Assembly: GCF_000017165.1 (NCBI RefSeq)
Contig: NC_009634.1
Coordinates: forward strand, 448,249-512,248
Source: Methanococcus vannielii SB
Lineage (GTDB): Archaea > AGJL01 > Methanococci > Methanococcales > Methanococcaceae
Reading direction: 5' to 3'
DNA length: 64,000 nt
Every line of letters begins with the position of its first letter. The first letter of the stretch is position 1. This document shows, piece after piece, positions 1 to 64,000 of this stretch. Both the position numbers and the translations under genes were made by a program. The notes beneath the pieces are model-generated. The model was not told where the DNA came from, made no database searches, and saw only the letters and a list, made by a program, of their open reading frames with translations.

Positions 1-29
1 AACTTTTTTCATTTCTAAGCCCCCTTAAA

Positions 30-647
30 TTAGAGTATTCTATAACTTCCAGAATTTGGTTCGTAAATTTCCCCATCTTCTTTTAGTTCTGAAAGTATGT
101 TGTCAAGTTCAGAATCACTAATTCCAACGGTTTCAACTAATTCATCGTATAAAATACCGTCATTTTCACGGATTATATCTAAAACCTTATCTTTAATATC
201 TAATTCACCATATAGGTCTTCTAAAGCTTCATTTTCTGCTGAAAAGTCTGAACCAAACTCATCTTTGTTATATACTATCGTTTCTTCATCTTTTACATAT
301 TTTCTCGTTTTTTCAATTTCTAAATTCCGTAATTTTTCCCATTTTTCCTTATTTTCATTCTTTTTTGAATATATTTCAAGGGAAATACTTCTTTCACCAT
401 TATATTCTGAGATTCTGCCAATAATATCTAAAAAGTCTTTTTCTTCAATATCTAGCGCCTTATTTTCAAAGTCTTTTACTATAACTCCACCTAAGTTAAA
501 GGTGATAATATTTGATTTATTGACGTTTTTAACTTCTCCAAGGATTCTTACCCTATGGATTCTTTTTCCATCTAAAATTAATGATTTTTCAAATATTTCA
601 TTTTCTAAAAATTCACTTGGATGGATTTTATAAGCTACGTACCTCAT
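30..647 (-). CDS. RPA-like OB-fold protein with C-terminal winged helix
   Basis: Probable single-stranded DNA-binding or RPA-associated protein of about 205 residues. The N-terminal ~100 residues look like an OB-fold: RIHRVRILGEVKNVN, a hydrophobic beta strand, then DIIGRISEYNGERSISLEIY. A charged linker follows, and the last ~55 residues (KVLDIIRENDGILYDELVE) look like a winged helix, the domain order of eukaryotic RPA32 and archaeal RPA-associated proteins. An ATG nine codons further upstream is possible, but I chose 647 because GGTGAG lies just upstream of it. A replication or repair role is inferred from fold. No close operon partner; an A/T-rich gap separates it from the next gene. Confidence 0.6.
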   Translation of the reverse strand: MRYVAYKIHPSEFLENEIFEKSLILDGKRIHRVRILGEVKNVNKSNIITFNLGGVIVKDFENKALDIEEKDFLDIIGRISEYNGERSISLEIYSKKNENKEKWEKLRNLEIEKTRKYVKDEETIVYNKDEFGSDFSAENEALEDLYGELDIKDKVLDIIRENDGILYDELVETVGISDSELDNILSELKEDGEIYEPNSGSYRIL

Positions 648-793
648 CACGATTCTCACCAAAATAAAAGTCATTTTTTTATTTAAAATTTAAAAAATAT
701 AAGGTTATTTATTTTGTTTTAATTTTCTTTTAATTTTTTTATAAAATTTACGTTTAATATTTTTAAGAATTTATTTATTAATAAGCCTATATT

Positions 794-1198
794 TTAATTA
801 TCTTCTTCATCTTCATCAATAATTACGCCGTGCCTTGTTCTTGGCGCAATGTCCTTTAATAGTTTTAAAATATCTTCGCCCTCTTCTGCGATAAATTCAA
901 GTTTTATTCCACCATGAATATCCTTATCAAAATTCAATAACCCCGAATATGCAGCTTGTTTATTTATGTAAAATTTAGTCCTATTTCCGATAATATTCCG
1001 TTCTAAAACGTTTCTAGCTGCATCAAGTATTGCCTGACTTCGAAGTAATTCTTTAAATCTTGATACATTTTTTGACTCACAAAAAATAATATTTTCGTCA
1101 AATTCTGTTTTTATATCCATAAAAATATTTTTAATTGCGTTTAAAACCTTTTCACTATCTTCAGTTGGTTTTACCTTAGCATTTATCTTGATTATCAT
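794..1198 (-). CDS. UPF0201 family RNA-binding-like protein
   Basis: Small conserved archaeal protein of 134 residues that matches UPF0201 (archaeal family COG1325). Visible features are the N-terminal strand MIIKINAKVKPTEDSEKV, the RSQAILDAARNVLERNIIGN segment, the INKQAAYSGLLNF stretch and an acidic tail. The fold is related to RNA-binding proteins, but no defined substrate is known to me. It is not tightly linked to either neighbour. The family call is confident and the function is unknown. Confidence 0.8.
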   Translation of the reverse strand: MIIKINAKVKPTEDSEKVLNAIKNIFMDIKTEFDENIIFCESKNVSRFKELLRSQAILDAARNVLERNIIGNRTKFYINKQAAYSGLLNFDKDIHGGIKLEFIAEEGEDILKLLKDIAPRTRHGVIIDEDEEDN

Positions 1199-1302
1199 AA
1201 ATTATCACTAACAGATCTTAAAGAAATTTTTGAATATATACTAATTAATAAAATTTTAATTAATGAAAGTCCAGTTAATAAAATTTTAAGAATTTTTAAA
1301 AT

Positions 1303-2430
1303 TTAAAGAAGAACATTTTTCATTATTTCTATTGCCTTTTCAATGTCTTCATATTTAGTAGCATATGAAAATCTAACCCTGTTTTCACCCTGTTTTCCAA
1401 ATGCTGACCCTGGAACGCATAATATATTATTTTTAATCAATTTTGTTGCAACTTCCATTCCATTACCATATTCACTGACGTCAGGGAATATATAAAATGC
1501 CCCTTCTGGTTTTTGAACATTGAATATATCTTTTAATCCAGTATATATCAAGTTTCTTCTTTTTTCAAACTCTAAAACCATTTCAAAAACGCTTTTTTGG
1601 TCACCAGTAAGTGCTTCAAATGCCCCATATTGAGCAAAAGAAGTTGCGCAAGCAAATCCGTACTGGTGAATTTTCATCATATTTTCAATAAGATTATATT
1701 TTTTATCGAAGTTTTCATTTACTGCTAGATACCCAATCCTCCATCCAGTCATTGAATAAGCTTTTGAAAATCCGTTAATCACTATTGAATTATCGGTAAA
1801 TTCCATTGCAGAATAATGTTTTTTCCCATAAATTATTTTTTCATAAATTTCATCAGAAATTACTGTAATATTGTTATCCCCTGCAATTTCACAGACTCCT
1901 TTGATTTCTTCTTTTGTTATTACGCTTCCAGTAGGGTTTGAAGGCGAATTTAAAATTATACATTTCGTTTTTTTAGAAATGTTGTTTTTTAGGGATTCTA
2001 AATCAATTTTAAATTTATCATCAAGATTTACCGGAATAACTTTCCCTTCTGAAAGTTCAGTTAGTCCTTTATACGACACAAATCCGGGGTCAGGAATTAA
2101 AACCTCTTCATTTTTATTAACTAGAGTAAATAATGAAAGCATCAGTGCTTCGGATGCACCACACGTTGTAATAATATTATTTCTTGGAACATCTAAATTA
2201 TTATCTTTTTTTAATTTTTCAGAAATTGCGTTTGTAAGTTCTAAAATTCCTGCATTGGGAGAATAATGGGTTTTCCCATTTAAAAGTGCTGTTTTTGCAG
2301 CCTCAACTATGTTTTTTGGAGTGTCAAAGTCCGGTTCTCCAATTCCCAAATTTATCGAGTTTTCTGTTGCCATGTTAAATATTTTCCTAATTTCGGACTG
2401 TTCTGTTCCTAAACACCTGTTTGAAATCAT
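1303..2430 (-). CDS. PLP-dependent class I/II aminotransferase (aspartate aminotransferase type)
   Basis: Fold-type I aminotransferase of 375 residues. The PLP-lysine motif is clear: NGFSKAYSMTGWRIGY, with Lys in SKAYSMTGWR. Other class I/II marks are LNSPSNPTG, the ISDEIYEKIIYG strand with the cofactor-binding Asp, and the C-terminal NRVRFSYA arginine that binds the substrate carboxylate. It would exchange amino groups between 2-oxoglutarate/glutamate and aspartate or an aromatic partner in the cytoplasm. Substrate cannot be set from sequence alone. AGGTGGT sits just before the ATG. It is transcribed away from the hydrogenase-subunit pair. Confidence 0.88.
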   Translation of the reverse strand: MISNRCLGTEQSEIRKIFNMATENSINLGIGEPDFDTPKNIVEAAKTALLNGKTHYSPNAGILELTNAISEKLKKDNNLDVPRNNIITTCGASEALMLSLFTLVNKNEEVLIPDPGFVSYKGLTELSEGKVIPVNLDDKFKIDLESLKNNISKKTKCIILNSPSNPTGSVITKEEIKGVCEIAGDNNITVISDEIYEKIIYGKKHYSAMEFTDNSIVINGFSKAYSMTGWRIGYLAVNENFDKKYNLIENMMKIHQYGFACATSFAQYGAFEALTGDQKSVFEMVLEFEKRRNLIYTGLKDIFNVQKPEGAFYIFPDVSEYGNGMEVATKLIKNNILCVPGSAFGKQGENRVRFSYATKYEDIEKAIEIMKNVLL

Positions 2431-2447
2431 ACTACCACCTTAGATAA

Positions 2448-2457
2448 TTATATATAA
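2448..2457. promoter_or_regulatory. TATA-like palindrome between divergent genes
   Basis: TTATATATAA is a perfect 10-bp palindrome in the gap between the aminotransferase and the hydrogenase-subunit genes. It fits an archaeal box A. For the rightward gene it would place the start of transcription roughly 70 bases before the ATG at 2551. For the leftward gene it lies only about 20 bases from the ATG and would give an almost leaderless message. Prediction only. Confidence 0.4.
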
Positions 2458-2550
2458 TCAAGAACTATAATGATTAATCATTATTATTCTGTTAGATATG
2501 TACTCGTAAAGTTATTATTCGCTTCAACGTTTAAATCATTGGTGAATTAC

Positions 2551-2811
2551 ATGTTAGAGGATATTGTATTAATAATTGCTTCCCTTGGTATAATTTTCGC
2601 ATCTTTTAGACTATGGGTTGAAAAAGACCGGAAAAGAATGGTTTATGCAAGACTCCATATTGTTGGAGTAATAGATATTGCATGTATTGTGATAATGCTT
2701 GTATTTAAACAGTATTTGCTTGCTCTTACGTACTTTATTTTAGTACCTTTTGCAGCCCATGCGATAGCTAACGCAGATTACCACGATGAATTGAAAACTA
2801 AAGGAGTGTAA
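2551..2811 (+). CDS. Energy-converting hydrogenase (Ehb-type) MnhG-like membrane subunit
   Basis: Hydrophobic protein of 86 residues, about three transmembrane helices, resembling the MnhG/PhaG subunit of Mrp cation/proton antiporters: EDIVLIIASLGIIFASFRLW, then RLHIVGVIDIACIVIMLVF, then LVPFAAHAIANADYH. In methanococci the Ehb energy-converting hydrogenase has MnhG-like and DUF4040 subunits encoded away from the main ehb operon, which fits this gene pair (established knowledge plus inference). Ehb couples membrane ion flow to ferredoxin reduction for CO2 assimilation. The start at 2551 has GGTGA six bases upstream; the longer frame from 2470 has no ribosome site. The next gene starts three bases after the stop. 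Confidence 0.8.
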   Translation: MLEDIVLIIASLGIIFASFRLWVEKDRKRMVYARLHIVGVIDIACIVIMLVFKQYLLALTYFILVPFAAHAIANADYHDELKTKGV

Positions 2812-2814
2812 TTT

Positions 2815-3054
2815 ATGATTTACATTGATTACTTAGTTATGGTACTCGTTTTAATGTCTTACATAGGTGCTTTAATTCAAAAAGACCTTATTAAATCCGT
2901 GGTATTAACTGGATTAGGGGGGCTTGGACTTGCATATTTATTCAGTTCATTACTTGCGCCTGACGTTGCACTAACAGAAGCAATTTTAGGCGGTGCAGTA
3001 TTACCCGCATTTTTCGCATTTACAGTTAGAAGAACACAAAGGCTTGATGAATAA
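2815..3054 (+). CDS. Energy-converting hydrogenase (Ehb-type) DUF4040/MnhB-like subunit
   Basis: Membrane protein of 79 residues with two or three helices. It carries the DUF4040 pattern: GALIQKDLIKSVVLTGLGGL followed by LLAPDVALTEAILGGAVLPAFF, the conserved proline-acid helix shared with the MnhA/B subunits of Mrp antiporters. It directly follows the MnhG-like gene, with GGAGTG before the ATG, so the two are almost certainly one transcript. It is a likely ion-channel subunit of an energy-converting hydrogenase, probably Ehb. The catalytic hydrogenase subunits are not in the window. Confidence 0.8.
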   Translation: MIYIDYLVMVLVLMSYIGALIQKDLIKSVVLTGLGGLGLAYLFSSLLAPDVALTEAILGGAVLPAFFAFTVRRTQRLDE

Positions 3055-3094
3055 TATTTAAAATTTAATAAAAAATTAAATATTTATAAAATAC

Positions 3095-3565
3095 CTATTT
3101 TTTATTATAAATTCCATCATAAGTTCCGTTTGGATTTTTAACTTCAAAAAATACTATTTGTGCAATTTTAGCGTATTTATACATGGTTACCGGATTCATA
3201 ACATGCATTAAATAACTTGCATAACCCTCGTATCCCGGATCATGTACTGCCGTATAAAACGTTACGCCCATTCTAAGAAAAGTACTTCTTGGAAGTACAA
3301 AACCTGCCAAATTTTCTGGAATTTTCATTTTTTCATTAATTTTTACAACATAAATCCCACATTCAAGGTCAATTTTTTCGTCTTTTTCCGAATCAAAAAT
3401 TAAAACGTGCTCAGGAAGAACCCGTTTTTCATTTGAGAAATCAATTGAACCGTTTCCGGAGATTTTATAGATTTTATCAAGTTTTAAGTCAATCCCACAC
3501 TGTTGAAGCTGGCCTTCTTTTAAATCGGATAAAAATTCTTTTGAAATATTTGGACCAATAATCAT
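3095..3565 (-). CDS. dut: dUTP diphosphatase (archaeal dCTP deaminase/dUTPase superfamily)
   Basis: Trimeric dUTPase-fold protein of 156 residues. Key motifs are QQCGIDLKLDKIY, the FVLPRSTFLRMGVTF strand with the PRS motif, AVHDPGYEGY and a C-terminal KIAQIVFFEV strand. It hydrolyses dUTP to dUMP and pyrophosphate, keeping uracil out of DNA and feeding thymidylate synthesis. The length and context (next to GlmU- and GlmM-type genes) match the short M. jannaschii dUTPase MJ1102 rather than the ~204-residue bifunctional deaminase. A dCTP deaminase activity is the main alternative. The gap to the upstream gene is one base. Confidence 0.82.
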   Translation of the reverse strand: MIIGPNISKEFLSDLKEGQLQQCGIDLKLDKIYKISGNGSIDFSNEKRVLPEHVLIFDSEKDEKIDLECGIYVVKINEKMKIPENLAGFVLPRSTFLRMGVTFYTAVHDPGYEGYASYLMHVMNPVTMYKYAKIAQIVFFEVKNPNGTYDGIYNKK

Positions 3566-3566
3566 T

Positions 3567-4811
3567 TTAATTCCTCTTTTTAATTATTAATTCGTCTTTT
3601 TTATAAACAAAGCTTTCTTTTTCAATATCTTTATCAACTAGGCAATTTGCACCAATAATTGAATTACTCCCAACTTTAACGCCAGGCATTAATGAAACTT
3701 GAATTCCTGTTTTTACATTGTCGCCGATAACTGCACCAAATTTCCTGACACTTTTTACCTTCGTACCCTTAATATTTAGAGTAACTGGTTCGTCATCAAA
3801 CCTTAAATTTGCGGTTATCGTGTTACATCCAAAATTACAGTCTGAACCGATAATACTATCCCCAACATACGAAAGATGCGGTATTTTAGTATTTTTCATT
3901 ATAATACTCCCTTTAATCTCAGAAGAATTTCCAACAAAAGTATCTTCCATTAAAACAGTATTTGGCCTTATATATGCTAAAGGCCCAATAAATGCACCTG
4001 ATTTTATAATTACTGGCCCTTCAATTACTGAATTTGATTTTACAGTTACTCCTTCTTCAATAATAACATTTCCTGTGATTGTTACATTATTTTCAATATT
4101 TCCAGAAATTTTTGGCATTATATTTTTTAAAAAATAATTATTTGCACTTAAAACGTCCCAAGGCCTCCCAATATCGTTCCAGTACCCGTTTAATTCAATT
4201 CCATAAAGTTTACTGCTTTCAATTAGTTTTTTTAAGGCATCGGTTAATTCAATTTCCCCCCGTTCTGAAGGAAGCAGATTTTCCAAAATTTCAAAAACAA
4301 AATTTTCCAGTTTATAAATTCCAGCATTTATCAAATTTGATGTAAATTTTGATTTTATTTCATCTTCATTTGGTTTTTCAAGTAAATTTATAACTTTATT
4401 ATCGTATCCAAGCTCAATTACTCCAAAATTTTCAGGATTATCTACTTTTGATAAGCCAACAGCATTTTCATAATTTAAAAATTCCAAAATATCGCTTTCA
4501 AAAATTACATCCCCATTTAAGACTAAAAAATCTCCTTTTATGTAGTTTTTAGCCATTAATACAGCATGCCCCGTTCCAAGCTGTTTTTCTTGAACTATAA
4601 ATTCTATTTTTTCATTCCCGTAAAAATAATCTATTATTTTTTCTTTTTCAAAACCAACTACCAAGTATATTTTTTCAACGTGATTTTCAATTTTTTCAAT
4701 AATATGTTCAAGTATTGGTTTTCCCGCAATTGGGATCATTGGTTTTGGACGATTTTCGGTTATAGGATAAAGTCTTGTTCCACTTCCGGCACATAATATT
4801 ACTGCATCCAT
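3567..4811 (-). CDS. glmU: Bifunctional sugar-1-phosphate nucleotidylyltransferase/acetyltransferase (GlmU type)
   Basis: Protein of 414 residues. The N-terminal ~230 residues form a nucleotidyltransferase with LCAGSGTRLYPITENRPKPM, LVLNGDVIFE and NAGIYKLENF. The C-terminal ~170 residues are a left-handed beta-helix of hexapeptide repeats (VTITGNVIIEEGVTVKSNSV), then a GAVIGDNVKTGIQVSLMPGV acetyltransferase-like end. The expected reactions are acetylation of glucosamine-1-phosphate and uridylylation to UDP-GlcNAc, a precursor of the surface glycan. The sugar could be another hexosamine. GGGGGA precedes the ATG. It lies ten bases downstream of the GlmM gene on the same strand, so the two steps are likely co-transcribed. 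Confidence 0.88.
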   Translation of the reverse strand: MDAVILCAGSGTRLYPITENRPKPMIPIAGKPILEHIIEKIENHVEKIYLVVGFEKEKIIDYFYGNEKIEFIVQEKQLGTGHAVLMAKNYIKGDFLVLNGDVIFESDILEFLNYENAVGLSKVDNPENFGVIELGYDNKVINLLEKPNEDEIKSKFTSNLINAGIYKLENFVFEILENLLPSERGEIELTDALKKLIESSKLYGIELNGYWNDIGRPWDVLSANNYFLKNIMPKISGNIENNVTITGNVIIEEGVTVKSNSVIEGPVIIKSGAFIGPLAYIRPNTVLMEDTFVGNSSEIKGSIIMKNTKIPHLSYVGDSIIGSDCNFGCNTITANLRFDDEPVTLNIKGTKVKSVRKFGAVIGDNVKTGIQVSLMPGVKVGSNSIIGANCLVDKDIEKESFVYKKDELIIKKRN

Positions 4812-4821
4812 ATTTTCCCCC

Positions 4822-6162
4822 TTATTTCAAAATTCCGTTATTTACAAGCGAAATTCCGTTATTTAACAGTTCATTTGCAAACGTTTCATCTTTTGCTTCA
4901 ACTCTAACTCTAATGTAACTTTCAGTTCCTGAAGGCCTAATTAATATCCATCCATTTTCAAATGAAAATCTAACCCCATCAAGAGTTTCAGGTTCTTTTT
5001 TAAATAATAATTTACCTTCTTTTGAAACATATTTCATAACTTTATTCTTTAATTCATCAGGACATGGCAGTTTTTCACGTAAATTAATGTATGAAGGAAC
5101 TTCATCCATAATTTCGCATAGTCTTTTATCATAAAACTCCATCATTTCTAAGACCCTAAGTCCTGAAAGAATTCCATCAGGCGTTAAATGAATGCTTTTA
5201 TGAATCCAAGTTCCTGAAGGCTCCCCTCCAAAAATAGCACCTGTTTTTTCAATTTCATATGCAACAGAAACATCGCCAATTTTTGTTCTTATAACTTCTG
5301 CTCCAAACTCCTTCAAATATTCTTCAATTGCCATTGATGCGTCAACCGTTGTTACGATTTTTTTAGCATTTGTTTTTTGAACGACATATTTACAAAATGC
5401 AGCTAAAAGTTTATCAAAATCAGTTACTCTTCCCATTTCATCAATTGCAATCATCCTATCTGCATCGCCATCATGTGCAATACCGATAAAATCCCTTCCA
5501 GATAAATTAAGTCCTTTTACAATATCTACTGTTTCAACAAGGTTTTTTTCATTTGGTTCAGGCATTCGTCCAACAAACCTTCCATCACAGTGCGAATTTA
5601 CGGAAATTACCTTACATCCTGCATTAGTAAATAAATTTGGTGAAATTCCGCATGCTGCAGCATTTGCACAGTCAACAACAACATTAAATTTCTTTTTTAT
5701 ATTTATATTACTTAAAATATAGTCCAAATACTTTTTAACGGCAGTTTTATCTTCTGAAACATTTCCTACAATGTCCCATGAAGGGTCTAAAAAATCGCTT
5801 TTTTCAATTATTTCTTCCAAAGATTCTTCTTGATTTGGCGTAAAAGAGGTTCCGTTATTATTAAATAGCTTTATCCCGTTGTATTCTGGCGGATTGTGGG
5901 ATGCCGTAATCATAATTCCAATATCATGGCTTTTTGCAGAAAACCCCAAGACGGGAGTTGGAACAATTCCTAAAATCGTTACATCACAACCCCCATTTAA
6001 AAGTCCTGCTGTAATTGCACTTTCAATTAAATTTCCAGTAGTTCTCGTGTCTCTTCCAATTACTGCCTTTTTAAAATTTTTAGATATTGCAAAACCTACC
6101 TTGTATGCAATTAAAGGGTCTAAATTTTTCATCCTAATTCCAGAAGTTCCAAAAAGTTTCAA
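4822..6162 (-). CDS. glmM: Phosphoglucosamine mutase (GlmM type)
   Basis: Alpha-D-phosphohexomutase of 446 residues. Domain 1 carries the active-site serine loop TASHNPPEYNGIK near residue 90. The metal loop is IAHDGDADRM, the sugar loop FGGEPSGTW, and the phosphate-binding loop is RPSGTESYIRVRVE near the C-terminus. It converts glucosamine-6-phosphate to glucosamine-1-phosphate, the substrate of the next gene. Translation starts at TTG: GGGTGA lies five bases upstream and no ATG fits better. Phosphomannomutase activity cannot be excluded, but the neighbouring GlmU favours glucosamine. Confidence 0.88.
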   Translation of the reverse strand: MKLFGTSGIRMKNLDPLIAYKVGFAISKNFKKAVIGRDTRTTGNLIESAITAGLLNGGCDVTILGIVPTPVLGFSAKSHDIGIMITASHNPPEYNGIKLFNNNGTSFTPNQEESLEEIIEKSDFLDPSWDIVGNVSEDKTAVKKYLDYILSNINIKKKFNVVVDCANAAACGISPNLFTNAGCKVISVNSHCDGRFVGRMPEPNEKNLVETVDIVKGLNLSGRDFIGIAHDGDADRMIAIDEMGRVTDFDKLLAAFCKYVVQKTNAKKIVTTVDASMAIEEYLKEFGAEVIRTKIGDVSVAYEIEKTGAIFGGEPSGTWIHKSIHLTPDGILSGLRVLEMMEFYDKRLCEIMDEVPSYINLREKLPCPDELKNKVMKYVSKEGKLLFKKEPETLDGVRFSFENGWILIRPSGTESYIRVRVEAKDETFANELLNNGISLVNNGILK

Positions 6163-6325
6163 TTTTTCACCCGATACTTAATAACTAATTAATTGATTAA
6201 ACTAAATAACTAGTCAAAAAGTTAAAATAATAAACTCAATCTTTATATTCTTTTATCGGTATATTCTTTTAATCAAACATACATATAAAGTATATCATTT
6301 TAATTTACTTTAATCGGGGGAACTT

Positions 6326-7273
6326 ATGCTATCTGATATTTTTGAAGGAATTGAAAGTGAAAATTACGGAAAAATTTCGAATTTTTCAAAAGTATTAAAT
6401 GAAATTTATAAGAATAATGAAACTAAGTTTGATAGTAATTATTTGAACGATTTAGGTATTTTAAAAGTAGAAAATGAATTATTATTTTACGGTAAAAATT
6501 ATCCTCTTTTTAAAATGCTTTACTATTTTAACGAAATTCCCCTTTTTAATTCTGAAAAAGATTCGATTATTTTTTTAAAAAATAATGGGTTTAATCCATC
6601 AAAAACTTACCTTGACCTTAAAAATTTTGAAAAAGATAAATTAAAAAATTTAATTATGGGTTTTACTGAAAATCAAATTCCAATTGAATATAAACCATTT
6701 ATAAAAAATTTAATTATTGGAAACGAATATTATCTTTCAAAATATAATATTGAATTAAAAGAATACATTTCAAATTTAAATTCAGCTTATAAATTAAAAG
6801 AATATGAAATAGTCAAAAATTGCGTGATAAACAAAGAATTGCCCGAAAAAAACTTAATTTTAAAATATAAAAAGGATTTTTCAAAATCGATTAATCTATT
6901 TAATAAAAAATTAAATGAAGAAAAAATTCACGAATTTTCAATTGAATTTAATAAAAATTCATTTGGCTGCCAATACATCTATTTAAAACAGTCTTTATGG
7001 GATAAAATTAAGGGTTGGTTTTTTGGAGAGATTAATGGAAAATATTTTCCTGCACTCGTAAATATTTCCTATAATCATAAAAAAATCGATTATTTAAAAC
7101 CGTTTTTTATTTTGAATGATAATGACGATAAAATAAATGTTACTGCAAAAGTTCCAAAACTTTTATATTTAAAGTATGGCCTAACATTAAACCACATTAA
7201 ATTAAATGGAAAGCATACCTACTTTGGAAAATGGAACATAAAAAATTTTAAAAAATTTTGTGGTAATTTATGA
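6326..7273 (+). CDS. Uncharacterised 315-residue protein at the start of the glycan cassette
   Basis: I do not recognise this protein. It is rich in Lys, Asn, Ile and Phe, has no obvious signal peptide or transmembrane helix, and appears mixed alpha/beta and cytoplasmic. The C-terminal third has several aromatic-rich segments (KIKGWFFGEINGKYFPALVN, KHTYFGKWNIKNFKKF). GGGGGA precedes the ATG, and an ATATAAAG box A lies at 6283-6290. Its stop overlaps the start of a GT2 glycosyltransferase by four bases (ATGA), so the two are translationally coupled and it probably works on the same glycan. A divergent glycosyltransferase or modifying enzyme is possible but unproven. Confidence 0.75.
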   Translation: MLSDIFEGIESENYGKISNFSKVLNEIYKNNETKFDSNYLNDLGILKVENELLFYGKNYPLFKMLYYFNEIPLFNSEKDSIIFLKNNGFNPSKTYLDLKNFEKDKLKNLIMGFTENQIPIEYKPFIKNLIIGNEYYLSKYNIELKEYISNLNSAYKLKEYEIVKNCVINKELPEKNLILKYKKDFSKSINLFNKKLNEEKIHEFSIEFNKNSFGCQYIYLKQSLWDKIKGWFFGEINGKYFPALVNISYNHKKIDYLKPFFILNDNDDKINVTAKVPKLLYLKYGLTLNHIKLNGKHTYFGKWNIKNFKKFCGNL

Positions 7274-8079
7274 ATGAAAAACCATTAATTTCAGTTTTGA
7301 TGCCAAATTATAATAATGAAAAATATTTAGCTGAAGCAATTGAATCAATTTTAAACCAAACTTATGGAAATTTTGAATTCATCATAATTGATGACTGTTC
7401 AACGGATGATTCTTGGAGTATAATTCAAGATTATGCTAAAAAAGATAAAAGAATAATGGCATTTAGAAATGAAAGGAATTTGGGAAGGCCAAAAACATAC
7501 AATCGATTATTAGAATTAATATCTAATGAATCGTTTTTCTTTTTTTTCATGGGTTCAGATGATGTTTTAAAAGAAAATATGATCGATGTAAAAATTAGAT
7601 ATTTTAATAATTTTAAAGAAGTTGATGGAGTGGGTAATTCAATAGAATATGTTGATGAAAATTTAAATTTTATTAAAAAACGAGAATACCCTGAAAAGAA
7701 GGAGGATATTAAAAAAAACTTTTTAATATTCAATCCAATTTCTCAAGGAGGTATGTGTTTAAAAAGCTACTTAAAAGCTGAAAAATTCAATGAAGATTAT
7801 AAAGTATGCCTTGATTATGAAATTTGGACTAGGCTTATTGACAAAGGGTATGTTTTTGAAAACTTAAAAGAAAGTTATTATTTATATAGGCAGCAAAAAG
7901 AACAGGCAAAACAAAAAAATTTAAAATTGACTTTAATAAATACTGTTAAAATTAAGTCAAAGTATATATTTAAACCAAAATATTTTTCAATTAAATCTTT
8001 TTTAAGGTTTAATTTAGAAATTTTACTAATATTTCCCCCTAAAAGATTAATATTATGGGTATTTTATAAAACCCTGTGA
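7270..8079 (+). CDS. Family 2 glycosyltransferase
   Basis: GT-A fold glycosyltransferase of 269 residues. The N-terminus has ISVLMPNYNNEKYLAEAIES, then NFEFIIIDDCSTDDS with the nucleotide-binding Asp, and FFFMGSDDVLKENM at about residue 95 is the DxD-type metal site (SDD). The CLDYEIWTRL segment near 180 is the usual catalytic-region aspartate helix. It should transfer a sugar from a nucleotide donor to a lipid-linked glycan at the inner membrane face. Donor and acceptor are unknown. It is coupled by an ATGA overlap to the unknown gene before it. Confidence 0.9.
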   Translation: MNEKPLISVLMPNYNNEKYLAEAIESILNQTYGNFEFIIIDDCSTDDSWSIIQDYAKKDKRIMAFRNERNLGRPKTYNRLLELISNESFFFFFMGSDDVLKENMIDVKIRYFNNFKEVDGVGNSIEYVDENLNFIKKREYPEKKEDIKKNFLIFNPISQGGMCLKSYLKAEKFNEDYKVCLDYEIWTRLIDKGYVFENLKESYYLYRQQKEQAKQKNLKLTLINTVKIKSKYIFKPKYFSIKSFLRFNLEILLIFPPKRLILWVFYKTL

Positions 8080-8131
8080 TTTATAATACGATTCCAACTA
8101 ATTTTAAAGAATTTTAAAATAAGGTGAATTA

Positions 8132-9096
8132 ATGATATGGCCAGATAATAAAAAATTTGCATTTACAATTATTGATGATACAGATAATGGAACAGTTAAT
8201 AATTTAAAAAAATTATGAATTACTCTATGAAAATAAAATCAAAACTACTAAAACCGTTTGGGTTTATGAACCAAGAGATAATTTTAAAGGCGATTGTTTA
8301 CTAGATAAAAAATATTTTAATTTTATTAAAGATTTACAAAAAAAAGGTTTTGAAATTGCTTCTCATAGTGTTGGCTCAGGAAACTTTTTAAGAGATGAAA
8401 TATTAGAAGGTTTTGAAATTTATGAAAATAAATTAGGTAAGCTTCCTAATATTCATATCAATCATTCTCAAAATAAGGATAGTATTTATTGGGGTTATAA
8501 AAGACATATATTTCCTTTAAACATTATTTATAGGTTTATTTATAAATATAATTTTTATGGTTGTAATAAAAAAAGTAATCATTTTTGGGGTGACTTTTGT
8601 AAAAAAAGATTAAATATGTAAGAAATTTAACTTTTGATGAAATTAACACTTTAAAGATTGACTCAAAAATGCCTTACATAATAAAGAATAAAAAATTTTC
8701 AAACTATTGGTTTTCATCTTCAAATGGTGCAAACGTTAGCGAATTTATTAATTTGCTGAGTTATAAAAATATTGATAAGTTAGAAGAAGAAGGGGGACTA
8801 TGTATTATTTACACGCATTTTGCACAAGGTTTTATTAAAAATGGTGAAATAAATCAAGAATTTAAAGATAGGATTAAATATCTGTCTAAAAAGGACGGCT
8901 GGTTTGCCCCTGCAAGTGAAATTTTAGATTATCTGTTTTAGAACAACGGGATGAGGAATTAAAAGTTAACTATGCTTATTTGTTAAAGTTGGATTTGATT
9001 TGGTTTTTTGAACAAATGAAAAAGAGGTTAGTTAAATTTAAAAACAATAGTTCAAGTTTCAAAAAAAAGAATAAAGTTATAAATGAAATTCAGTAG
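8132..9096 (+). pseudogene. Frameshifted polysaccharide deacetylase-like gene
   Basis: One gene broken into four frames. It starts at ATG 8132 with GGTGA upstream (FAFTIIDDTDNGTVNNL, the NodB-type Asp-Asp motif). It hits TGA at 8216 and continues one base over (TTKTVWVYEPRDNF, EIASHSVGSGNF with the metal His). It stops at 8619 and resumes in the third frame (NGANVSEFIN, CIIYTHFAQGF, GWFAPASEILDYL). After the stop at 8939 the fourth frame runs on (EQRDEELKVNYAYLLKLDLI) to 9096. The first two breaks are at A7 runs (8206-8212, extra A; 8601-8607, missing A) and the third at TTTT near 8936. An intact version would be about 320 residues. Either recent decay or sequencing error. Confidence 0.82.
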
Positions 9097-9114
9097 TAAA
9101 TGAAATTCAGTAGT
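9081..9114. repeat. 17-bp perfect tandem duplication
   Basis: AAATGAAATTCAGTAGT occurs twice back to back (9081-9097 and 9098-9114). It spans the end of the broken deacetylase gene and its stop codon. It looks like a slippage duplication and adds a second in-line TAG. Confidence 0.85.
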
Positions 9115-9133
9115 CCTTTGTGGTGGTCGGAAT

Positions 9134-9985
9134 ATGGAATTTAAAAAAGTTTCAGTAATTATGTCAGTATATAATGAAAAAGAAGAGTATTTAAAAAAGG
9201 CTATTGAAAGTATCTTAACTCAAACTTACCAAAATTTTGAATTTATTATTATATTAGATAACCCATTAAATAATAATGCAAAAAATATTATCTTAAACTA
9301 TAAAAAAAATGATAAACGAATTATTTTTTTAGAAAATACTGAAAATTTGGGGCTTGCAAAATCTTTAAATAGGGGTATTGAAATTGCAAATGGAGAATAC
9401 ATCGCAAGAATGGATTCTGATGATATCTCAGTAAAAAACCGATTCGAAAAACAGGTTGAATATTTATTAAATATGGCTGAAGTGGACTTATTGTTCACTT
9501 GGACTTGTTTAATTGATGAAAACGATAAATATTCAGGTAAATTCAAACCTGAAAACAAATTTTGCAATAATCTAAAAAAATATTTTTTTGAAAAACACTT
9601 GTTTGCCCATCCAACGTTGATGACTAGATCAGAAGTACTAAAAAAGTTGAAATATAGTTCAGATTTTAGGTATTCACAAGACTTAGACCTATGGTTTAGA
9701 AGTATAAATGAAAATTTAAATTTTAATATACTTGAAGAACCTCTTTTAAAATATCGAACAGTTACAGAAAGTTTGGCTTACCATATTTTTAAACAAAAAA
9801 GGGGATCAAAATATACATTCAAAGTATTTAATAAAAATATATCTAAATATTATAATAATTATTATTTTGTTAAAAGATATATTTACTATTTATTAAAAGT
9901 AATTATTTTTAACTGCGTTCCTGAAAAAATTTTAGAATTATTATTAATATTAAAAAGAAGGTTAAATAAAATTTTTTCTAATTAA
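9134..9985 (+). CDS. Family 2 glycosyltransferase
   Basis: GT-A glycosyltransferase of 283 residues. Motifs are VSVIMSVYNEKEEYLKKAIE, NFEFIIILDNPLNN, NTENLGLAKSLNRGIEIANG and ARMDSDDIS, the DxD-type site near residue 97. HLFAHPTLMTRSEVL and FRYSQDLDLWFR form the acceptor region. The C-terminus (VKRYIYYLLKVIIFNCV) is hydrophobic and may touch the membrane. GGTGG lies just before the ATG. It is the last rightward gene of the cassette, and its end overlaps the convergent FkbM methyltransferase gene by 24 bases. The sugar is unknown; a GalNAc- or rhamnosyl-type role would be a guess. Confidence 0.9.
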   Translation: MEFKKVSVIMSVYNEKEEYLKKAIESILTQTYQNFEFIIILDNPLNNNAKNIILNYKKNDKRIIFLENTENLGLAKSLNRGIEIANGEYIARMDSDDISVKNRFEKQVEYLLNMAEVDLLFTWTCLIDENDKYSGKFKPENKFCNNLKKYFFEKHLFAHPTLMTRSEVLKKLKYSSDFRYSQDLDLWFRSINENLNFNILEEPLLKYRTVTESLAYHIFKQKRGSKYTFKVFNKNISKYYNNYYFVKRYIYYLLKVIIFNCVPEKILELLLILKRRLNKIFSN

Positions 9986-10675
9986 TATTACTTTTTCCCC
10001 AGTTTTATATTCAACCCATTCAGATAAATTAATTGCACTATATAATGCTTTAGTACATCCTTCATTAATTCTATCGTGAAGCTCTATCACTATCACGTTT
10101 ACTTTATTAATCCACTTTTTAGAATTTTTTGTAAATAGTTCTTTTTCTGAGCCTTCAATGTCTATTTTTAGTATATCGATTTTATCCCAATTCTGGGTAT
10201 CCAATATATTATCTATAGTTGTCGATTTTATATCATATTCATCGGTGCTTAAAACTTCACTGACTTTAAAACCCCATTTTCCTGTTTTTCTATCTTCAAC
10301 TTTTAAAAAAGCTTCTTTATACCATAATCCTAAGTTTAAACTTATGATTTGCTTTATTTTATTGGTATTTTTTACCAAAGTATTAAAATTACTCTTTTCA
10401 GGTTCAATTGCAATAATTTCTGCTTCAGGGTATTTTTCATGGAAATATATTGATGAATATCCTGCGTACGCCCCTGCATCTATAATATATTTTGGTTTAA
10501 GTTTTACTGGCAAATTCAATTCTTTCTGAATAAAAATATTCAAAAAAACATTTAAATCAGTTGTATTTTTCCGGATAACTAGGTTAGGGTACTTAAGTTT
10601 ATACCATATAATATACGGAACTGCAATTAATTTTAATTTAATATTTTTTGTAAATAAATTAATAATCTTACCCAT
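9962..10675 (-). CDS. FkbM family SAM-dependent methyltransferase
   Basis: Methyltransferase of about 237 residues. SAM-binding motif I is YIIDAGAYAGYSSIYF, followed by AEIIAIEPEKSNFNTL. The FkbM-specific segment is DILKIDIEGSEKELF. Members O-methylate sugars or other hydroxyls, so it probably methylates a sugar of the cassette glycan. The start is the ATG at 10675, because AGGTGAAATTA is its ribosome site; the GTG three codons earlier is part of that site. It is the last gene of the long leftward run and overlaps the convergent GT2 gene by 24 bases. Confidence 0.86.
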   Translation of the reverse strand: MGKIINLFTKNIKLKLIAVPYIIWYKLKYPNLVIRKNTTDLNVFLNIFIQKELNLPVKLKPKYIIDAGAYAGYSSIYFHEKYPEAEIIAIEPEKSNFNTLVKNTNKIKQIISLNLGLWYKEAFLKVEDRKTGKWGFKVSEVLSTDEYDIKSTTIDNILDTQNWDKIDILKIDIEGSEKELFTKNSKKWINKVNVIVIELHDRINEGCTKALYSAINLSEWVEYKTGEKVILIRKNFI

Positions 10676-10684
10676 TAATTTCAC

Positions 10685-11419
10685 CTACTTCTTTATGCAA
10701 TAACATTCATAACCCAATGTCCATTCTTTTTCATTATCCAGTGAATCTAAAAAATATAGAATGAAGGGGATTAAAAATTTACAAAATAATAAACTAACGA
10801 CATAAAATGGAAATAATGCAATTTTTTCAATTAACATTTTTCTTTGAGAATATATATAAGATAGCATTATGGATATTTCTTTAGACAATTGCCAAAAAAG
10901 GCCACCTCTTGGTTTTATATAAATTATATTAAAACCTGCCTTTTCAAACATGGTTTTTAAGCCGTAATTTGTAAAATTAAAATAGTTGTAAGGTTTACCA
11001 TGGACCCCATATAATAATGGAGCCGTTAAATACAGTTCCCCATTCTCTTTAAGGATTCTGTAAAATTCACAAATTACTTTTTGAGGATTTTCAACATGTT
11101 CCAATACCTGAGTGTTAATAATTACATCATAACTATTATCATTTTTTGGTATCTTTTCTAAATTACATATGAAACTGTGCATGCTTTTTGAAGATTTATC
11201 AAATATATCTTCAAAATCAGTAGATTCATACATGGTGTGTCCGAAATATTTTTTATATGGGCAGCTCCCTGCGCCTGCATCCAAAACTACTTTATTTGAA
11301 CCGATATTTTTGGAAATATCGGATATAAATTTGTTAATAGAACCTTTTTCCGGATCAATTATTTTTCGAATATAAAAGGGTATTTTTGAATCTATTTTTT
11401 TAAAAATCGTTGATATCAT
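10685..11419 (-). CDS. Class I SAM-dependent methyltransferase
   Basis: Rossmann-fold methyltransferase (Methyltransf_11 type), 244 residues. Motif I is KVVLDAGAGSCPYKKYFG; the acidic strand is MYESTDFEDIF; motif post-I is YDVIINTQVLEHVENPQ with the EHVENP hallmark. ILKENGELYLTAPLLYG is motif III. A hydrophobic C-terminal stretch (FPFYVVSLLFCKFLIPFI) suggests membrane attachment, which fits a lipid-linked glycan acceptor. GGGGA precedes the ATG. It directly abuts the aldolase gene upstream. Substrate unknown; a sugar or lipid carrier intermediate is likely. Confidence 0.85.
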   Translation of the reverse strand: MISTIFKKIDSKIPFYIRKIIDPEKGSINKFISDISKNIGSNKVVLDAGAGSCPYKKYFGHTMYESTDFEDIFDKSSKSMHSFICNLEKIPKNDNSYDVIINTQVLEHVENPQKVICEFYRILKENGELYLTAPLLYGVHGKPYNYFNFTNYGLKTMFEKAGFNIIYIKPRGGLFWQLSKEISIMLSYIYSQRKMLIEKIALFPFYVVSLLFCKFLIPFILYFLDSLDNEKEWTLGYECYCIKK

Positions 11420-12232
11420 TTATTTTCCCCTAATTTCATTTACATTATTTTTTAATGTTGTTTGATTATTTAATAAATCTTCTTTGGTTAACGTACTCAA
11501 ATAATCCATATATTTATTTAATTTTTCAACTTCCAATTTTAAATCGATTTTATCCCTAATATCATCAAAAGTCTTCGCATTCCCATGAAAATCTCTAGAT
11601 AATATAACTCTTGTTGAGTTTAATCGGTAATGTTCAGATAGAATTAGTTTTGGGTCTAAAGGTAAATCTTCTTTTAACCTTCCAACCCCTCCGAACCCAA
11701 ATGTAATACCTTTTGTAACTATTTTTTTGGATAAATATTCAACAATTCCACCACTTAAAAGTTCAAACATGAAATTTAAACCCATACCTAAGTGTAAATC
11801 ATTAAGCCCCACATGTATTTCGTCAATCCCTTCAATGTCCAAAATTTCGTCAATTCTAACGAGGGCTTGGGGGGTTTCTAATAGTAGATTAACTAAAGCC
11901 CTATTATTTACGTACGAAACAAATTCTTCAACTTCTTTAGCGGTTTTAAACATGGGTAACATTACGATATCTGCACCTACATTAATTACATTATCAATTT
12001 CAGTCTTAGAATTATCATTTAATGGATTAATTCTAACTAATAATTTTGATTTTTTGAGTATTTTTTTTACTTCCGTAACATCTTCAATTGAGTGTTCTGA
12101 AATCAATGTATTCAAATGTCCCTGTCTTTCTTTTTTTCCCAAAATCTCTAAATCTACCATAATTATATCTATACCGGATTCTTCGGCATATTTTGCAAAT
12201 TTTGGATCCTTTGTTATCAGTATCGTTTCCAT
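11420..12232 (-). CDS. HpcH/HpaI aldolase family protein
   Basis: TIM-barrel aldolase of the HpcH/HpaI/citrate-lyase-beta superfamily, about 270 residues. The first strand is ILITKDPKFAKYAEESGIDI, then IMVDLEILGKKERQGH, a Lys-Arg-rich loop resembling the family's active-site entry. LLVRINPL, IVMLPMFKTAKEVE, LLLETPQALVRI (the metal-ligand Glu) and IHVGLNDLHLGMG (the metal-ligand Asp) all follow the family order. Members cleave or form C-C bonds using a pyruvate-like enolate. ATG 12232 gives the usual N-terminus; a TTG at 12256 is an alternative. It forms a tight run with an aminotransferase and a PLP decarboxylase, so it may help make an unusual glycan substituent. Confidence 0.8.
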   Translation of the reverse strand: METILITKDPKFAKYAEESGIDIIMVDLEILGKKERQGHLNTLISEHSIEDVTEVKKILKKSKLLVRINPLNDNSKTEIDNVINVGADIVMLPMFKTAKEVEEFVSYVNNRALVNLLLETPQALVRIDEILDIEGIDEIHVGLNDLHLGMGLNFMFELLSGGIVEYLSKKIVTKGITFGFGGVGRLKEDLPLDPKLILSEHYRLNSTRVILSRDFHGNAKTFDDIRDKIDLKLEVEKLNKYMDYLSTLTKEDLLNNQTTLKNNVNEIRGK

Positions 12233-12256
12233 ATTAAACCCTAATGTATCGGACAA

Positions 12257-13168
12257 TTAATATATTGGTGTTAAAAATTGATCGTAATTTTTTAACTTTC
12301 CTCTAACCATTTTAAAATAAAATTCACGGAGTTGTTCTGTAAGTTTACCTTTTGATTTATTTCCCACAGCATATCTATCAATAGTTAATACGGAGGTAAT
12401 TTCCATTGCTGTCCCGCATAAAAATGCTTCATCACATATATAAAGTTCAGTTCTATCAATATCTCTTTCAACCACATCAATGTTCAAATCGCTTTTTGCG
12501 ATATCAATAATATTCTGTCTAGTAATACTTTCAAGTATTGAAGCCGTTACCGGAGGAGTAATTAATTTTTCGTCACGTATAATAAAAATACACGAACCAG
12601 GTCCTTCAGAAACTTTTTTCTGATTATTTAAAAAAATTGCTGTGTCATAACCATTTTTTACTGCTTCTAAATGTCCCAATCTACTATTCATATAATTGGC
12701 CCCAACTTTTACCCGAGGGGATAATGAATTATCATTAATCCGTTCAAAAGAACTTACGCAACAATCTATTCCAATTTTATCATAGGGCCTTCCTTTAGGA
12801 ATTGGGGCTATAAACATTTCTAAAGGCCCTTTTGAACTCCAACTTCCAAAACCATCTAAAAAAAGAGTCTGTCTAACAGTGATATCTTCTTTAAAGTTAT
12901 TAGCCCTAACAATATCTAAAAAACTATTTTTTAAAAAATTAAAATCATATTTTAAATCGAAGTCCATGATTTTAGCGGAATTAATAAGTCTATTTATATG
13001 TTCGGTTAATTTGAATGCATATAACTGTTCTTTTTCTTCATTCCAGTAACATCGAATTCCTTCAAAAACATTTACGCCAAATTGGCTTGTAGGGGCTAAA
13101 ACATTTATTTTGGCCTGACTTACAGGAATTATTTCTTCTTTAAACCAGATTAATCTTTCTGTTTCCAT
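12257..13168 (-). CDS. Class IV PLP aminotransferase (branched-chain aminotransferase-like)
   Basis: Fold-type IV PLP enzyme of 303 residues, similar to IlvE. TSQFGVNVFEGIRCYWNEEK is the typical N-terminal signature. KVGANYMNSRLGHLEAVKNG contains the position of the PLP-lysine. VSEGPGSCIFIIRD and ELYICDEAFLCGTAMEITSV are the E-x-x-x-x-N-type and C-terminal signatures. The usual NYxxS region reads GANYMNSRL. The housekeeping role would be branched-chain amino acid transamination, but its place inside the glycan cassette, between the aldolase and the decarboxylase, argues for a special keto-acid or amino-acid substrate. AGGGGCA lies before the ATG. Confidence 0.85.
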   Translation of the reverse strand: METERLIWFKEEIIPVSQAKINVLAPTSQFGVNVFEGIRCYWNEEKEQLYAFKLTEHINRLINSAKIMDFDLKYDFNFLKNSFLDIVRANNFKEDITVRQTLFLDGFGSWSSKGPLEMFIAPIPKGRPYDKIGIDCCVSSFERINDNSLSPRVKVGANYMNSRLGHLEAVKNGYDTAIFLNNQKKVSEGPGSCIFIIRDEKLITPPVTASILESITRQNIIDIAKSDLNIDVVERDIDRTELYICDEAFLCGTAMEITSVLTIDRYAVGNKSKGKLTEQLREFYFKMVRGKLKNYDQFLTPIY

Positions 13169-13183
13169 GCCAATGCCCCTATT

Positions 13184-14413
13184 TTACTCGAACATATATG
13201 TTTTAAAAATATCTTCAAAAGTCTCTTTATGTTTAACAATTTTAAACTTATCCCCATTATAATCAATTATTGGAACGTTTGGACAGATGAATGGTGGTTT
13301 AAAAACGAATGAATAAGAACCTACATTGTCAAAAGCAATATAATCTCCGATATTCAAAATTCCGCAGTAGTTTTTAAATAAATAATCTGCTTCAATACAA
13401 GTATATCCCGAAATGTCAACATTATTAATAAATTTTCCATTTTTAAATTCAGAATATACATTAATTGGTAAATTTATGCTTAAACCGAATAATCCCATAT
13501 TAAATTTACTACCCGTAGTCATTGCAATTTTTTTACCCCTAATATTTTTAATTTCAACAATTTTAGCAATAAACTTCATAGTATCTGCTACAAGTGCCGT
13601 GCCCGGTTCCAAAATTAATTTCGGCTTTCTATTTTCAGGTATATTTTTAAAATATTCTTTAAATCTTGATGCGATGATACTTGCATAATCGGAATACGAT
13701 GGAACATTGCAATTGAATTGCTTTGCCAAAAAGTCGTTTACTTTTCCAAAATAACCTCCACCAATATCTACAAATTCAGGGATATTCTCTTTAAACAACA
13801 AATCTAAAATATTTATTAAATTATCAACTCTTTTTGAGTATGAATCTAAATTTCTATCTGGAAAATGACAATGAATTCCTTTGATGTATAAATTATCGAT
13901 TTTTTTAAGTTCTTTGAATTTTTCAATAAATTCTGCATCCCTTACATCAAAACCAAAACGGGATACTGTAGAACCCATCTCAAAATTACACCTTATGCCA
14001 ACGGATAAAATTTTACCTGGATTGGAATTTGCAATTTCTCTAATTAAGTCTAATTCTCGGTATGAATCAACATTTACAATGCTTCCTTTGAGTAAAAAAT
14101 ACTCCAAATGTTCTTTTGTTTTGAGGGGCCCGTTTACAATAATGTTGGAGGGGATTACCCCAATCTTTATTGCTAAATCATACTCCATTTTAGAAACTAC
14201 TTCTGCAAAGCCACCTTTTTTGTTAACAATTGAACATAAATGTGGCAGGTAATTCGTTTTATATGAATATGCAATTACCGTATTAGGGTATATTTTCTGA
14301 AATTCTCCTAGAAATTCATCATAATTTTTAACGAATTTATTTGAATCAAGTAAATAAAATGAATCACCAAAATCTTCATTTAACTTATTTAAAACGTTCC
14401 AATTAAGTTCCAT
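13184..14413 (-). CDS. Fold-type III PLP decarboxylase (Orn/DAP/Arg decarboxylase family 2)
   Basis: Protein of 409 residues with the alanine-racemase-like barrel followed by the C-terminal beta domain. The PLP lysine is in IAYSYKTNYLPHLC near residue 50. HCHFPDRN, FVDIGGGYFGKVND (the phosphate-binding GGG) and KLILEPGTALVADT are family motifs. The second-subunit cysteine loop, usually a CExxD type, reads GYTCIEADYL. Near the end VGSYSFVFKPPF replaces the usual GAYGF stretch. These changes suggest a substrate other than meso-diaminopimelate. It lies two bases after the FlaA1-like gene and begins a decarboxylase-aminotransferase-aldolase run. Confidence 0.84.
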   Translation of the reverse strand: MELNWNVLNKLNEDFGDSFYLLDSNKFVKNYDEFLGEFQKIYPNTVIAYSYKTNYLPHLCSIVNKKGGFAEVVSKMEYDLAIKIGVIPSNIIVNGPLKTKEHLEYFLLKGSIVNVDSYRELDLIREIANSNPGKILSVGIRCNFEMGSTVSRFGFDVRDAEFIEKFKELKKIDNLYIKGIHCHFPDRNLDSYSKRVDNLINILDLLFKENIPEFVDIGGGYFGKVNDFLAKQFNCNVPSYSDYASIIASRFKEYFKNIPENRKPKLILEPGTALVADTMKFIAKIVEIKNIRGKKIAMTTGSKFNMGLFGLSINLPINVYSEFKNGKFINNVDISGYTCIEADYLFKNYCGILNIGDYIAFDNVGSYSFVFKPPFICPNVPIIDYNGDKFKIVKHKETFEDIFKTYMFE

Positions 14414-14415
14414 TT

Positions 14416-15852
14416 TTACACCATATCGAATTCTTTATAAGTAGGCACTAATTTTTTCAATATCGGTTTTACTTCATCAAATGTTTTTTCCCCACTAACG
14501 TTAACTAATTGGGTTACTGTATCGATAAATTCTTTATGGTCAAATTCTTCATCTCTTTTTAAAATATAAATTTTGTCGTTTTTTGTTGCCAACGTTTCTT
14601 CAATTTTTGTTAACGGTTCTTCATATAGTTTTTCCCCAGGTCTTAATCCGATAAATTCTAATTTAACATCTTTATCTAATTCCAAACCTGCAATTTTTAT
14701 CATTAGTGTTGCAAGGTCAATAATCTTAATTGGTTCCCCCATATCTAAAACAAATATTTCATCATTAGTTCCTTGAACCCAACACTGTAATATCAAATAA
14801 ACAGCTTCATCTATACTCATGAAATACCGAATAATATCTTTATGAGTTATTGTTATACGGCCTTCCCTAATTTGTTTTTGAAATGTAGGTATAACACTTC
14901 CATTACTATTTATTACATTTCCAAATCTAACGGCTAAAAAGGAAGTTTTTGAATTGTCTAGTGATGCATAGTAATGCATCATTTTTTCAGTTATTCTTTT
15001 TGTAACGCCCATAATATTTGTCGGATTTACAGCCTTATCTGAAGATATTAATATAAAATTTTTTACTTGGTGTTTGATTGCAATTTCATATAAATTTTTT
15101 GAACCCATTACATTATTTTTGATAGCTTCATAGTAATTTAATTCCATTAGTGGAACGTGTTTATATGCTGCAGCATTAATAATTACGTCTGGTTTTTCAC
15201 TACCAATTATTTGATTCATGCGGACTTCATCTTGAATATTTCCAATATAGTATGAAAAATTATTTAATGAAACCTTATCATTTGTCTTAATAATTTTATT
15301 TATCTTGTCTTCTAGATAAAACATTCCATTTTCTGACCAGTCGACCATGATTAATTTTTTAGGGCATAAACTTGCAATTTGTTGACATAATTTTGAGCCA
15401 ATAGATCCAGCAGCACCAAAGACAATAAATGTTTTACCCTCAACCTTTTTTGAGATATTTTCAAACATTTTTTTTGTAACCTTTTTTCCAATAATGTCTT
15501 CAACAGAAATTTCCCTTAATTGGGTTAGATTAACCCTATTTAATAATATTTCAGAATATCTTGGTATTAATTTAATTTTAACTGGAAACTTAATACATTC
15601 AAGATAAATTTTTTTAAGTAATTCACCTTCAGTAGCAGGCATTGCAATAAAAACTATTTTTATACCATATTTTGGTATAATTTGTTTTAAATTTTCAATT
15701 TTACCGAGGATTGGGAAACTTTTTATTGATTCAGTTACGTTATCATCTATAAATCCCAAAATATTTATTGGATATGAACCAGCTATAAATTCATTCAAAA
15801 GTTCTTTTCCAGCGCCCCCTGCACCAATGATTATGGCTTTTTCATTGTCCAT
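14416..15852 (-). CDS. FlaA1/CapD-like nucleotide-sugar dehydratase-epimerase
   Basis: Protein of 478 residues with two Rossmann domains. The N-terminal one starts KAIIIGAGGAGKELLNEF; the second is an extended SDR beginning TFIVFGAAGSIGSKLCQQIA. ILISSDKAVNPTNIMGVTKR carries the family's SDKAVxP and MGxTK active-site motifs, and GLRPGEKLYEE is the CapD/FlaA1 signature. Such enzymes act on UDP-GlcNAc (4,6-dehydration, often with 5-epimerisation) and give the keto-sugar that leads to deoxy-amino sugars. The four N-terminal membrane helices of WbpM are absent, so it is probably soluble. Start 15852 has GGGTG upstream; it overlaps the previous gene by 11 bases. Confidence 0.88.
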   Translation of the reverse strand: MDNEKAIIIGAGGAGKELLNEFIAGSYPINILGFIDDNVTESIKSFPILGKIENLKQIIPKYGIKIVFIAMPATEGELLKKIYLECIKFPVKIKLIPRYSEILLNRVNLTQLREISVEDIIGKKVTKKMFENISKKVEGKTFIVFGAAGSIGSKLCQQIASLCPKKLIMVDWSENGMFYLEDKINKIIKTNDKVSLNNFSYYIGNIQDEVRMNQIIGSEKPDVIINAAAYKHVPLMELNYYEAIKNNVMGSKNLYEIAIKHQVKNFILISSDKAVNPTNIMGVTKRITEKMMHYYASLDNSKTSFLAVRFGNVINSNGSVIPTFQKQIREGRITITHKDIIRYFMSIDEAVYLILQCWVQGTNDEIFVLDMGEPIKIIDLATLMIKIAGLELDKDVKLEFIGLRPGEKLYEEPLTKIEETLATKNDKIYILKRDEEFDHKEFIDTVTQLVNVSGEKTFDEVKPILKKLVPTYKEFDMV

Positions 15853-16954
15853 TTTTACACCCGAGTACTTCTTTGTAAATTTTTTCAACTTTTTCCATTT
15901 CTAGATAATAATTATAATTTTTGTTTATATGTTTAATATTATTTTGACCCATTTCAATTCTTTTTCCGGTATCATCTATTAACTTTAATAATGAATTTGC
16001 TAACTCTTCGGGATTTTTTGATTCAAATAAATATCCATTTACATCTGGTTTAACCCATTCTGAATTATCGCCAAAATCAGTAATAACTACAGGTAGCCCG
16101 CATGCCATCGCTTCTGCAGTACTACATGAAAGTCCAGAATCAGACAATGCGGTTGATACATAAATATCCGAAGAAGATAGATACATCGGCATTTGTTCAT
16201 GCGGAATATTGCCTAAAAAACTAATATTATCGGAAATTCCCAGATTTTTTGTTAAATTAATTAACTCATTTTTTTTAGAACCTTCTCCAATTATTAAAAA
16301 TTGAACTTTTTTATTTCTATCTATTATGATTTTTGCAGCATTTATCAATGTTTCGATATCATAAATAGGCCTTAAATTCCTTGTTGAGATAATTAAAACC
16401 CTATCTTCGTTTTGAACTTTTAAAAAGTTACTTTTTTTGTTTTTTGAAAACACTTTTATGTCTATTCCAAATCTTATCATTTTGATTTTATGCGTATCTT
16501 TACAATATTTCTTTATTTCATCAACCATATTTTCCCCGTCACAAATAATATATTTTGATTTAGAGAAAATTTGTGGCAATATTGCACGATATATCGGATT
16601 TTTTTTAGGTTGGATTAAAACATCCGTACCCCAAGGTGTTAATATATAATGTTTACCACTAAACATACCAAATAATCCAAATTGGTATACGTCATGGACA
16701 TGTATTATGTCACAATTTATCTTTTTTAATGTAGGGGCATATCTTAAATGGGCAAATATATAATAGAACAGCCAAAGTAAAAAAGCATTTGGAACATTTT
16801 TATTTTGAATTATTTCTATATTGAGATTCTCTATTTCTTTTAAAACAGGCCTCATTGAAAATAGAGTTATGTCGTAACAATCTTTTTCTAAAAAGTATTT
16901 AATGTATTTATATGTATGAGTACTTGATCCATCGGCTAAATAAAGTAATTTCAT
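15842..16954 (-). CDS. Family 4 glycosyltransferase
   Basis: GT-B fold retaining glycosyltransferase of 370 residues. The N-terminal domain begins MKLLYLADGSSTHTYKYIKY with the glycine-rich loop; CDIIHVHDVYQFGLFG follows. The C-terminal domain has RVLIISTRNLRPIYDIETLI, FLIIGEGSKKNELI, SFLGNIPHEQMPMYLSSSDI, and the E-x7-E-like motif SCSTAEAMACGLPVVITDFG. It uses an NDP-sugar and most likely extends the lipid-linked glycan. The donor could be a UDP-uronate or UDP-amino sugar made by the adjacent enzymes, but that is inference. Confidence 0.9.
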   Translation of the reverse strand: MKLLYLADGSSTHTYKYIKYFLEKDCYDITLFSMRPVLKEIENLNIEIIQNKNVPNAFLLWLFYYIFAHLRYAPTLKKINCDIIHVHDVYQFGLFGMFSGKHYILTPWGTDVLIQPKKNPIYRAILPQIFSKSKYIICDGENMVDEIKKYCKDTHKIKMIRFGIDIKVFSKNKKSNFLKVQNEDRVLIISTRNLRPIYDIETLINAAKIIIDRNKKVQFLIIGEGSKKNELINLTKNLGISDNISFLGNIPHEQMPMYLSSSDIYVSTALSDSGLSCSTAEAMACGLPVVITDFGDNSEWVKPDVNGYLFESKNPEELANSLLKLIDDTGKRIEMGQNNIKHINKNYNYYLEMEKVEKIYKEVLGCKNGQ

Positions 16955-16972
16955 TTTTTCCCAGTTTATAGT

Positions 16973-17932
16973 TTAATACCTATTTTGAATATACCATTTA
17001 ACAAACCTTTTTATTCCTTCTTCTATGCATATATTAGGATAATATTTTAAATTTTCTTTTGATTTTGTTAAGTCTGCCATTGTAATTAAAACATCCCCTT
17101 CTTGCACGGGTAAGTAATTTTTAATGGCTTTTTTCCCAGTTTCTTTTTCTATTAAGGAAATCATGTATTCTAATTCAATAGGGTTATCCCCGCCAAGATT
17201 AAATATTTCATAATCTATTTTTTTACTTAAAAAAACTGCTGATTTTATCCCTTCAACTATATCTGAAATATATGTAAAATCCCTTTTCATTTTTCCGTAA
17301 TTATAAACATCAATTGGTTTTTCTTCCAATATATTTTTAGTGAATTTCCAGTAAGCCATATCGGGCCTTCCAAATTCACCATAAACCGTGAAAAATCTTA
17401 AACCAATCATTTCTATCCCATATAAATGATTATAAACATGTGCAATTAATTCATTATATTTTTTAGTTGCAGCATATAAACTAACCGGTTTATCGACATT
17501 ATCTGATTCCAAAAAAGGTGTTTTTTCGTTTCCGCCATATACTGATGAAGATGATGCAAAAATAACTCTTTTAATACCGTATTTTTTAGCAAGTTCAAAA
17601 ATATTTAATGTTCCTAAATTATTACTGTATTCATAAACATGCGGATTTTCTAAAGAGTACCTAACTCCAGCCTGTGCTGCAAGATGGACTATTAAATCAG
17701 GTTTTTCTAAATTGAAAATTTCATCTAATTCTTCGTAATTTATAATATCTTCATCAAAAAACTTAAAATTTTTAAATCCTTTTAAAATGTCAAGCCTTTT
17801 TTCTTTTAATTTTACATCATAGTATGGATTTAAATTATCAATCCCAATTATTTGAATTTCAGTATTTTTTAAAATATTTTCAGAAAAACTAAACCCTATA
17901 AACCCAGCTGCACCAGTAACTAAAATTTTCAT
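16973..17932 (-). CDS. NAD-dependent epimerase, UDP-glucuronate 4-epimerase type
   Basis: Extended SDR of 319 residues. MKILVTGAAGFIGFSFSENI is the NAD site; GIDNLNPYYDVKLKEKRLDI is the strongly diagnostic segment of UDP-glucuronate 4-epimerases. The catalytic pair is YAATKK (Tyr-x3-Lys), preceded by ASSSSVYGG. GLRFFTVYGEFGRPDMAYWK is also typical of the GAE family. It would convert UDP-GlcA to UDP-GalA. The start overlaps the stop of the UDP-glucose dehydrogenase gene (ATGA), so the two steps are coupled: UDP-Glc to UDP-GlcA to UDP-GalA. Confidence 0.88.
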   Translation of the reverse strand: MKILVTGAAGFIGFSFSENILKNTEIQIIGIDNLNPYYDVKLKEKRLDILKGFKNFKFFDEDIINYEELDEIFNLEKPDLIVHLAAQAGVRYSLENPHVYEYSNNLGTLNIFELAKKYGIKRVIFASSSSVYGGNEKTPFLESDNVDKPVSLYAATKKYNELIAHVYNHLYGIEMIGLRFFTVYGEFGRPDMAYWKFTKNILEEKPIDVYNYGKMKRDFTYISDIVEGIKSAVFLSKKIDYEIFNLGGDNPIELEYMISLIEKETGKKAIKNYLPVQEGDVLITMADLTKSKENLKYYPNICIEEGIKRFVKWYIQNRY

Positions 17933-19251
17933 CTTAATCCAACTCCAATATACTCAAACTCGATTTTTTTAATTTTTTCATTATCAATTATATTTCTGCC
18001 ATCAAATATGACTTTTTCATTAACCATATTAAAAATATTTTCAAAGTCAATAGTATTAAATTTAGTATCTTCAACAGCAAAAATTATTCCATCAACCCCG
18101 GTAACTGCTTCTACCAAACTATCTAAAATATATAAATTATATCCATAAAATGCTTTTGATTTATCTAATGTATACATATTATATGCATTTTCTCTTGCTC
18201 TTTTAACATTATCAAAACCTTTTATAATTGCATCTTCTTTTAGTAGCAAATCAATTAGTTTTATACTAGCACTTTCCCTTAAATCATCAGTATCGGGTTT
18301 GAAAGCTAAACCTAAAACTGCAAAAGTTTTACCTGAAATATCCCCATAATAATTTTTAATTTTTTCAAAAAACCATTTTACTTGGTTTTCATTTACGCTA
18401 TCTGTTGCAGTCATAAGTTTTGGATCGATACCTTTAGATTCAAACTGTTTTGTTAAAGACTTTACATCTTTTGGAAAACATGACCCTCCATATCCAATTC
18501 CCGCATTTAAAAATTTTTTCCCAATTCTATCATCAAGTCCCATTGCATAAGATACGGTTTTTATGTCCGCATTTGTTTTGTCTGCTAATTTAGAAAGCTC
18601 ATTTATAAATGAAATTTTTGTTGCTAAAAATGCATTTGAAGCATATTTTATCATTTCTGCAGTTTCGTAATTTGTTAATATCAAGGGTATATTTTTTTCA
18701 ATAAAATATTGATAAATGTATTTCAAAATTTCCTTTGAAGATAAATCATTTTCATCAAAACCTAAAATTATTCTTTCAGGATTTAAAAAATCTTTTAAAG
18801 CCATTCCTTCCCTTAAAAATTCTGGATTTGATATGATTTCAATATTATATCCATTTAAACGTTCTTTTAAAAGCTGGTTTGTCCCAATTGGAACAGTTGA
18901 TTTTACAACTAAATATTTTTTACCCGAAATATGTTTTTTTAAGTTATCAACTGCTGAAAAAATATATTTTAAATCAGTATTTCCATTATTGTCTTGTGGC
19001 GTTCCAACACACAAAAAAATAACTTCAGAATCTTTTATTTTTTCATAGGATGTTGTAAATTCTAAATTTTTTCCTGTGTGTTTTTTTAAAAGTTCTTCCA
19101 AACCTTCTTCATATAATGGACAAATTCCATTATTTAACATTTTAACTTTTGAATCATCAATATCTATCCCTATAACTTTAAAACCAAAATTTGCTAAGCC
19201 CACTGCTTGAATTAATCCAACATAACCTGTCCCAATTACTGAAATTTTCAT
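17929..19251 (-). CDS. ugd: UDP-glucose/GDP-mannose dehydrogenase family, probable UDP-glucose 6-dehydrogenase
   Basis: Protein of 440 residues. MKISVIGTGYVGLIQAVGLA is the NAD-binding loop; IFLCVGTPQDNNGNTDLKYI and STVPIGTNQLL follow. AGIGYGGSCFPKDVKSL near residue 255 holds the catalytic cysteine. VLGLAFKPDTDDLRESASIK is the C-terminal domain signature. It oxidises UDP-glucose to UDP-glucuronate with two NAD+. The N-terminus and length favour UDP-glucose over UDP-N-acetylmannosamine, and the downstream UDP-glucuronate epimerase agrees. GGTGAC lies upstream of the ATG. UDP-glucose should come from GalU, 2.6 kb away. Confidence 0.9.
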   Translation of the reverse strand: MKISVIGTGYVGLIQAVGLANFGFKVIGIDIDDSKVKMLNNGICPLYEEGLEELLKKHTGKNLEFTTSYEKIKDSEVIFLCVGTPQDNNGNTDLKYIFSAVDNLKKHISGKKYLVVKSTVPIGTNQLLKERLNGYNIEIISNPEFLREGMALKDFLNPERIILGFDENDLSSKEILKYIYQYFIEKNIPLILTNYETAEMIKYASNAFLATKISFINELSKLADKTNADIKTVSYAMGLDDRIGKKFLNAGIGYGGSCFPKDVKSLTKQFESKGIDPKLMTATDSVNENQVKWFFEKIKNYYGDISGKTFAVLGLAFKPDTDDLRESASIKLIDLLLKEDAIIKGFDNVKRARENAYNMYTLDKSKAFYGYNLYILDSLVEAVTGVDGIIFAVEDTKFNTIDFENIFNMVNEKVIFDGRNIIDNEKIKKIEFEYIGVGLR

Positions 19252-19256
19252 TTAAG

Positions 19257-20759
19257 TCACCAGAATTTAAAAGTTTTTAATTCAGATATCTTAATAATAT
19301 TTAGTAAAATTATGCTCAAAAAATACACAATTAAATAGACTATGCCGAATAATAAAATTAATATATATTCATTAAAACTCATTCCTTTTATAAATATTAA
19401 AGGAATAAATGCCAATATTGAGGAAAAAATACATAATATAAATTTTTTAATTGGAAATTTATAATCTAAAAATTTATTTAAGTAATTAACTTGTAAAATT
19501 TGAATTAAAATATAACTTAATGTGGTAGTAAATGCTGCACCACTCGTTCCAAATTTTGGAATTAAAATTAAATTAAAAATTAAATTAAAAATTGCCCCAA
19601 TATATAATATTTTAGTTGAAAGGTATGGTTTTCCAATTCCATTAAAGACATTAAATACAATATTATTCATTGATAAAAAGACTATTCCAAAACTTAAAAT
19701 TGACATTGGAAGAGCTGCAGTTAAATAATTTTCATTGAAAAATAGATTTATTAAAACAGTTGGAAAATATGATAAAAGTACTGAAAAAGGAATTGAAATT
19801 ATAAATGAATATGTTAATACCTTTTTTAAACCCTCTGAAAGATTCTTTTTTTCACCTTTTTCCCACATTTCGGTACTCATTGGAAGTATTACAGAACATA
19901 TTGAAGATGCAAAATAACTTAATACTAAAACTGTCGGCATTGCAACGTTCCTATAATCTGCAACCGAATCAAGTCCTGTAAAGTATGTCAAACATATTGA
20001 ATCAAGGTATCCCATTATGATAAACCCGGCACTTCCAAACATTATCGGCATACTGTATGTAAAAATATCTTTTAAAAGTTTTTTTGAAAAAGAAAACTTT
20101 TCAATAAAAAATTCTGGAAATATCTTTTTTAAAAAAATTGTCCCATAGATTAGAATCATTAAAATTGGAGCAATTGTATATGCTAAGGGCGGAGAATAAA
20201 CGCCAAATCCAAAGTAAATAAAAATAAAAGATAAAACTAAAACACTTGATATATTTAAAAAAGTATATGTACTATATATTTTTTGACTTTGAAATCCAAG
20301 TAATGAGTTAACAGTTAAGTTTTTTATCCCATCAAATATATAAAATCCAAAAACCATTATTATAAATACCGTAGAAATAGCTTCAAGATTTCCAAACTGG
20401 CCTTGACTATTTATATAGTATTTTATAATTAAAGGGGACATTGAATACATTAAAAATGCAATTAAAACTGCCATTCCTGTTTGAATTATTAAAACGTATA
20501 ATAGTGTTGATTTTATTAAATCATACCTATTTTGAACTAAAAATTTTGGAATAAAGTATATTACTGCATTACCTAATCCTAAACCTCTAAAAATTGCAAT
20601 CATGCTGATTAAATCTAAAATTGCATAGAAAAGGCCTACTTCAACTTTTGAAAGTGAATTTGCATATAATATTCTTACAAAATAACCAATAGGGGCTGCT
20701 AACATTAAGAATAAAAAATTCCATGCAGCACCCTTAATCATTCTATCTTTATAACTCAA
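19257..20759 (-). CDS. Oligosaccharide flippase (Wzx/MOP exporter family)
   Basis: Polytopic membrane protein of 500 residues with about 12-14 predicted helices. It begins with the polysaccharide-transport pattern KDRMIKGAAWNFLFLM, and has the mid-protein PIMFGSAGFIIMGYLDSICL repeat start and AVADYRNVAM-like loop (SVADYRNVAMPTVL). Such proteins flip lipid-linked oligosaccharides outward across the cell membrane. It is most likely the exporter for the glycan made here. Translation starts at TTG with GGGGAT upstream. It is the first gene of the leftward cassette run, five bases before ugd. Confidence 0.9.
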   Translation of the reverse strand: MSYKDRMIKGAAWNFLFLMLAAPIGYFVRILYANSLSKVEVGLFYAILDLISMIAIFRGLGLGNAVIYFIPKFLVQNRYDLIKSTLLYVLIIQTGMAVLIAFLMYSMSPLIIKYYINSQGQFGNLEAISTVFIIMVFGFYIFDGIKNLTVNSLLGFQSQKIYSTYTFLNISSVLVLSFIFIYFGFGVYSPPLAYTIAPILMILIYGTIFLKKIFPEFFIEKFSFSKKLLKDIFTYSMPIMFGSAGFIIMGYLDSICLTYFTGLDSVADYRNVAMPTVLVLSYFASSICSVILPMSTEMWEKGEKKNLSEGLKKVLTYSFIISIPFSVLLSYFPTVLINLFFNENYLTAALPMSILSFGIVFLSMNNIVFNVFNGIGKPYLSTKILYIGAIFNLIFNLILIPKFGTSGAAFTTTLSYILIQILQVNYLNKFLDYKFPIKKFILCIFSSILAFIPLIFIKGMSFNEYILILLFGIVYLIVYFLSIILLNIIKISELKTFKFW

Positions 20760-20789
20760 AAATTATCCCCTTAAAAATAAAAAATTTAA

Positions 20790-21668
20790 TTAAATATCTT
20801 TAATTCCATTATCCATTTCAACTTCTGGAATCCATCCTAAACTTTTAGCATAATTATAATCAATATAAATTCTATAAACTTCGCCATCTCGCTCTTTTTC
20901 ATAAATTGGATTTTTATCAAAGCCGACTTCAGAAGATATAATCTTAAAAAGTTCATTTACAGATGTTTCTTTTCCAGAACCAATATTTACAATCTCATTT
21001 TTCCAATTTAATGCCATTAAATTTGCTTTTGAAACATCTTTAACATTTACAAAATCCCGTGTCTGGTTTCCATTTCCATAAATTATTGGACTTTCTCCTT
21101 TTTTCATTTTATCAATAAAGATTGAAATAACGCCTGCTTCACCAAGGGGGTCTTGACGTTTCCCATAAACATTAGAATACCTTAAAATACAGTATTCGAT
21201 ATTGTAAAGTCTATTATATAATTTGATATATTCTTCTGCACAAAATTTACTTAATCCATATGGTGAAAGTGGATTTACATCGTGTTTTTCATCAACCGGT
21301 AAATATTTTGGTTCCCCATACACTGCACCGCCGGAAGATGAAAAAATAATCTTTTTTACACCATATTCTTTCATTTTTTCTAAAATATTGATTGTTCCAA
21401 GGATATTTATATTTGCATCTAAAATAGGGTCTTCAACAGATGTTCTAACATTAATCTGTGCTGCTTCATGAATTACGCATTCAAATCCTGTTAAATCTAA
21501 ATTTTTATCCAATATGTCTCCGTTTATAAATTTTGCGGAGTTATTTATGTTTTTTTCATTTCCAGTACTTAAATTATCTAAAATTGTTACATCATGCCCA
21601 TTTTCAATTAATAAATCAACAATATGGCTTCCAATAAACCCTGCACCGCCAGTTACTAAAATTTTCAA
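20790..21668 (-). CDS. galE: NAD-dependent nucleotide-sugar epimerase, UDP-glucose 4-epimerase-like
   Basis: Extended SDR of 292 residues. MKILVTGGAGFIGSHIVDLL and VTILDNLSTGNEKN are the NAD site; SSGGAVYG and YGLSKFCAEEYI are the catalytic Ser and Tyr-x3-Lys motifs. LRYSNVYGKRQDPLGEAGVI matches archaeal UDP-glucose 4-epimerases. It would interconvert UDP-Glc/UDP-Gal or the GlcNAc/GalNAc pair. The protein ends GWIPEVEMDNGIKDI, where related enzymes normally run on for a C-terminal helix, so the last ~15-20 residues seem to be missing. It may still work. It lies 30 bases before the flippase gene. Confidence 0.84.
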   Translation of the reverse strand: MKILVTGGAGFIGSHIVDLLIENGHDVTILDNLSTGNEKNINNSAKFINGDILDKNLDLTGFECVIHEAAQINVRTSVEDPILDANINILGTINILEKMKEYGVKKIIFSSSGGAVYGEPKYLPVDEKHDVNPLSPYGLSKFCAEEYIKLYNRLYNIEYCILRYSNVYGKRQDPLGEAGVISIFIDKMKKGESPIIYGNGNQTRDFVNVKDVSKANLMALNWKNEIVNIGSGKETSVNELFKIISSEVGFDKNPIYEKERDGEVYRIYIDYNYAKSLGWIPEVEMDNGIKDI

Positions 21669-21765
21669 AGTTTCACCTTGATTTTACCAATTAATTTAAT
21701 TTACCAATTAATTTAAAAAAGTAAATTTAAATTATTCATTAAATTTTACATAATTAACTATACAA

Positions 21766-21816
21766 CTATTTACACAATTTCGTAAGGTATTTTTTAAACC
21801 CGCCAATGTTATCAAC
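21766..21816 (-). pseudogene. Remnant of a second galU 3' end
   Basis: The minus strand here reads VDNIGGFKKYLTKLCK followed by TAG. The neighbouring intact galU ends IDNIDGFKEYIQDLCNK. The two DNA stretches align almost base for base over GATAACATTG-CGGGTTTAAA and again at TTGTGTAA, in the same orientation. No start or upstream coding sequence is present. It is best read as the leftover tail of a diverged galU allele after recombination or a partial duplication. Confidence 0.72.
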
Positions 21817-21834
21817 AACCTTTGAAAAAGGTTG
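21816..21834. terminator. Hairpin between galU and the galU remnant
   Basis: CAACCTTT-GAA-AAAGGTTG is a perfect 8-bp stem with a 3-base loop, 19 bases after the galU stop on the minus strand. It could end or stabilise the galU message, or be a scar of the event that left the remnant. Archaeal termination depends mainly on T runs, so the function is uncertain. Confidence 0.45.
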
Positions 21835-21852
21835 ATCAAAGTGATATGTATT

Positions 21853-22701
21853 TTATTTATTACACAAATCTTGAATGTACTCTTTAAACCCGTCAATGTT
21901 ATCAATTCCAAGTTCAACGTTTGCCTCAAGCCATCCTTTAATGTCTCCAATATCATACCGTTTAAAATCAACTTCAACGCCTATTATTTTTTCCTCTTTT
22001 AAAAGCATTTTCATTGCATCAGTAAGTTGGATTTCCCCTCCCCTTCCAGGTTCAGTATTTTCAAGGTGCTTAAATATTTTTGAAGATAAAAGATATGCTC
22101 CAGTAATTATAAGGTTAGATGGGGCTTCTTCTACTTTTGGTTTTTCTACAAGGTCATCTATTTCAAAAATTCCTTTTTCAATTTCTTTTCCAGAAATTAC
22201 GCCGTATTTATGTACATTTTCTTTTGGAACTCGTTCTAAAGCGATTACTGAACAGCCGTATTTTTCATGGATTTCAATTAATTTTTTTGGAACGTTTCCT
22301 GAATATATCGTATCTCCAACCATTATAACTGTATAGTCTTCGCAGATAAACTCCCTTCCACAGTAAACTGCGTCCCCTAATCCTTTTTGTTTTCCCTGCC
22401 TGATATAATAAATATGTGCAAAATCATTTATTTCCTGAATTGTTTTTAAAGCTTCACACTTTTCATCTTTTTTTAACCGCTCTTCAAGTTCAAAATTTTT
22501 ATCAAAGTGGTTTTCAATTGCAGATTTTCCCCTACCCGTAATTACAAGTATACTTTCTATTCCTGCACTTGCCAAATCTTCAATTACGTATTGAATTATT
22601 GGTTTTCCTAAAACTGGAAGCATTTCTTTTGGTTGCGCCTTTGTAATTGGAAGAAGCCTTGTTCCAAATCCTGCGGCAGGTATGATAGCTTTTTTTAGCA
22701 T
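21853..22701 (-). CDS. galU: UTP-glucose-1-phosphate uridylyltransferase
   Basis: Nucleotidyltransferase of 282 residues. KAIIPAAGFGTRLLPITKAQ and PKEMLPVLGKPIIQYVIEDL form the nucleotide-binding N-terminus; VIMVGDTIYS, VEKPKVEEAPSNLIITGAYL and ELGI-type C-terminal residues match the GalU family. It makes UDP-glucose, which feeds ugd and galE in the adjacent cassette. GGGGT lies upstream of the ATG. A diverged copy of its last ~16 codons lies 37 bases beyond its stop codon. Confidence 0.92.
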   Translation of the reverse strand: MLKKAIIPAAGFGTRLLPITKAQPKEMLPVLGKPIIQYVIEDLASAGIESILVITGRGKSAIENHFDKNFELEERLKKDEKCEALKTIQEINDFAHIYYIRQGKQKGLGDAVYCGREFICEDYTVIMVGDTIYSGNVPKKLIEIHEKYGCSVIALERVPKENVHKYGVISGKEIEKGIFEIDDLVEKPKVEEAPSNLIITGAYLLSSKIFKHLENTEPGRGGEIQLTDAMKMLLKEEKIIGVEVDFKRYDIGDIKGWLEANVELGIDNIDGFKEYIQDLCNK

Positions 22702-22771
22702 TAATTATTACCCCGTTCTAATTTTGGCAGTTACATAAAACATTATTACAACATATCTTGAAAAATACGAT

Positions 22772-22846
22772 ATGCCATATATGATACAAAGTATATTACA
22801 CCATATGATACAAAATATAATACAATATATAATACCTATATGGCGT
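22772..22846. repeat. Direct and inverted repeats upstream of galU
   Basis: ATGCCATATA (22772-22781) is mirrored by TATATGGCGT (22837-22846). Between them two imperfect direct copies of CCATAT(AT)GATACAAARTATAWTACA lie end to end (about 22775-22825). The region is the galU upstream gap and contains several TATA-like stretches. It could be a regulator-binding region or simple A/T-rich slippage. Confidence 0.4.
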
Positions 22847-22928
22847 ATTACAAATAATCAAAATATAATATAAATGCATATTAAGTTGGATTTATATTAA
22901 GCTTGTTATAATCATGATGACTACTCTC

Positions 22929-23834
22929 TTAAATTAACATGTATATTATAGGTAAAACCCCTAATGAAATGACAGTTGATATAAAACATGCTGATGCAAC
23001 GAGTTTTACATCCAAATCATAAATAACCGCAAATACCAAAGGCATCATTGCAGAAGGCATTGCAGACTGCATAACCGCTACTTGTTTATCTAGCTGATTC
23101 GATAAAAGGCTTTCGGAAATTGGAAATGCAATTAATGGTGAAATTACCATCCTAAATATTGAAGCTAAAATTCCGTAAGTTAATCCAAATTTTGCAGCTT
23201 TTGGGGATAAGGAAAGTCCTAAAGAAAGCATTATTAAAGGAATTGTCGCATTTGACATATATTCTAAAGACATTACCATAAATTTTGGAAGATTTGAAAG
23301 CTCAAAATTAATTAAAACCAGTAACACACTTAAAATTGCCGTTAAAAGTGGGGGAAACGTTATAACTTCAAGCATTACATTTTTCTTTATCCCGCTTACC
23401 CTAACTCCAATATATGTTCCTAAAAACATACTTACAAATATTGCTGCCATATCACAAAAAATTGCCCTTAATAGGCCTTCAGTTCCATAAAATCCTAAAA
23501 TTACTGGATAACCTAAAAAACCAGTGTTTCCAACTGATGAAACTAAAATAAACCCGCCAAGTGATTTATTATCTAACTTTAATCGCTTTCCAACAAAATA
23601 TGCTAAGATTGCACATATTAAAGTTGAAATAAGGATTATAAATGGAAGTTTCATGAATTCCGGCAAGTCGGCAGGAGTTACGTTTTTAATTAGTGATAAA
23701 AATATTGTTGAAGGCATTGCAATATATATTACAATTTTATTTAACACCATTCTATCTTTTTCATCGAGTATCTTAAAATGTCTTGAAAAATATCCAATTA
23801 AAATCAAAAATACAATAACGTACATGATTTCCAT
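22929..23834 (-). CDS. AEC family transporter
   Basis: Membrane protein of 301 residues with about ten helices in the two-half arrangement of the auxin efflux carrier family. GYFSRHFKILDEKDRMVLNK is the typical first-half loop after helix 1; IYIAMPSTIF, VGNTGFLGYPVILGFYGTEG and MQSAMPSAMMPLVFAVIYDL are family motifs. Members export organic acids or amino acids with proton or sodium gradients. The substrate here is not predictable. It is transcribed alone; the nearest leftward gene is 54 bases upstream (coaD) but each has its own ribosome site. Confidence 0.86.
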   Translation of the reverse strand: MEIMYVIVFLILIGYFSRHFKILDEKDRMVLNKIVIYIAMPSTIFLSLIKNVTPADLPEFMKLPFIILISTLICAILAYFVGKRLKLDNKSLGGFILVSSVGNTGFLGYPVILGFYGTEGLLRAIFCDMAAIFVSMFLGTYIGVRVSGIKKNVMLEVITFPPLLTAILSVLLVLINFELSNLPKFMVMSLEYMSNATIPLIMLSLGLSLSPKAAKFGLTYGILASIFRMVISPLIAFPISESLLSNQLDKQVAVMQSAMPSAMMPLVFAVIYDLDVKLVASACFISTVISLGVLPIIYMLI

Positions 23835-23888
23835 AAAATATCATCTGTTTAATTATCTCTTTTTAAATTTATAGACAATTCATTTTAA

Positions 23889-24347
23889 TTACATATTACA
23901 TTTTTTAGGTAAATTACCTTTAATATCAATAAATCCATTCCTTATTCTTGTTACCGATATTGGAATTGAATCTTTCGCAAGCAAAAAGTCACAAATTTCT
24001 ATTTTTAAGGGTTTTAATCCCTTTTCAATCCTTATTTTATTTATTTTTTCCGCATTTTCCTTAGTTTCAATACTTACAACAATTACGTCGTAATCTTCAA
24101 AAATTGAGTCTCCAAATAGGTCATTTATTTCCATTATTTTGTATTCAATTTTAAATTTATCTAAAAAATTCATTAATTTATTTTTTCGAAAATTAAATGA
24201 ATTTACTTCATGTTTTTTATATGATTTTACAAATTCATCACTTGTAAGGCCGATAAATAACTTTCCAAAACTTGAAGCATGTAAAAGAAGCTTTTCATGA
24301 CCTTTATGTAATATATCAAAGGTTCCGCCAACAATAACTTTTTTCAT
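23889..24347 (-). CDS. coaD: Archaeal phosphopantetheine adenylyltransferase
   Basis: Nucleotidyltransferase of 152 residues of the archaeal PPAT type. [19 protein letters not shown] carries the HxGH motif (here HKGH). The later loop [10 protein letters not shown] replaces the bacterial ISSTxxR site. It transfers AMP from ATP to 4'-phosphopantetheine, giving dephospho-CoA. This archaeal form is shorter and diverged from bacterial CoaD, but the motif order and length fit. GGTGTT precedes the ATG. Confidence 0.86.
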
Positions 24348-24493
24348 TAAAACACCTTAAAAACCATATTTAATTGTAAATTGAAGTTAACAGTAATTAA
24401 TAACTGTAAATTAAATATATTTTAAAAATAATTTTATGATGTTAAAAATAATTTTAAAAATAATTTTAAAAAAATAACTAAATTATTTAAAAA

Positions 24494-26767
24494 CTATTTC
24501 TGCTTCCTTATTGCTTCAAGAATAATTTTTTGTTCAGTTCTTGCAACAACGTTTCTAATTGTTTCTACTGCGTCAATATTTGCAGAAATACTTGTAATTC
24601 CCCATTCAACTAATTTTTCAACGATTTGTGGTCGGCTTCCAGCTTGCCCACAGATTGAAGTTTTAACACCTGCACTTTTGCATGAGGTTATTACAAGTTC
24701 AATTAGTTTCATAACTGCAGGGTGGTTTTCAAGATAATATTTTGAAACGTTTTCATTGTTTCTATCAATTGCAATTGTGTACTGAGTTAAATCGTTTGTT
24801 CCAAGGCTTGCAAAGTCAATTCCTTCTTTTATAATCTCATCAATTATTAAAGCTGCAGCAGGGGTTTCAATCATTACGCCAAATTCCACGTCTTGCATTA
24901 ATTTTAAACCCACTTCATTTGAAATTTCCTTTACCTTTCTAATTTCATCAACATTTGTAACTAATGGAATCATTACATTGATATTTCGGTAACCTTCTTC
25001 CCTTAGTTTTTTGATTGCTTTTAATTCACATTTTAAAATTTCAGGTTGATCAAGTCCCCTTCTAATTCCTCTCCACCCCATCATCGGGTTGTGTTCGTGA
25101 GGTTCATCTTCTCCCCCTTTTAAACCCACAAATTCATCAGTTGGAGCGTCAAGTGTTCTATATGTAACAGGCCTTGGGTAAAACGCATCTGCAACTTTTC
25201 TAATTCCTTCAGAAAATACTTCAATTAATGCATCTTCCCCCTTATCTTTCAAGATTTTTCCAGGGTGTACTCCAGTTCCTAAAATCATGTGTTCTGCCCT
25301 TAAAAGGCCTACACCGTCAGCTCCTGTTGCGGCAGCCCGTTCTGCAACTTCAGGCATACTTACATTTGCTTTTATTTCTGTTGCAGTAATTACTTGTGAA
25401 CCGGCGTAAATTACCTGAGTTTGAATATTCTCTTCCTTTTTACCGATTTTACCGTCGTATACCATTCCTTTTTCGCCATCAACAGTTACACAAGAATTAT
25501 CTTTTAAAACTTTTGTAGCTTCTTTTGTTCCAACTACACAAGGAGTTCCAAGCTCTCTTGAAATAATTGCAGCATGGCAAGTTAATCCTCCATCATCAGT
25601 TACAATTGCACTTGCCCTTTTCATTGCAGGAACCATGTCAGGGGTCGTCATTTTTGTAACTAAAACATCTCCTTCCAAAATTTTTCCAATCTGTTCAATT
25701 TCTGAAATTATTTTTACTTTTCCAAAGTCAATTCCAGGAGATGCACCAATTCCTTTTAATAATATTTTTCCATCTTGATCTAGGGATTGTTTTACCTCTT
25801 TTTTCCCACCAAGTGTTGTAATTGGCCTTGCCTGAAGCATGTAAATTTCCCCATTTTTAATTGCCCACTCGATATCCATTGGCATTTTATAATGGTTTTC
25901 AATTGTTTTACCTACTTTTTGAAGATTTAAAATTAATTCTTCTGTTAAAACCTGTTTTTCTTTTAAATCCTCTGGAGTTTCAACTTCTTTTGTAACGCCA
26001 TCTTCTTTTATAAACATCGTATTTTTTCTTGCAACGTTTATATCCACAATTTTTTCAGTATTTTTTTCAATAATATACGTGTCAGGGCTTACCGTTCCAC
26101 TAACTACGCCTTCACCAAGTCCCCATGCACCTTCAATTACCATTTGATTGTAATCGTGGTTTATTGGGTTTACCGTAAACATTACGCCTGCTTGATCTGC
26201 ATTAATCATTTTTTGAACTACTGCAGCAAGTGCAACTTGAAAATGGTCAAAACCTTTCTCTTCCCTGTAAAAAATAGCTCTTGGAGTAAACAATGATGAA
26301 AAACATTCCTGAACTGCTTTTAAAACCTGTTCATTTCCTTTCATGTTTAAAAAAGTTTCCTGTTGTCCTGCAAAACTTGCATCAGGTAAATCTTCCGCAG
26401 TTGCTGAACTTCTAACTGCAACAAAAGATTCCTCCTCACCACCCATTTCACAAAGTGTATTGTATGCCTCGATAACACTGATTTTTAAATCATCTGGCAA
26501 TTTTACCTTTTCAATTGCGCCCCTAACTTCTTTTGAAGCAGAAATCAATTCTTCAGTATTATTAACGTCAATATTTGATAAAACTCGTTTAATTTCATCT
26601 TTTAACTTCGTTTCTTCAATAAAGTATTTGTAAGCGTCAGAAGTAACAACAAATGCGGGGGGAACCGGTAATTTTGCATTCCACATTTCACCAAGCGATG
26701 CTCCTTTTCCACCAGCAATATCTACATCTTCATTTCTAAGGTCTTTAAGCCATGTTATCAGTTTCAT
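24494..26767 (-). CDS. ppsA: Phosphoenolpyruvate synthase
   Basis: Protein of 757 residues. The N-terminal ATP-binding domain has DVDIAGGKGASLGEMWNA and VRSSATAEDLPDASFAGQQE. The swivelling phosphohistidine domain has DDGGLTCHAAIISRELGTPC, with the catalytic His. The C-terminal PEP-binding barrel has RAEHMILG, GWRGIRRGLDQPEILKCELK and SICGQAGSRP. It makes PEP from pyruvate, ATP and water and is a key step in gluconeogenesis in methanogens, supplying the sugars the glycan genes need. The start at 26767 has GGAGG upstream, better than the ATG nine codons earlier. It is divergent from the pst operon. Confidence 0.94.
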   Translation of the reverse strand: MKLITWLKDLRNEDVDIAGGKGASLGEMWNAKLPVPPAFVVTSDAYKYFIEETKLKDEIKRVLSNIDVNNTEELISASKEVRGAIEKVKLPDDLKISVIEAYNTLCEMGGEEESFVAVRSSATAEDLPDASFAGQQETFLNMKGNEQVLKAVQECFSSLFTPRAIFYREEKGFDHFQVALAAVVQKMINADQAGVMFTVNPINHDYNQMVIEGAWGLGEGVVSGTVSPDTYIIEKNTEKIVDINVARKNTMFIKEDGVTKEVETPEDLKEKQVLTEELILNLQKVGKTIENHYKMPMDIEWAIKNGEIYMLQARPITTLGGKKEVKQSLDQDGKILLKGIGASPGIDFGKVKIISEIEQIGKILEGDVLVTKMTTPDMVPAMKRASAIVTDDGGLTCHAAIISRELGTPCVVGTKEATKVLKDNSCVTVDGEKGMVYDGKIGKKEENIQTQVIYAGSQVITATEIKANVSMPEVAERAAATGADGVGLLRAEHMILGTGVHPGKILKDKGEDALIEVFSEGIRKVADAFYPRPVTYRTLDAPTDEFVGLKGGEDEPHEHNPMMGWRGIRRGLDQPEILKCELKAIKKLREEGYRNINVMIPLVTNVDEIRKVKEISNEVGLKLMQDVEFGVMIETPAAALIIDEIIKEGIDFASLGTNDLTQYTIAIDRNNENVSKYYLENHPAVMKLIELVITSCKSAGVKTSICGQAGSRPQIVEKLVEWGITSISANIDAVETIRNVVARTEQKIILEAIRKQK

Positions 26768-27204
26768 TTTAAATCCTCCATGGGCGCTTTTCACGTTTCT
26801 TTAATAAAAATAACTAAAATCACATTTTCTATTTACACTACTCAGATATATAATATTTTGTAGAGTCAATTTACCTTTTCGATAATATTTTCCATTTTAA
26901 ATTATGGTTAGATATGGGTAGTTAAAAAACAGCTAAAAACAATTTAAGGAGAAATTAAAAGAAATTAAAAGAAATGAAATATAGTTTAAGAAAATTTAAG
27001 AGATAATTATCTATAAAATAGCAGTTAAAACTAAAATTCTAAAAATTTTATTTTTATTTTATTTTATTTTATTTTTACTTTTTGTATTATATAATTAATA
27101 AAAAAATATTTTATTCATATAATATGAACTAAAGTACCATTTTAGAAACATTTATATACATTTAACGTATAGGGTATAACATGGAAAATATTTGAGGTGT
27201 TACT
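26768..27204. promoter_or_regulatory. Divergent ppsA/pstS intergenic region with promoter
   Basis: No gene seen in this 437-base gap. It holds a likely pstS promoter, box A TTTATATA at 27151-27158, which would start transcription near 27180 and give a leader of about 25 bases. A TATA-like ATATATAATATTTT stretch near 26845 could serve ppsA leftward. Two A/T slippage tracts occur: GAAATTAAAA repeated at 26951-26970, and an ATTTT repeat run around 27047-27075. The pst gene set suggests phosphate control, but no operator can be named. Confidence 0.55.
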
Positions 27205-28044
27205 TTGAGAAAGGTTATAGGTTTAGTGGCCGGTACAGTTTTACTATCTATCGTTTTAGCGATTAGTGGCTGTATTAGCGATAATAATTCAAATCAAGAT
27301 AATTTACAGCCTGCCATATTAAAAATTTCAGGTTCAACAACTGTTCTTCCAATTATAGAAGAATCCGCAAAAAAATTCATGACTGAAAACAGAAATTACA
27401 TGATTGAAGTAAGTGGTGGAGGTTCAGGACTTGGAATCAAAGAATCCGGTGAAAATTTAAATAATATTGGAATGAGTTCAAGAGACGTCAAAAAATCAGA
27501 ATTTGAAAGTTACCCTAGTTTGAAAGTTCACGTAATCGCAAAAGATGGTGTTGCAATAATTATAAACCCTGAAAACCCAATTTCAGGATTAACAAAAGAA
27601 CAGACTATTAAAATATATGCTGGCGAAATTACAAACTGGAAAGACGTTGGTGGGCCTGATGCACCAATTAACGTCTATACGCGGGATGAACAAAGTGGTA
27701 CAAGAGAAGTATTCTTTGAAAAAGCAATTTCAAAAGCAGACATTACTAAAAGAGCTGTTGTAGTTGCTTCAAATGGTGCAATGAAAGCTTCAGTAAGGGC
27801 CGATAAAAATGGTATAGGATACCTTTCAATTGGATATCTTGATGAAGCTGTAAAAGGCGTTAAGTTTGAAGGTGTTGAACCTACTGAAGAAAACGCACTT
27901 AGCGGAAAATATATCGTTTCAAGAGATTTACTCGTTGTAACAAATGGCGACCCTAACCCTAGTGAAAAAGCATTTATTGACTTTTTATTAAGTAATAGAG
28001 GTCAAGAAATCGTTAAAGAAAAAGGATACATGCAGATAAAGTAA
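27205..28044 (+). CDS. pstS: Phosphate ABC transporter substrate-binding lipoprotein
   Basis: Extracytoplasmic phosphate-binding protein of 279 residues. The N-terminus is a signal peptide with a lipobox ending AISGC (Cys23), which would be lipid-anchored. ILKISGSTTVLPIIEESAKK opens the binding domain, and VSGGGSGLGIKESGE, NIGMSSRDVK and TRDEQSGTREVFFEKAI carry the phosphate-binding Ser/Thr/Arg residues. It starts at TTG with GAGGTGT upstream. First gene of pstSCAB-phoU; a 220-base A/T-rich gap follows it, so pstS may also be transcribed separately at higher level. Confidence 0.93.
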   Translation: MRKVIGLVAGTVLLSIVLAISGCISDNNSNQDNLQPAILKISGSTTVLPIIEESAKKFMTENRNYMIEVSGGGSGLGIKESGENLNNIGMSSRDVKKSEFESYPSLKVHVIAKDGVAIIINPENPISGLTKEQTIKIYAGEITNWKDVGGPDAPINVYTRDEQSGTREVFFEKAISKADITKRAVVVASNGAMKASVRADKNGIGYLSIGYLDEAVKGVKFEGVEPTEENALSGKYIVSRDLLVVTNGDPNPSEKAFIDFLLSNRGQEIVKEKGYMQIK

Positions 28045-28264
28045 GTATAGAAGTATAAAAACTTTTGAAATAATTATATGTAATTAGTACAATTAAATTA
28101 TAAGAACTAAATTAATATTTTTTATTAAACTTTATTAAACGTTACTAAAAATTTTACTAGATGTTTAATTATTTGAAAAATGAATTTTTAGATATTAATT
28201 AGATTATTAGCATTATATCGTTAGATTCCTGTTATTATTATAATTTACAACTCCGGTGAAATAA

Positions 28265-29137
28265 ATGCGTAAAAATACTGCTGAAGCACTAATCGAATCT
28301 GTAATAAAATTAAGCGCACTTTTATCAAGTGCAGTTATTTTTTCAATGGTGCTTTTTTTAATAGTAAGCAGTTTACCTGTTTTTAATACAGTTAGTCCAA
28401 TAGATTTTATATTTGGACTTGATTGGAACCCATTTAGAGGATTTTATGGAATATTTCCAATGATTGTCGGTTCATTTTTAGTTACAATCCTTGCATTAGC
28501 ATTTGCAATACCGTTAGGAGTAGGTTGTGCAATATTTTTAGCGGAACTTGCACCTAAAAAAATTCAAAAGATATTAAGGCCGTCAATTGAAATTTTAACC
28601 GCAATTCCATCAGTAGTTTACGGTTTTGTTGGAATGGTTCTTTTTGTTCCATTGATAAGGGACATATTCAATACAAATCCGGGCTACAGCTGGTTTTCTG
28701 CATCGATAATTCTTGGAATTATGATTTTACCAACAATTACAGTTATTTCAGAAGATGCAATAAATTCAGTACCTTACCACTTAAAAGAAGGAAGTCTTGC
28801 ATTAGGGGCCACGAGATGGCAAACGGTTAAAAAAGTAATTCTTCCAGCTTCATTAAGTGGCATTATTTCTGGAATAATTTTAGGGATGGGTAGAGCTATT
28901 GGCGAAACTATGGCTGTACTAATGGTTGCTGGAAACTGGGCATTAATTCCTACATCAATTTTTGATCCAGTAAGGCCTTTAACGTCCCATATTGTTTTAA
29001 ATATTAAAGAAACGGCATCTGGAAGCCCAATATATTATGCAATGTTTGCAACAGGGCTCGTATTATTTTTAATGGTACTTATTTTGAATATAATTTCCCA
29101 GTACGTAAATAAAAAATACCGAATAAAATGGGATTAA
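28265..29137 (+). CDS. pstC: Phosphate ABC transporter permease PstC
   Basis: Permease of 290 residues with about six helices. The EAA loop for contact with PstB is EGSLALGATRWQTVKKVILP. GMGRAIGETMAVLMVAGN follows, typical of PstC. With PstA it forms the membrane channel of the high-affinity phosphate importer. The ribosome site GGTGAAATAA sits before the ATG. The downstream pstA begins within about 12 bases. Confidence 0.92.
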   Translation: MRKNTAEALIESVIKLSALLSSAVIFSMVLFLIVSSLPVFNTVSPIDFIFGLDWNPFRGFYGIFPMIVGSFLVTILALAFAIPLGVGCAIFLAELAPKKIQKILRPSIEILTAIPSVVYGFVGMVLFVPLIRDIFNTNPGYSWFSASIILGIMILPTITVISEDAINSVPYHLKEGSLALGATRWQTVKKVILPASLSGIISGIILGMGRAIGETMAVLMVAGNWALIPTSIFDPVRPLTSHIVLNIKETASGSPIYYAMFATGLVLFLMVLILNIISQYVNKKYRIKWD

Positions 29138-29148
29138 CAGGTGGAACT

Positions 29149-30015
29149 TTGAATGACGCTAAAAAAGCAAAAATTGAGGAAAAAATCGTATTTAGTATAT
29201 TCTACCTGTTTGGATTCTTAGTTATAGGAATTCTTTTTACTATTGTGGGTTACGTGTTTTTAAACGGCATTGGGGTCATAAATATGGAGTTTTTCTTTGG
29301 GGACTCAAACCCGCTAAAAGTAATCCTTGGAATTGAAAGAACTTTTGACGGAATTTGGAATTCAATTATTGGAACGCTTGCATTAGTTATTTTAGCAGTC
29401 CTACTATCAATTCCATTTGGCATATTTGGAGCAATTTACCTTCAAGAATATGCAAAAGATAATCTCCTTACAAAAATTATAAGGTTTTCATCAGACAGCC
29501 TTGCAGGACTCCCTTCAATAGTTTTTGGCCTTTTTGGATATGCAATTGCAATAAAAACAGTTGGCCCATCGCTCCTTATTGGGGGACTTACTCTTTCGTT
29601 TATGATACTGCCAATAATTATACGGGCAACTGAAGAGGGATTAAAATCAGTTTCGCCAGGACTTAGGGAAGCAAGTCTTGCATTAGGGGCTACAAAATGG
29701 CAGACTATATTAAAAGTCGTAATTCCATCAGCACTCCCCCAAATTATTACCGGAATTATTCTTGCAATGGGTAGATGTGCCGAAGAAACTGCTGCAATAA
29801 TATTTACTGCTGCAACTGCATTTTCGTTTGGATTGGGGCTATTTAACAGGGTTGAAACTCTTTCATTTAGTCTCTATATTATTGCAACAGAATATTCAAA
29901 TGCTGAAGAGCTCAAACTAGCGTATGGAATTGCACTAGTTTTAATCACGATTATGTTTATACTATTTGGAATTGCAAATATTATTAAAAATAAATTTAAG
30001 CTTTCACATGGCTAA
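29149..30015 (+). CDS. pstA: Phosphate ABC transporter permease PstA
   Basis: Permease of about 289 residues with six helices. EASLALGATKWQTILKVVIP is the EAA loop; GMGRCAEETAAIIFTAATAF resembles other PstA proteins. I prefer the TTG at 29149: AGGTGG lies four bases upstream and it follows the pstC stop. The ATG at 29128 overlaps pstC and has no ribosome site. It partners PstC in the phosphate importer. Confidence 0.9.
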   Translation: MNDAKKAKIEEKIVFSIFYLFGFLVIGILFTIVGYVFLNGIGVINMEFFFGDSNPLKVILGIERTFDGIWNSIIGTLALVILAVLLSIPFGIFGAIYLQEYAKDNLLTKIIRFSSDSLAGLPSIVFGLFGYAIAIKTVGPSLLIGGLTLSFMILPIIIRATEEGLKSVSPGLREASLALGATKWQTILKVVIPSALPQIITGIILAMGRCAEETAAIIFTAATAFSFGLGLFNRVETLSFSLYIIATEYSNAEELKLAYGIALVLITIMFILFGIANIIKNKFKLSHG

Positions 30016-30036
30016 AAATTCTTTAAGGTGCAGTTT

Positions 30037-30792
30037 ATGAATATAAAAATGGATTCAAAAAATGTAAATTTGTGGTATTCAGAAAAACAGGCTTTAAATA
30101 ATATAAATCTTCCAGTTTATGAGAACAAAATTACTGCATTAATTGGGCCAAGTGGCTGTGGGAAGTCCACGTTTTTAAGGTGCCTAAATAGAATGAATGA
30201 CTTAATTACGAACGTAAAAATTACTGGGCAAATCACTCTTGACGGGAAAAATATTTATGAAAAGGATGTAGACGTTGTAGAACTTAGAAAACGTGTTGGA
30301 ATGGTTTTTCAAAAGCCAAACCCGTTTCCAATGACAATTTACGAAAATATTGCATATGGCCCAAAAATTCACGGAATAAGTGATAAAAAGACTCTTGATG
30401 AAATTGTTGAATGGGCATTGAAAAAATCAGCACTTTGGGACGATGTAAAAGATGATCTTAAAAAATCTGCCCTAAAACTTTCAGGCGGGCAACAACAAAG
30501 ACTTTGTATTGCACGAACGATTGCAGTAAAACCTGATGTAATTTTAATGGATGAACCTTGTTCTGCACTAGATCCAATTTCAACGCTAAAAATAGAAGAT
30601 TTAATGGTTGAACTAAAAAAAGAGTATTCTATCGTAATAGTAACTCATAATTTACAGCAGGCAAGCAGGGTCTCTGACTATACTGGATTCTTCATGCTTG
30701 GAGACTTGATTGAATTTAACAGTACTGATAAACTCTTTGTAGAACCAAAAGAAAAGAAAACTGAGGATTACATTAGTGGAAGATTTGGATAA
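30037..30792 (+). CDS. pstB: Phosphate ABC transporter ATP-binding protein
   Basis: ABC ATPase of about 251 residues. Walker A is [20 protein letters not shown]; the Q-loop [15 protein letters not shown] is the PstB type; the signature is [14 protein letters not shown]; Walker B is [13 protein letters not shown]; the H-loop is [13 protein letters not shown]. It powers phosphate import by PstCA. AAGGTG is the ribosome site, so the ATG at 30037 is the start and the upstream GTG is part of the site. Confidence 0.95.
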
Positions 30793-30830
30793 TTTAGTAT
30801 TACGTTATAATTTTAAATTCCGGTGATACC

Positions 30831-31517
30831 ATGGTAAGAAACGAATTCTCTAAGCAGATGGAATTAGTTGAAAATTTAGTTCTTGAAATGTCAAAAATGT
30901 GCAAAAAATCGCTTGAAGATGCAATTTTGGCATTTACAACTTCAGATAAGAATCTTGCAGAAATTGTAAAAAATGGCGATGATGAAATAGATTTAAAAGA
31001 AATGGAAATTGAAGAAAAGTGTATTTCGCTAATGGCTCGCCAACAGCCCGTTGCAGGCGATTTAAGAGAAATTTTAACAGTTATTAAAATTATTTCAAAA
31101 CTTGAAAAAATAGGAGATATGGCATCTAGAATTGCAAAAACGACAATAAACTCTGAAAATAATTATTTAAGGTCTAAAAATAGTTCTACCATAATATTAA
31201 TGGGCGAAATGCTTCAAAAAATGCTTGAAGATTCCACCTGTTCGTTTAAGTCTAGAGATTTAAAACTTGCAAAAGAGGTATATTTTTCAGATAAGAAAAT
31301 AGATGAATTATATAAAACGCTTTATCGGGAAATGACGTGCCATATGATTGAAAATCCGAAGACTATCGGGGAATCTAGTGACTTTTTGATAGTTGGAACA
31401 TATCTTGAAAGAGTTGGAAACATCTGTGCAAGTATTGGTGATAGGACTGCTTATATGGTAACTGGAGAAAGAATAAAAGAAGAAGAATTTGAAGGAAAAA
31501 TTGATAAAAAATCTTAA
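30831..31517 (+). CDS. phoU: Phosphate transport accessory protein PhoU
   Basis: All-helical protein of 228 residues made of two PhoU repeats. Conserved acidic patches appear as NGDDEIDLKEMEIEEK and SDKKIDELYKTLYREM, which bind metal clusters, and ARQQPVAGDLREILTVIKI is the family core. PhoU damps phosphate uptake and signalling. Last gene of the pst operon, with GGTGAT before the ATG. A sensor kinase of the PhoR type is not adjacent. Confidence 0.92.
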   Translation: MVRNEFSKQMELVENLVLEMSKMCKKSLEDAILAFTTSDKNLAEIVKNGDDEIDLKEMEIEEKCISLMARQQPVAGDLREILTVIKIISKLEKIGDMASRIAKTTINSENNYLRSKNSSTIILMGEMLQKMLEDSTCSFKSRDLKLAKEVYFSDKKIDELYKTLYREMTCHMIENPKTIGESSDFLIVGTYLERVGNICASIGDRTAYMVTGERIKEEEFEGKIDKKS

Positions 31518-31581
31518 AAAAATAATATTTTCAAAAGTTTAAATAAATTAAATTTTTGAGCATTGAAATTAAAAAATTAAG

Positions 31582-31989
31582 TTATTCAGTATATTTTTCA
31601 TCAACAACAATTTTTACAGGATTTGATGAAACACCTTCTTTTCCGGATTCTAATTTTCTATCAACCATTATCAGGTCATTTAACTTTTCCTGAATACTTT
31701 TTGAAATTTTTCTAACTATTTCAGAAGGAGCTGCTGCAGTATACAAATACGGCTTTTTACCGAGTCCTTCCTTATCCATCTTTTCTCTTGAAACGTAGCC
31801 AGTATTATACATTTCTAAAATAGATTCCCTTACTGTTGAAGGATATATTCCTGTTCCGTCTGCAATATCATCAACAGTGCTTTTATCATATTTTCTTAGG
31901 TAAATATATATTTTTGCCCTAACTTCGCTAGACATCAAGTTAGCTAGATTTTCTATTAATTTACGATCTACATTTTCTATTGTATTCAC
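31582..31989 (-). CDS. Winged-helix transcriptional regulator
   Basis: Protein of 135 residues. The N-terminal ~85 residues form a winged helix: NLMSSEVRAKIYIYLRKY, then DIADGTGIYPSTVRESILEM as the recognition helix, and GYVSREKMDKEGLGKKPYLY as the wing. The rest is a helical tail that may dimerise. It resembles archaeal ArsR/TrmB-type regulators. It begins at GTG with GGGGGCGAT upstream and converges on phoU. Its place beside the pst operon makes a phosphate-response role plausible, but that is inference. Confidence 0.8.
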   Translation of the reverse strand: MNTIENVDRKLIENLANLMSSEVRAKIYIYLRKYDKSTVDDIADGTGIYPSTVRESILEMYNTGYVSREKMDKEGLGKKPYLYTAAAPSEIVRKISKSIQEKLNDLIMVDRKLESGKEGVSSNPVKIVVDEKYTE

Positions 31990-32306
31990 TATTTATCGCC
32001 CCCGATAAAACATTCGAAAAGTTAACAAATGTTAGTCCTTTCAAAGTACCCCCACTTTAAAAGTCCTAAATATATATCTAAATAAAATAAGATATAAAGC
32101 TTTTGTATTGTCAACTATCATTTAAAAAAAGATTAAGCGTAATTTATAAAGTAATTTACTTTTTAAAGCAAATTAAAAGATAATCTATTAAAAAACCTTA
32201 AAAATGATGGTATAAGTGATATCTTAATGTTAATACAATGTTATTAAAATAAATTGTATTTTAATTTAAAATAAATTTATATTTATATTTATATTTATAT
32301 TTATAT
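31990..32306. repeat. A/T-rich gap ending in (ATTTAT)6
   Basis: No gene is seen in this 317-base gap. The part near 31990 holds the upstream region of the winged-helix regulator. From 32275 to 32310 ATTTAT is repeated six times without error. The tract runs over the argD stop codon at 32307-32309. A TATA-like TAAATATATATC lies near 32072. Confidence 0.7.
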
Positions 32307-33497
32307 TTATATTTTTGAAAATACATCATCAAGACTTGATACCATTCCATCAATATGCTCTTTTTGAATAATTAATGGAGGTAAAAATCTTAAAACCGTA
32401 TCTGAAGTACAGTTTATAAGGTAACCTTGTTTAAACATTTCCTGAACGATGTTTGAACCATTGAAACTCAATTCAAGTCCCGTCATAAGTCCAATTGATC
32501 TAACTTCCCTTACAAAGTCATATTTTTCTTCAATTTTCTTCAATTTATCAGTAAAATAAACGCCCATTTCGTTCGTATTATTTAAAAGTTCTGAAATTAA
32601 ATTAATTGAAGTAATTGCAGTAGCGCATGCAAGAGGATTTCCTCCAAAAGTAGTACCATGGCTTCCAGGAGTAAACGCATTTGAAACTTCGTCTTTTGCA
32701 ATCATTGCACCAATTGGGATTCCGCTACCAAGTGCCTTTGCTAATGTTATTATATCGGGTTTTACACCGTAATGTTCAAATGCAAACATTTTACCAGTTC
32801 TTCCAAGCCCGCACTGTACCTCATCAAATATCAAAACAATATTTTTATCATCACATAACTCACGAACAGCTTTTAAATATTCTTGGTCTGCAATATGAAT
32901 TCCACCTTCGCCCTGAACTGGCTCTATCATTATTGCTGCGGTTTTATTTGAAATGGACTCTTTTAATTTTTCTATATCATTAAAAGGAACATGCTTAAAT
33001 CCTGTCGGTAATGGATCGTAACCTTCCTGATACTTTGGTTTAGGGGTTGCAGTAATCGTTGTTAGGGTTCTACCGTGGAATGCATGCTCCATTGTAATAA
33101 TTTCCCCTTCTTTTCCAAAAGCTTTTGAATACTTTCTTGAAAGTTTTATTGCAGCTTCGTTTGCCTCCGCACCGCTGTTACAAAAGAATGCTTTATCAAG
33201 CCCACTTATATTCACGAGTTTTTTTGCAAGATTTACTTGGGGAATATTATAGTATATATTTGAAACGTGAATAAGTGTTTCAGCCTGCTTTTTAATTGTT
33301 TCAACAATTTTAGGGTGACAGTGTCCAACATTGTTTACAGATATTCCTGAAAGAAAATCAACATAACTATTTCCATTAATATCATATACATTCATTCCAT
33401 CCCCTTTTACGAGAACTGCTGGAACTCTTCCATACGTATTTATGACATATTTACTTTCTTCAAGGATTACATTATCCATTTCTTGATTACTAAGCAT
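32307..33497 (-). CDS. argD: Acetylornithine aminotransferase
   Basis: Class III PLP aminotransferase of 396 residues. VDFLSGISVNNVGHCHPKIV and FFCNSGAEANEAAIKLSRKY are the N-terminal signatures; HAFHGRTLTTITATPKPKYQ, LIFDEVQCGLGRTGKMFAFE and the PLP-lysine loop ITLAKALGSGIPIGAMIA are all clear. It makes N-acetylornithine in arginine synthesis, and in methanogens may also act on succinyl-diaminopimelate-type substrates. GGTGAT precedes the ATG. Its stop codon lies in an ATTTAT repeat tract. Confidence 0.92.
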   Translation of the reverse strand: MLSNQEMDNVILEESKYVINTYGRVPAVLVKGDGMNVYDINGNSYVDFLSGISVNNVGHCHPKIVETIKKQAETLIHVSNIYYNIPQVNLAKKLVNISGLDKAFFCNSGAEANEAAIKLSRKYSKAFGKEGEIITMEHAFHGRTLTTITATPKPKYQEGYDPLPTGFKHVPFNDIEKLKESISNKTAAIMIEPVQGEGGIHIADQEYLKAVRELCDDKNIVLIFDEVQCGLGRTGKMFAFEHYGVKPDIITLAKALGSGIPIGAMIAKDEVSNAFTPGSHGTTFGGNPLACATAITSINLISELLNNTNEMGVYFTDKLKKIEEKYDFVREVRSIGLMTGLELSFNGSNIVQEMFKQGYLINCTSDTVLRFLPPLIIQKEHIDGMVSSLDDVFSKI

Positions 33498-33704
33498 AAT
33501 ATCACCATAAAAATTAAATTAGTACATTTTAAAATAATTAGACATTTTTACTTCACTTACTAATAAAAACATATTTTTAGAAATTAATTAATACAATCAT
33601 GTTTAAAAATATATTGTTTTTTAAAAAAATTAAATTTTAATAAAATTCGTTATAATTTGTTAAATATTTAAAATATGTAAAAAATGAAAGAGTTAGGGAT
33701 TTTA

Positions 33705-34277
33705 ATGGAATTTTTAAGTAATATATATCCATATATTGCCATTTTAAATTTTTTGATGTTATCCATGCTTTTTATCCTGTTTATAAAATATTCAAGCCTT
33801 TTAAGGAATTCTTTTAAATATTCGTATAGTAAAGTCTGTCCTGATGATAGAATTGAAGTTTTAAATGATGAAAAGTACTATTACTATATACTAAATAAAA
33901 TAAAATCTGCAAAACGTGAAATTAATATAATAATGTTTTCGATATATAAAAGTGAAAAAACAGCAGAATTAATAAATGAGCTAATAGAAGCACGTAATCG
34001 AGGAGTTATGGTTCGTGTAATCTTGGAAGAAGACGTTGGCTCAAATATCCTTGCACAAAGTCGCCTTTCAAGCAAAAAAGTCCTTGTAAAATTTCACGAT
34101 TCAAAAAAGACCCACAACAAATTTATTATAATTGACGATACAGTAATAGTTGGGAGCCACAACTGGACTGACAAGGCACTTTTTCAAAACAAAGAGTCCA
34201 GTATAGCTTTAATTAATAAAGTCGTTTTAGAGGAAGAGAAACGCTATTTTGAGTTATTATGGGGTGCTTCTGAATGA
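33705..34277 (+). CDS. Membrane-anchored phospholipase D-like (Nuc-type) protein
   Basis: Protein of about 190 residues with one N-terminal membrane helix (YIAILNFLMLSMLFILFIKY) and a single HKD domain. The motif is HNKFIIIDDTVIVGSHNW, His at residue 137, matching HxK(x)4D(x)6GSxN. One HKD copy per chain points to a homodimeric nuclease or phosphodiesterase of the Nuc class. The start is set at the ATG at 33705 (AGGGAT upstream); an ATG at 33684 lacks a ribosome site. It overlaps the TfuA gene by four bases (ATGA), so the two are coupled. Confidence 0.83.
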   Translation: MEFLSNIYPYIAILNFLMLSMLFILFIKYSSLLRNSFKYSYSKVCPDDRIEVLNDEKYYYYILNKIKSAKREINIIMFSIYKSEKTAELINELIEARNRGVMVRVILEEDVGSNILAQSRLSSKKVLVKFHDSKKTHNKFIIIDDTVIVGSHNWTDKALFQNKESSIALINKVVLEEEKRYFELLWGASE

Positions 34278-34930
34278 AAGTAGCAATTTTTTCAAAATTA
34301 ACAGTTAAAGAAAACGAAATAAGGAGTATTATGAAATATTTTGATGTTGACATATATCCTCCAATAAAAAGAGGAGATTTAACTTTTGAAAAGATGAAAG
34401 AATACGGCGTTATAGGAATAATTGACGGGTGCTTTTTACAAAATACTGCTGTATCCCATAGGGAGATATTAAAAATCATGGAAAATGGAGTAAAAGTATT
34501 CGGTTCTGGATCAATGGGTGCTTTAAGGGCTTCAGAACTCGATACGTATGGAATGATTGGAATTGGGAAAGTTTATTATAAGTACAAATCAGGAATTGTT
34601 TTTGATGACGATGAAGTTGCTGTAACTTTTGATGAAAACTTAAATCAGATAACTTTTTCAATGGTAAGTTTTAGGGAAATGGTAAATAGTGCATTAGTTG
34701 AAGGAATAATAACTAAAATAGACGCACAAAATATTATAGATGCTGGAAAAAATTTATATTACCCATTAAGGACGTATGAAAATGCAATTAAAAAGGCAGG
34801 AATTTTAGAGGATAAAAAAGAAACGCTACTAAATTACCTTGAAAAACAAGAAGATATTAAAAGAAAAGATGCTTTTGAAATGATTTCAAAGATAATTGAA
34901 TATGTAAACTGCAATATAAATATAGTTTAA
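34274..34930 (+). CDS. tfuA: TfuA-like protein
   Basis: Protein of 218 residues of the TfuA family. The core motif is VFGSGSMGALRASELDTYGM, near residues 75-95, followed by acidic stretch FDDDEVAVTF. In methanogens TfuA works with YcaO to convert a glycine of methyl-coenzyme M reductase to thioglycine, probably by activating or delivering sulfide (established for Methanosarcina). No YcaO gene lies in this window, so the pair is unlinked here. It overlaps the phospholipase D-like gene by four bases, an unexplained pairing. Confidence 0.84.
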   Translation: MKVAIFSKLTVKENEIRSIMKYFDVDIYPPIKRGDLTFEKMKEYGVIGIIDGCFLQNTAVSHREILKIMENGVKVFGSGSMGALRASELDTYGMIGIGKVYYKYKSGIVFDDDEVAVTFDENLNQITFSMVSFREMVNSALVEGIITKIDAQNIIDAGKNLYYPLRTYENAIKKAGILEDKKETLLNYLEKQEDIKRKDAFEMISKIIEYVNCNINIV

Positions 34931-34964
34931 GAACTTTAAATTTTTATCAAAAATAGGTGGAGCC

Positions 34965-35411
34965 ATGAAAGTGGAACTAAAGGTAAAACCAATAGAAAAT
35001 GGTACGGTAATAGACCATATCGAAAGTTCTAAAGCCCTAAAGGTTTATGACTTACTAAAAATTAATGAAAGTATGCCCGTAACTTTAGCACTTAATGTAT
35101 CTTCAAAAAAAGGCAGTTTAAAAGATATTTTAAAAATTGAAGGTCTTGCACTTTCAAAAGCAGATGTAAATAAAATTGCCCTAGTATCTCCAAACGCAAC
35201 CATAAATATCATAAAAGACGGTAAAGTAGTATCTAAATTCAAAGTAGGCATTCCAAATAAAATTGATGGAATAGTAAAATGCACAAATCCAAACTGCATT
35301 ACAAATAAAGAAGGCATAAAAAGCAAATTTACAGTTGAACAAAAAGACACATTAAAAATAAGATGCGACTACTGTGAAAAATTTATCAATTCTATAATCA
35401 TATCAAGATAA
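34965..35411 (+). CDS. pyrI: Aspartate carbamoyltransferase regulatory subunit
   Basis: Protein of 148 residues. The N-terminal allosteric domain has VKPIENGTVIDHIESSKALK. The zinc domain has KCTNPNCITN and IRCDYCEK, the C-x4-C and C-x2-C pairs. It binds CTP/ATP and tunes PyrB in pyrimidine synthesis. The catalytic subunit gene pyrB is not in this window. RBS GGTGGAGCC lies before the ATG. Confidence 0.94.
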   Translation: MKVELKVKPIENGTVIDHIESSKALKVYDLLKINESMPVTLALNVSSKKGSLKDILKIEGLALSKADVNKIALVSPNATINIIKDGKVVSKFKVGIPNKIDGIVKCTNPNCITNKEGIKSKFTVEQKDTLKIRCDYCEKFINSIIISR

Positions 35412-35527
35412 TTAATATAAAGATAATTAATACCACAGTTAATTTAAAAGTAATTTTATACATTAATCAAATTTTTATATTTTAGCCGATATATTATTAC
35501 TGAAACGAGATTATGTTGGTGATTTTC

Positions 35528-36616
35528 ATGAAATTACACGAATACGAAGCAAAAAGAATTTTCAATGAAAATGGAATACCCATACCAAAAGGAATTGTTA
35601 CAAAAACTAAATTAGAGGATATTGAAGGCCCAGTTGTAATTAAAGCACAAGTTTTAGTTGGGGGAAGGGGTAAAGCAGGCGGAATTTTATTTGCAGATAC
35701 ATTAAATGAAGCAAATTCAAAAATAGAATCTTTAATTGGAAAAGAAGTGAAGGGTGAACATGTAGAGTCGCTTTTAATTGAAGAAAAGATTAAAATCTTA
35801 AAGGAATACTATGTTGGAGTTGTAGTTGATAGAAATGAGAAAAATAACGTAGTTATCTTTTCAACTGAAGGCGGGGTAGATATCGAGGAAATTGCAAGGA
35901 CGTCCCCTGAAAAAATTATAAAATACCCTGTTGAAGCAGGTAGTGAATTTTTACCCTACAATGCAAGAAATATGCTTAAAAAAGCAGGTTTAAGTTCTGA
36001 AGAAATACCAAAAGTTGCAGATATAATATGTAAGGTATATTCTGCATTTAAAAAAATGGATGGAGTACTTGCAGAAGTAAATCCGCTTGTAATTACAAGT
36101 GAAGGGAAAATTCTAGCTGCAGATGCTGTTTTAAATGTTGATGATGATGCATACTTTAAACATTCTTACATGGAATTTGAAGAATTTAAAAAACAAGAAA
36201 AGTCAGAATTTGCATACGTTGAGCTCGATGGAGATATTGCAGTTATAGGGAACGGTGCTGGGCTTACACTTGCTAGTATGGACGTTGTAAAGGAATTTGG
36301 TGGAAATCCTGCATGCTTCTTAGATATTGGCGGGGGGGCCACAAGAGAAATTGTAAAAAGTGCACTTTTAAAGGCTACTGCTAGAAATAGTGTTAAGGGC
36401 GCATTTATAAACATCCTTGGAGGAATTACAAGGTGTGATGAAGTTTCAAAGGGAATAGTAGATGTTTTAAAAGAAAAGCCGGAACTTAAATTTGCAGTAA
36501 GAATGATGGGAACCAATGAAAAAGAAGGAAGGGAAATACTAACGAAAAACAATGTAAGTTATGAAAATTCAATGGAAGATGCCGCAAAAGCACTTACAAA
36601 GATAATAAACAATTAA
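35528..36616 (+). CDS. sucC: Succinyl-CoA synthetase beta subunit
   Basis: ADP-forming succinate-CoA ligase beta subunit of about 362 residues. MKLHEYEAKRIFNENGIPIP is the N-terminal ATP-grasp start, VVIKAQVLVGGRGKAGGI holds the ATP-binding lysine, and LDIGGGATREIVKSALLKAT plus LGGITRCDEVSKGIVDVL form the CoA-binding region. In methanogens it runs in the incomplete reductive TCA branch toward 2-oxoglutarate. GGTGAT supports the ATG at 35528. The alpha-subunit gene sucD is not nearby. Confidence 0.94.
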   Translation: MKLHEYEAKRIFNENGIPIPKGIVTKTKLEDIEGPVVIKAQVLVGGRGKAGGILFADTLNEANSKIESLIGKEVKGEHVESLLIEEKIKILKEYYVGVVVDRNEKNNVVIFSTEGGVDIEEIARTSPEKIIKYPVEAGSEFLPYNARNMLKKAGLSSEEIPKVADIICKVYSAFKKMDGVLAEVNPLVITSEGKILAADAVLNVDDDAYFKHSYMEFEEFKKQEKSEFAYVELDGDIAVIGNGAGLTLASMDVVKEFGGNPACFLDIGGGATREIVKSALLKATARNSVKGAFINILGGITRCDEVSKGIVDVLKEKPELKFAVRMMGTNEKEGREILTKNNVSYENSMEDAAKALTKIINN

Positions 36617-36638
36617 AAAATTTAAAGGCGTGGTCTTT

Positions 36639-36965
36639 TTGTTTAGCCTGTATCGAAAAAAGAAGGAAACTGTTGTATCACGGGAAAAATACGAAAATAT
36701 CAAAAAAATATACTTAGATACTAAAAAATCGTATTTAGACTTAGAATCCAAATATAAACATGAAGTCCACACGAATAACCAATTAAAAGATATTTTATCT
36801 AAAAAAGACATGGAACTTGAATATTTACATCATAAGCTAAACGAACTTTATGAAAAATATAAAGACTTATCAAAAGATTATGATAAATTAGAAAAAAGAA
36901 CAAATTTTTTATTATCTGAACTTGAAATTAAGGAATCAGAAAACTCTAAAAAGCCTACAAAATAA
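36639..36965 (+). CDS. Small coiled-coil protein
   Basis: About 108 residues, not recognised. It is almost wholly charged heptad-repeat helix: KKIYLDTKKSYLDLESKYKH, then a long run of Leu/Lys/Glu (KLNELYEKYKDLSKDYDKLE). It starts FSLYRKKK with a basic N-terminus and is predicted coiled coil with no membrane helix. Start at TTG 36639 after GGCGTGGT; a GTG three codons earlier is possible. It follows sucC closely and converges on srp19. A structural or scaffold role is possible; none can be assigned. Confidence 0.65.
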   Translation: MFSLYRKKKETVVSREKYENIKKIYLDTKKSYLDLESKYKHEVHTNNQLKDILSKKDMELEYLHHKLNELYEKYKDLSKDYDKLEKRTNFLLSELEIKESENSKKPTK

Positions 36966-36966
36966 T

Positions 36967-37236
36967 TTACTTCATTCTTTTACAAAGTTCTTTTAAAAAG
37001 TCAAGTTTTGACGTCTTTTCATCAATGGTTACTTTTAAGTAACCGCATATTTCCCACGGCTCTTTTGGATAACTTTTTTTATTATCTATTGAATATTCAT
37101 GACCCATTTTTTCAATTATGCTTACAATATCTTTTAGTTTAGGGTTTAATACTCCAAAACTTTTTGGAACCTTCCTACCTTCGTTTTTAGTCCTTTTTAA
37201 GTCGAAGTATGCTGGCCAGATTACAATTTCTTTCAT
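36967..37236 (-). CDS. srp19: Signal recognition particle protein SRP19
   Basis: Protein of 89 residues. [20 protein letters not shown] is the RNA-contacting N-terminus; [18 protein letters not shown] is the conserved second half. It binds the tetraloop region of 7S RNA and lets SRP54 assemble, directing membrane and secreted proteins to the translocon. Length and motifs are normal for archaeal SRP19. The 7S RNA gene is not in the window. Confidence 0.94.
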
Positions 37237-37332
37237 AAGATTTCACCATTTCTTCCAATTTATCCATTTTTCCCGTAAATATCCTGAAAACTAAATTAAT
37301 ACAAGTGAAATAGCAGTAACAATAAAAAATCA

Positions 37333-37434
37333 TTATGCGTGATTTAAAAGAAGAATATATTCAAAATTCATGCCATATATTCTCCTAATCCATACCGAAA
37401 CTGCAAATAAGTTATAGCAATTGTTAAAATTCAT
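37333..37434 (-). CDS. Possible short ORF or gene remnant upstream of srp19
   Basis: An open frame of 33 codons (MNFNNCYNLFAVSVWIRRIY then GMNFEYILLLNHA) lies upstream of srp19 on the same strand. It has no clear ribosome site and no family I recognise, and it runs open about 12 codons further upstream. It may be a decayed gene end. Listed because the residue mix is more protein-like than the surrounding A/T-rich sequence. Low confidence. Confidence 0.2.
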   Translation of the reverse strand: MNFNNCYNLFAVSVWIRRIYGMNFEYILLLNHA

Positions 37435-37443
37435 TGAATAGTT

Positions 37444-37528
37444 CTGCTTTACATTTTCAGTTGAAGTGATAAATCAACCAATTAGAGAAAGCAGTTTTTC
37501 GATATGTAGTTTCCATATCACTTAACTG
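37444..37528. repeat. Two interleaved inverted repeats, possible structured RNA
   Basis: CAGTTGAAGTGATA (37458-37471) pairs with TATCACTTAACTG (37516-37528) apart from one unpaired base. CTGCTTT (37444-37450) pairs with AAAGCAG (37488-37494). The order a-b-a'-b' would form either competing hairpins or a pseudoknot. It lies in the 339-base gene-poor gap between srp19 and the DUF373 gene, whose base mix looks less A/T-rich than other gaps. No known RNA family was recognised, and C/D boxes are not convincing here. Confidence 0.45.
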
Positions 37529-37575
37529 TAAAATACCGTAATAAAGGTTTTCAAATTTTCATCATCTTCTCAACG

Positions 37576-38688
37576 TTACTCTTCTGTTTTTTGTGATATT
37601 TTAGATTTTTTGGGCCCGTGAAATAATACAACGGAAAGTATAATCAATATCGAAATATATGCAATAATATACATTGCAAGGGTCGTAAATTCAAAAGCTA
37701 CTCCAGTTAAATATTCTGAGGAAATTAAAAACATCTGTCTTAACATAAATGCCAAAATTACATTAAAAAATAGCTTTTTTAAAAGGGAAAGTATACTTTT
37801 TTCAGTATGTATTAAGTCATCTATAAAATTAACCGTTACTAAAACCAAAAATCCAAGCGTTAAAGGGTTTGCAAGGTTAAAAAGGAATTTTCCAAAAAAT
37901 ATTGCAAGTTCAGGGTCTTCCGATACCTTGTATGAATAGAGTATACCCACTATAACTATTAAATATCCTAAAATATTCCCAAATGGAGATAATTTTCCAA
38001 GTTCAAGTCCTTTCCTACTTTCTTTAAGCATTTTTTTAATTGATTCGACTAATCCGACTCCTTCTGAGAGAATATATATCCCGATTAACCCTGAAATTAT
38101 TCTCCAGCCTAAATCTGAAAATAATGCATAAAGTATCATTGCAAAACCAATCGATGTGAATATCAAGGGGATATATTGAGACATTGTCTTTTTTATAAAT
38201 TCCTGCATAAGATAGTAAGTTGATTCTAATGACTCGTTTTGCTTAATCACTATTCTTTTTTTCCATACAAACACGTCTTTTAATTCAAGGTACTTTAAAA
38301 CAAGTTCATCTTCTTTTCCATCTGAAACAAGGTAAATAAAGTCCGGCTCATATAAATATATTAAAAAATCGAGTTGTTCTTTTATTCTAATTGCACATAC
38401 TTCAGACTCTACATCAATATCTCCTGAAACTGTTGCAATTTCTACGTCCTTTCCTTCCTTTTTCAGGTAATCGTAGTGCTGAACTCCGCCAAGTATGGAG
38501 TTTAAATCACTATCTCCTGGATCAGTCAAACCTAAACGCACAGCTGCATTAATATTATCCTCCCTACCAAGTATCGGGGTTCTTATATTTGCTTTTCTTC
38601 CTATATCGTCGTCCATATCAACAACAATAATAATATACTTTTTGTCTTCAGGAACATTATCTTTGCCGATATCTTTTATTGATACCAT
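37576..38688 (-). CDS. DUF373 family membrane protein
   Basis: Protein of about 370 residues. The N-terminal ~150 residues are soluble with KYIIIVVDMDDDIGRKANIR and LTDPGDSDLNSILGG, the DUF373 hallmarks. The rest has about seven membrane helices and a basic-acidic C-tail. The family is archaeal and its function is unknown to me. The N-terminal strands and acidic DxDDD loop suggest a nucleotide- or metal-binding domain, which is inference. ATG 38688 with GTGAT upstream is preferred. Confidence 0.8.
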   Translation of the reverse strand: MVSIKDIGKDNVPEDKKYIIIVVDMDDDIGRKANIRTPILGREDNINAAVRLGLTDPGDSDLNSILGGVQHYDYLKKEGKDVEIATVSGDIDVESEVCAIRIKEQLDFLIYLYEPDFIYLVSDGKEDELVLKYLELKDVFVWKKRIVIKQNESLESTYYLMQEFIKKTMSQYIPLIFTSIGFAMILYALFSDLGWRIISGLIGIYILSEGVGLVESIKKMLKESRKGLELGKLSPFGNILGYLIVIVGILYSYKVSEDPELAIFFGKFLFNLANPLTLGFLVLVTVNFIDDLIHTEKSILSLLKKLFFNVILAFMLRQMFLISSEYLTGVAFEFTTLAMYIIAYISILIILSVVLFHGPKKSKISQKTEE

Positions 38689-38817
38689 TATTATCACTTT
38701 AACATTGAAATAACAAATAAATAAATCTTTTATTTTAGTTATTTTAGTTATTTTAATTTATAAGTAGCTTAGATGTTAATTTAGGGGAAATTAGAAGATG
38801 GTTCATAGCGTAATTAC

Positions 38818-39984
38818 TTATGCAGATATTTCAGATTTTTTAGAAAGGGATTCAGAAACATATAAAAACATTAACATAACGACCAAAAAACCGTAATTAA
38901 TGCCTATTTCGCACATTGATAAAAGTACTGCACCATATATTGCGTATATCTTAGTATCACTTTTTTTATATATTAACTTACTTATAATTCCAAATATTAG
39001 GGTAAATATTAAGCCGAAATACCCCATTTCAAGGTAAAGTGGGCCAAACATTGTTGAAGTAATGTTGTGGGTATACCCATAGATAATATTTCCAATTTGT
39101 GATTCCCCTCCCGGCATAAATACGATTTTTCCAAAAAATACCTGTGGGACTGAAAGTATTTTATTTAACGTCATTAGATCAAAATAAGCCCTATAAGAAA
39201 GTATTTCAATAAAATTTAGCGTCCAAATTTGGCCAGATGATGCAAGGATTATTTTTGACATCAAACCTAAAAATAATAGGGAAACTAAACCTATAAAAAA
39301 TATTTTTACCGCACCTATTTTTTTAAGCCTATATTTGTAGAGTAAATATGCACTAACTAACCCGATTACATTTGCCTTATAGCCCGTAAGAGTTATAAGT
39401 ACAAAAGATATTAAAAAATACCAAAAATTAAAAAAACTTGCAAATATAAGTGCTCCTGACGAAATAAGTCTTAAAGGGTCATTTGAAATTGACATTCTAA
39501 CTCCATAATCAAGTATTGGAATTTTACCTGTTGTTAAAACCAGTATAATAAATGAAAACACGCCAATTGATAGGGTTATTTTCCCAATATCTTTAGAATT
39601 ATAGTATTTTATAAAAATTTCAAGAATAATAACTACAATTCCCAAAATTATTATTGTAAATATTATGCTGTTTGAAAGTAAAAATATGCCGTAAAATGTC
39701 GTTAAAATAACTAAAATCCAAGAAATTAACTTTAAATCCAGTTTTTCTAATTTACCAATTTTTAAATTATTAAACAAAAACGGTATTGAAAATACAAAAA
39801 TATTCCCAAATACAAATAAAAACATTTTAAAAAGCGAATTTAGTCCAAATTCTCCATAGTATGGAATTGCAAGAACAAATAAAAACAAATGTCCGAGTGA
39901 TATAATTACCACAGGATTATCAAGTTCAAAATGAAATTTAGAATCAATTTTTAAAGCTAAATTATTAAATTTATTTTTTAACAT
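38818..39984 (-). CDS. Oligosaccharide repeat-unit polymerase-like membrane protein (second of pair)
   Basis: Integral membrane protein of 388 residues with about ten helices and a large outer loop (IYGYTHNITSTMFGPLYLEM). The layout is that of Wzy/O-antigen polymerase-type proteins. AAGGGG before the ATG is the ribosome site. Its start overlaps the end of the previous polymerase-like gene by 14 bases. Such proteins join glycan repeat units or ligate them outside the membrane. It lies 16 kb from the glycan cassette, so it may belong to another surface polymer. Assignment rests on topology and neighbour similarity. Confidence 0.68.
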   Translation of the reverse strand: MLKNKFNNLALKIDSKFHFELDNPVVIISLGHLFLFVLAIPYYGEFGLNSLFKMFLFVFGNIFVFSIPFLFNNLKIGKLEKLDLKLISWILVILTTFYGIFLLSNSIIFTIIILGIVVIILEIFIKYYNSKDIGKITLSIGVFSFIILVLTTGKIPILDYGVRMSISNDPLRLISSGALIFASFFNFWYFLISFVLITLTGYKANVIGLVSAYLLYKYRLKKIGAVKIFFIGLVSLLFLGLMSKIILASSGQIWTLNFIEILSYRAYFDLMTLNKILSVPQVFFGKIVFMPGGESQIGNIIYGYTHNITSTMFGPLYLEMGYFGLIFTLIFGIISKLIYKKSDTKIYAIYGAVLLSMCEIGINYGFLVVMLMFLYVSESLSKKSEISA

Positions 39985-41044
39985 TTAAAATCCCCTTAAA
40001 AATGCCGTTTAATGATAAAATTGCCCCCAATAAATAAACCATAATTACATCAAAGTCCAATATTCCTGTTTCTATCCCAATAAGAAAATATGCCGCCATT
40101 ATTGAATAAACTCCAAGATATGCCCCTTTTAAACATTCGCCTATTTTTTGAGAAATTCCAAGAAGTAACCCGAAAATTCCAAAGTAAGGAATAATTCCAA
40201 GTATTCCAAAATCCATTAAAACTGCTCCAAATATTGTAGGTGTTATTGTAACTCCAGTAATTCCAATACTGTTTGCAATTAACGTTCTTGGGCCAAATCT
40301 AGAACCGGGAATTATACCGTATGATGAAAATATAGATGTATGAATAATTCCTTCATAAGTTCCGGTAAAATTATTAACAATTACATCAAGTACGCTCATT
40401 GTAAGGCTTATTCTTGAAGTTATCGGGTTTCCACCAATTCCAAGTACGGAATGTCTCAAAAATGAAAGCCCAAAAGTAACTATAAAAAGTACTAAAAATG
40501 AATAAACTAGTGCATTATTTTTTATTCTTTTTGAATAATAAAGTGAAAATACGGTTGAAAGTAATAACAAAATTACTTGCGTCCGATATCCTAAAAGCAT
40601 GATTAGAGCAGAAAATGCTACCGAATATAAAACTATTCTTTTAAGGCTTAATTTTGAACTTGAAATGGCTATTGCAAATCCTAATGGTAACATATGAGAT
40701 AATGCAGTATAAAGAACATTTAAAAACTTTCTTGATACTGGATCAAATAATGGAACTCCCCTAACCCATAATAAGTCTAAAATCGTAAATAATACGCCGA
40801 TAAATATAAGGAAAATGCCGAATAAATAATGCTTTTTAAAATCTATTTTATATGGCTTAAATTCAAGGTTTTTAAGTAGTTTTTTTCCAGAAATAAATGA
40901 AATATAAAAGAAAAAGCTTGAAAAAAGTACAATTAGTGATGTAGATCCTGAAACACTTGAAAATAATACGAATAAAGAAGATAATATAACGAAAATGTGG
41001 TGGGGGCCAACTTTTAAATCCTTAAAATCTATAAAATTTTTCAT
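39971..41044 (-). CDS. Oligosaccharide repeat-unit polymerase-like membrane protein (first of pair)
   Basis: Membrane protein of about 357 residues with around ten helices. VRGVPLFDPVSRKFLNVLYT and ISRISLTMSVLDVIVNNFTG-type loops, and GIIPGSRFGPRTLIANSIGI, are the polar parts, the last resembling archaeal Wzy-like proteins. The ATG at 41044 is preferred because GGATG lies just upstream; an earlier ATG overlaps the previous gene. It is tightly coupled to its neighbours on both sides. Likely polymerase or ligase for an extracellular glycan. Confidence 0.7.
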   Translation of the reverse strand: MKNFIDFKDLKVGPHHIFVILSSLFVLFSSVSGSTSLIVLFSSFFFYISFISGKKLLKNLEFKPYKIDFKKHYLFGIFLIFIGVLFTILDLLWVRGVPLFDPVSRKFLNVLYTALSHMLPLGFAIAISSSKLSLKRIVLYSVAFSALIMLLGYRTQVILLLLSTVFSLYYSKRIKNNALVYSFLVLFIVTFGLSFLRHSVLGIGGNPITSRISLTMSVLDVIVNNFTGTYEGIIHTSIFSSYGIIPGSRFGPRTLIANSIGITGVTITPTIFGAVLMDFGILGIIPYFGIFGLLLGISQKIGECLKGAYLGVYSIMAAYFLIGIETGILDFDVIMVYLLGAILSLNGIFKGILNVKK

Positions 41045-41049
41045 AGTTA

Positions 41050-41802
41050 TTACATCCATGTTGCTACTTTTGCATTTTCGTAATTACTCATATTTATTTC
41101 ACTTTTTGTCTCATTTAAAATAATACTAACTGTAAGATTAGAAGTTACAATTTTTTCGACATCAATTATGTCATCAAGGTTTTTAAGGTCATTTAAGTTC
41201 AATCTTCCTTTTAAAATTAATCCCCCGTCAACAAAATTAATTTTTGGGGAATTTGTTTCAGATTTAAAGTAATTCATTATTTTTAACTGTTCTGTTGGAG
41301 TAAATGACTTTGAATCTACTGCAAAAGTACCATCAAGAATAATTGCCAAAACAGTTACTTCATTTTGGTCTAAACTAATTTTTTTAGAAATATCTGAAAA
41401 AGAAGTTCCAGTTATCGATTCGATATTGTACCTTAAAAGTGTATTTCCAAGGGGCCTTAAATAAATTTTATTTGCTGCAATATTTTCACTTGAAGCAAGC
41501 TTTCCGCCAATGGTTATTTCTCGATCATTATATAATGCGGTGATAGTCCCACCTTTTGCAGACAAAATCTGTACTGTATCTGAAAATTCTAAACCATCTA
41601 ACGTGTACCTTCCTTCGATATTTGCATAGAGGGGAAATCCTTTGGTAAGGATGGTCTCTGAAACCCATGCACATTTGTACATTTCTTCACCGTCAAAAAC
41701 GTATCTTTGTGAAGTAGGTGTTAAAAAATTATAGCCTATTGCAACGGTAGTAGCTACAATTGATACTACCACTAAAAGTTCCAAAATTCCAATTTTTTTC
41801 AT
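41050..41802 (-). CDS. Membrane-anchored extracellular protein, DUF4330-like
   Basis: Protein of 250 residues with one N-terminal helix (GILELLVVVSIVATTVAIGY) and a large beta-rich domain outside the membrane. The helix followed by a strand-rich domain resembles the DUF4330 pattern; the match is by eye. The helix also looks a little like a type IV prepilin start (E at position 3 after the glycine), but the position is wrong for a typical pilin. It is the first gene of the three-gene run with two Wzy-like proteins, and probably helps them. Function unknown. Confidence 0.6.
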   Translation of the reverse strand: MKKIGILELLVVVSIVATTVAIGYNFLTPTSQRYVFDGEEMYKCAWVSETILTKGFPLYANIEGRYTLDGLEFSDTVQILSAKGGTITALYNDREITIGGKLASSENIAANKIYLRPLGNTLLRYNIESITGTSFSDISKKISLDQNEVTVLAIILDGTFAVDSKSFTPTEQLKIMNYFKSETNSPKINFVDGGLILKGRLNLNDLKNLDDIIDVEKIVTSNLTVSIILNETKSEINMSNYENAKVATWM

Positions 41803-41882
41803 AACGCTACCTTTAAAATAATTAATTAAAATATAATTAAGATTATGGCAATATCATTATATGAAAAATGCAAATAAAAATA

Positions 41883-42821
41883 TTATGGATTAATTTTAGA
41901 AAGAATTGATTTTGCAATTGATTCTGAATCAAGTTTATAGTATTTTAAAAGTTCTTCTGCTTTTCCAGATTTTCCAAATTCATCGTTTATCCCAATTCTA
42001 AATAACTTTTTGTTTAATCCTTCTTCAGATATTACTTCCGAAATTGCACTACCAAGGCCCCCTATTATACTGTGGTCCTCTACTGAAACAATAAAATTTT
42101 TTGAATTTCTAATTGCTTCTCTATCGATTGGCTTGATTGTTGAAATTGCAATTACTTCTGCTGAAACGTTGTTTTCGCTTAATATTTTGCTTGCATTGAG
42201 TGCTTCTGAAACAAGCTCCCCTGTTGCAATAATTGTTAAGTTAGTTCCTTCTTTTAATGTTTTTGCTTTTTTAAATTCAAACTTAGCTTCTTCTTCGTTT
42301 TCAAAAATAACTTCCGTGTTTCCTCTCGGCATTCTAACATAGACTGGCCCGTTATAACTAACTGCCCATTTTATTGCACTTTTTGTTTCAAAATAGTCTG
42401 ATGGAGAAATTACAACCATGTTTGGAATTGCACGAATTATTGCAATGTCTTCCGTCATTTCGTGAGATGCCCCATCTTCACCAACCGTAATTCCAGCATG
42501 GGTTGCACATATTTTAACATTTAAATTAGGGTAAGCAATTGAATTTCTAATCTGTTCCCATGCCCTTCCGGTTGCAAACATTGCAAAAGTTGATGCGAAA
42601 ACAATTTTTCCAGTCCTTGATAAACCTGCTGCCATTCCAATCATGTTTTGTTCTGCAATTCCTGCATTAAAAAACCTTTTTGGAAATTTTTTTGCAAAAA
42701 TACTCGTTTTTGTTGAGCCTGATAAATCCGCATCTAAAACTACAATATTTTCATTAGATGCACCAAGTTCGGCCAAAATTTCACCGTATGCATCCCTCAT
42801 TCCTTTTTTTGTACCTATCAT
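41883..42821 (-). CDS. Transketolase C-terminal subunit
   Basis: Protein of 312 residues holding the pyrimidine-binding and C-terminal domains of transketolase. RFFNAGIAEQNMIGMAAGLS contains the catalytic Glu of the Pyr domain; GASHEMTEDIAIIRAIPNMV and YVRMPRGNTEV follow. VVISPSDYFETKSAIKWAV and SVEDHSIIGGLGSAISEVI form the last domain. It works with the separately encoded N-terminal subunit. Thiamine diphosphate and Mg2+ are bound at the interface. In methanococci it makes pentoses from fructose-6-phosphate and triose phosphates. GGTGAC precedes the ATG. Confidence 0.9.
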   Translation of the reverse strand: MIGTKKGMRDAYGEILAELGASNENIVVLDADLSGSTKTSIFAKKFPKRFFNAGIAEQNMIGMAAGLSRTGKIVFASTFAMFATGRAWEQIRNSIAYPNLNVKICATHAGITVGEDGASHEMTEDIAIIRAIPNMVVISPSDYFETKSAIKWAVSYNGPVYVRMPRGNTEVIFENEEEAKFEFKKAKTLKEGTNLTIIATGELVSEALNASKILSENNVSAEVIAISTIKPIDREAIRNSKNFIVSVEDHSIIGGLGSAISEVISEEGLNKKLFRIGINDEFGKSGKAEELLKYYKLDSESIAKSILSKINP

Positions 42822-42871
42822 TAAGCGTCACCGTTAAAAGTTTAAATTTATTAAGTAATAGTGTAAGAAAT

Positions 42872-42898
42872 GTAAATAAAGTAAATAAAGTAAATAAA
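42872..42898. repeat. GTAAATAAA triplicate tandem repeat
   Basis: GTAAATAAA occurs three times in a row (42872-42898) in the short gap between rpe and the transketolase C-terminal gene. It is slippage-prone sequence in the leader of the latter. Confidence 0.8.
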
Positions 42899-42912
42899 TA
42901 TTGTGAAATTAG

Positions 42913-43569
42913 TTATAATCTGTTTACAGAGTTTCTTAATTCGTTTACTGCAGAGTTGATGTCTTCTTTTCCATAAATTGCAGAAGCAGCAATTAAAGCA
43001 TCGGCACCTACTGCTACTACTTTTGGAGCAGTATTTACATTTATTCCGCCATCAACAAATATTTTAGTATCATAATTTTCAGAAGTTATCTTTTTTTTCA
43101 ATACGTCTATTTTTTTAACCATTGGGTTTATAAACGATTGACCGGAAAATCCTGGTTCAACACTCATTACCAAAACCCCGTAAAGTTCGTCTAATACGTA
43201 TTCTAAACAGTCTATAGTTGTAGAAGGATTTAGTGCAATTATCGGTTTTGCACCGTATTCTTTTATCAAATCTATAGTTTTAAATAAATATTTAGTAGAT
43301 TCTGCATGAAAAGCAACCATTTCGGCGTAACCTGCAACTTTTGGAATAAATTTCTCAGGGTTTTCTACCATCAAATGAACGTCCAGTGGAAAGTCCGTTA
43401 TCTTTTTCAAATCCATTGGGACACTTAATCCCAGACTTAAATTTGGAACAAAATGCCCATCCATGATGTCTACATGGAAAAAATCAATTTTTGCGTTTTC
43501 TGCTTTTTTTACTTCCTCACTCATGTTTCCATAATCCGCAGAAAGAATTGATGCACCAATCATTACCAT
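42913..43569 (-). CDS. rpe: Ribulose-phosphate 3-epimerase
   Basis: TIM barrel of 218 residues. IGASILSADYGNMSEEVKKA, DFFHVDIMDGHFVPNLSLGL (metal ligands His and Asp), DVHLMVENP, VLVMSVEPGFSGQSFINPMV and FVDGGINVNTAPKVVAVGAD are the complete signature set. It interconverts ribulose-5-phosphate and xylulose-5-phosphate. It lies between the two halves of transketolase, so the set forms a non-oxidative pentose phosphate unit. GGTGA precedes the ATG. Confidence 0.95.
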   Translation of the reverse strand: MVMIGASILSADYGNMSEEVKKAENAKIDFFHVDIMDGHFVPNLSLGLSVPMDLKKITDFPLDVHLMVENPEKFIPKVAGYAEMVAFHAESTKYLFKTIDLIKEYGAKPIIALNPSTTIDCLEYVLDELYGVLVMSVEPGFSGQSFINPMVKKIDVLKKKITSENYDTKIFVDGGINVNTAPKVVAVGADALIAASAIYGKEDINSAVNELRNSVNRL

Positions 43570-43611
43570 TTATTTCACCGTTTTTAAGTATTACATAATT
43601 ATTAGAAAAAT

Positions 43612-44439
43612 TTATTCGAGTTCTGTAAGTGCTTTTTTTAGTTCTTCTTTATTTGGTGCTTTTCCGTGGAATCCCACATTATTTTCCATGAAAGATACGC
43701 CTTTTCCTTTTATAGTATTTGCAATAATCATTTTTGGCTTTCCATTTTTCATCAATTTTGCATTTTCTACAGTTTTAATAATTTCTTCGTAATTGTGGCC
43801 ATCAATTTCAAATACATCAAAACCAAATGCGTTAAATTTAGCTTTTAAATCGCCTAAACACATTACATCTTCAGTACATCCGTCAATTTGGAGTTTATTT
43901 CTATCAACAAAGCCTATGAGGTTATCAAGTTTGTAATGTGATGCAGCCATTGAAGCTTCCCATATTTGGCCTTCCTGACACTCCCCATCTCCAAGTAATA
44001 CAAAAACGTAATTTTCATAATTATTTAATTTACAGCCGATTGCAACTCCAACTGAAGACGAAAATCCCTGTCCAAGAGAGCCAGTATTTACTTCAACACC
44101 CGGGATTTCAATTGTCGGGTGCCCCTGTAAAAGTGCCCCAAGTTGCCTTAATTTCCAAAGCTCTTCCCTTTTAAAATAATCCAAATCTGCAAGTGTAACA
44201 TATAATGCGGGACATGCGTGCCCCTTACTTAAAATAAACCTATCCCTATATTGCATTTCTGGATTATTACAATCGAATTTCATTATATTATAAAATAATG
44301 ATACAATAATATCGATTGCTGAAAGTGAGCCACCAGGATGTCCAGACTCTGCAATCCCTATCATTTTAACGATATCGTGTCGCAATGCCTTTGATTTTTC
44401 ACTTAGCTGCTTATAATCCATAGGTTTGTTACATTTCAT
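43612..44439 (-). CDS. Transketolase N-terminal subunit
   Basis: Protein of 275 residues containing the PP-binding domain of transketolase. [60 protein letters not shown] and [20 protein letters not shown] are diagnostic, with the ThDP/Mg2+ site GDGECQEG...N. It needs the C-terminal subunit encoded downstream, with rpe in between. The start has GGTGA five bases upstream. Confidence 0.92.
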
Positions 44440-44887
44440 TTTTTCACCAAAATAAATATCCTTTCTAAGTTACTTTAATATTAACAGAAAAACAAGTGCT
44501 AAAAATAAAATAATTGCCTAATATTTATAATACTTGCACTTTTTTTGTCCGTATAGTTTTTACATTTTAAGATATTACATAATTTAGTACTTGATTATTA
44601 GTAAATCTATTTATAAATTTTTTGTAAGGTTGTTAAGAATATAAAAATTTAAAAAGTAGCTATCATTTTTTATTTAATAATCATGTTCGAATTAATTTTA
44701 ATTAATCTAATTTACTCTAATTTACTCTAATTTAATTTAAAATATATTAAACTTTTATTTTATGCGTATATTTAATAAATAATAGTAAATCACTTCTTTA
44801 ACGCATTAATATTTAAATTAGAGCATATATATCACATAAAGTTATCAGACATTTATAAATATGTTAATCAAACGCATGGGTGATTTA
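44440..44887. promoter_or_regulatory. A/T-rich intergenic region upstream of the M42 peptidase
   Basis: No gene is seen in this 448-base gap. An inverted repeat AAGTGC ... GCACTT (about 44493-44560), followed by a T run, could be a terminator or small structured element. TTTACTCTAA is repeated at 44711-44730. A likely box A, CATATATAT, lies near 44824-44832, giving a start of transcription about 30 bases before the peptidase ATG. Confidence 0.4.
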
Positions 44888-45940
44888 ATGAATACAATTG
44901 ACTATTTGAAAGTTCTTGCAACTGAGCCCGGAATTTCCGGAAGAGAAGATAAAATAAGAGAATATATGAAAAAAGAGCTCGAAAAATACTGCAATAGTGT
45001 TGAAACAGATAAACTTGGAAATTTAATTGCTAAAAAAGGAACTATTGGCCCAAAAATAATGATTGCAGCGCATATGGATGAAATCGGGCTCATGGTAAAA
45101 TACATTGATGACAAGGGATTTTTAAAATTTGCAAAAATCGGTGGAATTAACGATCAAATGCTTTTAAACCAGAAAGTAATCGTCCATAGTGATAATGGGG
45201 ATATTGTTGGAGTACTTGGTTCAAAACCTCCCCATAAAATGAAAGAAAGTGAAAAAAATAAATTAATAAGTTCAGAACATATGTTTATTGATATTGGCGC
45301 TAAAAATAAAGAAGATGCTGAAAAAATGGGGGTTCAAATAGGAACTCCAATTTCTTTTAAATCCGAATTTGAAAAATTAGGTGGAAATGCTGTTTCATGT
45401 AAGGCATTTGATAACAGAGCAGGTTGTGCAGTTCTTTTAAAGGTTATAGAAGAATTAAGTAAAACTGATTTAAAGTGTCAGGTGTATGCTGTTGGTACTG
45501 TACAGGAAGAAGTTGGTTTAAAAGGTGCAAAAACATCTTCCTATGGAATAAATCCTGATGTTGCATTTGCTCTTGATGTTACAATTTGTGGAGACCATCC
45601 TGGAATTAAATTAGAGGATGCACCAGTTGAACTTGGAAAAGGCCCTGTTGCAACAATTATTGATGCATCTGGAAGAGGAATTATAACCCATTCACAAGTT
45701 TTAAAAATGGTAAGGGACGTTTCAAAATCAAAAGAAATTCCAGTACAGTACGAAGTAGGGGAAGGTGGAACCACTGATGCCACGTCAATCCACCTTACAA
45801 AAACAGGTATTCCAACAGGAGTTCTTTCAGTTCCTGCAAGATATATTCATACTCCAGTAGAAGTTATAGATTTAAACGACCTTGAAAAAACTGCTGAATT
45901 AGTATTAGAATGTATTAAACAGGTTCATGAGTACTTTTAA
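44888..45940 (+). CDS. M42 family aminopeptidase (TET-like)
   Basis: Metallopeptidase of about 350 residues. [17 protein letters not shown] has the first metal His/Asp; [31 protein letters not shown] (catalytic Glu-Glu) and [13 protein letters not shown] give the rest of the two-metal site. Family members (TET peptidases) form 12-subunit tetrahedra and trim peptides released by the proteasome. ATG 44888 with GGGTGAT upstream is preferred over an earlier ATG. Confidence 0.92.
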
Positions 45941-46056
45941 ATTTTAAATAACTTTTTTAAATATTTTAGATATTTAAAATATCTTAGATGTTTTAGATAT
46001 TCATTTTAATATAAATTTAAAATTAACTATCTTAAAAGAATTTAAAACGTGAGAAT

Positions 46057-46548
46057 GTGGAAGTAAAGATTAAAATAGATACTAAAAACATTGCATGGAA
46101 ATGTAAGTTTTGCGGCAGTTGTTGTGACTGCCCAAGTGTTTCTAAAAAAGATATTGCAAATATATCTGGGCATTTAAACCTCAAATTTGAAGAGTTTACT
46201 AAAAAATATCTTTCAAATTTTGACAAATTTACTGGGAAAATTAAAAAATCTAAGGAAAAATGCGTATTTTTAGATGAAAATAAACGGTGCAAAATCTATA
46301 AAGTAAGGCCCATAATTTGTAGGTTAAGGCCTTACTCCATACAAATTAAAAATAGTGAATTGTGTTTAACGTATGATCCTTGGTTTTTGGAACACTGTAA
46401 TGGGCTTTACATCGGAAATGCGCCTCCAGAAGAAGAATATATAAAACATGCAGAAACGGTTTATAAATACCTTGGAGAAGAAAAAAATACTCCAGAAGAG
46501 TCTTATGAAAAGGCTAAAAAAAGATTAAAAAAGACTAAAAAAGATTAA
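46057..46548 (+). CDS. YkgJ-type cysteine-cluster protein
   Basis: Protein of 163 residues. KCKFCGSCCDCPSVSKKDIA is the CxxCxxCC cluster of the YkgJ/zinc- or iron-chelating family; further cysteines are CVFLDENKRCKIYKVRPIIC and CLTYDP. The eight-cysteine pattern binds Zn or an Fe-S cluster; the partner is unknown. The C-terminus (KAKKRLKKTKKD) is lysine-rich and merges into a low-complexity repeat. It starts at GTG; GTGAG just upstream is the likely ribosome site. Confidence 0.8.
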   Translation: MEVKIKIDTKNIAWKCKFCGSCCDCPSVSKKDIANISGHLNLKFEEFTKKYLSNFDKFTGKIKKSKEKCVFLDENKRCKIYKVRPIICRLRPYSIQIKNSELCLTYDPWFLEHCNGLYIGNAPPEEEYIKHAETVYKYLGEEKNTPEESYEKAKKRLKKTKKD

Positions 46549-46604
46549 AAAATGTTAAAACTAAAAAATGTTAAAAAGACTAAATAAATAAATAAATAAA
46601 TCTT
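46508..46604. repeat. A-rich low-complexity repeat at gene end
   Basis: AAAAAAGAYTA and AAAAAATGTTA units recur through the end of the YkgJ-type gene and its 3' gap. They finish in five copies of TAAA near 46585-46604. The C-terminal lysine run of the protein is encoded by this tract, so its length may vary between strains. Confidence 0.65.
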
Positions 46605-46626
46605 AATTTACATTTTATCACTTAAA

Positions 46627-46923
46627 TTAACAAAATGTCCTGTTTGATACGGGAATACATAAGGTTTGATTACACTTTGGGCATTCAATAGTCACTTTAT
46701 CAAGTTCGTAATTTTCTGCAAAAGGGGAATCACAGTAAGGACAATACCAGATTTTTTTGCCTGTTTTTTCACATGCGCCTATTTCTCCCACAGTAGGGTG
46801 TTTTTTAAAAGTAACAGAACTTTCTTTATCTTGATATTTGAAAAATAAGGCTATTAACTCTTTATATAATTCAACAGCTGATTTTTTTATGCATGTTTCT
46901 TCATTACATACAGGACATTGCAT
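46627..46923 (-). CDS. Small zinc-ribbon-like protein
   Basis: Protein of 98 residues, not recognised. It has three CxxC knuckles: MQCPVCNEETC, YCPYCDSPFA and IECPKCNQTLC, which would bind one or two zinc ions. A short helix (ELYKELIALFFKYQDK) separates the first from the others. It probably binds nucleic acid or protein, as many archaeal zinc-ribbon proteins do. It is not tightly linked to its neighbours. GGTGG lies upstream of the ATG. Confidence 0.75.
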   Translation of the reverse strand: MQCPVCNEETCIKKSAVELYKELIALFFKYQDKESSVTFKKHPTVGEIGACEKTGKKIWYCPYCDSPFAENYELDKVTIECPKCNQTLCIPVSNRTFC

Positions 46924-47196
46924 TTTACCACCAAAAAATATAAATTAATATTTACTATAAAAAATTTAACTTTTTATTATTTAATAGTTGTTTCAAATAT
47001 AAAATAAGTTTGTAAAGGTAAAAAAATTAAAATAACATTTTTTAATTTACCGTGTAAATGGTAACATTTTTATTTTTGTGGTTTAGATAAGTATTAATGT
47101 AATAGAATAAAATAGAATAGAATAAAATTAGGTTTAAGTTAGTTTTGATAATTAAAAATTTAATTTATAATATAACAGTATGAATGGGGGCACCTA

Positions 47197-49038
47197 ATGA
47201 AAAAAAATGCATCTGGCAAAATAAAAAATAAGTTGCTTTTATATTCCATAATACTTGTAATTATTCCAGTATTGATGTTAAGCTATATTTCAATAAATAC
47301 GGCATCCAACCTGATAGATTCAAATAAAGAAGCTATTATGGATAAAAACATGGGTATTTTAAACGAAAGATTTGAATCAACATTCGTTGAATTTGATGTC
47401 ATGACTTCGTATACTGCAAATTTAAATGTTGTAAAAGATGCTGTAAAAAGAAAAGATAAAGAGTTTCTTTCGGATTTTGCGTATAATTTAAAATTAGAAT
47501 CCGAAGTTGACCTTGTAGCATTTACTGATACTGAAGGAAACATTATACAGTCAAGTAGTGAAAATAATGTAGAAATAAACGATTACGTTAAAAAACTACT
47601 TAAGGATAGCTTTACCCATTCTTTTGAAATTTTACCTGAAAGTGAAGCTTTAAAATATAACGACCATGATTTAGATGGAGATGCATTAGTAATATTTGCG
47701 TTAGCACCAGTATATTATGAAAATGAGGTTATTGGTTCTGTTGTATATGTTGATATTATAAATAATGAAAATTACGGGGTAGAAAAAATTAAAGAATCTA
47801 CTAATGATGAAGCATCGATTTATTTAGGGGATACAGTAATTTCAACTACGATTACTGAAAATGGAGAATATATCGTAGGTAAAAAAACTCCTGAAATAAT
47901 ATATGGCCCAGATATTCCTAAAAGTAGGTATTTTGGCGTTTTTGAATATTTGGGTGAAAGATACATTTCAAAATATGCACCAATATCAAATTCAGATGGT
48001 GAAGTTATAGGGATGCTAGTAGTAAATTCATTAGAGTCCCCATTTATTGCATTTAAAAATAAAGTAATAAAAGAGCTATTGTTTGCAGGAATATATGCAA
48101 TGTTATCTGCAGTATTTATAGCATTTATTATTTCATCATCAATTACAAAACCAATATTAAAACTTAAAGAATCCGTAGAGATATTCAAAGACGGTAACTA
48201 TAAGCATCGTGCAGATATTAAAACAGGAGATGAAATAGAAGAATTAGCCGATTCATTTAACCATATGGCAATCGAAGTAAATTTAGCACATGAGAAATTA
48301 AAAGAGCGTGCTGAAAGAATTGAAGAGTCTTACGATGAATTAAAAGATCGTGATAAATTAAAAACAGAATTATTATCAGCAGTGTCTCATGAATTAAGAA
48401 CGCCCCTTACATCAATTAAAGGATATTTAGAATTATTAAGGGAAGGAGCCGCAGGAAAACTAACAGAAACTCAGAAAGAATTTATTGAGGTAGTTTATGA
48501 AAATGTAAACCGGCTTAGAAGGCATGTTGAAAACATTAAAGACCTTGTAAAAGTAGATTCTCTTGAAAATAAAGTTAAGCTTGATGGAGTAAATATTAAA
48601 AATGCAGTTTCTGAGATAATTGACAATGTGAAAAATTTTGCAAATGAAAAAAATGTCGTGCTGCTTCAAGATATTGACAATGTGGTTATAAAAGGAGATA
48701 GAATTAAAATAAACCAAGTTCTTGAAAATTTGGTCGAAAATGCAATTTCATTTACAAAACCATATTCAAAAGTTACAGTTGGAGGGTACACTGAAGGTGA
48801 AAATTTCCACTTGGAAGTAACTGATCAAGGAGTTGGAATTCCAAAAGAAGAGTTAAATAATATATTTAAAGACTTTTATAGTGAAAGTTTCTCTTCAAAA
48901 GTCGAAAACGTTGGTGACCCAAATTTTGGACTTATTGCATGTAAAAAAATTATTGAAGCCCATGAAGGTTCAATCTGGGTTGAAAGTAGGGTTGGAAAGG
49001 GAACTACAATACACGTACTTCTTCCAATTTATAAATAA
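47197..49038 (+). CDS. Membrane sensor histidine kinase
   Basis: Protein of 613 residues. A membrane helix at about 13-33, an outer sensing domain of ~250 residues with Cache-like strands (VDLVAFTDTEGNIIQSSS), a second helix near 290-313, HAMP (ITKPILKLKESVEIFKDGNY), a coiled coil, then HisKA with SAVSHELRTPLTS (His398). The ATPase has N box NLVENAISF, G1 DQGVGIP and a G2 stretch DPNFGLIACKK that lacks the usual GxGLGL. The end WVESRVGKGTTIHVLLP is normal. It would autophosphorylate in response to an external ligand, but there is no response regulator beside it. Strong ribosome site GGGGGCACC. Confidence 0.9.
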   Translation: MKKNASGKIKNKLLLYSIILVIIPVLMLSYISINTASNLIDSNKEAIMDKNMGILNERFESTFVEFDVMTSYTANLNVVKDAVKRKDKEFLSDFAYNLKLESEVDLVAFTDTEGNIIQSSSENNVEINDYVKKLLKDSFTHSFEILPESEALKYNDHDLDGDALVIFALAPVYYENEVIGSVVYVDIINNENYGVEKIKESTNDEASIYLGDTVISTTITENGEYIVGKKTPEIIYGPDIPKSRYFGVFEYLGERYISKYAPISNSDGEVIGMLVVNSLESPFIAFKNKVIKELLFAGIYAMLSAVFIAFIISSSITKPILKLKESVEIFKDGNYKHRADIKTGDEIEELADSFNHMAIEVNLAHEKLKERAERIEESYDELKDRDKLKTELLSAVSHELRTPLTSIKGYLELLREGAAGKLTETQKEFIEVVYENVNRLRRHVENIKDLVKVDSLENKVKLDGVNIKNAVSEIIDNVKNFANEKNVVLLQDIDNVVIKGDRIKINQVLENLVENAISFTKPYSKVTVGGYTEGENFHLEVTDQGVGIPKEELNNIFKDFYSESFSSKVENVGDPNFGLIACKKIIEAHEGSIWVESRVGKGTTIHVLLPIYK

Positions 49039-49145
49039 CCTAAAAAAAGTTTTAAAATAAAAAACTTTTAAAATTTTTAAAAGTATGATGCTGTTAAAAA
49101 TTTTTAATTTTAAGTAACTTACCAAATTCAAAAATTAAAAGAAAT

Positions 49146-50324
49146 TTATGCTGCAGAAACTATTTTTATAATATCTCCGTCATTCAATTCCTGATCGGCA
49201 CCAATTCTAAGTTTTTTTCTTGCATCAACTGCATATATAAATTTTTGCCCTATTTCAGTATGGATTTTAAACGCAAGTTCTCTTGCTGTTGAACCTTTTT
49301 TAAGCAAATACGCATCCGGTAAAACATTTCCTTTTTTATCTGAGAATTTACCCTCGTCTTCAACGGGATATACTACAATCATGTTTAATAGGTCAAAATA
49401 AGCATTGTTAATTAAATTTTGAATTCCTGTTCCGCCAAATTTTTCAAGATAATTTTTCATATAGTTTAATGCGTTCTTTTGAGCATCGTTTAAGCGGGTT
49501 TCATCAATTATTTCCATTTTTTTACCATTGTAATTGATTAAACCTGCTTTTTCTGCTTTTTTTAGTGCAAGTTCTATTTCCGAAGACGTAGGAATTACTG
49601 AAAACTCCTTAAATTCTTCCTTTAATTTTTCAATATTTTTTTCTGCATTTTCATGATCAGCCTTGTTTGCAGCTATAATCATTGGTTTTGATGCCTTCCT
49701 TAAATTTGTTGAAAGAGTTAAAATATCACTTTCAGTCCATTTCATTGGGCTTTCATCTAAGTTCCTTAAAGCTGCTGCAACCTGATTTTCAGAAATATTT
49801 AAACCACTTAATTGTTCGTGTATACTTTTTAAAACGTTTTTTTCCTGTTGCGCTCTCCTTGAAAGCCTTTCCCAGTTTTTAGTTAAAATCCCGTATATCC
49901 ACATATCAAGCTCATTTAAAAGGAATTTAACGTCCATGATAGGGTCGTGGTCTTCAGTAATATTTCCTTCTAAATCAGTTTTGCCACTTGCATCAACTAC
50001 AAGTATAAAAGCATCTGCCTGCCTTAAATCATCTAAAAATTTATTACCCATCCCTTTACCCTTGTGGGCATCTGGAACAAGTCCTGCAACGTCAATAATT
50101 TCAACAGGGATATTACGGACACCGGAAAAACATTTTGAATTGTTTGGGCTGCATTTTAAATTTAAAGTACTGCAAGGACATGGTTTTGTAACAAAAGAAG
50201 TTCCGATATTTGGATTTATTGTTGTAAACGGGTAATTTCCAACATCTGCAACTTTTTCCGTCATTGCATTAAATGTTGTAGATTTTCCAACATTTGGTTT
50301 TCCAACAAGTCCGAGTATTGCCAT
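49146..50324 (-). CDS. ychF: YchF/Obg-type P-loop nucleotidase with TGS domain
   Basis: Protein of 392 residues. The P-loop is GLVGKPNVGKSTTFNAMT; the switch II region is VEIIDVAGLVPDAHKGKGMG; MIIAANKADHENAEK carries the base-binding NKAD motif. A helical insertion (WERLSRRAQQEKNVL) and a C-terminal TGS domain (DGDIIKIVSAA) complete the archaeal YchF layout. Four or five cysteines (CPCSTLNLKC) follow the P-loop. It acts near ribosomes; some homologues prefer ATP. GGTGAT precedes the ATG. Confidence 0.9.
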   Translation of the reverse strand: MAILGLVGKPNVGKSTTFNAMTEKVADVGNYPFTTINPNIGTSFVTKPCPCSTLNLKCSPNNSKCFSGVRNIPVEIIDVAGLVPDAHKGKGMGNKFLDDLRQADAFILVVDASGKTDLEGNITEDHDPIMDVKFLLNELDMWIYGILTKNWERLSRRAQQEKNVLKSIHEQLSGLNISENQVAAALRNLDESPMKWTESDILTLSTNLRKASKPMIIAANKADHENAEKNIEKLKEEFKEFSVIPTSSEIELALKKAEKAGLINYNGKKMEIIDETRLNDAQKNALNYMKNYLEKFGGTGIQNLINNAYFDLLNMIVVYPVEDEGKFSDKKGNVLPDAYLLKKGSTARELAFKIHTEIGQKFIYAVDARKKLRIGADQELNDGDIIKIVSAA

Positions 50325-50440
50325 TATATCACCTTTAAATTATTATTTCCTAATTATTCGTTAAATAAAAATTATCTGTCAAATAAAAAGTGAACTATAT
50401 GTTAGTCCATAATTCTCTTAAATTACTCTTTATCCTTTAT

Positions 50441-51760
50441 TTAAAGTTCTATAAAACCCCATGGTTTTTTTGTTAGTTTAGATAAGTAAATATTTTTATC
50501 AACGTAACTAGCAAGTTTGCTTGGAGTTTTTGTAATTTTTAGAGCTTTTGAAATTTCAAGTCCCCCTCTTGCAAGAATTGTTTGAGTAACCATTGAATTA
50601 AAATTTTCATAATCTACAGATACTTTTGACTTTTTAAGTTCTTTTTCAATGTATTTTATCGTGGATTTTGAATTAAGGTTAAATTCCGACATTTCAAATT
50701 TTGTGTGTGGTTTTGGAACCATTGGGTTTATACTTACATCGACCTTTCTAACTCGCTCTTTTATCTTTTTTGTAAGCGTTATAATTTCACTTATATCTTC
50801 GGGAGTTTCATTTGGAAATCCTACCATGTAGTAAAGTTTTACCGTGTTAATCCCATGTTTTTTTGCAATTTCTATTGCATTAAATATACTTTCTTCATTT
50901 AGTTCTTTATCAATTAAATTTCTAAGACTTTCGCTTCCAGCTTCAGGTGCAATTGTAAGTGTTTTTAGATTTAAAAGCTTTAAAAGTTCGTCTGTAACTG
51001 TATCGGCCCTTAATGACGACGGAGAAATTAAAACATTTTTTTCCGAAATGTATTCGCAAAGTTCAAGAATGTTTTTATAATCACTTACGGATGGCGCAAT
51101 TAATGCAACTTTATTCGCATCAGTATATTTTAAACCCTCGTCAACTAAGTATTTTAAATCGTCAATTTTTCGATATCTTGGGGGGCTATAAATGCACTTT
51201 GCCATGCAAAATCCGCATTTTCTAATACATCCCCTTCCAATTTCAAGCAAATATGCTTTCCCATATGCTCCAGATTCATGCGTTTGCTGTTTTACAGGAT
51301 AATTATTAACATCAAGTTTTTTTGGGTAAATTCTTTTTATTTTCTTATCTTCATCTAATTTAGACGGTAAAAAAACCCCCTGAACGTTAAAATTTCCATT
51401 TATAAGTTCGTAAAGAATATCAGTATTTTCAATTTCGCCAATAACGAATGCATCAAAAAATTCTGCCATTGGAAGCGGATTTGAAATTGCACAAGGGCCT
51501 CCTGCAATAAAAATGGCATTTTTATTTTTTAATCTTAGTTCTTCAACAATCTTTAAAGCATTAAAATAATCATTTTCATATTGGAGGGTTATTAAAATGG
51601 CATCGTTATTCTTTATTTCTGAATAGTTTTCAATAAAGTATACATTTGAAAAAATATCCCTATAGCTATTTAAGTGGCTATTTAGTACGTGAACTGCAAG
51701 GCATGCAATTCCCCCCGTAAACTTATTGGGATAAACTATAGAAACGTTTTTAATTGCCAT
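50441..51760 (-). CDS. Radical SAM protein with N-terminal B12-binding-like domain
   Basis: Protein of about 439 residues. The N-terminal ~150 residues resemble a cobalamin-binding Rossmann domain (NVSIVYPNKFTGGIACLAVH, AIFIAGGPCAISNPLPMAEF). The radical SAM core has EIGRGCIRKCGFCMAKC, a CxxxCxxC cluster followed by one extra cysteine, and YRKIDDLKYLVDEGLKYT after it. TLTIAPEAGSESLRNLIDKE is the typical later strand. It uses a 4Fe-4S cluster and SAM; the substrate is unknown. The ATG at 51760 is preferred over the one at 51787. A single gene, convergent with nothing nearby. Confidence 0.84.
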   Translation of the reverse strand: MAIKNVSIVYPNKFTGGIACLAVHVLNSHLNSYRDIFSNVYFIENYSEIKNNDAILITLQYENDYFNALKIVEELRLKNKNAIFIAGGPCAISNPLPMAEFFDAFVIGEIENTDILYELINGNFNVQGVFLPSKLDEDKKIKRIYPKKLDVNNYPVKQQTHESGAYGKAYLLEIGRGCIRKCGFCMAKCIYSPPRYRKIDDLKYLVDEGLKYTDANKVALIAPSVSDYKNILELCEYISEKNVLISPSSLRADTVTDELLKLLNLKTLTIAPEAGSESLRNLIDKELNEESIFNAIEIAKKHGINTVKLYYMVGFPNETPEDISEIITLTKKIKERVRKVDVSINPMVPKPHTKFEMSEFNLNSKSTIKYIEKELKKSKVSVDYENFNSMVTQTILARGGLEISKALKITKTPSKLASYVDKNIYLSKLTKKPWGFIEL

Positions 51761-51879
51761 TTTTTTCAGCCCTGACCATTTAACCATTTAAAACAATTTT
51801 TGAAATATTAAAAAAATATAAAATAGTGGTTAAAAACAGTATTTATTTTTTAGTTTAAAAATACCTATCAAAATAAAAA

Positions 51880-51941
51880 TTGGTGTCAGCTCGCCCATCT
51901 TTCCTCATAAATCAGAAGCTACTCCGTTCATCATCCACCAA
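51880..51941 (-). ncRNA. C/D box guide sRNA (2'-O-methylation guide)
   Basis: The minus strand reads, in order: TTGGTG stem, C box ATGATGA, a 12-base guide ACGGAGTAGCTT, D' box CTGA, a 3-base spacer, C' box ATGAGGA, a second 12-base guide AAGATGGGCGAG, D box CTGA, then CACCAA, which pairs with the 5' TTGGTG. This is the full symmetric layout of archaeal C/D sRNAs. By the N+5 rule the guides would methylate the U in AAGC-U-ACUCCGU and the C in CUCG-C-CCAUCUU. A box A-like CTTTAAATTT lies 24-33 bases upstream (51965-51974). The target RNAs are not in this window. Confidence 0.9.
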
Positions 51942-51970
51942 TACTTCGGAAGTAAATTTCATGAAAATTT

Positions 51971-51989
51971 AAAGATTTTTTTAATCTTT
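51971..51989. other. AAAGATT-T5-AATCTTT hairpin
   Basis: A 7-bp stem with a 5-base T loop lies upstream of the C/D sRNA and overlaps its predicted box A. The gap 51761-52118 holds this, the sRNA, and a TATATAAAG stretch near 52020-52028 that may serve thiL. No protein-coding gene is seen. Confidence 0.4.
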
Positions 51990-52118
51990 ACTGTTTCAGA
52001 ACTATTATCTCGGATTTTCTATATAAAGGTGATTGTACCGTATTATAAAATAGAGCTAATTTGAAAATAATATTGAAAATAATTAAACTTACAAAAAGTT
52101 AATGAAAAAAGGGTAAAA

Positions 52119-53066
52119 ATGAACGAGTTTGACATTATTAATATAATTTCAAAAAATATTTCATACAAAAATGGTGTTGAAAGGGGAATAGGGGATGATT
52201 GTGCAGTTTTCAAACTTGAAAATCAGCACCTTGTAATAACTACCGACATGATGTTTAGGTCAACGCACTTTCCAGAAATTCTAACGCCATTTCAAATTGG
52301 AATGAGAATTGTTACAGCAAACGTATCCGATATTGCCGCAATGTGTGCAAAACCGTTAGGAATGGTAATTTCAATGGGATTTGATAAACCCGATTTAAAA
52401 TTTATTGACGAAATGTCTAAAGGAATGAATTTTATTTCAAAAGAGTATGGCTGTCCAATTGTAGGTGGGGACACAAATAAATCAAAAGAATTAACGCTTT
52501 CAGGTACTGCCTTTGGAATTACAAATAACCCCATATATCGGGGTGGAAATTTAGGCAATGAAATATGCATTACTGGAACCATTGGAAGAGTTTTTTGTGC
52601 ATTAAAAATTCTTGAAATGAGTAAAAATGGAATTATTGATAAATTAAAATTTGAAAAATTAATTGAGGAATTTCCAGAAATAATTAAAAAGTTATCTGAA
52701 CCTAAAGCACGTGTTTTAGAAGGAATTTCATTAAATAATGTGGTTACATCTTGTTCAGACATTTCTGATGGACTTTCAAAGGATTTAAACCATGTAGGTT
52801 TCTTTGAAATTTATTCCAAAGAATTATTAAAGGCAGTTCCAAAAGATGTAGTTGAATTCTCAGAAAAATTTGATATAAATTTAATAGATATTGCGTTAAA
52901 TAGTGGCGAAGAATTTGAGCTTTTATTTACAGTTAAAGATTTTAAAAATGCTAAAAAAGTGTTAAAAGGAATAAATACAGTAACTAAATTTGGAAAAGTT
53001 GTTGAATCGGGAAAAACCGTTGATGGAAACAATATTACTTTTGAAGGGTATGTTCATAAGTGGTAA
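52119..53066 (+). CDS. thiL: Thiamine-monophosphate kinase
   Basis: Protein of 315 residues of the ThiL/PurM-like superfamily. GIGDDCAVFKLENQHLVITT (ATP-binding GDD), HFPEILTPFQIGMRIVTANV, SDIAAMCAKPLGMVISMGF, VGGDTNKSKELTLSGTAFGI, CSDISDGLSKDLNHV and LNSGEEFELLFTV are all in the right order. It phosphorylates thiamine monophosphate to the diphosphate, the cofactor of transketolase elsewhere in this window. GGGT precedes the ATG. The archaeosortase gene starts 21 bases after it. Confidence 0.93.
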   Translation: MNEFDIINIISKNISYKNGVERGIGDDCAVFKLENQHLVITTDMMFRSTHFPEILTPFQIGMRIVTANVSDIAAMCAKPLGMVISMGFDKPDLKFIDEMSKGMNFISKEYGCPIVGGDTNKSKELTLSGTAFGITNNPIYRGGNLGNEICITGTIGRVFCALKILEMSKNGIIDKLKFEKLIEEFPEIIKKLSEPKARVLEGISLNNVVTSCSDISDGLSKDLNHVGFFEIYSKELLKAVPKDVVEFSEKFDINLIDIALNSGEEFELLFTVKDFKNAKKVLKGINTVTKFGKVVESGKTVDGNNITFEGYVHKW

Positions 53067-53087
53067 AAATAAAAAAAAGGAATCATT

Positions 53088-53582
53088 ATGGAAAAAATTA
53101 ATAAATCAATATTACTTTTAAAATTTATGGTTTCGTCAATTTCCATATATTTTATTATAATGCCTCTTGAATCGTTTTTAATTTACCCCATTGCATATCA
53201 AAGCCACTTTATCTTAAATTTGATTGGTTATTCTAGTTTAGATGGAAATTTAATAAACCTTTCAAATATTTCAATAATGATTGTAAAAGCATGTACTAGC
53301 GTTACGACTATTTCAATACTACTTGGCTTTGTTTTTTCAGTAAGTAAATCCATAAAGGAGTTCATTTTTGGAGGGATTTTTTGTACCGGGATAATTTATA
53401 CTGGAAACATTATTAGAATTGTTATTACAAGTATTTTAGCAAATCATTTTGGAATGCTTTCATTTTTTCATGATTTTGTAGGATATATTTCAACTTTAAT
53501 ATTGGCAGTTATAACAGTTTTTGCGTGGCTTAAGTTTCAAAAACAGTTGCATTTAAAAAGCGGTAAAGATAATGTAATTTAA
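53088..53582 (+). CDS. Archaeosortase/exosortase family protein
   Basis: Membrane protein of 164 residues with about five helices. It shows the exosortase catalytic triad arrangement: Cys69 in ACTSVTTI, Arg110 in TGNIIRIVIT, and His128 in FFHDFVGYIST. Archaeosortases cut the C-terminal sorting signal of exported proteins and join a lipid anchor. The length is short, like the minimal archaeal members. It is 21 bases after thiL and has AAGGAATC as ribosome site. No protein with a recognisable C-terminal sorting signal is in the window. Confidence 0.84.
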   Translation: MEKINKSILLLKFMVSSISIYFIIMPLESFLIYPIAYQSHFILNLIGYSSLDGNLINLSNISIMIVKACTSVTTISILLGFVFSVSKSIKEFIFGGIFCTGIIYTGNIIRIVITSILANHFGMLSFFHDFVGYISTLILAVITVFAWLKFQKQLHLKSGKDNVI

Positions 53583-53635
53583 AAAAGTATAGATTTTATC
53601 AAAATACTGTTAAAATTTTATTGAATAGTTATTAA

Positions 53636-54460
<825 letters not shown>

Positions 54461-54526
54461 AGATTAATTATATAAAGATTAATTAAAGTTATTAACTATC
54501 GATTTTTTATTTTTTAGAGGATTAAA

Positions 54527-56695
54527 ATGGATATTTTTCAAAAATTACAAAAAGAATTTAATTTAAAACCATTTCAGGTTGAAAATACCGTTAATTTAAT
54601 TGACGAAGGAAATACAATTCCATTTATTGCAAGATATCGAAAAGAAGTAACGGGCTCACTTGATGACGTTACTTTGAGGAATTTTTTTGAGAAATTAAAT
54701 TATTTAAGAAATTTAGAAGATAAAAAAGCTCAGACTATTAAATTAATAGATGTTTTAGGCAAATTAACTTTAGAAGTTAAACAAAAAATTGAAAATTCAG
54801 AAACTTTAACTGAAATTGAGGATATTTATAGACCATTTAGACCAAAAAGGAAAACAAGGGCAATAATTGCTGAAAGTAAGGGTTTAAAACCACTTTCAGA
54901 AGTTATTTTAAAACAAAAACTGGAAAAACCAGTTGAAGAACTTGCTAAAGAATTTTTAAACCCAAAACTTGAAGTAAATTCGATAGAAGATGCAATTTTT
55001 GGAGCACAGGATATTATTGCAGAAGAAATTTCAGATAATCCAGATTATCGGAAATTTATTCGTGAAAAAACATATTCTAAAGGAATAATCACTGTAAAAG
55101 CAAAGGACAAAGATTTAAAGTCAGTTTACGAAATGTATTATGAATATAATGAACAGTTAAGTAAAATTCCACGACACAGGATTCTTGCAATAAATCGGGG
55201 GGAAAAGGAAAAGATACTTAGCGTAAAAATTGAACCTCCTGTTGAATTAATTTTAAATTGGCTAAATGGCCAGATAATAATTGAAAATTCAGAAACGGCC
55301 AGTATTTTAAAAGATACCATAATAGATGGATATAAACGATTAATTTCGCCCTCAATTGAACGAGAAATTAGAAATAGCTTAACAGAAAAGGCAGAAGAAG
55401 GGGCAATTTCAGTATTTTCAAAAAATTTAAAGCAGCTGCTACTTCAACCGCCAATAAAAGGAAAAGTTGTTTTGGGCTGGGATCCAGCATTTAGAACTGG
55501 CTGTAAATTGGCAGTTGTTGATGAAACCGGAAAATTATTGGATAAAGACGTAGTTTACCCGACAGAGCCACATAATAAAACTTTAGAAACAAAAAAGACT
55601 GTTAAGGAACTGGTAAATAATTACAATATAGATATAATTGCAATTGGGAATGGAACTGCTTCAAGGGAATCCGAAATTATTGTATCCGAACTTTTAAAAG
55701 AACTTGATCGTAATTTAAAATATGTTATTGTAAATGAAGCGGGAGCATCTGTATATTCTGCGTCAGAACTCGGTTTTGAAGAATTTCCAGAATATGACGT
55801 TGGAGTTAGAAGTGCAGCATCTATTGCAAGACGACTTCAAGACCCTTTAGCAGAATTGGTAAAAATTGACCCTAAATCAATCGGCGTTGGACAGTACCAA
55901 CATGATATGAACCAGAAAAAATTATCAGAAAGTTTGGGCGCAGTTGTTGAATCGTGTGTAAACTCGGTTGGTGTTGATTTAAATACTGCATCAGTTTCAC
56001 TTTTAAATTATGTTTCTGGAATTAACAAAGAAATTGCAAAAAATATTGTAAATTATAGAATTAAAAACGGAAAATTTAATTCAAGAAAAGAACTTTTAAA
56101 TGTTAAAAAACTAGGTAAAAAAGCGTTTGAGCAGTGTGCCGGATTTTTAAGGATCCAAAATGGTAAAAACCTGCTTGATAATACAAGCGTACATCCTGAG
56201 TCGTATAAAATTGCTGAAAATTTACTTAATGAGTTAAATCTTTCCTTAAACGAAATTAACTATAATAAAATGAATAAAATTTCCGAAAAAATTGAAAGTA
56301 TTAAAGATATTAAAAATATTGAAAAATTGGCAGATAAATTAAATACTGGCATTCCAACACTATTGGATATTATTCGTGAACTTGAAAAACCAGGAAGAGA
56401 CCCAAGAGACGATGTAGAAAAACCAGTTTTAAGGAGCGATGTCTTAAAATTTGAAGATTTAAAGGAAGGAATGATTTTAAAAGGAACGATTAGGAATATT
56501 GTTGATTTTGGCGCTTTTGTAGACATAGGGGTACATCATGACGGGCTTATCCACATTTCTGAAGTTTCGGACAGATTTATAAAGCATCCTCTTGAAGTAA
56601 TTTCAGTTGGCGATGTTGTTAACGTTTTCGTATTGGGTATTGACTTTGAAAAAAATCGGGTATCTCTTTCAATTAAAAAGGCAATTAATTTTTAA
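54527..56695 (+). CDS. Tex family RNA-binding/transcription accessory protein
   Basis: Protein of 722 residues. The N-terminal Tex domain has FIARYRKEVTGSLDDVTLRN and TEIEDIYRPFRPKRKTRA. The YqgF-like nuclease fold begins GWDPAFRTGCKLAVVDETGK. Two helix-hairpin-helix motifs follow (SLLNYVSGINKEIAKNIVNY, NVKKLGKKAFEQCAGFLRI). A C-terminal S1 domain has VDFGAFVDIGVHHDGLIHIS. Tex homologues bind RNA and act in transcription. The family is mainly bacterial, so its presence here suggests lateral gain. GAGGATT precedes the ATG. Confidence 0.92.
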   Translation: MDIFQKLQKEFNLKPFQVENTVNLIDEGNTIPFIARYRKEVTGSLDDVTLRNFFEKLNYLRNLEDKKAQTIKLIDVLGKLTLEVKQKIENSETLTEIEDIYRPFRPKRKTRAIIAESKGLKPLSEVILKQKLEKPVEELAKEFLNPKLEVNSIEDAIFGAQDIIAEEISDNPDYRKFIREKTYSKGIITVKAKDKDLKSVYEMYYEYNEQLSKIPRHRILAINRGEKEKILSVKIEPPVELILNWLNGQIIIENSETASILKDTIIDGYKRLISPSIEREIRNSLTEKAEEGAISVFSKNLKQLLLQPPIKGKVVLGWDPAFRTGCKLAVVDETGKLLDKDVVYPTEPHNKTLETKKTVKELVNNYNIDIIAIGNGTASRESEIIVSELLKELDRNLKYVIVNEAGASVYSASELGFEEFPEYDVGVRSAASIARRLQDPLAELVKIDPKSIGVGQYQHDMNQKKLSESLGAVVESCVNSVGVDLNTASVSLLNYVSGINKEIAKNIVNYRIKNGKFNSRKELLNVKKLGKKAFEQCAGFLRIQNGKNLLDNTSVHPESYKIAENLLNELNLSLNEINYNKMNKISEKIESIKDIKNIEKLADKLNTGIPTLLDIIRELEKPGRDPRDDVEKPVLRSDVLKFEDLKEGMILKGTIRNIVDFGAFVDIGVHHDGLIHISEVSDRFIKHPLEVISVGDVVNVFVLGIDFEKNRVSLSIKKAINF

Positions 56696-56785
56696 ATAAT
56701 ATTTAAATAAGTTCTAAAAATAATACTAAAAAAAATAAAAGGGTATTAAAATTTTTAATATTCTATTTTTTTATAAATTTAAATA

Positions 56786-57277
56786 TTATTCTTCAATTAT
56801 AACTTTTTCAATTATTACATCTGTAACAGGCCAGTCTTGAAAGTATCCCCTATTTCCAGTTTTTACCAACTCTATTTTATCAAGTACGTCAAAACCTTCA
56901 ATCATTTCACCAAATACTGCATATCCATAGTTTTGGTCGTTTTGGTAGTTTAAAAATGCATTATCAACCGTATTTATGAAAAATTGGCTTGTTGCAGAGT
57001 TAATAGCATTAGTTCTAGCCATTGCGATAGTTCCCCGTTTATTTGAAAGGCCATTCTTAGCTTCATTCTTGATAGGTTCAAATGTGTCTTTTTGAAGTCC
57101 GTCTTTTGTAAATCCGCCACCTTGTGCCATAAATCCTTTGATTACCCTATGAAATATTATTTCATCATAAAAACCAGTTTCAGCATATTTTTTAAAGTTT
57201 TTAACAGTAATTGGGGCTTTATCGTCAAATAACTTTAATTTCATTGATCCCATATTTGTTTTAATTTCTGCAATCAT
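56786..57277 (-). CDS. Cyclophilin-type peptidyl-prolyl isomerase
   Basis: Protein of 163 residues. [20 protein letters not shown] contains the catalytic Arg (FHRV). [20 protein letters not shown] and [20 protein letters not shown] are the other cyclophilin signatures. It speeds proline isomerisation in folding proteins, probably in the cytoplasm as no signal peptide is visible. GGTGAAACT precedes the ATG. Confidence 0.93.
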
Positions 57278-57406
57278 AGTTTCACCTTCAAATATTGTTT
57301 ATCTTAGCGTTGGTTTAAAAATGTTTATTAATCTTTCGTATTTACATTATAAATCATTTACTTTTTAAGTATTTCAAAAAATTGCTCGGTAACTGGAATT
57401 GAATCT

Positions 57407-57805
57407 TTATCCACGGATTACTTTTACGTAAAAATTTCTGCTTTTTGGGCCGTCAAACTCGCAAAAATAAACCCCTTGCCACGTTCCAAGAATTAATTTT
57501 CCATTTTTTACGATTAAAGTTAGTGATGGGCCAAAAAACGAACTTTTTAAATGCGCATCAGAATTGCCTTCATAATGTGAAAAGTCATAGTTAGAAGGTA
57601 TTTTTTCGTTTAAAAATTTTATAATGTCTTTTTTAACGGAAGGGTCTGCATTTTCATTTATGGTAATTGCTGAGGTAGTATGTGGCGTAAAAACTACAAT
57701 AATTCCTTCCAATACCTTTGATTTTTCCAGAGATTCCCTAATTTGACTTGAAATATCAATTAATTCTTCCCTAAACTTAGTTTTTAGCGAATACTCAAAA
57801 AACAT
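57407..57805 (-). CDS. YjbQ family (UPF0047) protein
   Basis: Protein of about 132 residues. VVFTPHTTSAITINENADPS is the family signature with the conserved HTT, followed by DAHLKSSFFGPSLTL and LGTWQGVYFCEFDGPKSRNF. Some homologues have thiamin phosphate synthase activity, but the natural role is unsettled. The ATG at 57805 with GGTGGT upstream is chosen over the longer ORF start, which would add a hydrophobic stretch unusual for the family. Confidence 0.88.
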   Translation of the reverse strand: MFFEYSLKTKFREELIDISSQIRESLEKSKVLEGIIVVFTPHTTSAITINENADPSVKKDIIKFLNEKIPSNYDFSHYEGNSDAHLKSSFFGPSLTLIVKNGKLILGTWQGVYFCEFDGPKSRNFYVKVIRG

Positions 57806-57875
57806 GAAAACCACCAATAAAATCCAAAATATATGCAATTTATCCAAAATAGTTAAAAAGTGTTAGATTGGTAAT

Positions 57876-59135
57876 TTATATTTTATATCTTAAAATTGCA
57901 GCCATGCCTTTAAATGCCTTTGAAATTTGGCTTCCTTCTTCAGTATCTGTTGAAACTACGACTATATCAGAATTATGAATGTTACAAAGTTCCGATAGAT
58001 ACTCAATAATGTCTTTTTCTTCTTCAATATACATTGAACCGGAACATTGTTTACAGATTTTTGTCTTTACCTCATCTTCAAATTTATAAAGGTCCCTTGT
58101 TTTTACATTTATTTCCTGTTTAAAGTTACAGTTATTACATTTTATTGTAACCCTTGTTAATTCAATATCTTCTGTAACTATCAAGGTATCTATTGCGCCC
58201 ATTTCAAGATATCTCATTACCTGCGATTCACCGTATGCTGAAAGGCCACCGTCATCTTTTATTAACTCTTTAAAGAATTTTTGAATTAAATTTTTCTCCT
58301 TCATCAAATCTAAATCCCTTAAAAGATCTGAAGCTTTTTCTAAAAGCTCCCTTATACCAAATTCCTCAGTATAACAGAGGTCAAATGTATCGATAATTTT
58401 TTTCTTTAATTCATGGTGCAAAAAGTCTTTTTCTGCAAATTCATTTTTAGTATTTCCTGGGCCACCTATCAACAGACCCCTTAGTTTTTTCTCTTCTAAA
58501 ATTGGCATGAACGATTCTGTTGAATATTCCCCAATTCTTACCATGAATTGGTGGGCCGCATCATCGATAAGTCGCTCAAGTCTCCTTGCAGATTGCCCTC
58601 CCGCCTTGAATTTTCCTGGAACACCGCTGGTTAATTTCTTTAGAACGGTTATCGTTTTTCCCTTAACAGTTCCAATTGTAGCCTCATTTCTATCTACCAA
58701 AATTACCCCATAAACTTCAGTATCCTGAATAAAGTCTTCTAAAGATTCAGTATAAAATTCAGAGTCACATCGATAAATAAACGTTTTTACAGGTTCTGGC
58801 GGTTCAAGAACATATACTTCCATTTTTTCTGTTCCAGGGCCTCCTCTTGGAATCATTCCTGCAAATATAATAACTCCTTTTTCTAAAGGTTCTTTTAACA
58901 GTTTTAATCTCTGTAAAATTACCTCTATTGCTGACTGTACGTTTTTCATTGTTGTTTTACTTTTTATATTTGAAGACTGTGAAAGTTCTTGCCTTAAATG
59001 CTGAGAAATGTCCGAAAGACGTCTTCCTGCTGGAACGTATACACTTATAAGCTCTGTCCCCTTTCCACGCTTTCCTTTTAGTTCTTTTAATGATTTTTTA
59101 AATAAATACATGTCCGTTGATGAATTTTCGCTCAT
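57876..59135 (-). CDS. prf1: Peptide chain release factor aRF1
   Basis: Protein of about 419 residues. The N-terminal domain carries NIKS (56-59), which reads stop codons. The middle domain has KFKAGGQSARRLERLIDDAA, with the GGQ motif at 179-181 that releases the peptide. The C-terminal domain binds aRF3-type partners and includes zinc-like CNNCNFKQ and CKQCSGSMY pairs. It handles all three stop codons in archaea. The ATG at 59135 has AAGGTG upstream. Confidence 0.96.
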   Translation of the reverse strand: MSENSSTDMYLFKKSLKELKGKRGKGTELISVYVPAGRRLSDISQHLRQELSQSSNIKSKTTMKNVQSAIEVILQRLKLLKEPLEKGVIIFAGMIPRGGPGTEKMEVYVLEPPEPVKTFIYRCDSEFYTESLEDFIQDTEVYGVILVDRNEATIGTVKGKTITVLKKLTSGVPGKFKAGGQSARRLERLIDDAAHQFMVRIGEYSTESFMPILEEKKLRGLLIGGPGNTKNEFAEKDFLHHELKKKIIDTFDLCYTEEFGIRELLEKASDLLRDLDLMKEKNLIQKFFKELIKDDGGLSAYGESQVMRYLEMGAIDTLIVTEDIELTRVTIKCNNCNFKQEINVKTRDLYKFEDEVKTKICKQCSGSMYIEEEKDIIEYLSELCNIHNSDIVVVSTDTEEGSQISKAFKGMAAILRYKI

Positions 59136-59227
59136 ATACACACCTTAAAAAATAGTCATCGCTTTAAATATATTAATTTACAATTATTTTTATAATTATT
59201 ACAATAATTAGTGTAAAAAAGCTATTG

Positions 59228-59347
59228 CTACTGAAATTTTTGGCTTTTTTTGATATCTGCTTTTAAGGTTATCAAATTTTGAATTTTATCTTGATTTTCC
59301 ATAAAATCGAGATTTTTAACATTTTTAATCAAATGCAAAGCATACAC
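59228..59347 (-). CDS. Possible small ORF upstream of prf1
   Basis: An open frame of 39 codons from GTG 59347, on the same strand as prf1 and ending 93 bases before its start. It reads YALHLIKNVKNLDFMENQ then DKIQNLITLKADIKKSQKFQ. No clear ribosome site or homologue is known to me. The same region holds ATGC-AAA-GCAT and GATTTT-CCAT-AAAATC hairpins (59333-59343, near 59293-59308). It could be a leader peptide, a gene scrap, or part of a dispersed Methanococcus intergenic element. Low confidence. Confidence 0.2.
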   Translation of the reverse strand: MYALHLIKNVKNLDFMENQDKIQNLITLKADIKKSQKFQ

Positions 59348-59425
59348 CCCAAAGCCAAAGACTTCGCTTTATAAGAGAAATAAATTTAAAATTACGTATA
59401 TCCTGAATCATAATAAATATTTTTA

Positions 59426-59443
59426 AAAACTATATATAGTTTT
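59426..59443. promoter_or_regulatory. 18-bp palindrome at the endA promoter
   Basis: AAAACTATATATAGTTTT is a perfect palindrome. It contains a TATA element about 80 bases before endA, and a second TATA-like TATATAATAAGG lies at 59450-59461. It could be an operator overlapping box A. The rest of the 388-base gap (59136-59523) holds hairpins and the possible small ORF. Confidence 0.45.
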
Positions 59444-59523
59444 CTCTAGTATATAATAAGGTAAACATTTTGAATCGAATGGACATTCATTCTATTCTTT
59501 ACTTTGAATTAACTAGGAGATAA

Positions 59524-60057
59524 ATGATGGCAAAACCTAAAAAAACTATTCCTGCAAAGCTTTCAGATGAAAGAATTGTAATCTATGATAAAGATGGAAT
59601 ATCTCGACTAAATGAAAAAAGGTATGGGGAACTTCATGAAAACTTTTTATCACTTTCTTATGTTGAAGCCCTTTATTTAGTAGCTAAAGACTGGGTATTA
59701 ATTAGGGATAAAAAAAATAAAATTCTTTCTTTTGAAGAACTGCATGAAATTGCACATGTAATTGATAAAAAATTATGTATTAGGTATTTGGTGTATAAAG
59801 ACCTTAGAAATAGGGGATATACGGTAAGAACTGGCTTAAAATATGGTTCTGACTTCAGACTTTATGAAAGAAGCAACATTGATGAAGTACATTCCAAATA
59901 TCTTGTAAAAGTATTTTCAGAAGAAATACCCTGCGAAATTTCTGAAATTACAGGATTCGTTAGGGTTGCACATTCTGTTAGAAAAGAACTAGTAATTGCT
60001 ATTGTTGACGCGGATGGAAGCGTTGTTTACTATAATATGGGTTATTTAAAGCTTTAG
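59524..60057 (+). CDS. endA: tRNA-splicing endonuclease
   Basis: Protein of 177 residues, the homotetramer type. The catalytic triad is Tyr114 (FRLYERS), His123 (VHSKYLV) and Lys154 (RKELVIA). KYGSDFRLYERSNIDEVHSK is the core signature. It cuts bulge-helix-bulge introns from pre-tRNA and pre-rRNA. Two ATGs lie in tandem (59524 and 59527); the second is better spaced from AGGAGAT. The comC gene starts eight bases after the stop with its GGTGA overlapping the stop. Confidence 0.95.
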   Translation: MMAKPKKTIPAKLSDERIVIYDKDGISRLNEKRYGELHENFLSLSYVEALYLVAKDWVLIRDKKNKILSFEELHEIAHVIDKKLCIRYLVYKDLRNRGYTVRTGLKYGSDFRLYERSNIDEVHSKYLVKVFSEEIPCEISEITGFVRVAHSVRKELVIAIVDADGSVVYYNMGYLKL

Positions 60058-60065
60058 GTGACAGA

Positions 60066-61103
60066 ATGATAATAACTCCAGAAGGGGAAATAAAGTTGAT
60101 TACCGATATTTTAGTTAAATATGGCGTTAAAGAAGAACATGCAAAAATTACTGCAGAAATTTACACCGAAGCTGACTTAAAAGGATTCACGTCACACGGA
60201 ATCGGTAGATTTCCACAAACAATTATTGGAATTGAAACTGGAAATATTAAAATTAATCCCGAAATAAAAATCGAACGTGAAAGTCCTGCAACTGCAACCA
60301 TAAACGGGGATTTAGCATTAGGATACGTTACCGGACAGTTGGCGATGGAATTGGCGGTAGAAAAGGCAAAAAATGTAGGAATTGGTGCAGTTTCCACGTA
60401 TAATTCAAATCATTTTGGAATTACGGGCCATTACTCCGAAATAGCCTATAAAAATGGGATGATTGGAATTGCAATAACGAACACTGAACCTGCAATGGCG
60501 CCATATGGTGGAAAAGACAAAATTTTGGGGACTAACCCAATAGCAATTGCAATTGCTGGAAAAAAACATAAATACTCGCTTGATATGGCAACAGCTTTGG
60601 TTGCAAGGGGTAAAATCTTTGAAGCTAAGAGGTTAGGGAAAAAACTACCTGAAAATTCCGCAGTTGATGTTGATGGAAACATTACTACTGACCCTGAAAA
60701 AGCACTTATGGGAAGTATTTTACCATTTGGCGGGATTAAAGGATATGGAATTGCAATGGCGGTAGAAATACTTTCTGCGTTGGGTGGCGGGGAAATTGGA
60801 ACTAATGTGAAGGGAACTGCAGATGCTAGTGAACGATGTACGAAAGGAGATTTCTTTATTGCAATAAATCCCGAATTTTTTGGAAATAAAGACGAATTTT
60901 TGGAAAAAACGGATTTTTTAGTTGACGAAATAAAAAATTCAAGTCGTTCAAAGGGTTTTTCCGAAATATTAATTCCTGGAGACATTGAAAAACGAAATTC
61001 TGATGAAAAGATAAATGGTTTTGAACTTGATGAGATATTATACGGTAAATTAAAAAAGATATGTGAAAAAAAAGGCTTAATTATTGAAAAATATTTTAAA
61101 TAA
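60066..61103 (+). CDS. comC: Malate/sulfolactate dehydrogenase family (ComC type)
   Basis: Protein of 345 residues in the Ldh2/MDG oxidoreductase family. GFTSHGIGRFPQTIIGIETG carries the catalytic His; VSTYNSNHFGITGHYSEIAY, APYGGKDKILGTNPIAIAIA and GSILPFGGIKGYGIAMAVE are family blocks. Methanococcal relatives are L-sulfolactate dehydrogenase (ComC), used in coenzyme M synthesis, or malate dehydrogenase. The two are hard to tell apart by eye. Tightly follows endA. Confidence 0.85.
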   Translation: MIITPEGEIKLITDILVKYGVKEEHAKITAEIYTEADLKGFTSHGIGRFPQTIIGIETGNIKINPEIKIERESPATATINGDLALGYVTGQLAMELAVEKAKNVGIGAVSTYNSNHFGITGHYSEIAYKNGMIGIAITNTEPAMAPYGGKDKILGTNPIAIAIAGKKHKYSLDMATALVARGKIFEAKRLGKKLPENSAVDVDGNITTDPEKALMGSILPFGGIKGYGIAMAVEILSALGGGEIGTNVKGTADASERCTKGDFFIAINPEFFGNKDEFLEKTDFLVDEIKNSSRSKGFSEILIPGDIEKRNSDEKINGFELDEILYGKLKKICEKKGLIIEKYFK

Positions 61104-61267
61104 TTAATCTCTAAAATTAGTATCCATTTTAGTATAATTTCTCTTCTTTTTTTAAATAACCCTATTGCAATAAAAAATTAATAATAAAATTATTTAAATG
61201 AATTATTTCATATATTAATTATTTAATATAACCTATTACGATTTTTTGATTTTTTTAGAGGGATAAT

Positions 61268-62334
61268 ATGAAGGCAGATGCAGTAAAAATAAGCGATGGC
61301 GTATACTGGGTTGGAACATATGACTGGGATATAAGGTCATACCACGGTTACACATTAAAGGGAACTACTTATAATGCATATTTAGTATTTGGAACTGAAA
61401 AAGTAGCTTTAATTGATAACGTTTACCCCGGAACCTCTGCCCAGATGTGGGGAAGAATTAAAGATGCTTTTGAAAAAGAAGGGCGAAAATATAATATTGA
61501 TGTAATCGTTCAAAATCACGTTGAAAAAGACCATAGTGGGGCACTCGTTGAAATTACAAAAAAATTTCCAGAATCCAATATTTACTGTACGGAAGTTGCT
61601 GTTGAAGGGCTTAAAAAACACTATACTGGCTTAAAAGATGCTCCATTTAAAGTTGTAAAATCCCTTGAAAGTGTGGATTTAGGTGGAAAAACCTTAACAT
61701 TTTTAGAAGCTCCACTTTTACACTGGCCTGATAGTATGTTTACACTTTATGGTGAAGAAGGAATATTATTTTCAAATGATGCATTTGGTCAGCACCTATG
61801 CTACACTAAAAGATTTGATAATGAAATTCCAGAAAATGTTCTTATGGATGCAAACCAGAAATTTTATGCAAATTTGATTACCCCATTGTCAAAACTTGTT
61901 TTAAAGAAGTTTGAGCAGGTTATTTCTTTAGGGCTACTTGAAAATATAAAAATGATTGCTCCATCTCATGGGCAGATTTGGACTGACCCTATGAAAGTAA
62001 TTTCTGCATATCAAGATTTTGCAACTGGAAAATGTAAAAATAAAGCCACAATTGTTTATGATACAATGCACTATTCGACTCAAAAAATGGCTCACGCATT
62101 TGCTGAAGGACTTTTATCTGAGGGAATTGATGTTGTAATTTATAATTTACATAACGATGAAAGAAGTGAAATTGTAAAAGATATTCTTGACAGTAAGGCA
62201 GTTTTATTTGGAATCCCTACAATTAATGACCAGCCATATCCAAGTATTGGAGATTTAATGTATTACTTAAGAGGTTTAAGGTTTGATAGAACGGGACTTA
62301 AGAAGTTGGCAATTACATTTGGATCAATGGGTGG
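61268..62334 (+). repeat. Long direct repeat within fprA copy 1 (partner 62701-63767)
   Basis: By eye, 61268-62334 matches 62701-63767 base for base, a 1,067-bp repeat offset by 1,433 bases. The match begins at the ATG and ends at a GGTGG codon pair; the flanks do not match. The identity includes third codon positions, so it is recent. Confidence 0.9.
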
Positions 62335-62491
62335 AAGGGGAGGGGCAGTTGAAAAAATTGCATCTGAACTTAATTCTTACGGATTTAATGTATTAGATAA
62401 TTACGAATTATATTATATTCCTGATGAAAAAGAACTTGAAAACTGTTATAATCTTGGAAAAGACCTTGGAAATAAAATTAAAGATATTTAA
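61268..62491 (+). CDS. fprA: F420H2 oxidase (A-type flavoprotein), copy 1
   Basis: Protein of 407 residues. The N-terminal beta-lactamase-like domain binds a diiron centre: NHVEKDHSG (His84, Glu86, Asp88, His89), [26 protein letters not shown]. The C-terminal flavodoxin domain starts [20 protein letters not shown]. In methanogens FprA reduces O2 to water with F420H2, protecting the cell. The first 355 codons appear identical to the next gene at DNA level; the last 51 residues differ. AGAGGGAT precedes the ATG. Confidence 0.93.
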
Positions 62492-62700
62492 ATTATTATT
62501 TTTTAGAATATCTCCGTATATATCCTTTATTATCTTTTTTTTCTTTTAATATAGAACTTTTAAATAAATCATTTAAAATTCGTTTAAAAATTTCTTCGAA
62601 CATCGTCACTTTTTAAGATTTTAAAGCGGATTTCGTAAGGTTAAACTAATATTTAAGCCCGATTATATGAATATCTATGAATAAATCGAAGGTGAAGGAT

Positions 62701-63767
62701 ATGAAGGCAGATGCAGTAAAAATAAGCGATGGCGTATACTGGGTTGGAACATATGACTGGGATATAAGGTCATACCACGGTTACACATTAAAGGGAACTA
62801 CTTATAATGCATATTTAGTATTTGGAACTGAAAAAGTAGCTTTAATTGATAACGTTTACCCCGGAACCTCTGCCCAGATGTGGGGAAGAATTAAAGATGC
62901 TTTTGAAAAAGAAGGGCGAAAATATAATATTGATGTAATCGTTCAAAATCACGTTGAAAAAGACCATAGTGGGGCACTCGTTGAAATTACAAAAAAATTT
63001 CCAGAATCCAATATTTACTGTACGGAAGTTGCTGTTGAAGGGCTTAAAAAACACTATACTGGCTTAAAAGATGCTCCATTTAAAGTTGTAAAATCCCTTG
63101 AAAGTGTGGATTTAGGTGGAAAAACCTTAACATTTTTAGAAGCTCCACTTTTACACTGGCCTGATAGTATGTTTACACTTTATGGTGAAGAAGGAATATT
63201 ATTTTCAAATGATGCATTTGGTCAGCACCTATGCTACACTAAAAGATTTGATAATGAAATTCCAGAAAATGTTCTTATGGATGCAAACCAGAAATTTTAT
63301 GCAAATTTGATTACCCCATTGTCAAAACTTGTTTTAAAGAAGTTTGAGCAGGTTATTTCTTTAGGGCTACTTGAAAATATAAAAATGATTGCTCCATCTC
63401 ATGGGCAGATTTGGACTGACCCTATGAAAGTAATTTCTGCATATCAAGATTTTGCAACTGGAAAATGTAAAAATAAAGCCACAATTGTTTATGATACAAT
63501 GCACTATTCGACTCAAAAAATGGCTCACGCATTTGCTGAAGGACTTTTATCTGAGGGAATTGATGTTGTAATTTATAATTTACATAACGATGAAAGAAGT
63601 GAAATTGTAAAAGATATTCTTGACAGTAAGGCAGTTTTATTTGGAATCCCTACAATTAATGACCAGCCATATCCAAGTATTGGAGATTTAATGTATTACT
63701 TAAGAGGTTTAAGGTTTGATAGAACGGGACTTAAGAAGTTGGCAATTACATTTGGATCAATGGGTGG
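62701..63767 (+). repeat. Long direct repeat within fprA copy 2
   Basis: Partner of 61268-62334. Recombination between the two copies would remove 1,433 bp and leave one fused fprA gene with the copy 2 end. Confidence 0.9.
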
Positions 63768-63921
63768 TAAAGGGGGCGCTGCAAAACTTATTGGAAAAGA
63801 CTTAAAAGAATGTGGTTTTGAAGTCCTTGATGATTCCTATGAAGTAATTTATGTTCCAAAAGAAGAAGAGCTTGAAAAATGCTACAATGCTGGAAAAAGG
63901 CTAGGTATAAAATTAAATTAA
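62701..63921 (+). CDS. fprA: F420H2 oxidase (A-type flavoprotein), copy 2
   Basis: Protein of about 406 residues, the tandem twin of the preceding gene. Residues 1-355 are identical, with all diiron ligands kept. After GSMGG the sequences part ([20 protein letters not shown] here, [20 protein letters not shown] in copy 1), yet both are normal flavodoxin ends. The start is the ATG at 62701, since GGTGA lies ten bases upstream; the ORF can be read from 62677. Its own 209-base upstream gap differs from copy 1. Confidence 0.93.
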
Positions 63922-64000
63922 AATATATATTAATTTAATTGAAAATTTAACGCCCATTTTTTAAATTGGCTAAAAATAGAATATATTTTAAAAACTTTTT

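Follow-up and report, generated by a model that had tools for sequence, protein, structure and literature searches.

The closest described relative of the RNA analysed here is the archaeal sR2 family (Rfam RF01139), with which it agrees in box layout, in size and in a large part of the guides, whereas several positions of the sR2 consensus guides differ. In the same genus as Methanococcus vannielii, RNA-seq uncovered seven C/D box sRNAs in M. maripaludis C5, according to Dennis et al. 2015 (PMC4644070), who also state that guide-directed sites are lacking from the A-loop of M. maripaludis. A-loop methylation in archaea and eukaryotes (Um2552 and neighbours) concerns helix 92, the same hairpin to which the D guide described below would pair. 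The sites U2552 and C2556 sit in the loop, whereas the base predicted here, C2558, lies in the stem, and there is thus no direct conflict with the A-loop statement of PMC4644070.

We show that a 64-kb stretch of the M. vannielii genome, hereafter the window, contains an ordinary member of the known archaeal C/D class, recognised by an existing public model. From sequence comparison, it is very probably a double-guide sRNA that directs methylation of 23S C2622 and U2502. The news is modest, and consists of a comparative target assignment and of a split duplicate of the same RNA in related genomes.

Anatomy, family and conservation of the element

Direct reading of the minus strand bears out the anatomy that had been predicted, with boxes C, D', C' and D in this order, two guides of 12 nt, a 3-nt spacer and a terminal stem. 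The element lies, as proposed, in a gap, flanked on one side by a radical SAM gene and on the other by a divergent gene with an AIR-synthase-related domain, probably thiL (Table 1). The C' box is one base off the consensus RUGAUGA, and the copy in a same-genus genome (G001) has ATGACGA at this position, which suggests that the C' box is drifting in Methanococcus. The terminal stem is recovered in the computed fold of the sRNA, with a moderate folding z-score of -1.71.

Table 1. Coordinates of the sRNA, its flanking signals and genes, and the tandem copies of a related genome
Feature	Position	Strand	Remarks
Radical SAM gene	50441-51787	-	One flank of the gap
T-rich run TTTTTATTTT, possible archaeal terminator	51870..51879	-	Directly follows the stem; similar T runs after most Methanococcales copies
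Whole C/D box sRNA, sR2-like, including terminal stem	51880..51941	-	Direct reading; Rfam RF01139; 34 Methanococcales copies read
Terminal stem 3' arm CACCAA	51880..51885	-	Pairs with TTGGTG
D box CTGA	51886..51889	-	Direct reading; invariant
D guide AAGATGGGCGAG, 12 nt	51890..51901	-	Predicted 2'-O-methylation target 23S C2622 (E. coli C2558, helix 92)
C' box ATGAGGA, variant	51902..51908	-	Direct reading and comparison; most relatives RTGATGA
D'-C' spacer TTT	51909..51911	-	Direct reading; 3 nt in most copies
D' box CTGA	51912..51915	-	Direct reading; invariant
D' guide ACGGAGTAGCTT, 12 nt	51916..51927	-	Predicted 2'-O-methylation target 23S U2502 (E. coli U2438)
C box ATGATGA	51928..51934	-	Direct reading; invariant across Methanococcales
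Single G between TTGGTG and C box		-	Direct reading
Terminal stem 5' arm TTGGTG	51936..51941	-	Pairs with CACCAA
Weak TATA-like TTTAAATT	51966..51973	-	Spacing where relatives have a clear TATA; from upstream comparison
TTTATATA, about 80 nt upstream of the sRNA	52020..52027	-	Conserved in G001, G003, G004; from upstream comparison
Gene with AIR-synthase-related domain	52119-53066	+	Other flank of the gap; divergent
Tandem sR2-like pair of G005 (L070)	1502-1556 and 1639-1704		Also in L069 (G002) and L071 (G006)

The assignment to the guide RNA class made in the original prediction is supported by the family match, by conservation in the order and by the presence of the protein partners in the genome. 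The sR2 model is matched over its full length (1-57 of 57) at 51884-51938, with 55.6 bits against a gathering cut-off of 42 and an E value of 2.2e-9 for the window, where it is the sole Rfam match above cut-off. A strict C-D'-C'-D pattern occurs once in the window and in none of 60 random windows, drawn from a first-order Markov model with the length and composition of the real one; this single match, together with the Rfam match, indicates that the element is more than chance. The M. vannielii genome encodes fibrillarin (PF01269, 3.1e-97) and Nop5 (PF01798, 1.4e-70). By analogy with the class, we infer that the RNA is transcribed and assembled into an RNP, in which the C/D motif would fold as a k-turn and the C'/D' motif as a k-loop, both binding L7Ae, and Nop5 and fibrillarin would join after L7Ae.

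Within the order, RF01139 is matched in 34 of the 36 Methanococcales genomes searched, the two others being incomplete, and also in the M. jannaschii control. Near-identical copies are present in three genomes of the genus (G001, G003 and G004), among which M. maripaludis may be represented. Conservation of the boxes in related Methanococcus genomes had been set beforehand as a test, and it extends to the whole order, since both box pairs are present in 34/34 copies; conservation covers the C and D boxes, the terminal stem and most guides. The inner four pairs of the stem are likewise retained in every copy, and pair 2 is T-A in 20 genomes, with C-G in the other 14, a split that follows the two families and is, from the aligned copies, a compensatory change. 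At least one flanking gene is retained in eight within-family relatives, both are retained in five or more, and neither is found elsewhere; the sRNA persists outside the family and is therefore conserved beyond its neighbourhood.

The flanking signals are less regular. In most relatives, a clear TATA box precedes the stem by about 30-35 nt. The box A-like stretch that had been placed upstream in M. vannielii does have a counterpart at that spacing, but only the weak TTTAAATT, and the better motif, TTTATATA, is found farther away. Judged from its position, TTTATATA (52027-52020) may serve either the sRNA or the divergent gene at 52119. On the minus strand, the region 52027-52007, which comprises TTTATATA and a downstream AATCCGAGATA stretch, is conserved in G000, G001, G003 and G004, and might either act as an upstream promoter followed by a leader or drive the divergent gene. 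In M. vannielii, short inverted repeats (AAAGATT/AATCTTT and ACTTC/GAAGT) lie between the AATCCGAGATA stretch and the sRNA. A weak TATA at the usual spacing, a variant C' box and only a moderate folding z-score are what one might see if the element were an untranscribed C/D-like sequence, left by decay or arisen by chance. The conservation of boxes, guides and stem in 34 genomes, and the absence of the pattern from the random windows, make the chance that this is the case close to negligible.

Predicted targets of the two guides in 23S rRNA

Scored against M. vannielii rRNA, the only rRNA used with them, the sR2 consensus guides give sites other than the two 23S sites of the M. vannielii guides; family membership alone therefore does not transfer targets. 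Exact complements of the two M. vannielii guides are absent from the rRNA of the genome. The target strings originally proposed, AAGCUACUCCGU and CUCGCCCAUCUU, do not occur there as such, although the bases expected to be methylated, U and C, were correctly named: the conserved 23S sites read AAGC-U-ACCCCGG and UUCG-C-CCAUUAA. When M. vannielii is considered alone, the best helices are reached by 421 and 144 of 1000 shuffled guides. This in-genome pairing is suggestive but not significant, and the guides were therefore scored comparatively, so that the target claim rests on the comparison. The guides of each of 20 genomes were scored against the rRNA of the same genome, in the N-plus-five register and at every homologous site, and E. 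coli numbers were taken from an alignment with E. coli 23S.

For the D guide, the predicted site is UUCGCCCAUU of 23S, with C2622 (E. coli C2558), on the 3' side of helix 92, as the base to be methylated. Over the 20 genomes, this site has a mean helix score of 10.15 against 8.25 for the next best, none of 300 permuted guides performs as well, and the duplex energy is -16.2 kcal/mol. A guide is expected to pair with rRNA or tRNA over about 10-12 nt beside box D or D', position 5 forming a Watson-Crick pair, and the D guide clearly does so. Two 16S candidates for this guide, CUCGCCCACGUG (position 1257) and ACCGCCCGUCAC (1335), were weaker than the 23S site across genomes. Outside the order, two C/D sRNAs (L074 of G056 and L075 of G047) carry an identical D guide, GATGGGCGAG-CTGA, next to unrelated D' guides.

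For the D' guide, the predicted partner is 23S AAGCUACCCCGG, and the base to be methylated is U2502 (E. coli U2438). By total pairing over the 20 genomes, this is the best site (9.72, next 8.05, permutation p 0.013), with a duplex energy of -14.4 kcal/mol; the pairing expected of a guide is present with one internal mismatch, an A-C at position 8. If only the unbroken helix is counted, the GGGCUGUUCGCC site of 23S, pointing at U2616 (E. coli U2552), scores slightly better, with 6.72 versus 6.45 for the U2438 site. As a target, U2552 was set aside because its helix contains four G-U pairs and has an energy of -8.6 versus -14.4 kcal/mol. Position 21 of 16S pairs well in M. vannielii and falls outside the top sites across the order.

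The interrupted pairing and the weaker support for the D' guide, p 0.013 versus 0/300 for the D guide, lend some weight to a reading in which the C/D sRNA is real and only its D guide works, the D' guide having another target (such as 16S or U2552) or none; archaeal guides of this orphan kind have been described (PMC7994747). We consider this unlikely, as most of the D' guide is conserved throughout the order, one of the tandem copies described below retains it, and the version GGGGTAGCTT of it occurs outside the order. The sRNA with that version (L076 of G042) has an unrelated second guide, and its GGGGTAGCTT is a mismatch-free complement of AAGCUACCCC. The reappearance of single guides in otherwise different sRNAs outside the order provides independent support for both targets. 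In Methanococcales, as expected from the sequences of the copies in the order, the GGGGTAGCT version of the D' guide was not found. Some copies of genus g2 (G007, G012, G014, G015, G018 and G020) have a D' guide of 13 nt, CGGTGGTAGCTT plus one base, which may form a bulge instead of the mismatch at the same 23S site.

Among the 30 of 36 tRNA genes examined, no site comparable to those in 23S was found. The string AGCTACTCCG has three perfect matches in the genome, one being the sRNA gene itself and the two others lying outside tRNAs.

In the double-guide reading, then, the D guide would bind helix 92 on its 3' side and lead to 2'-O-methylation of C2622, and the D' guide would pair upstream of it, leading to methylation of U2502. 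The two sites are 120 nt apart in domain V, with the D' site upstream of the D site. Such an arrangement would also suit an sRNA that acts mainly as an rRNA folding chaperone joining two stretches of domain V, with methylation secondary, and a chaperone role of dual guides is proposed by Dennis et al. 2015 (PMC4644070). No evidence presented here separates this role from methylation; the guides are found in separate RNAs in three genomes (G002, G005 and G006), where the physical coupling is thus not kept, and we regard a primarily chaperone role as very unlikely.

Tandem copies in three Methanococcus genomes

In these three genomes of the same genus, the first copy looks degenerate, its D guide being replaced by TTTTGATCCTA. 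The guide missing from this copy was recovered by a pattern search: it lies about 180 nt downstream of where the first copy starts, within a second C/D-like RNA that has its own stem, TTAGTG/CACTAA, and in which the D' guide is replaced by ATCTTTATCTT. Of the two guides, the first copy therefore keeps D' alone and the second D alone. Both score against sR2, below its cut-off. For the replaced guides TTTTGATCCTA and ATCTTTATCTT, the search for rRNA targets returned weak sites, none of them convincing.

The simplest reading of the paired copies is a tandem duplication followed by complementary guide loss. We lean towards the view that this took place in one Methanococcus lineage and that the copies now divide the work, with U2438 as the sole target of one and C2558 as that of the other. 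The retention of one guide by each copy is the pattern expected if both guides matter. If true, the split copies would be a clean case of subfunctionalisation of a guide RNA, with each guide separately under selection.

Significance for rRNA methylation in Methanococcus

This sRNA has been kept across the order, and both of its predicted bases are near the peptidyl transferase centre. Since only a handful of C/D sRNAs is reported for mesophilic Methanococcus (seven in M. maripaludis), those that survive probably mark the methylations that matter most. In this respect, the sRNA and its split duplicate provide a small, genetically tractable way to ask which methylations of rRNA are required.
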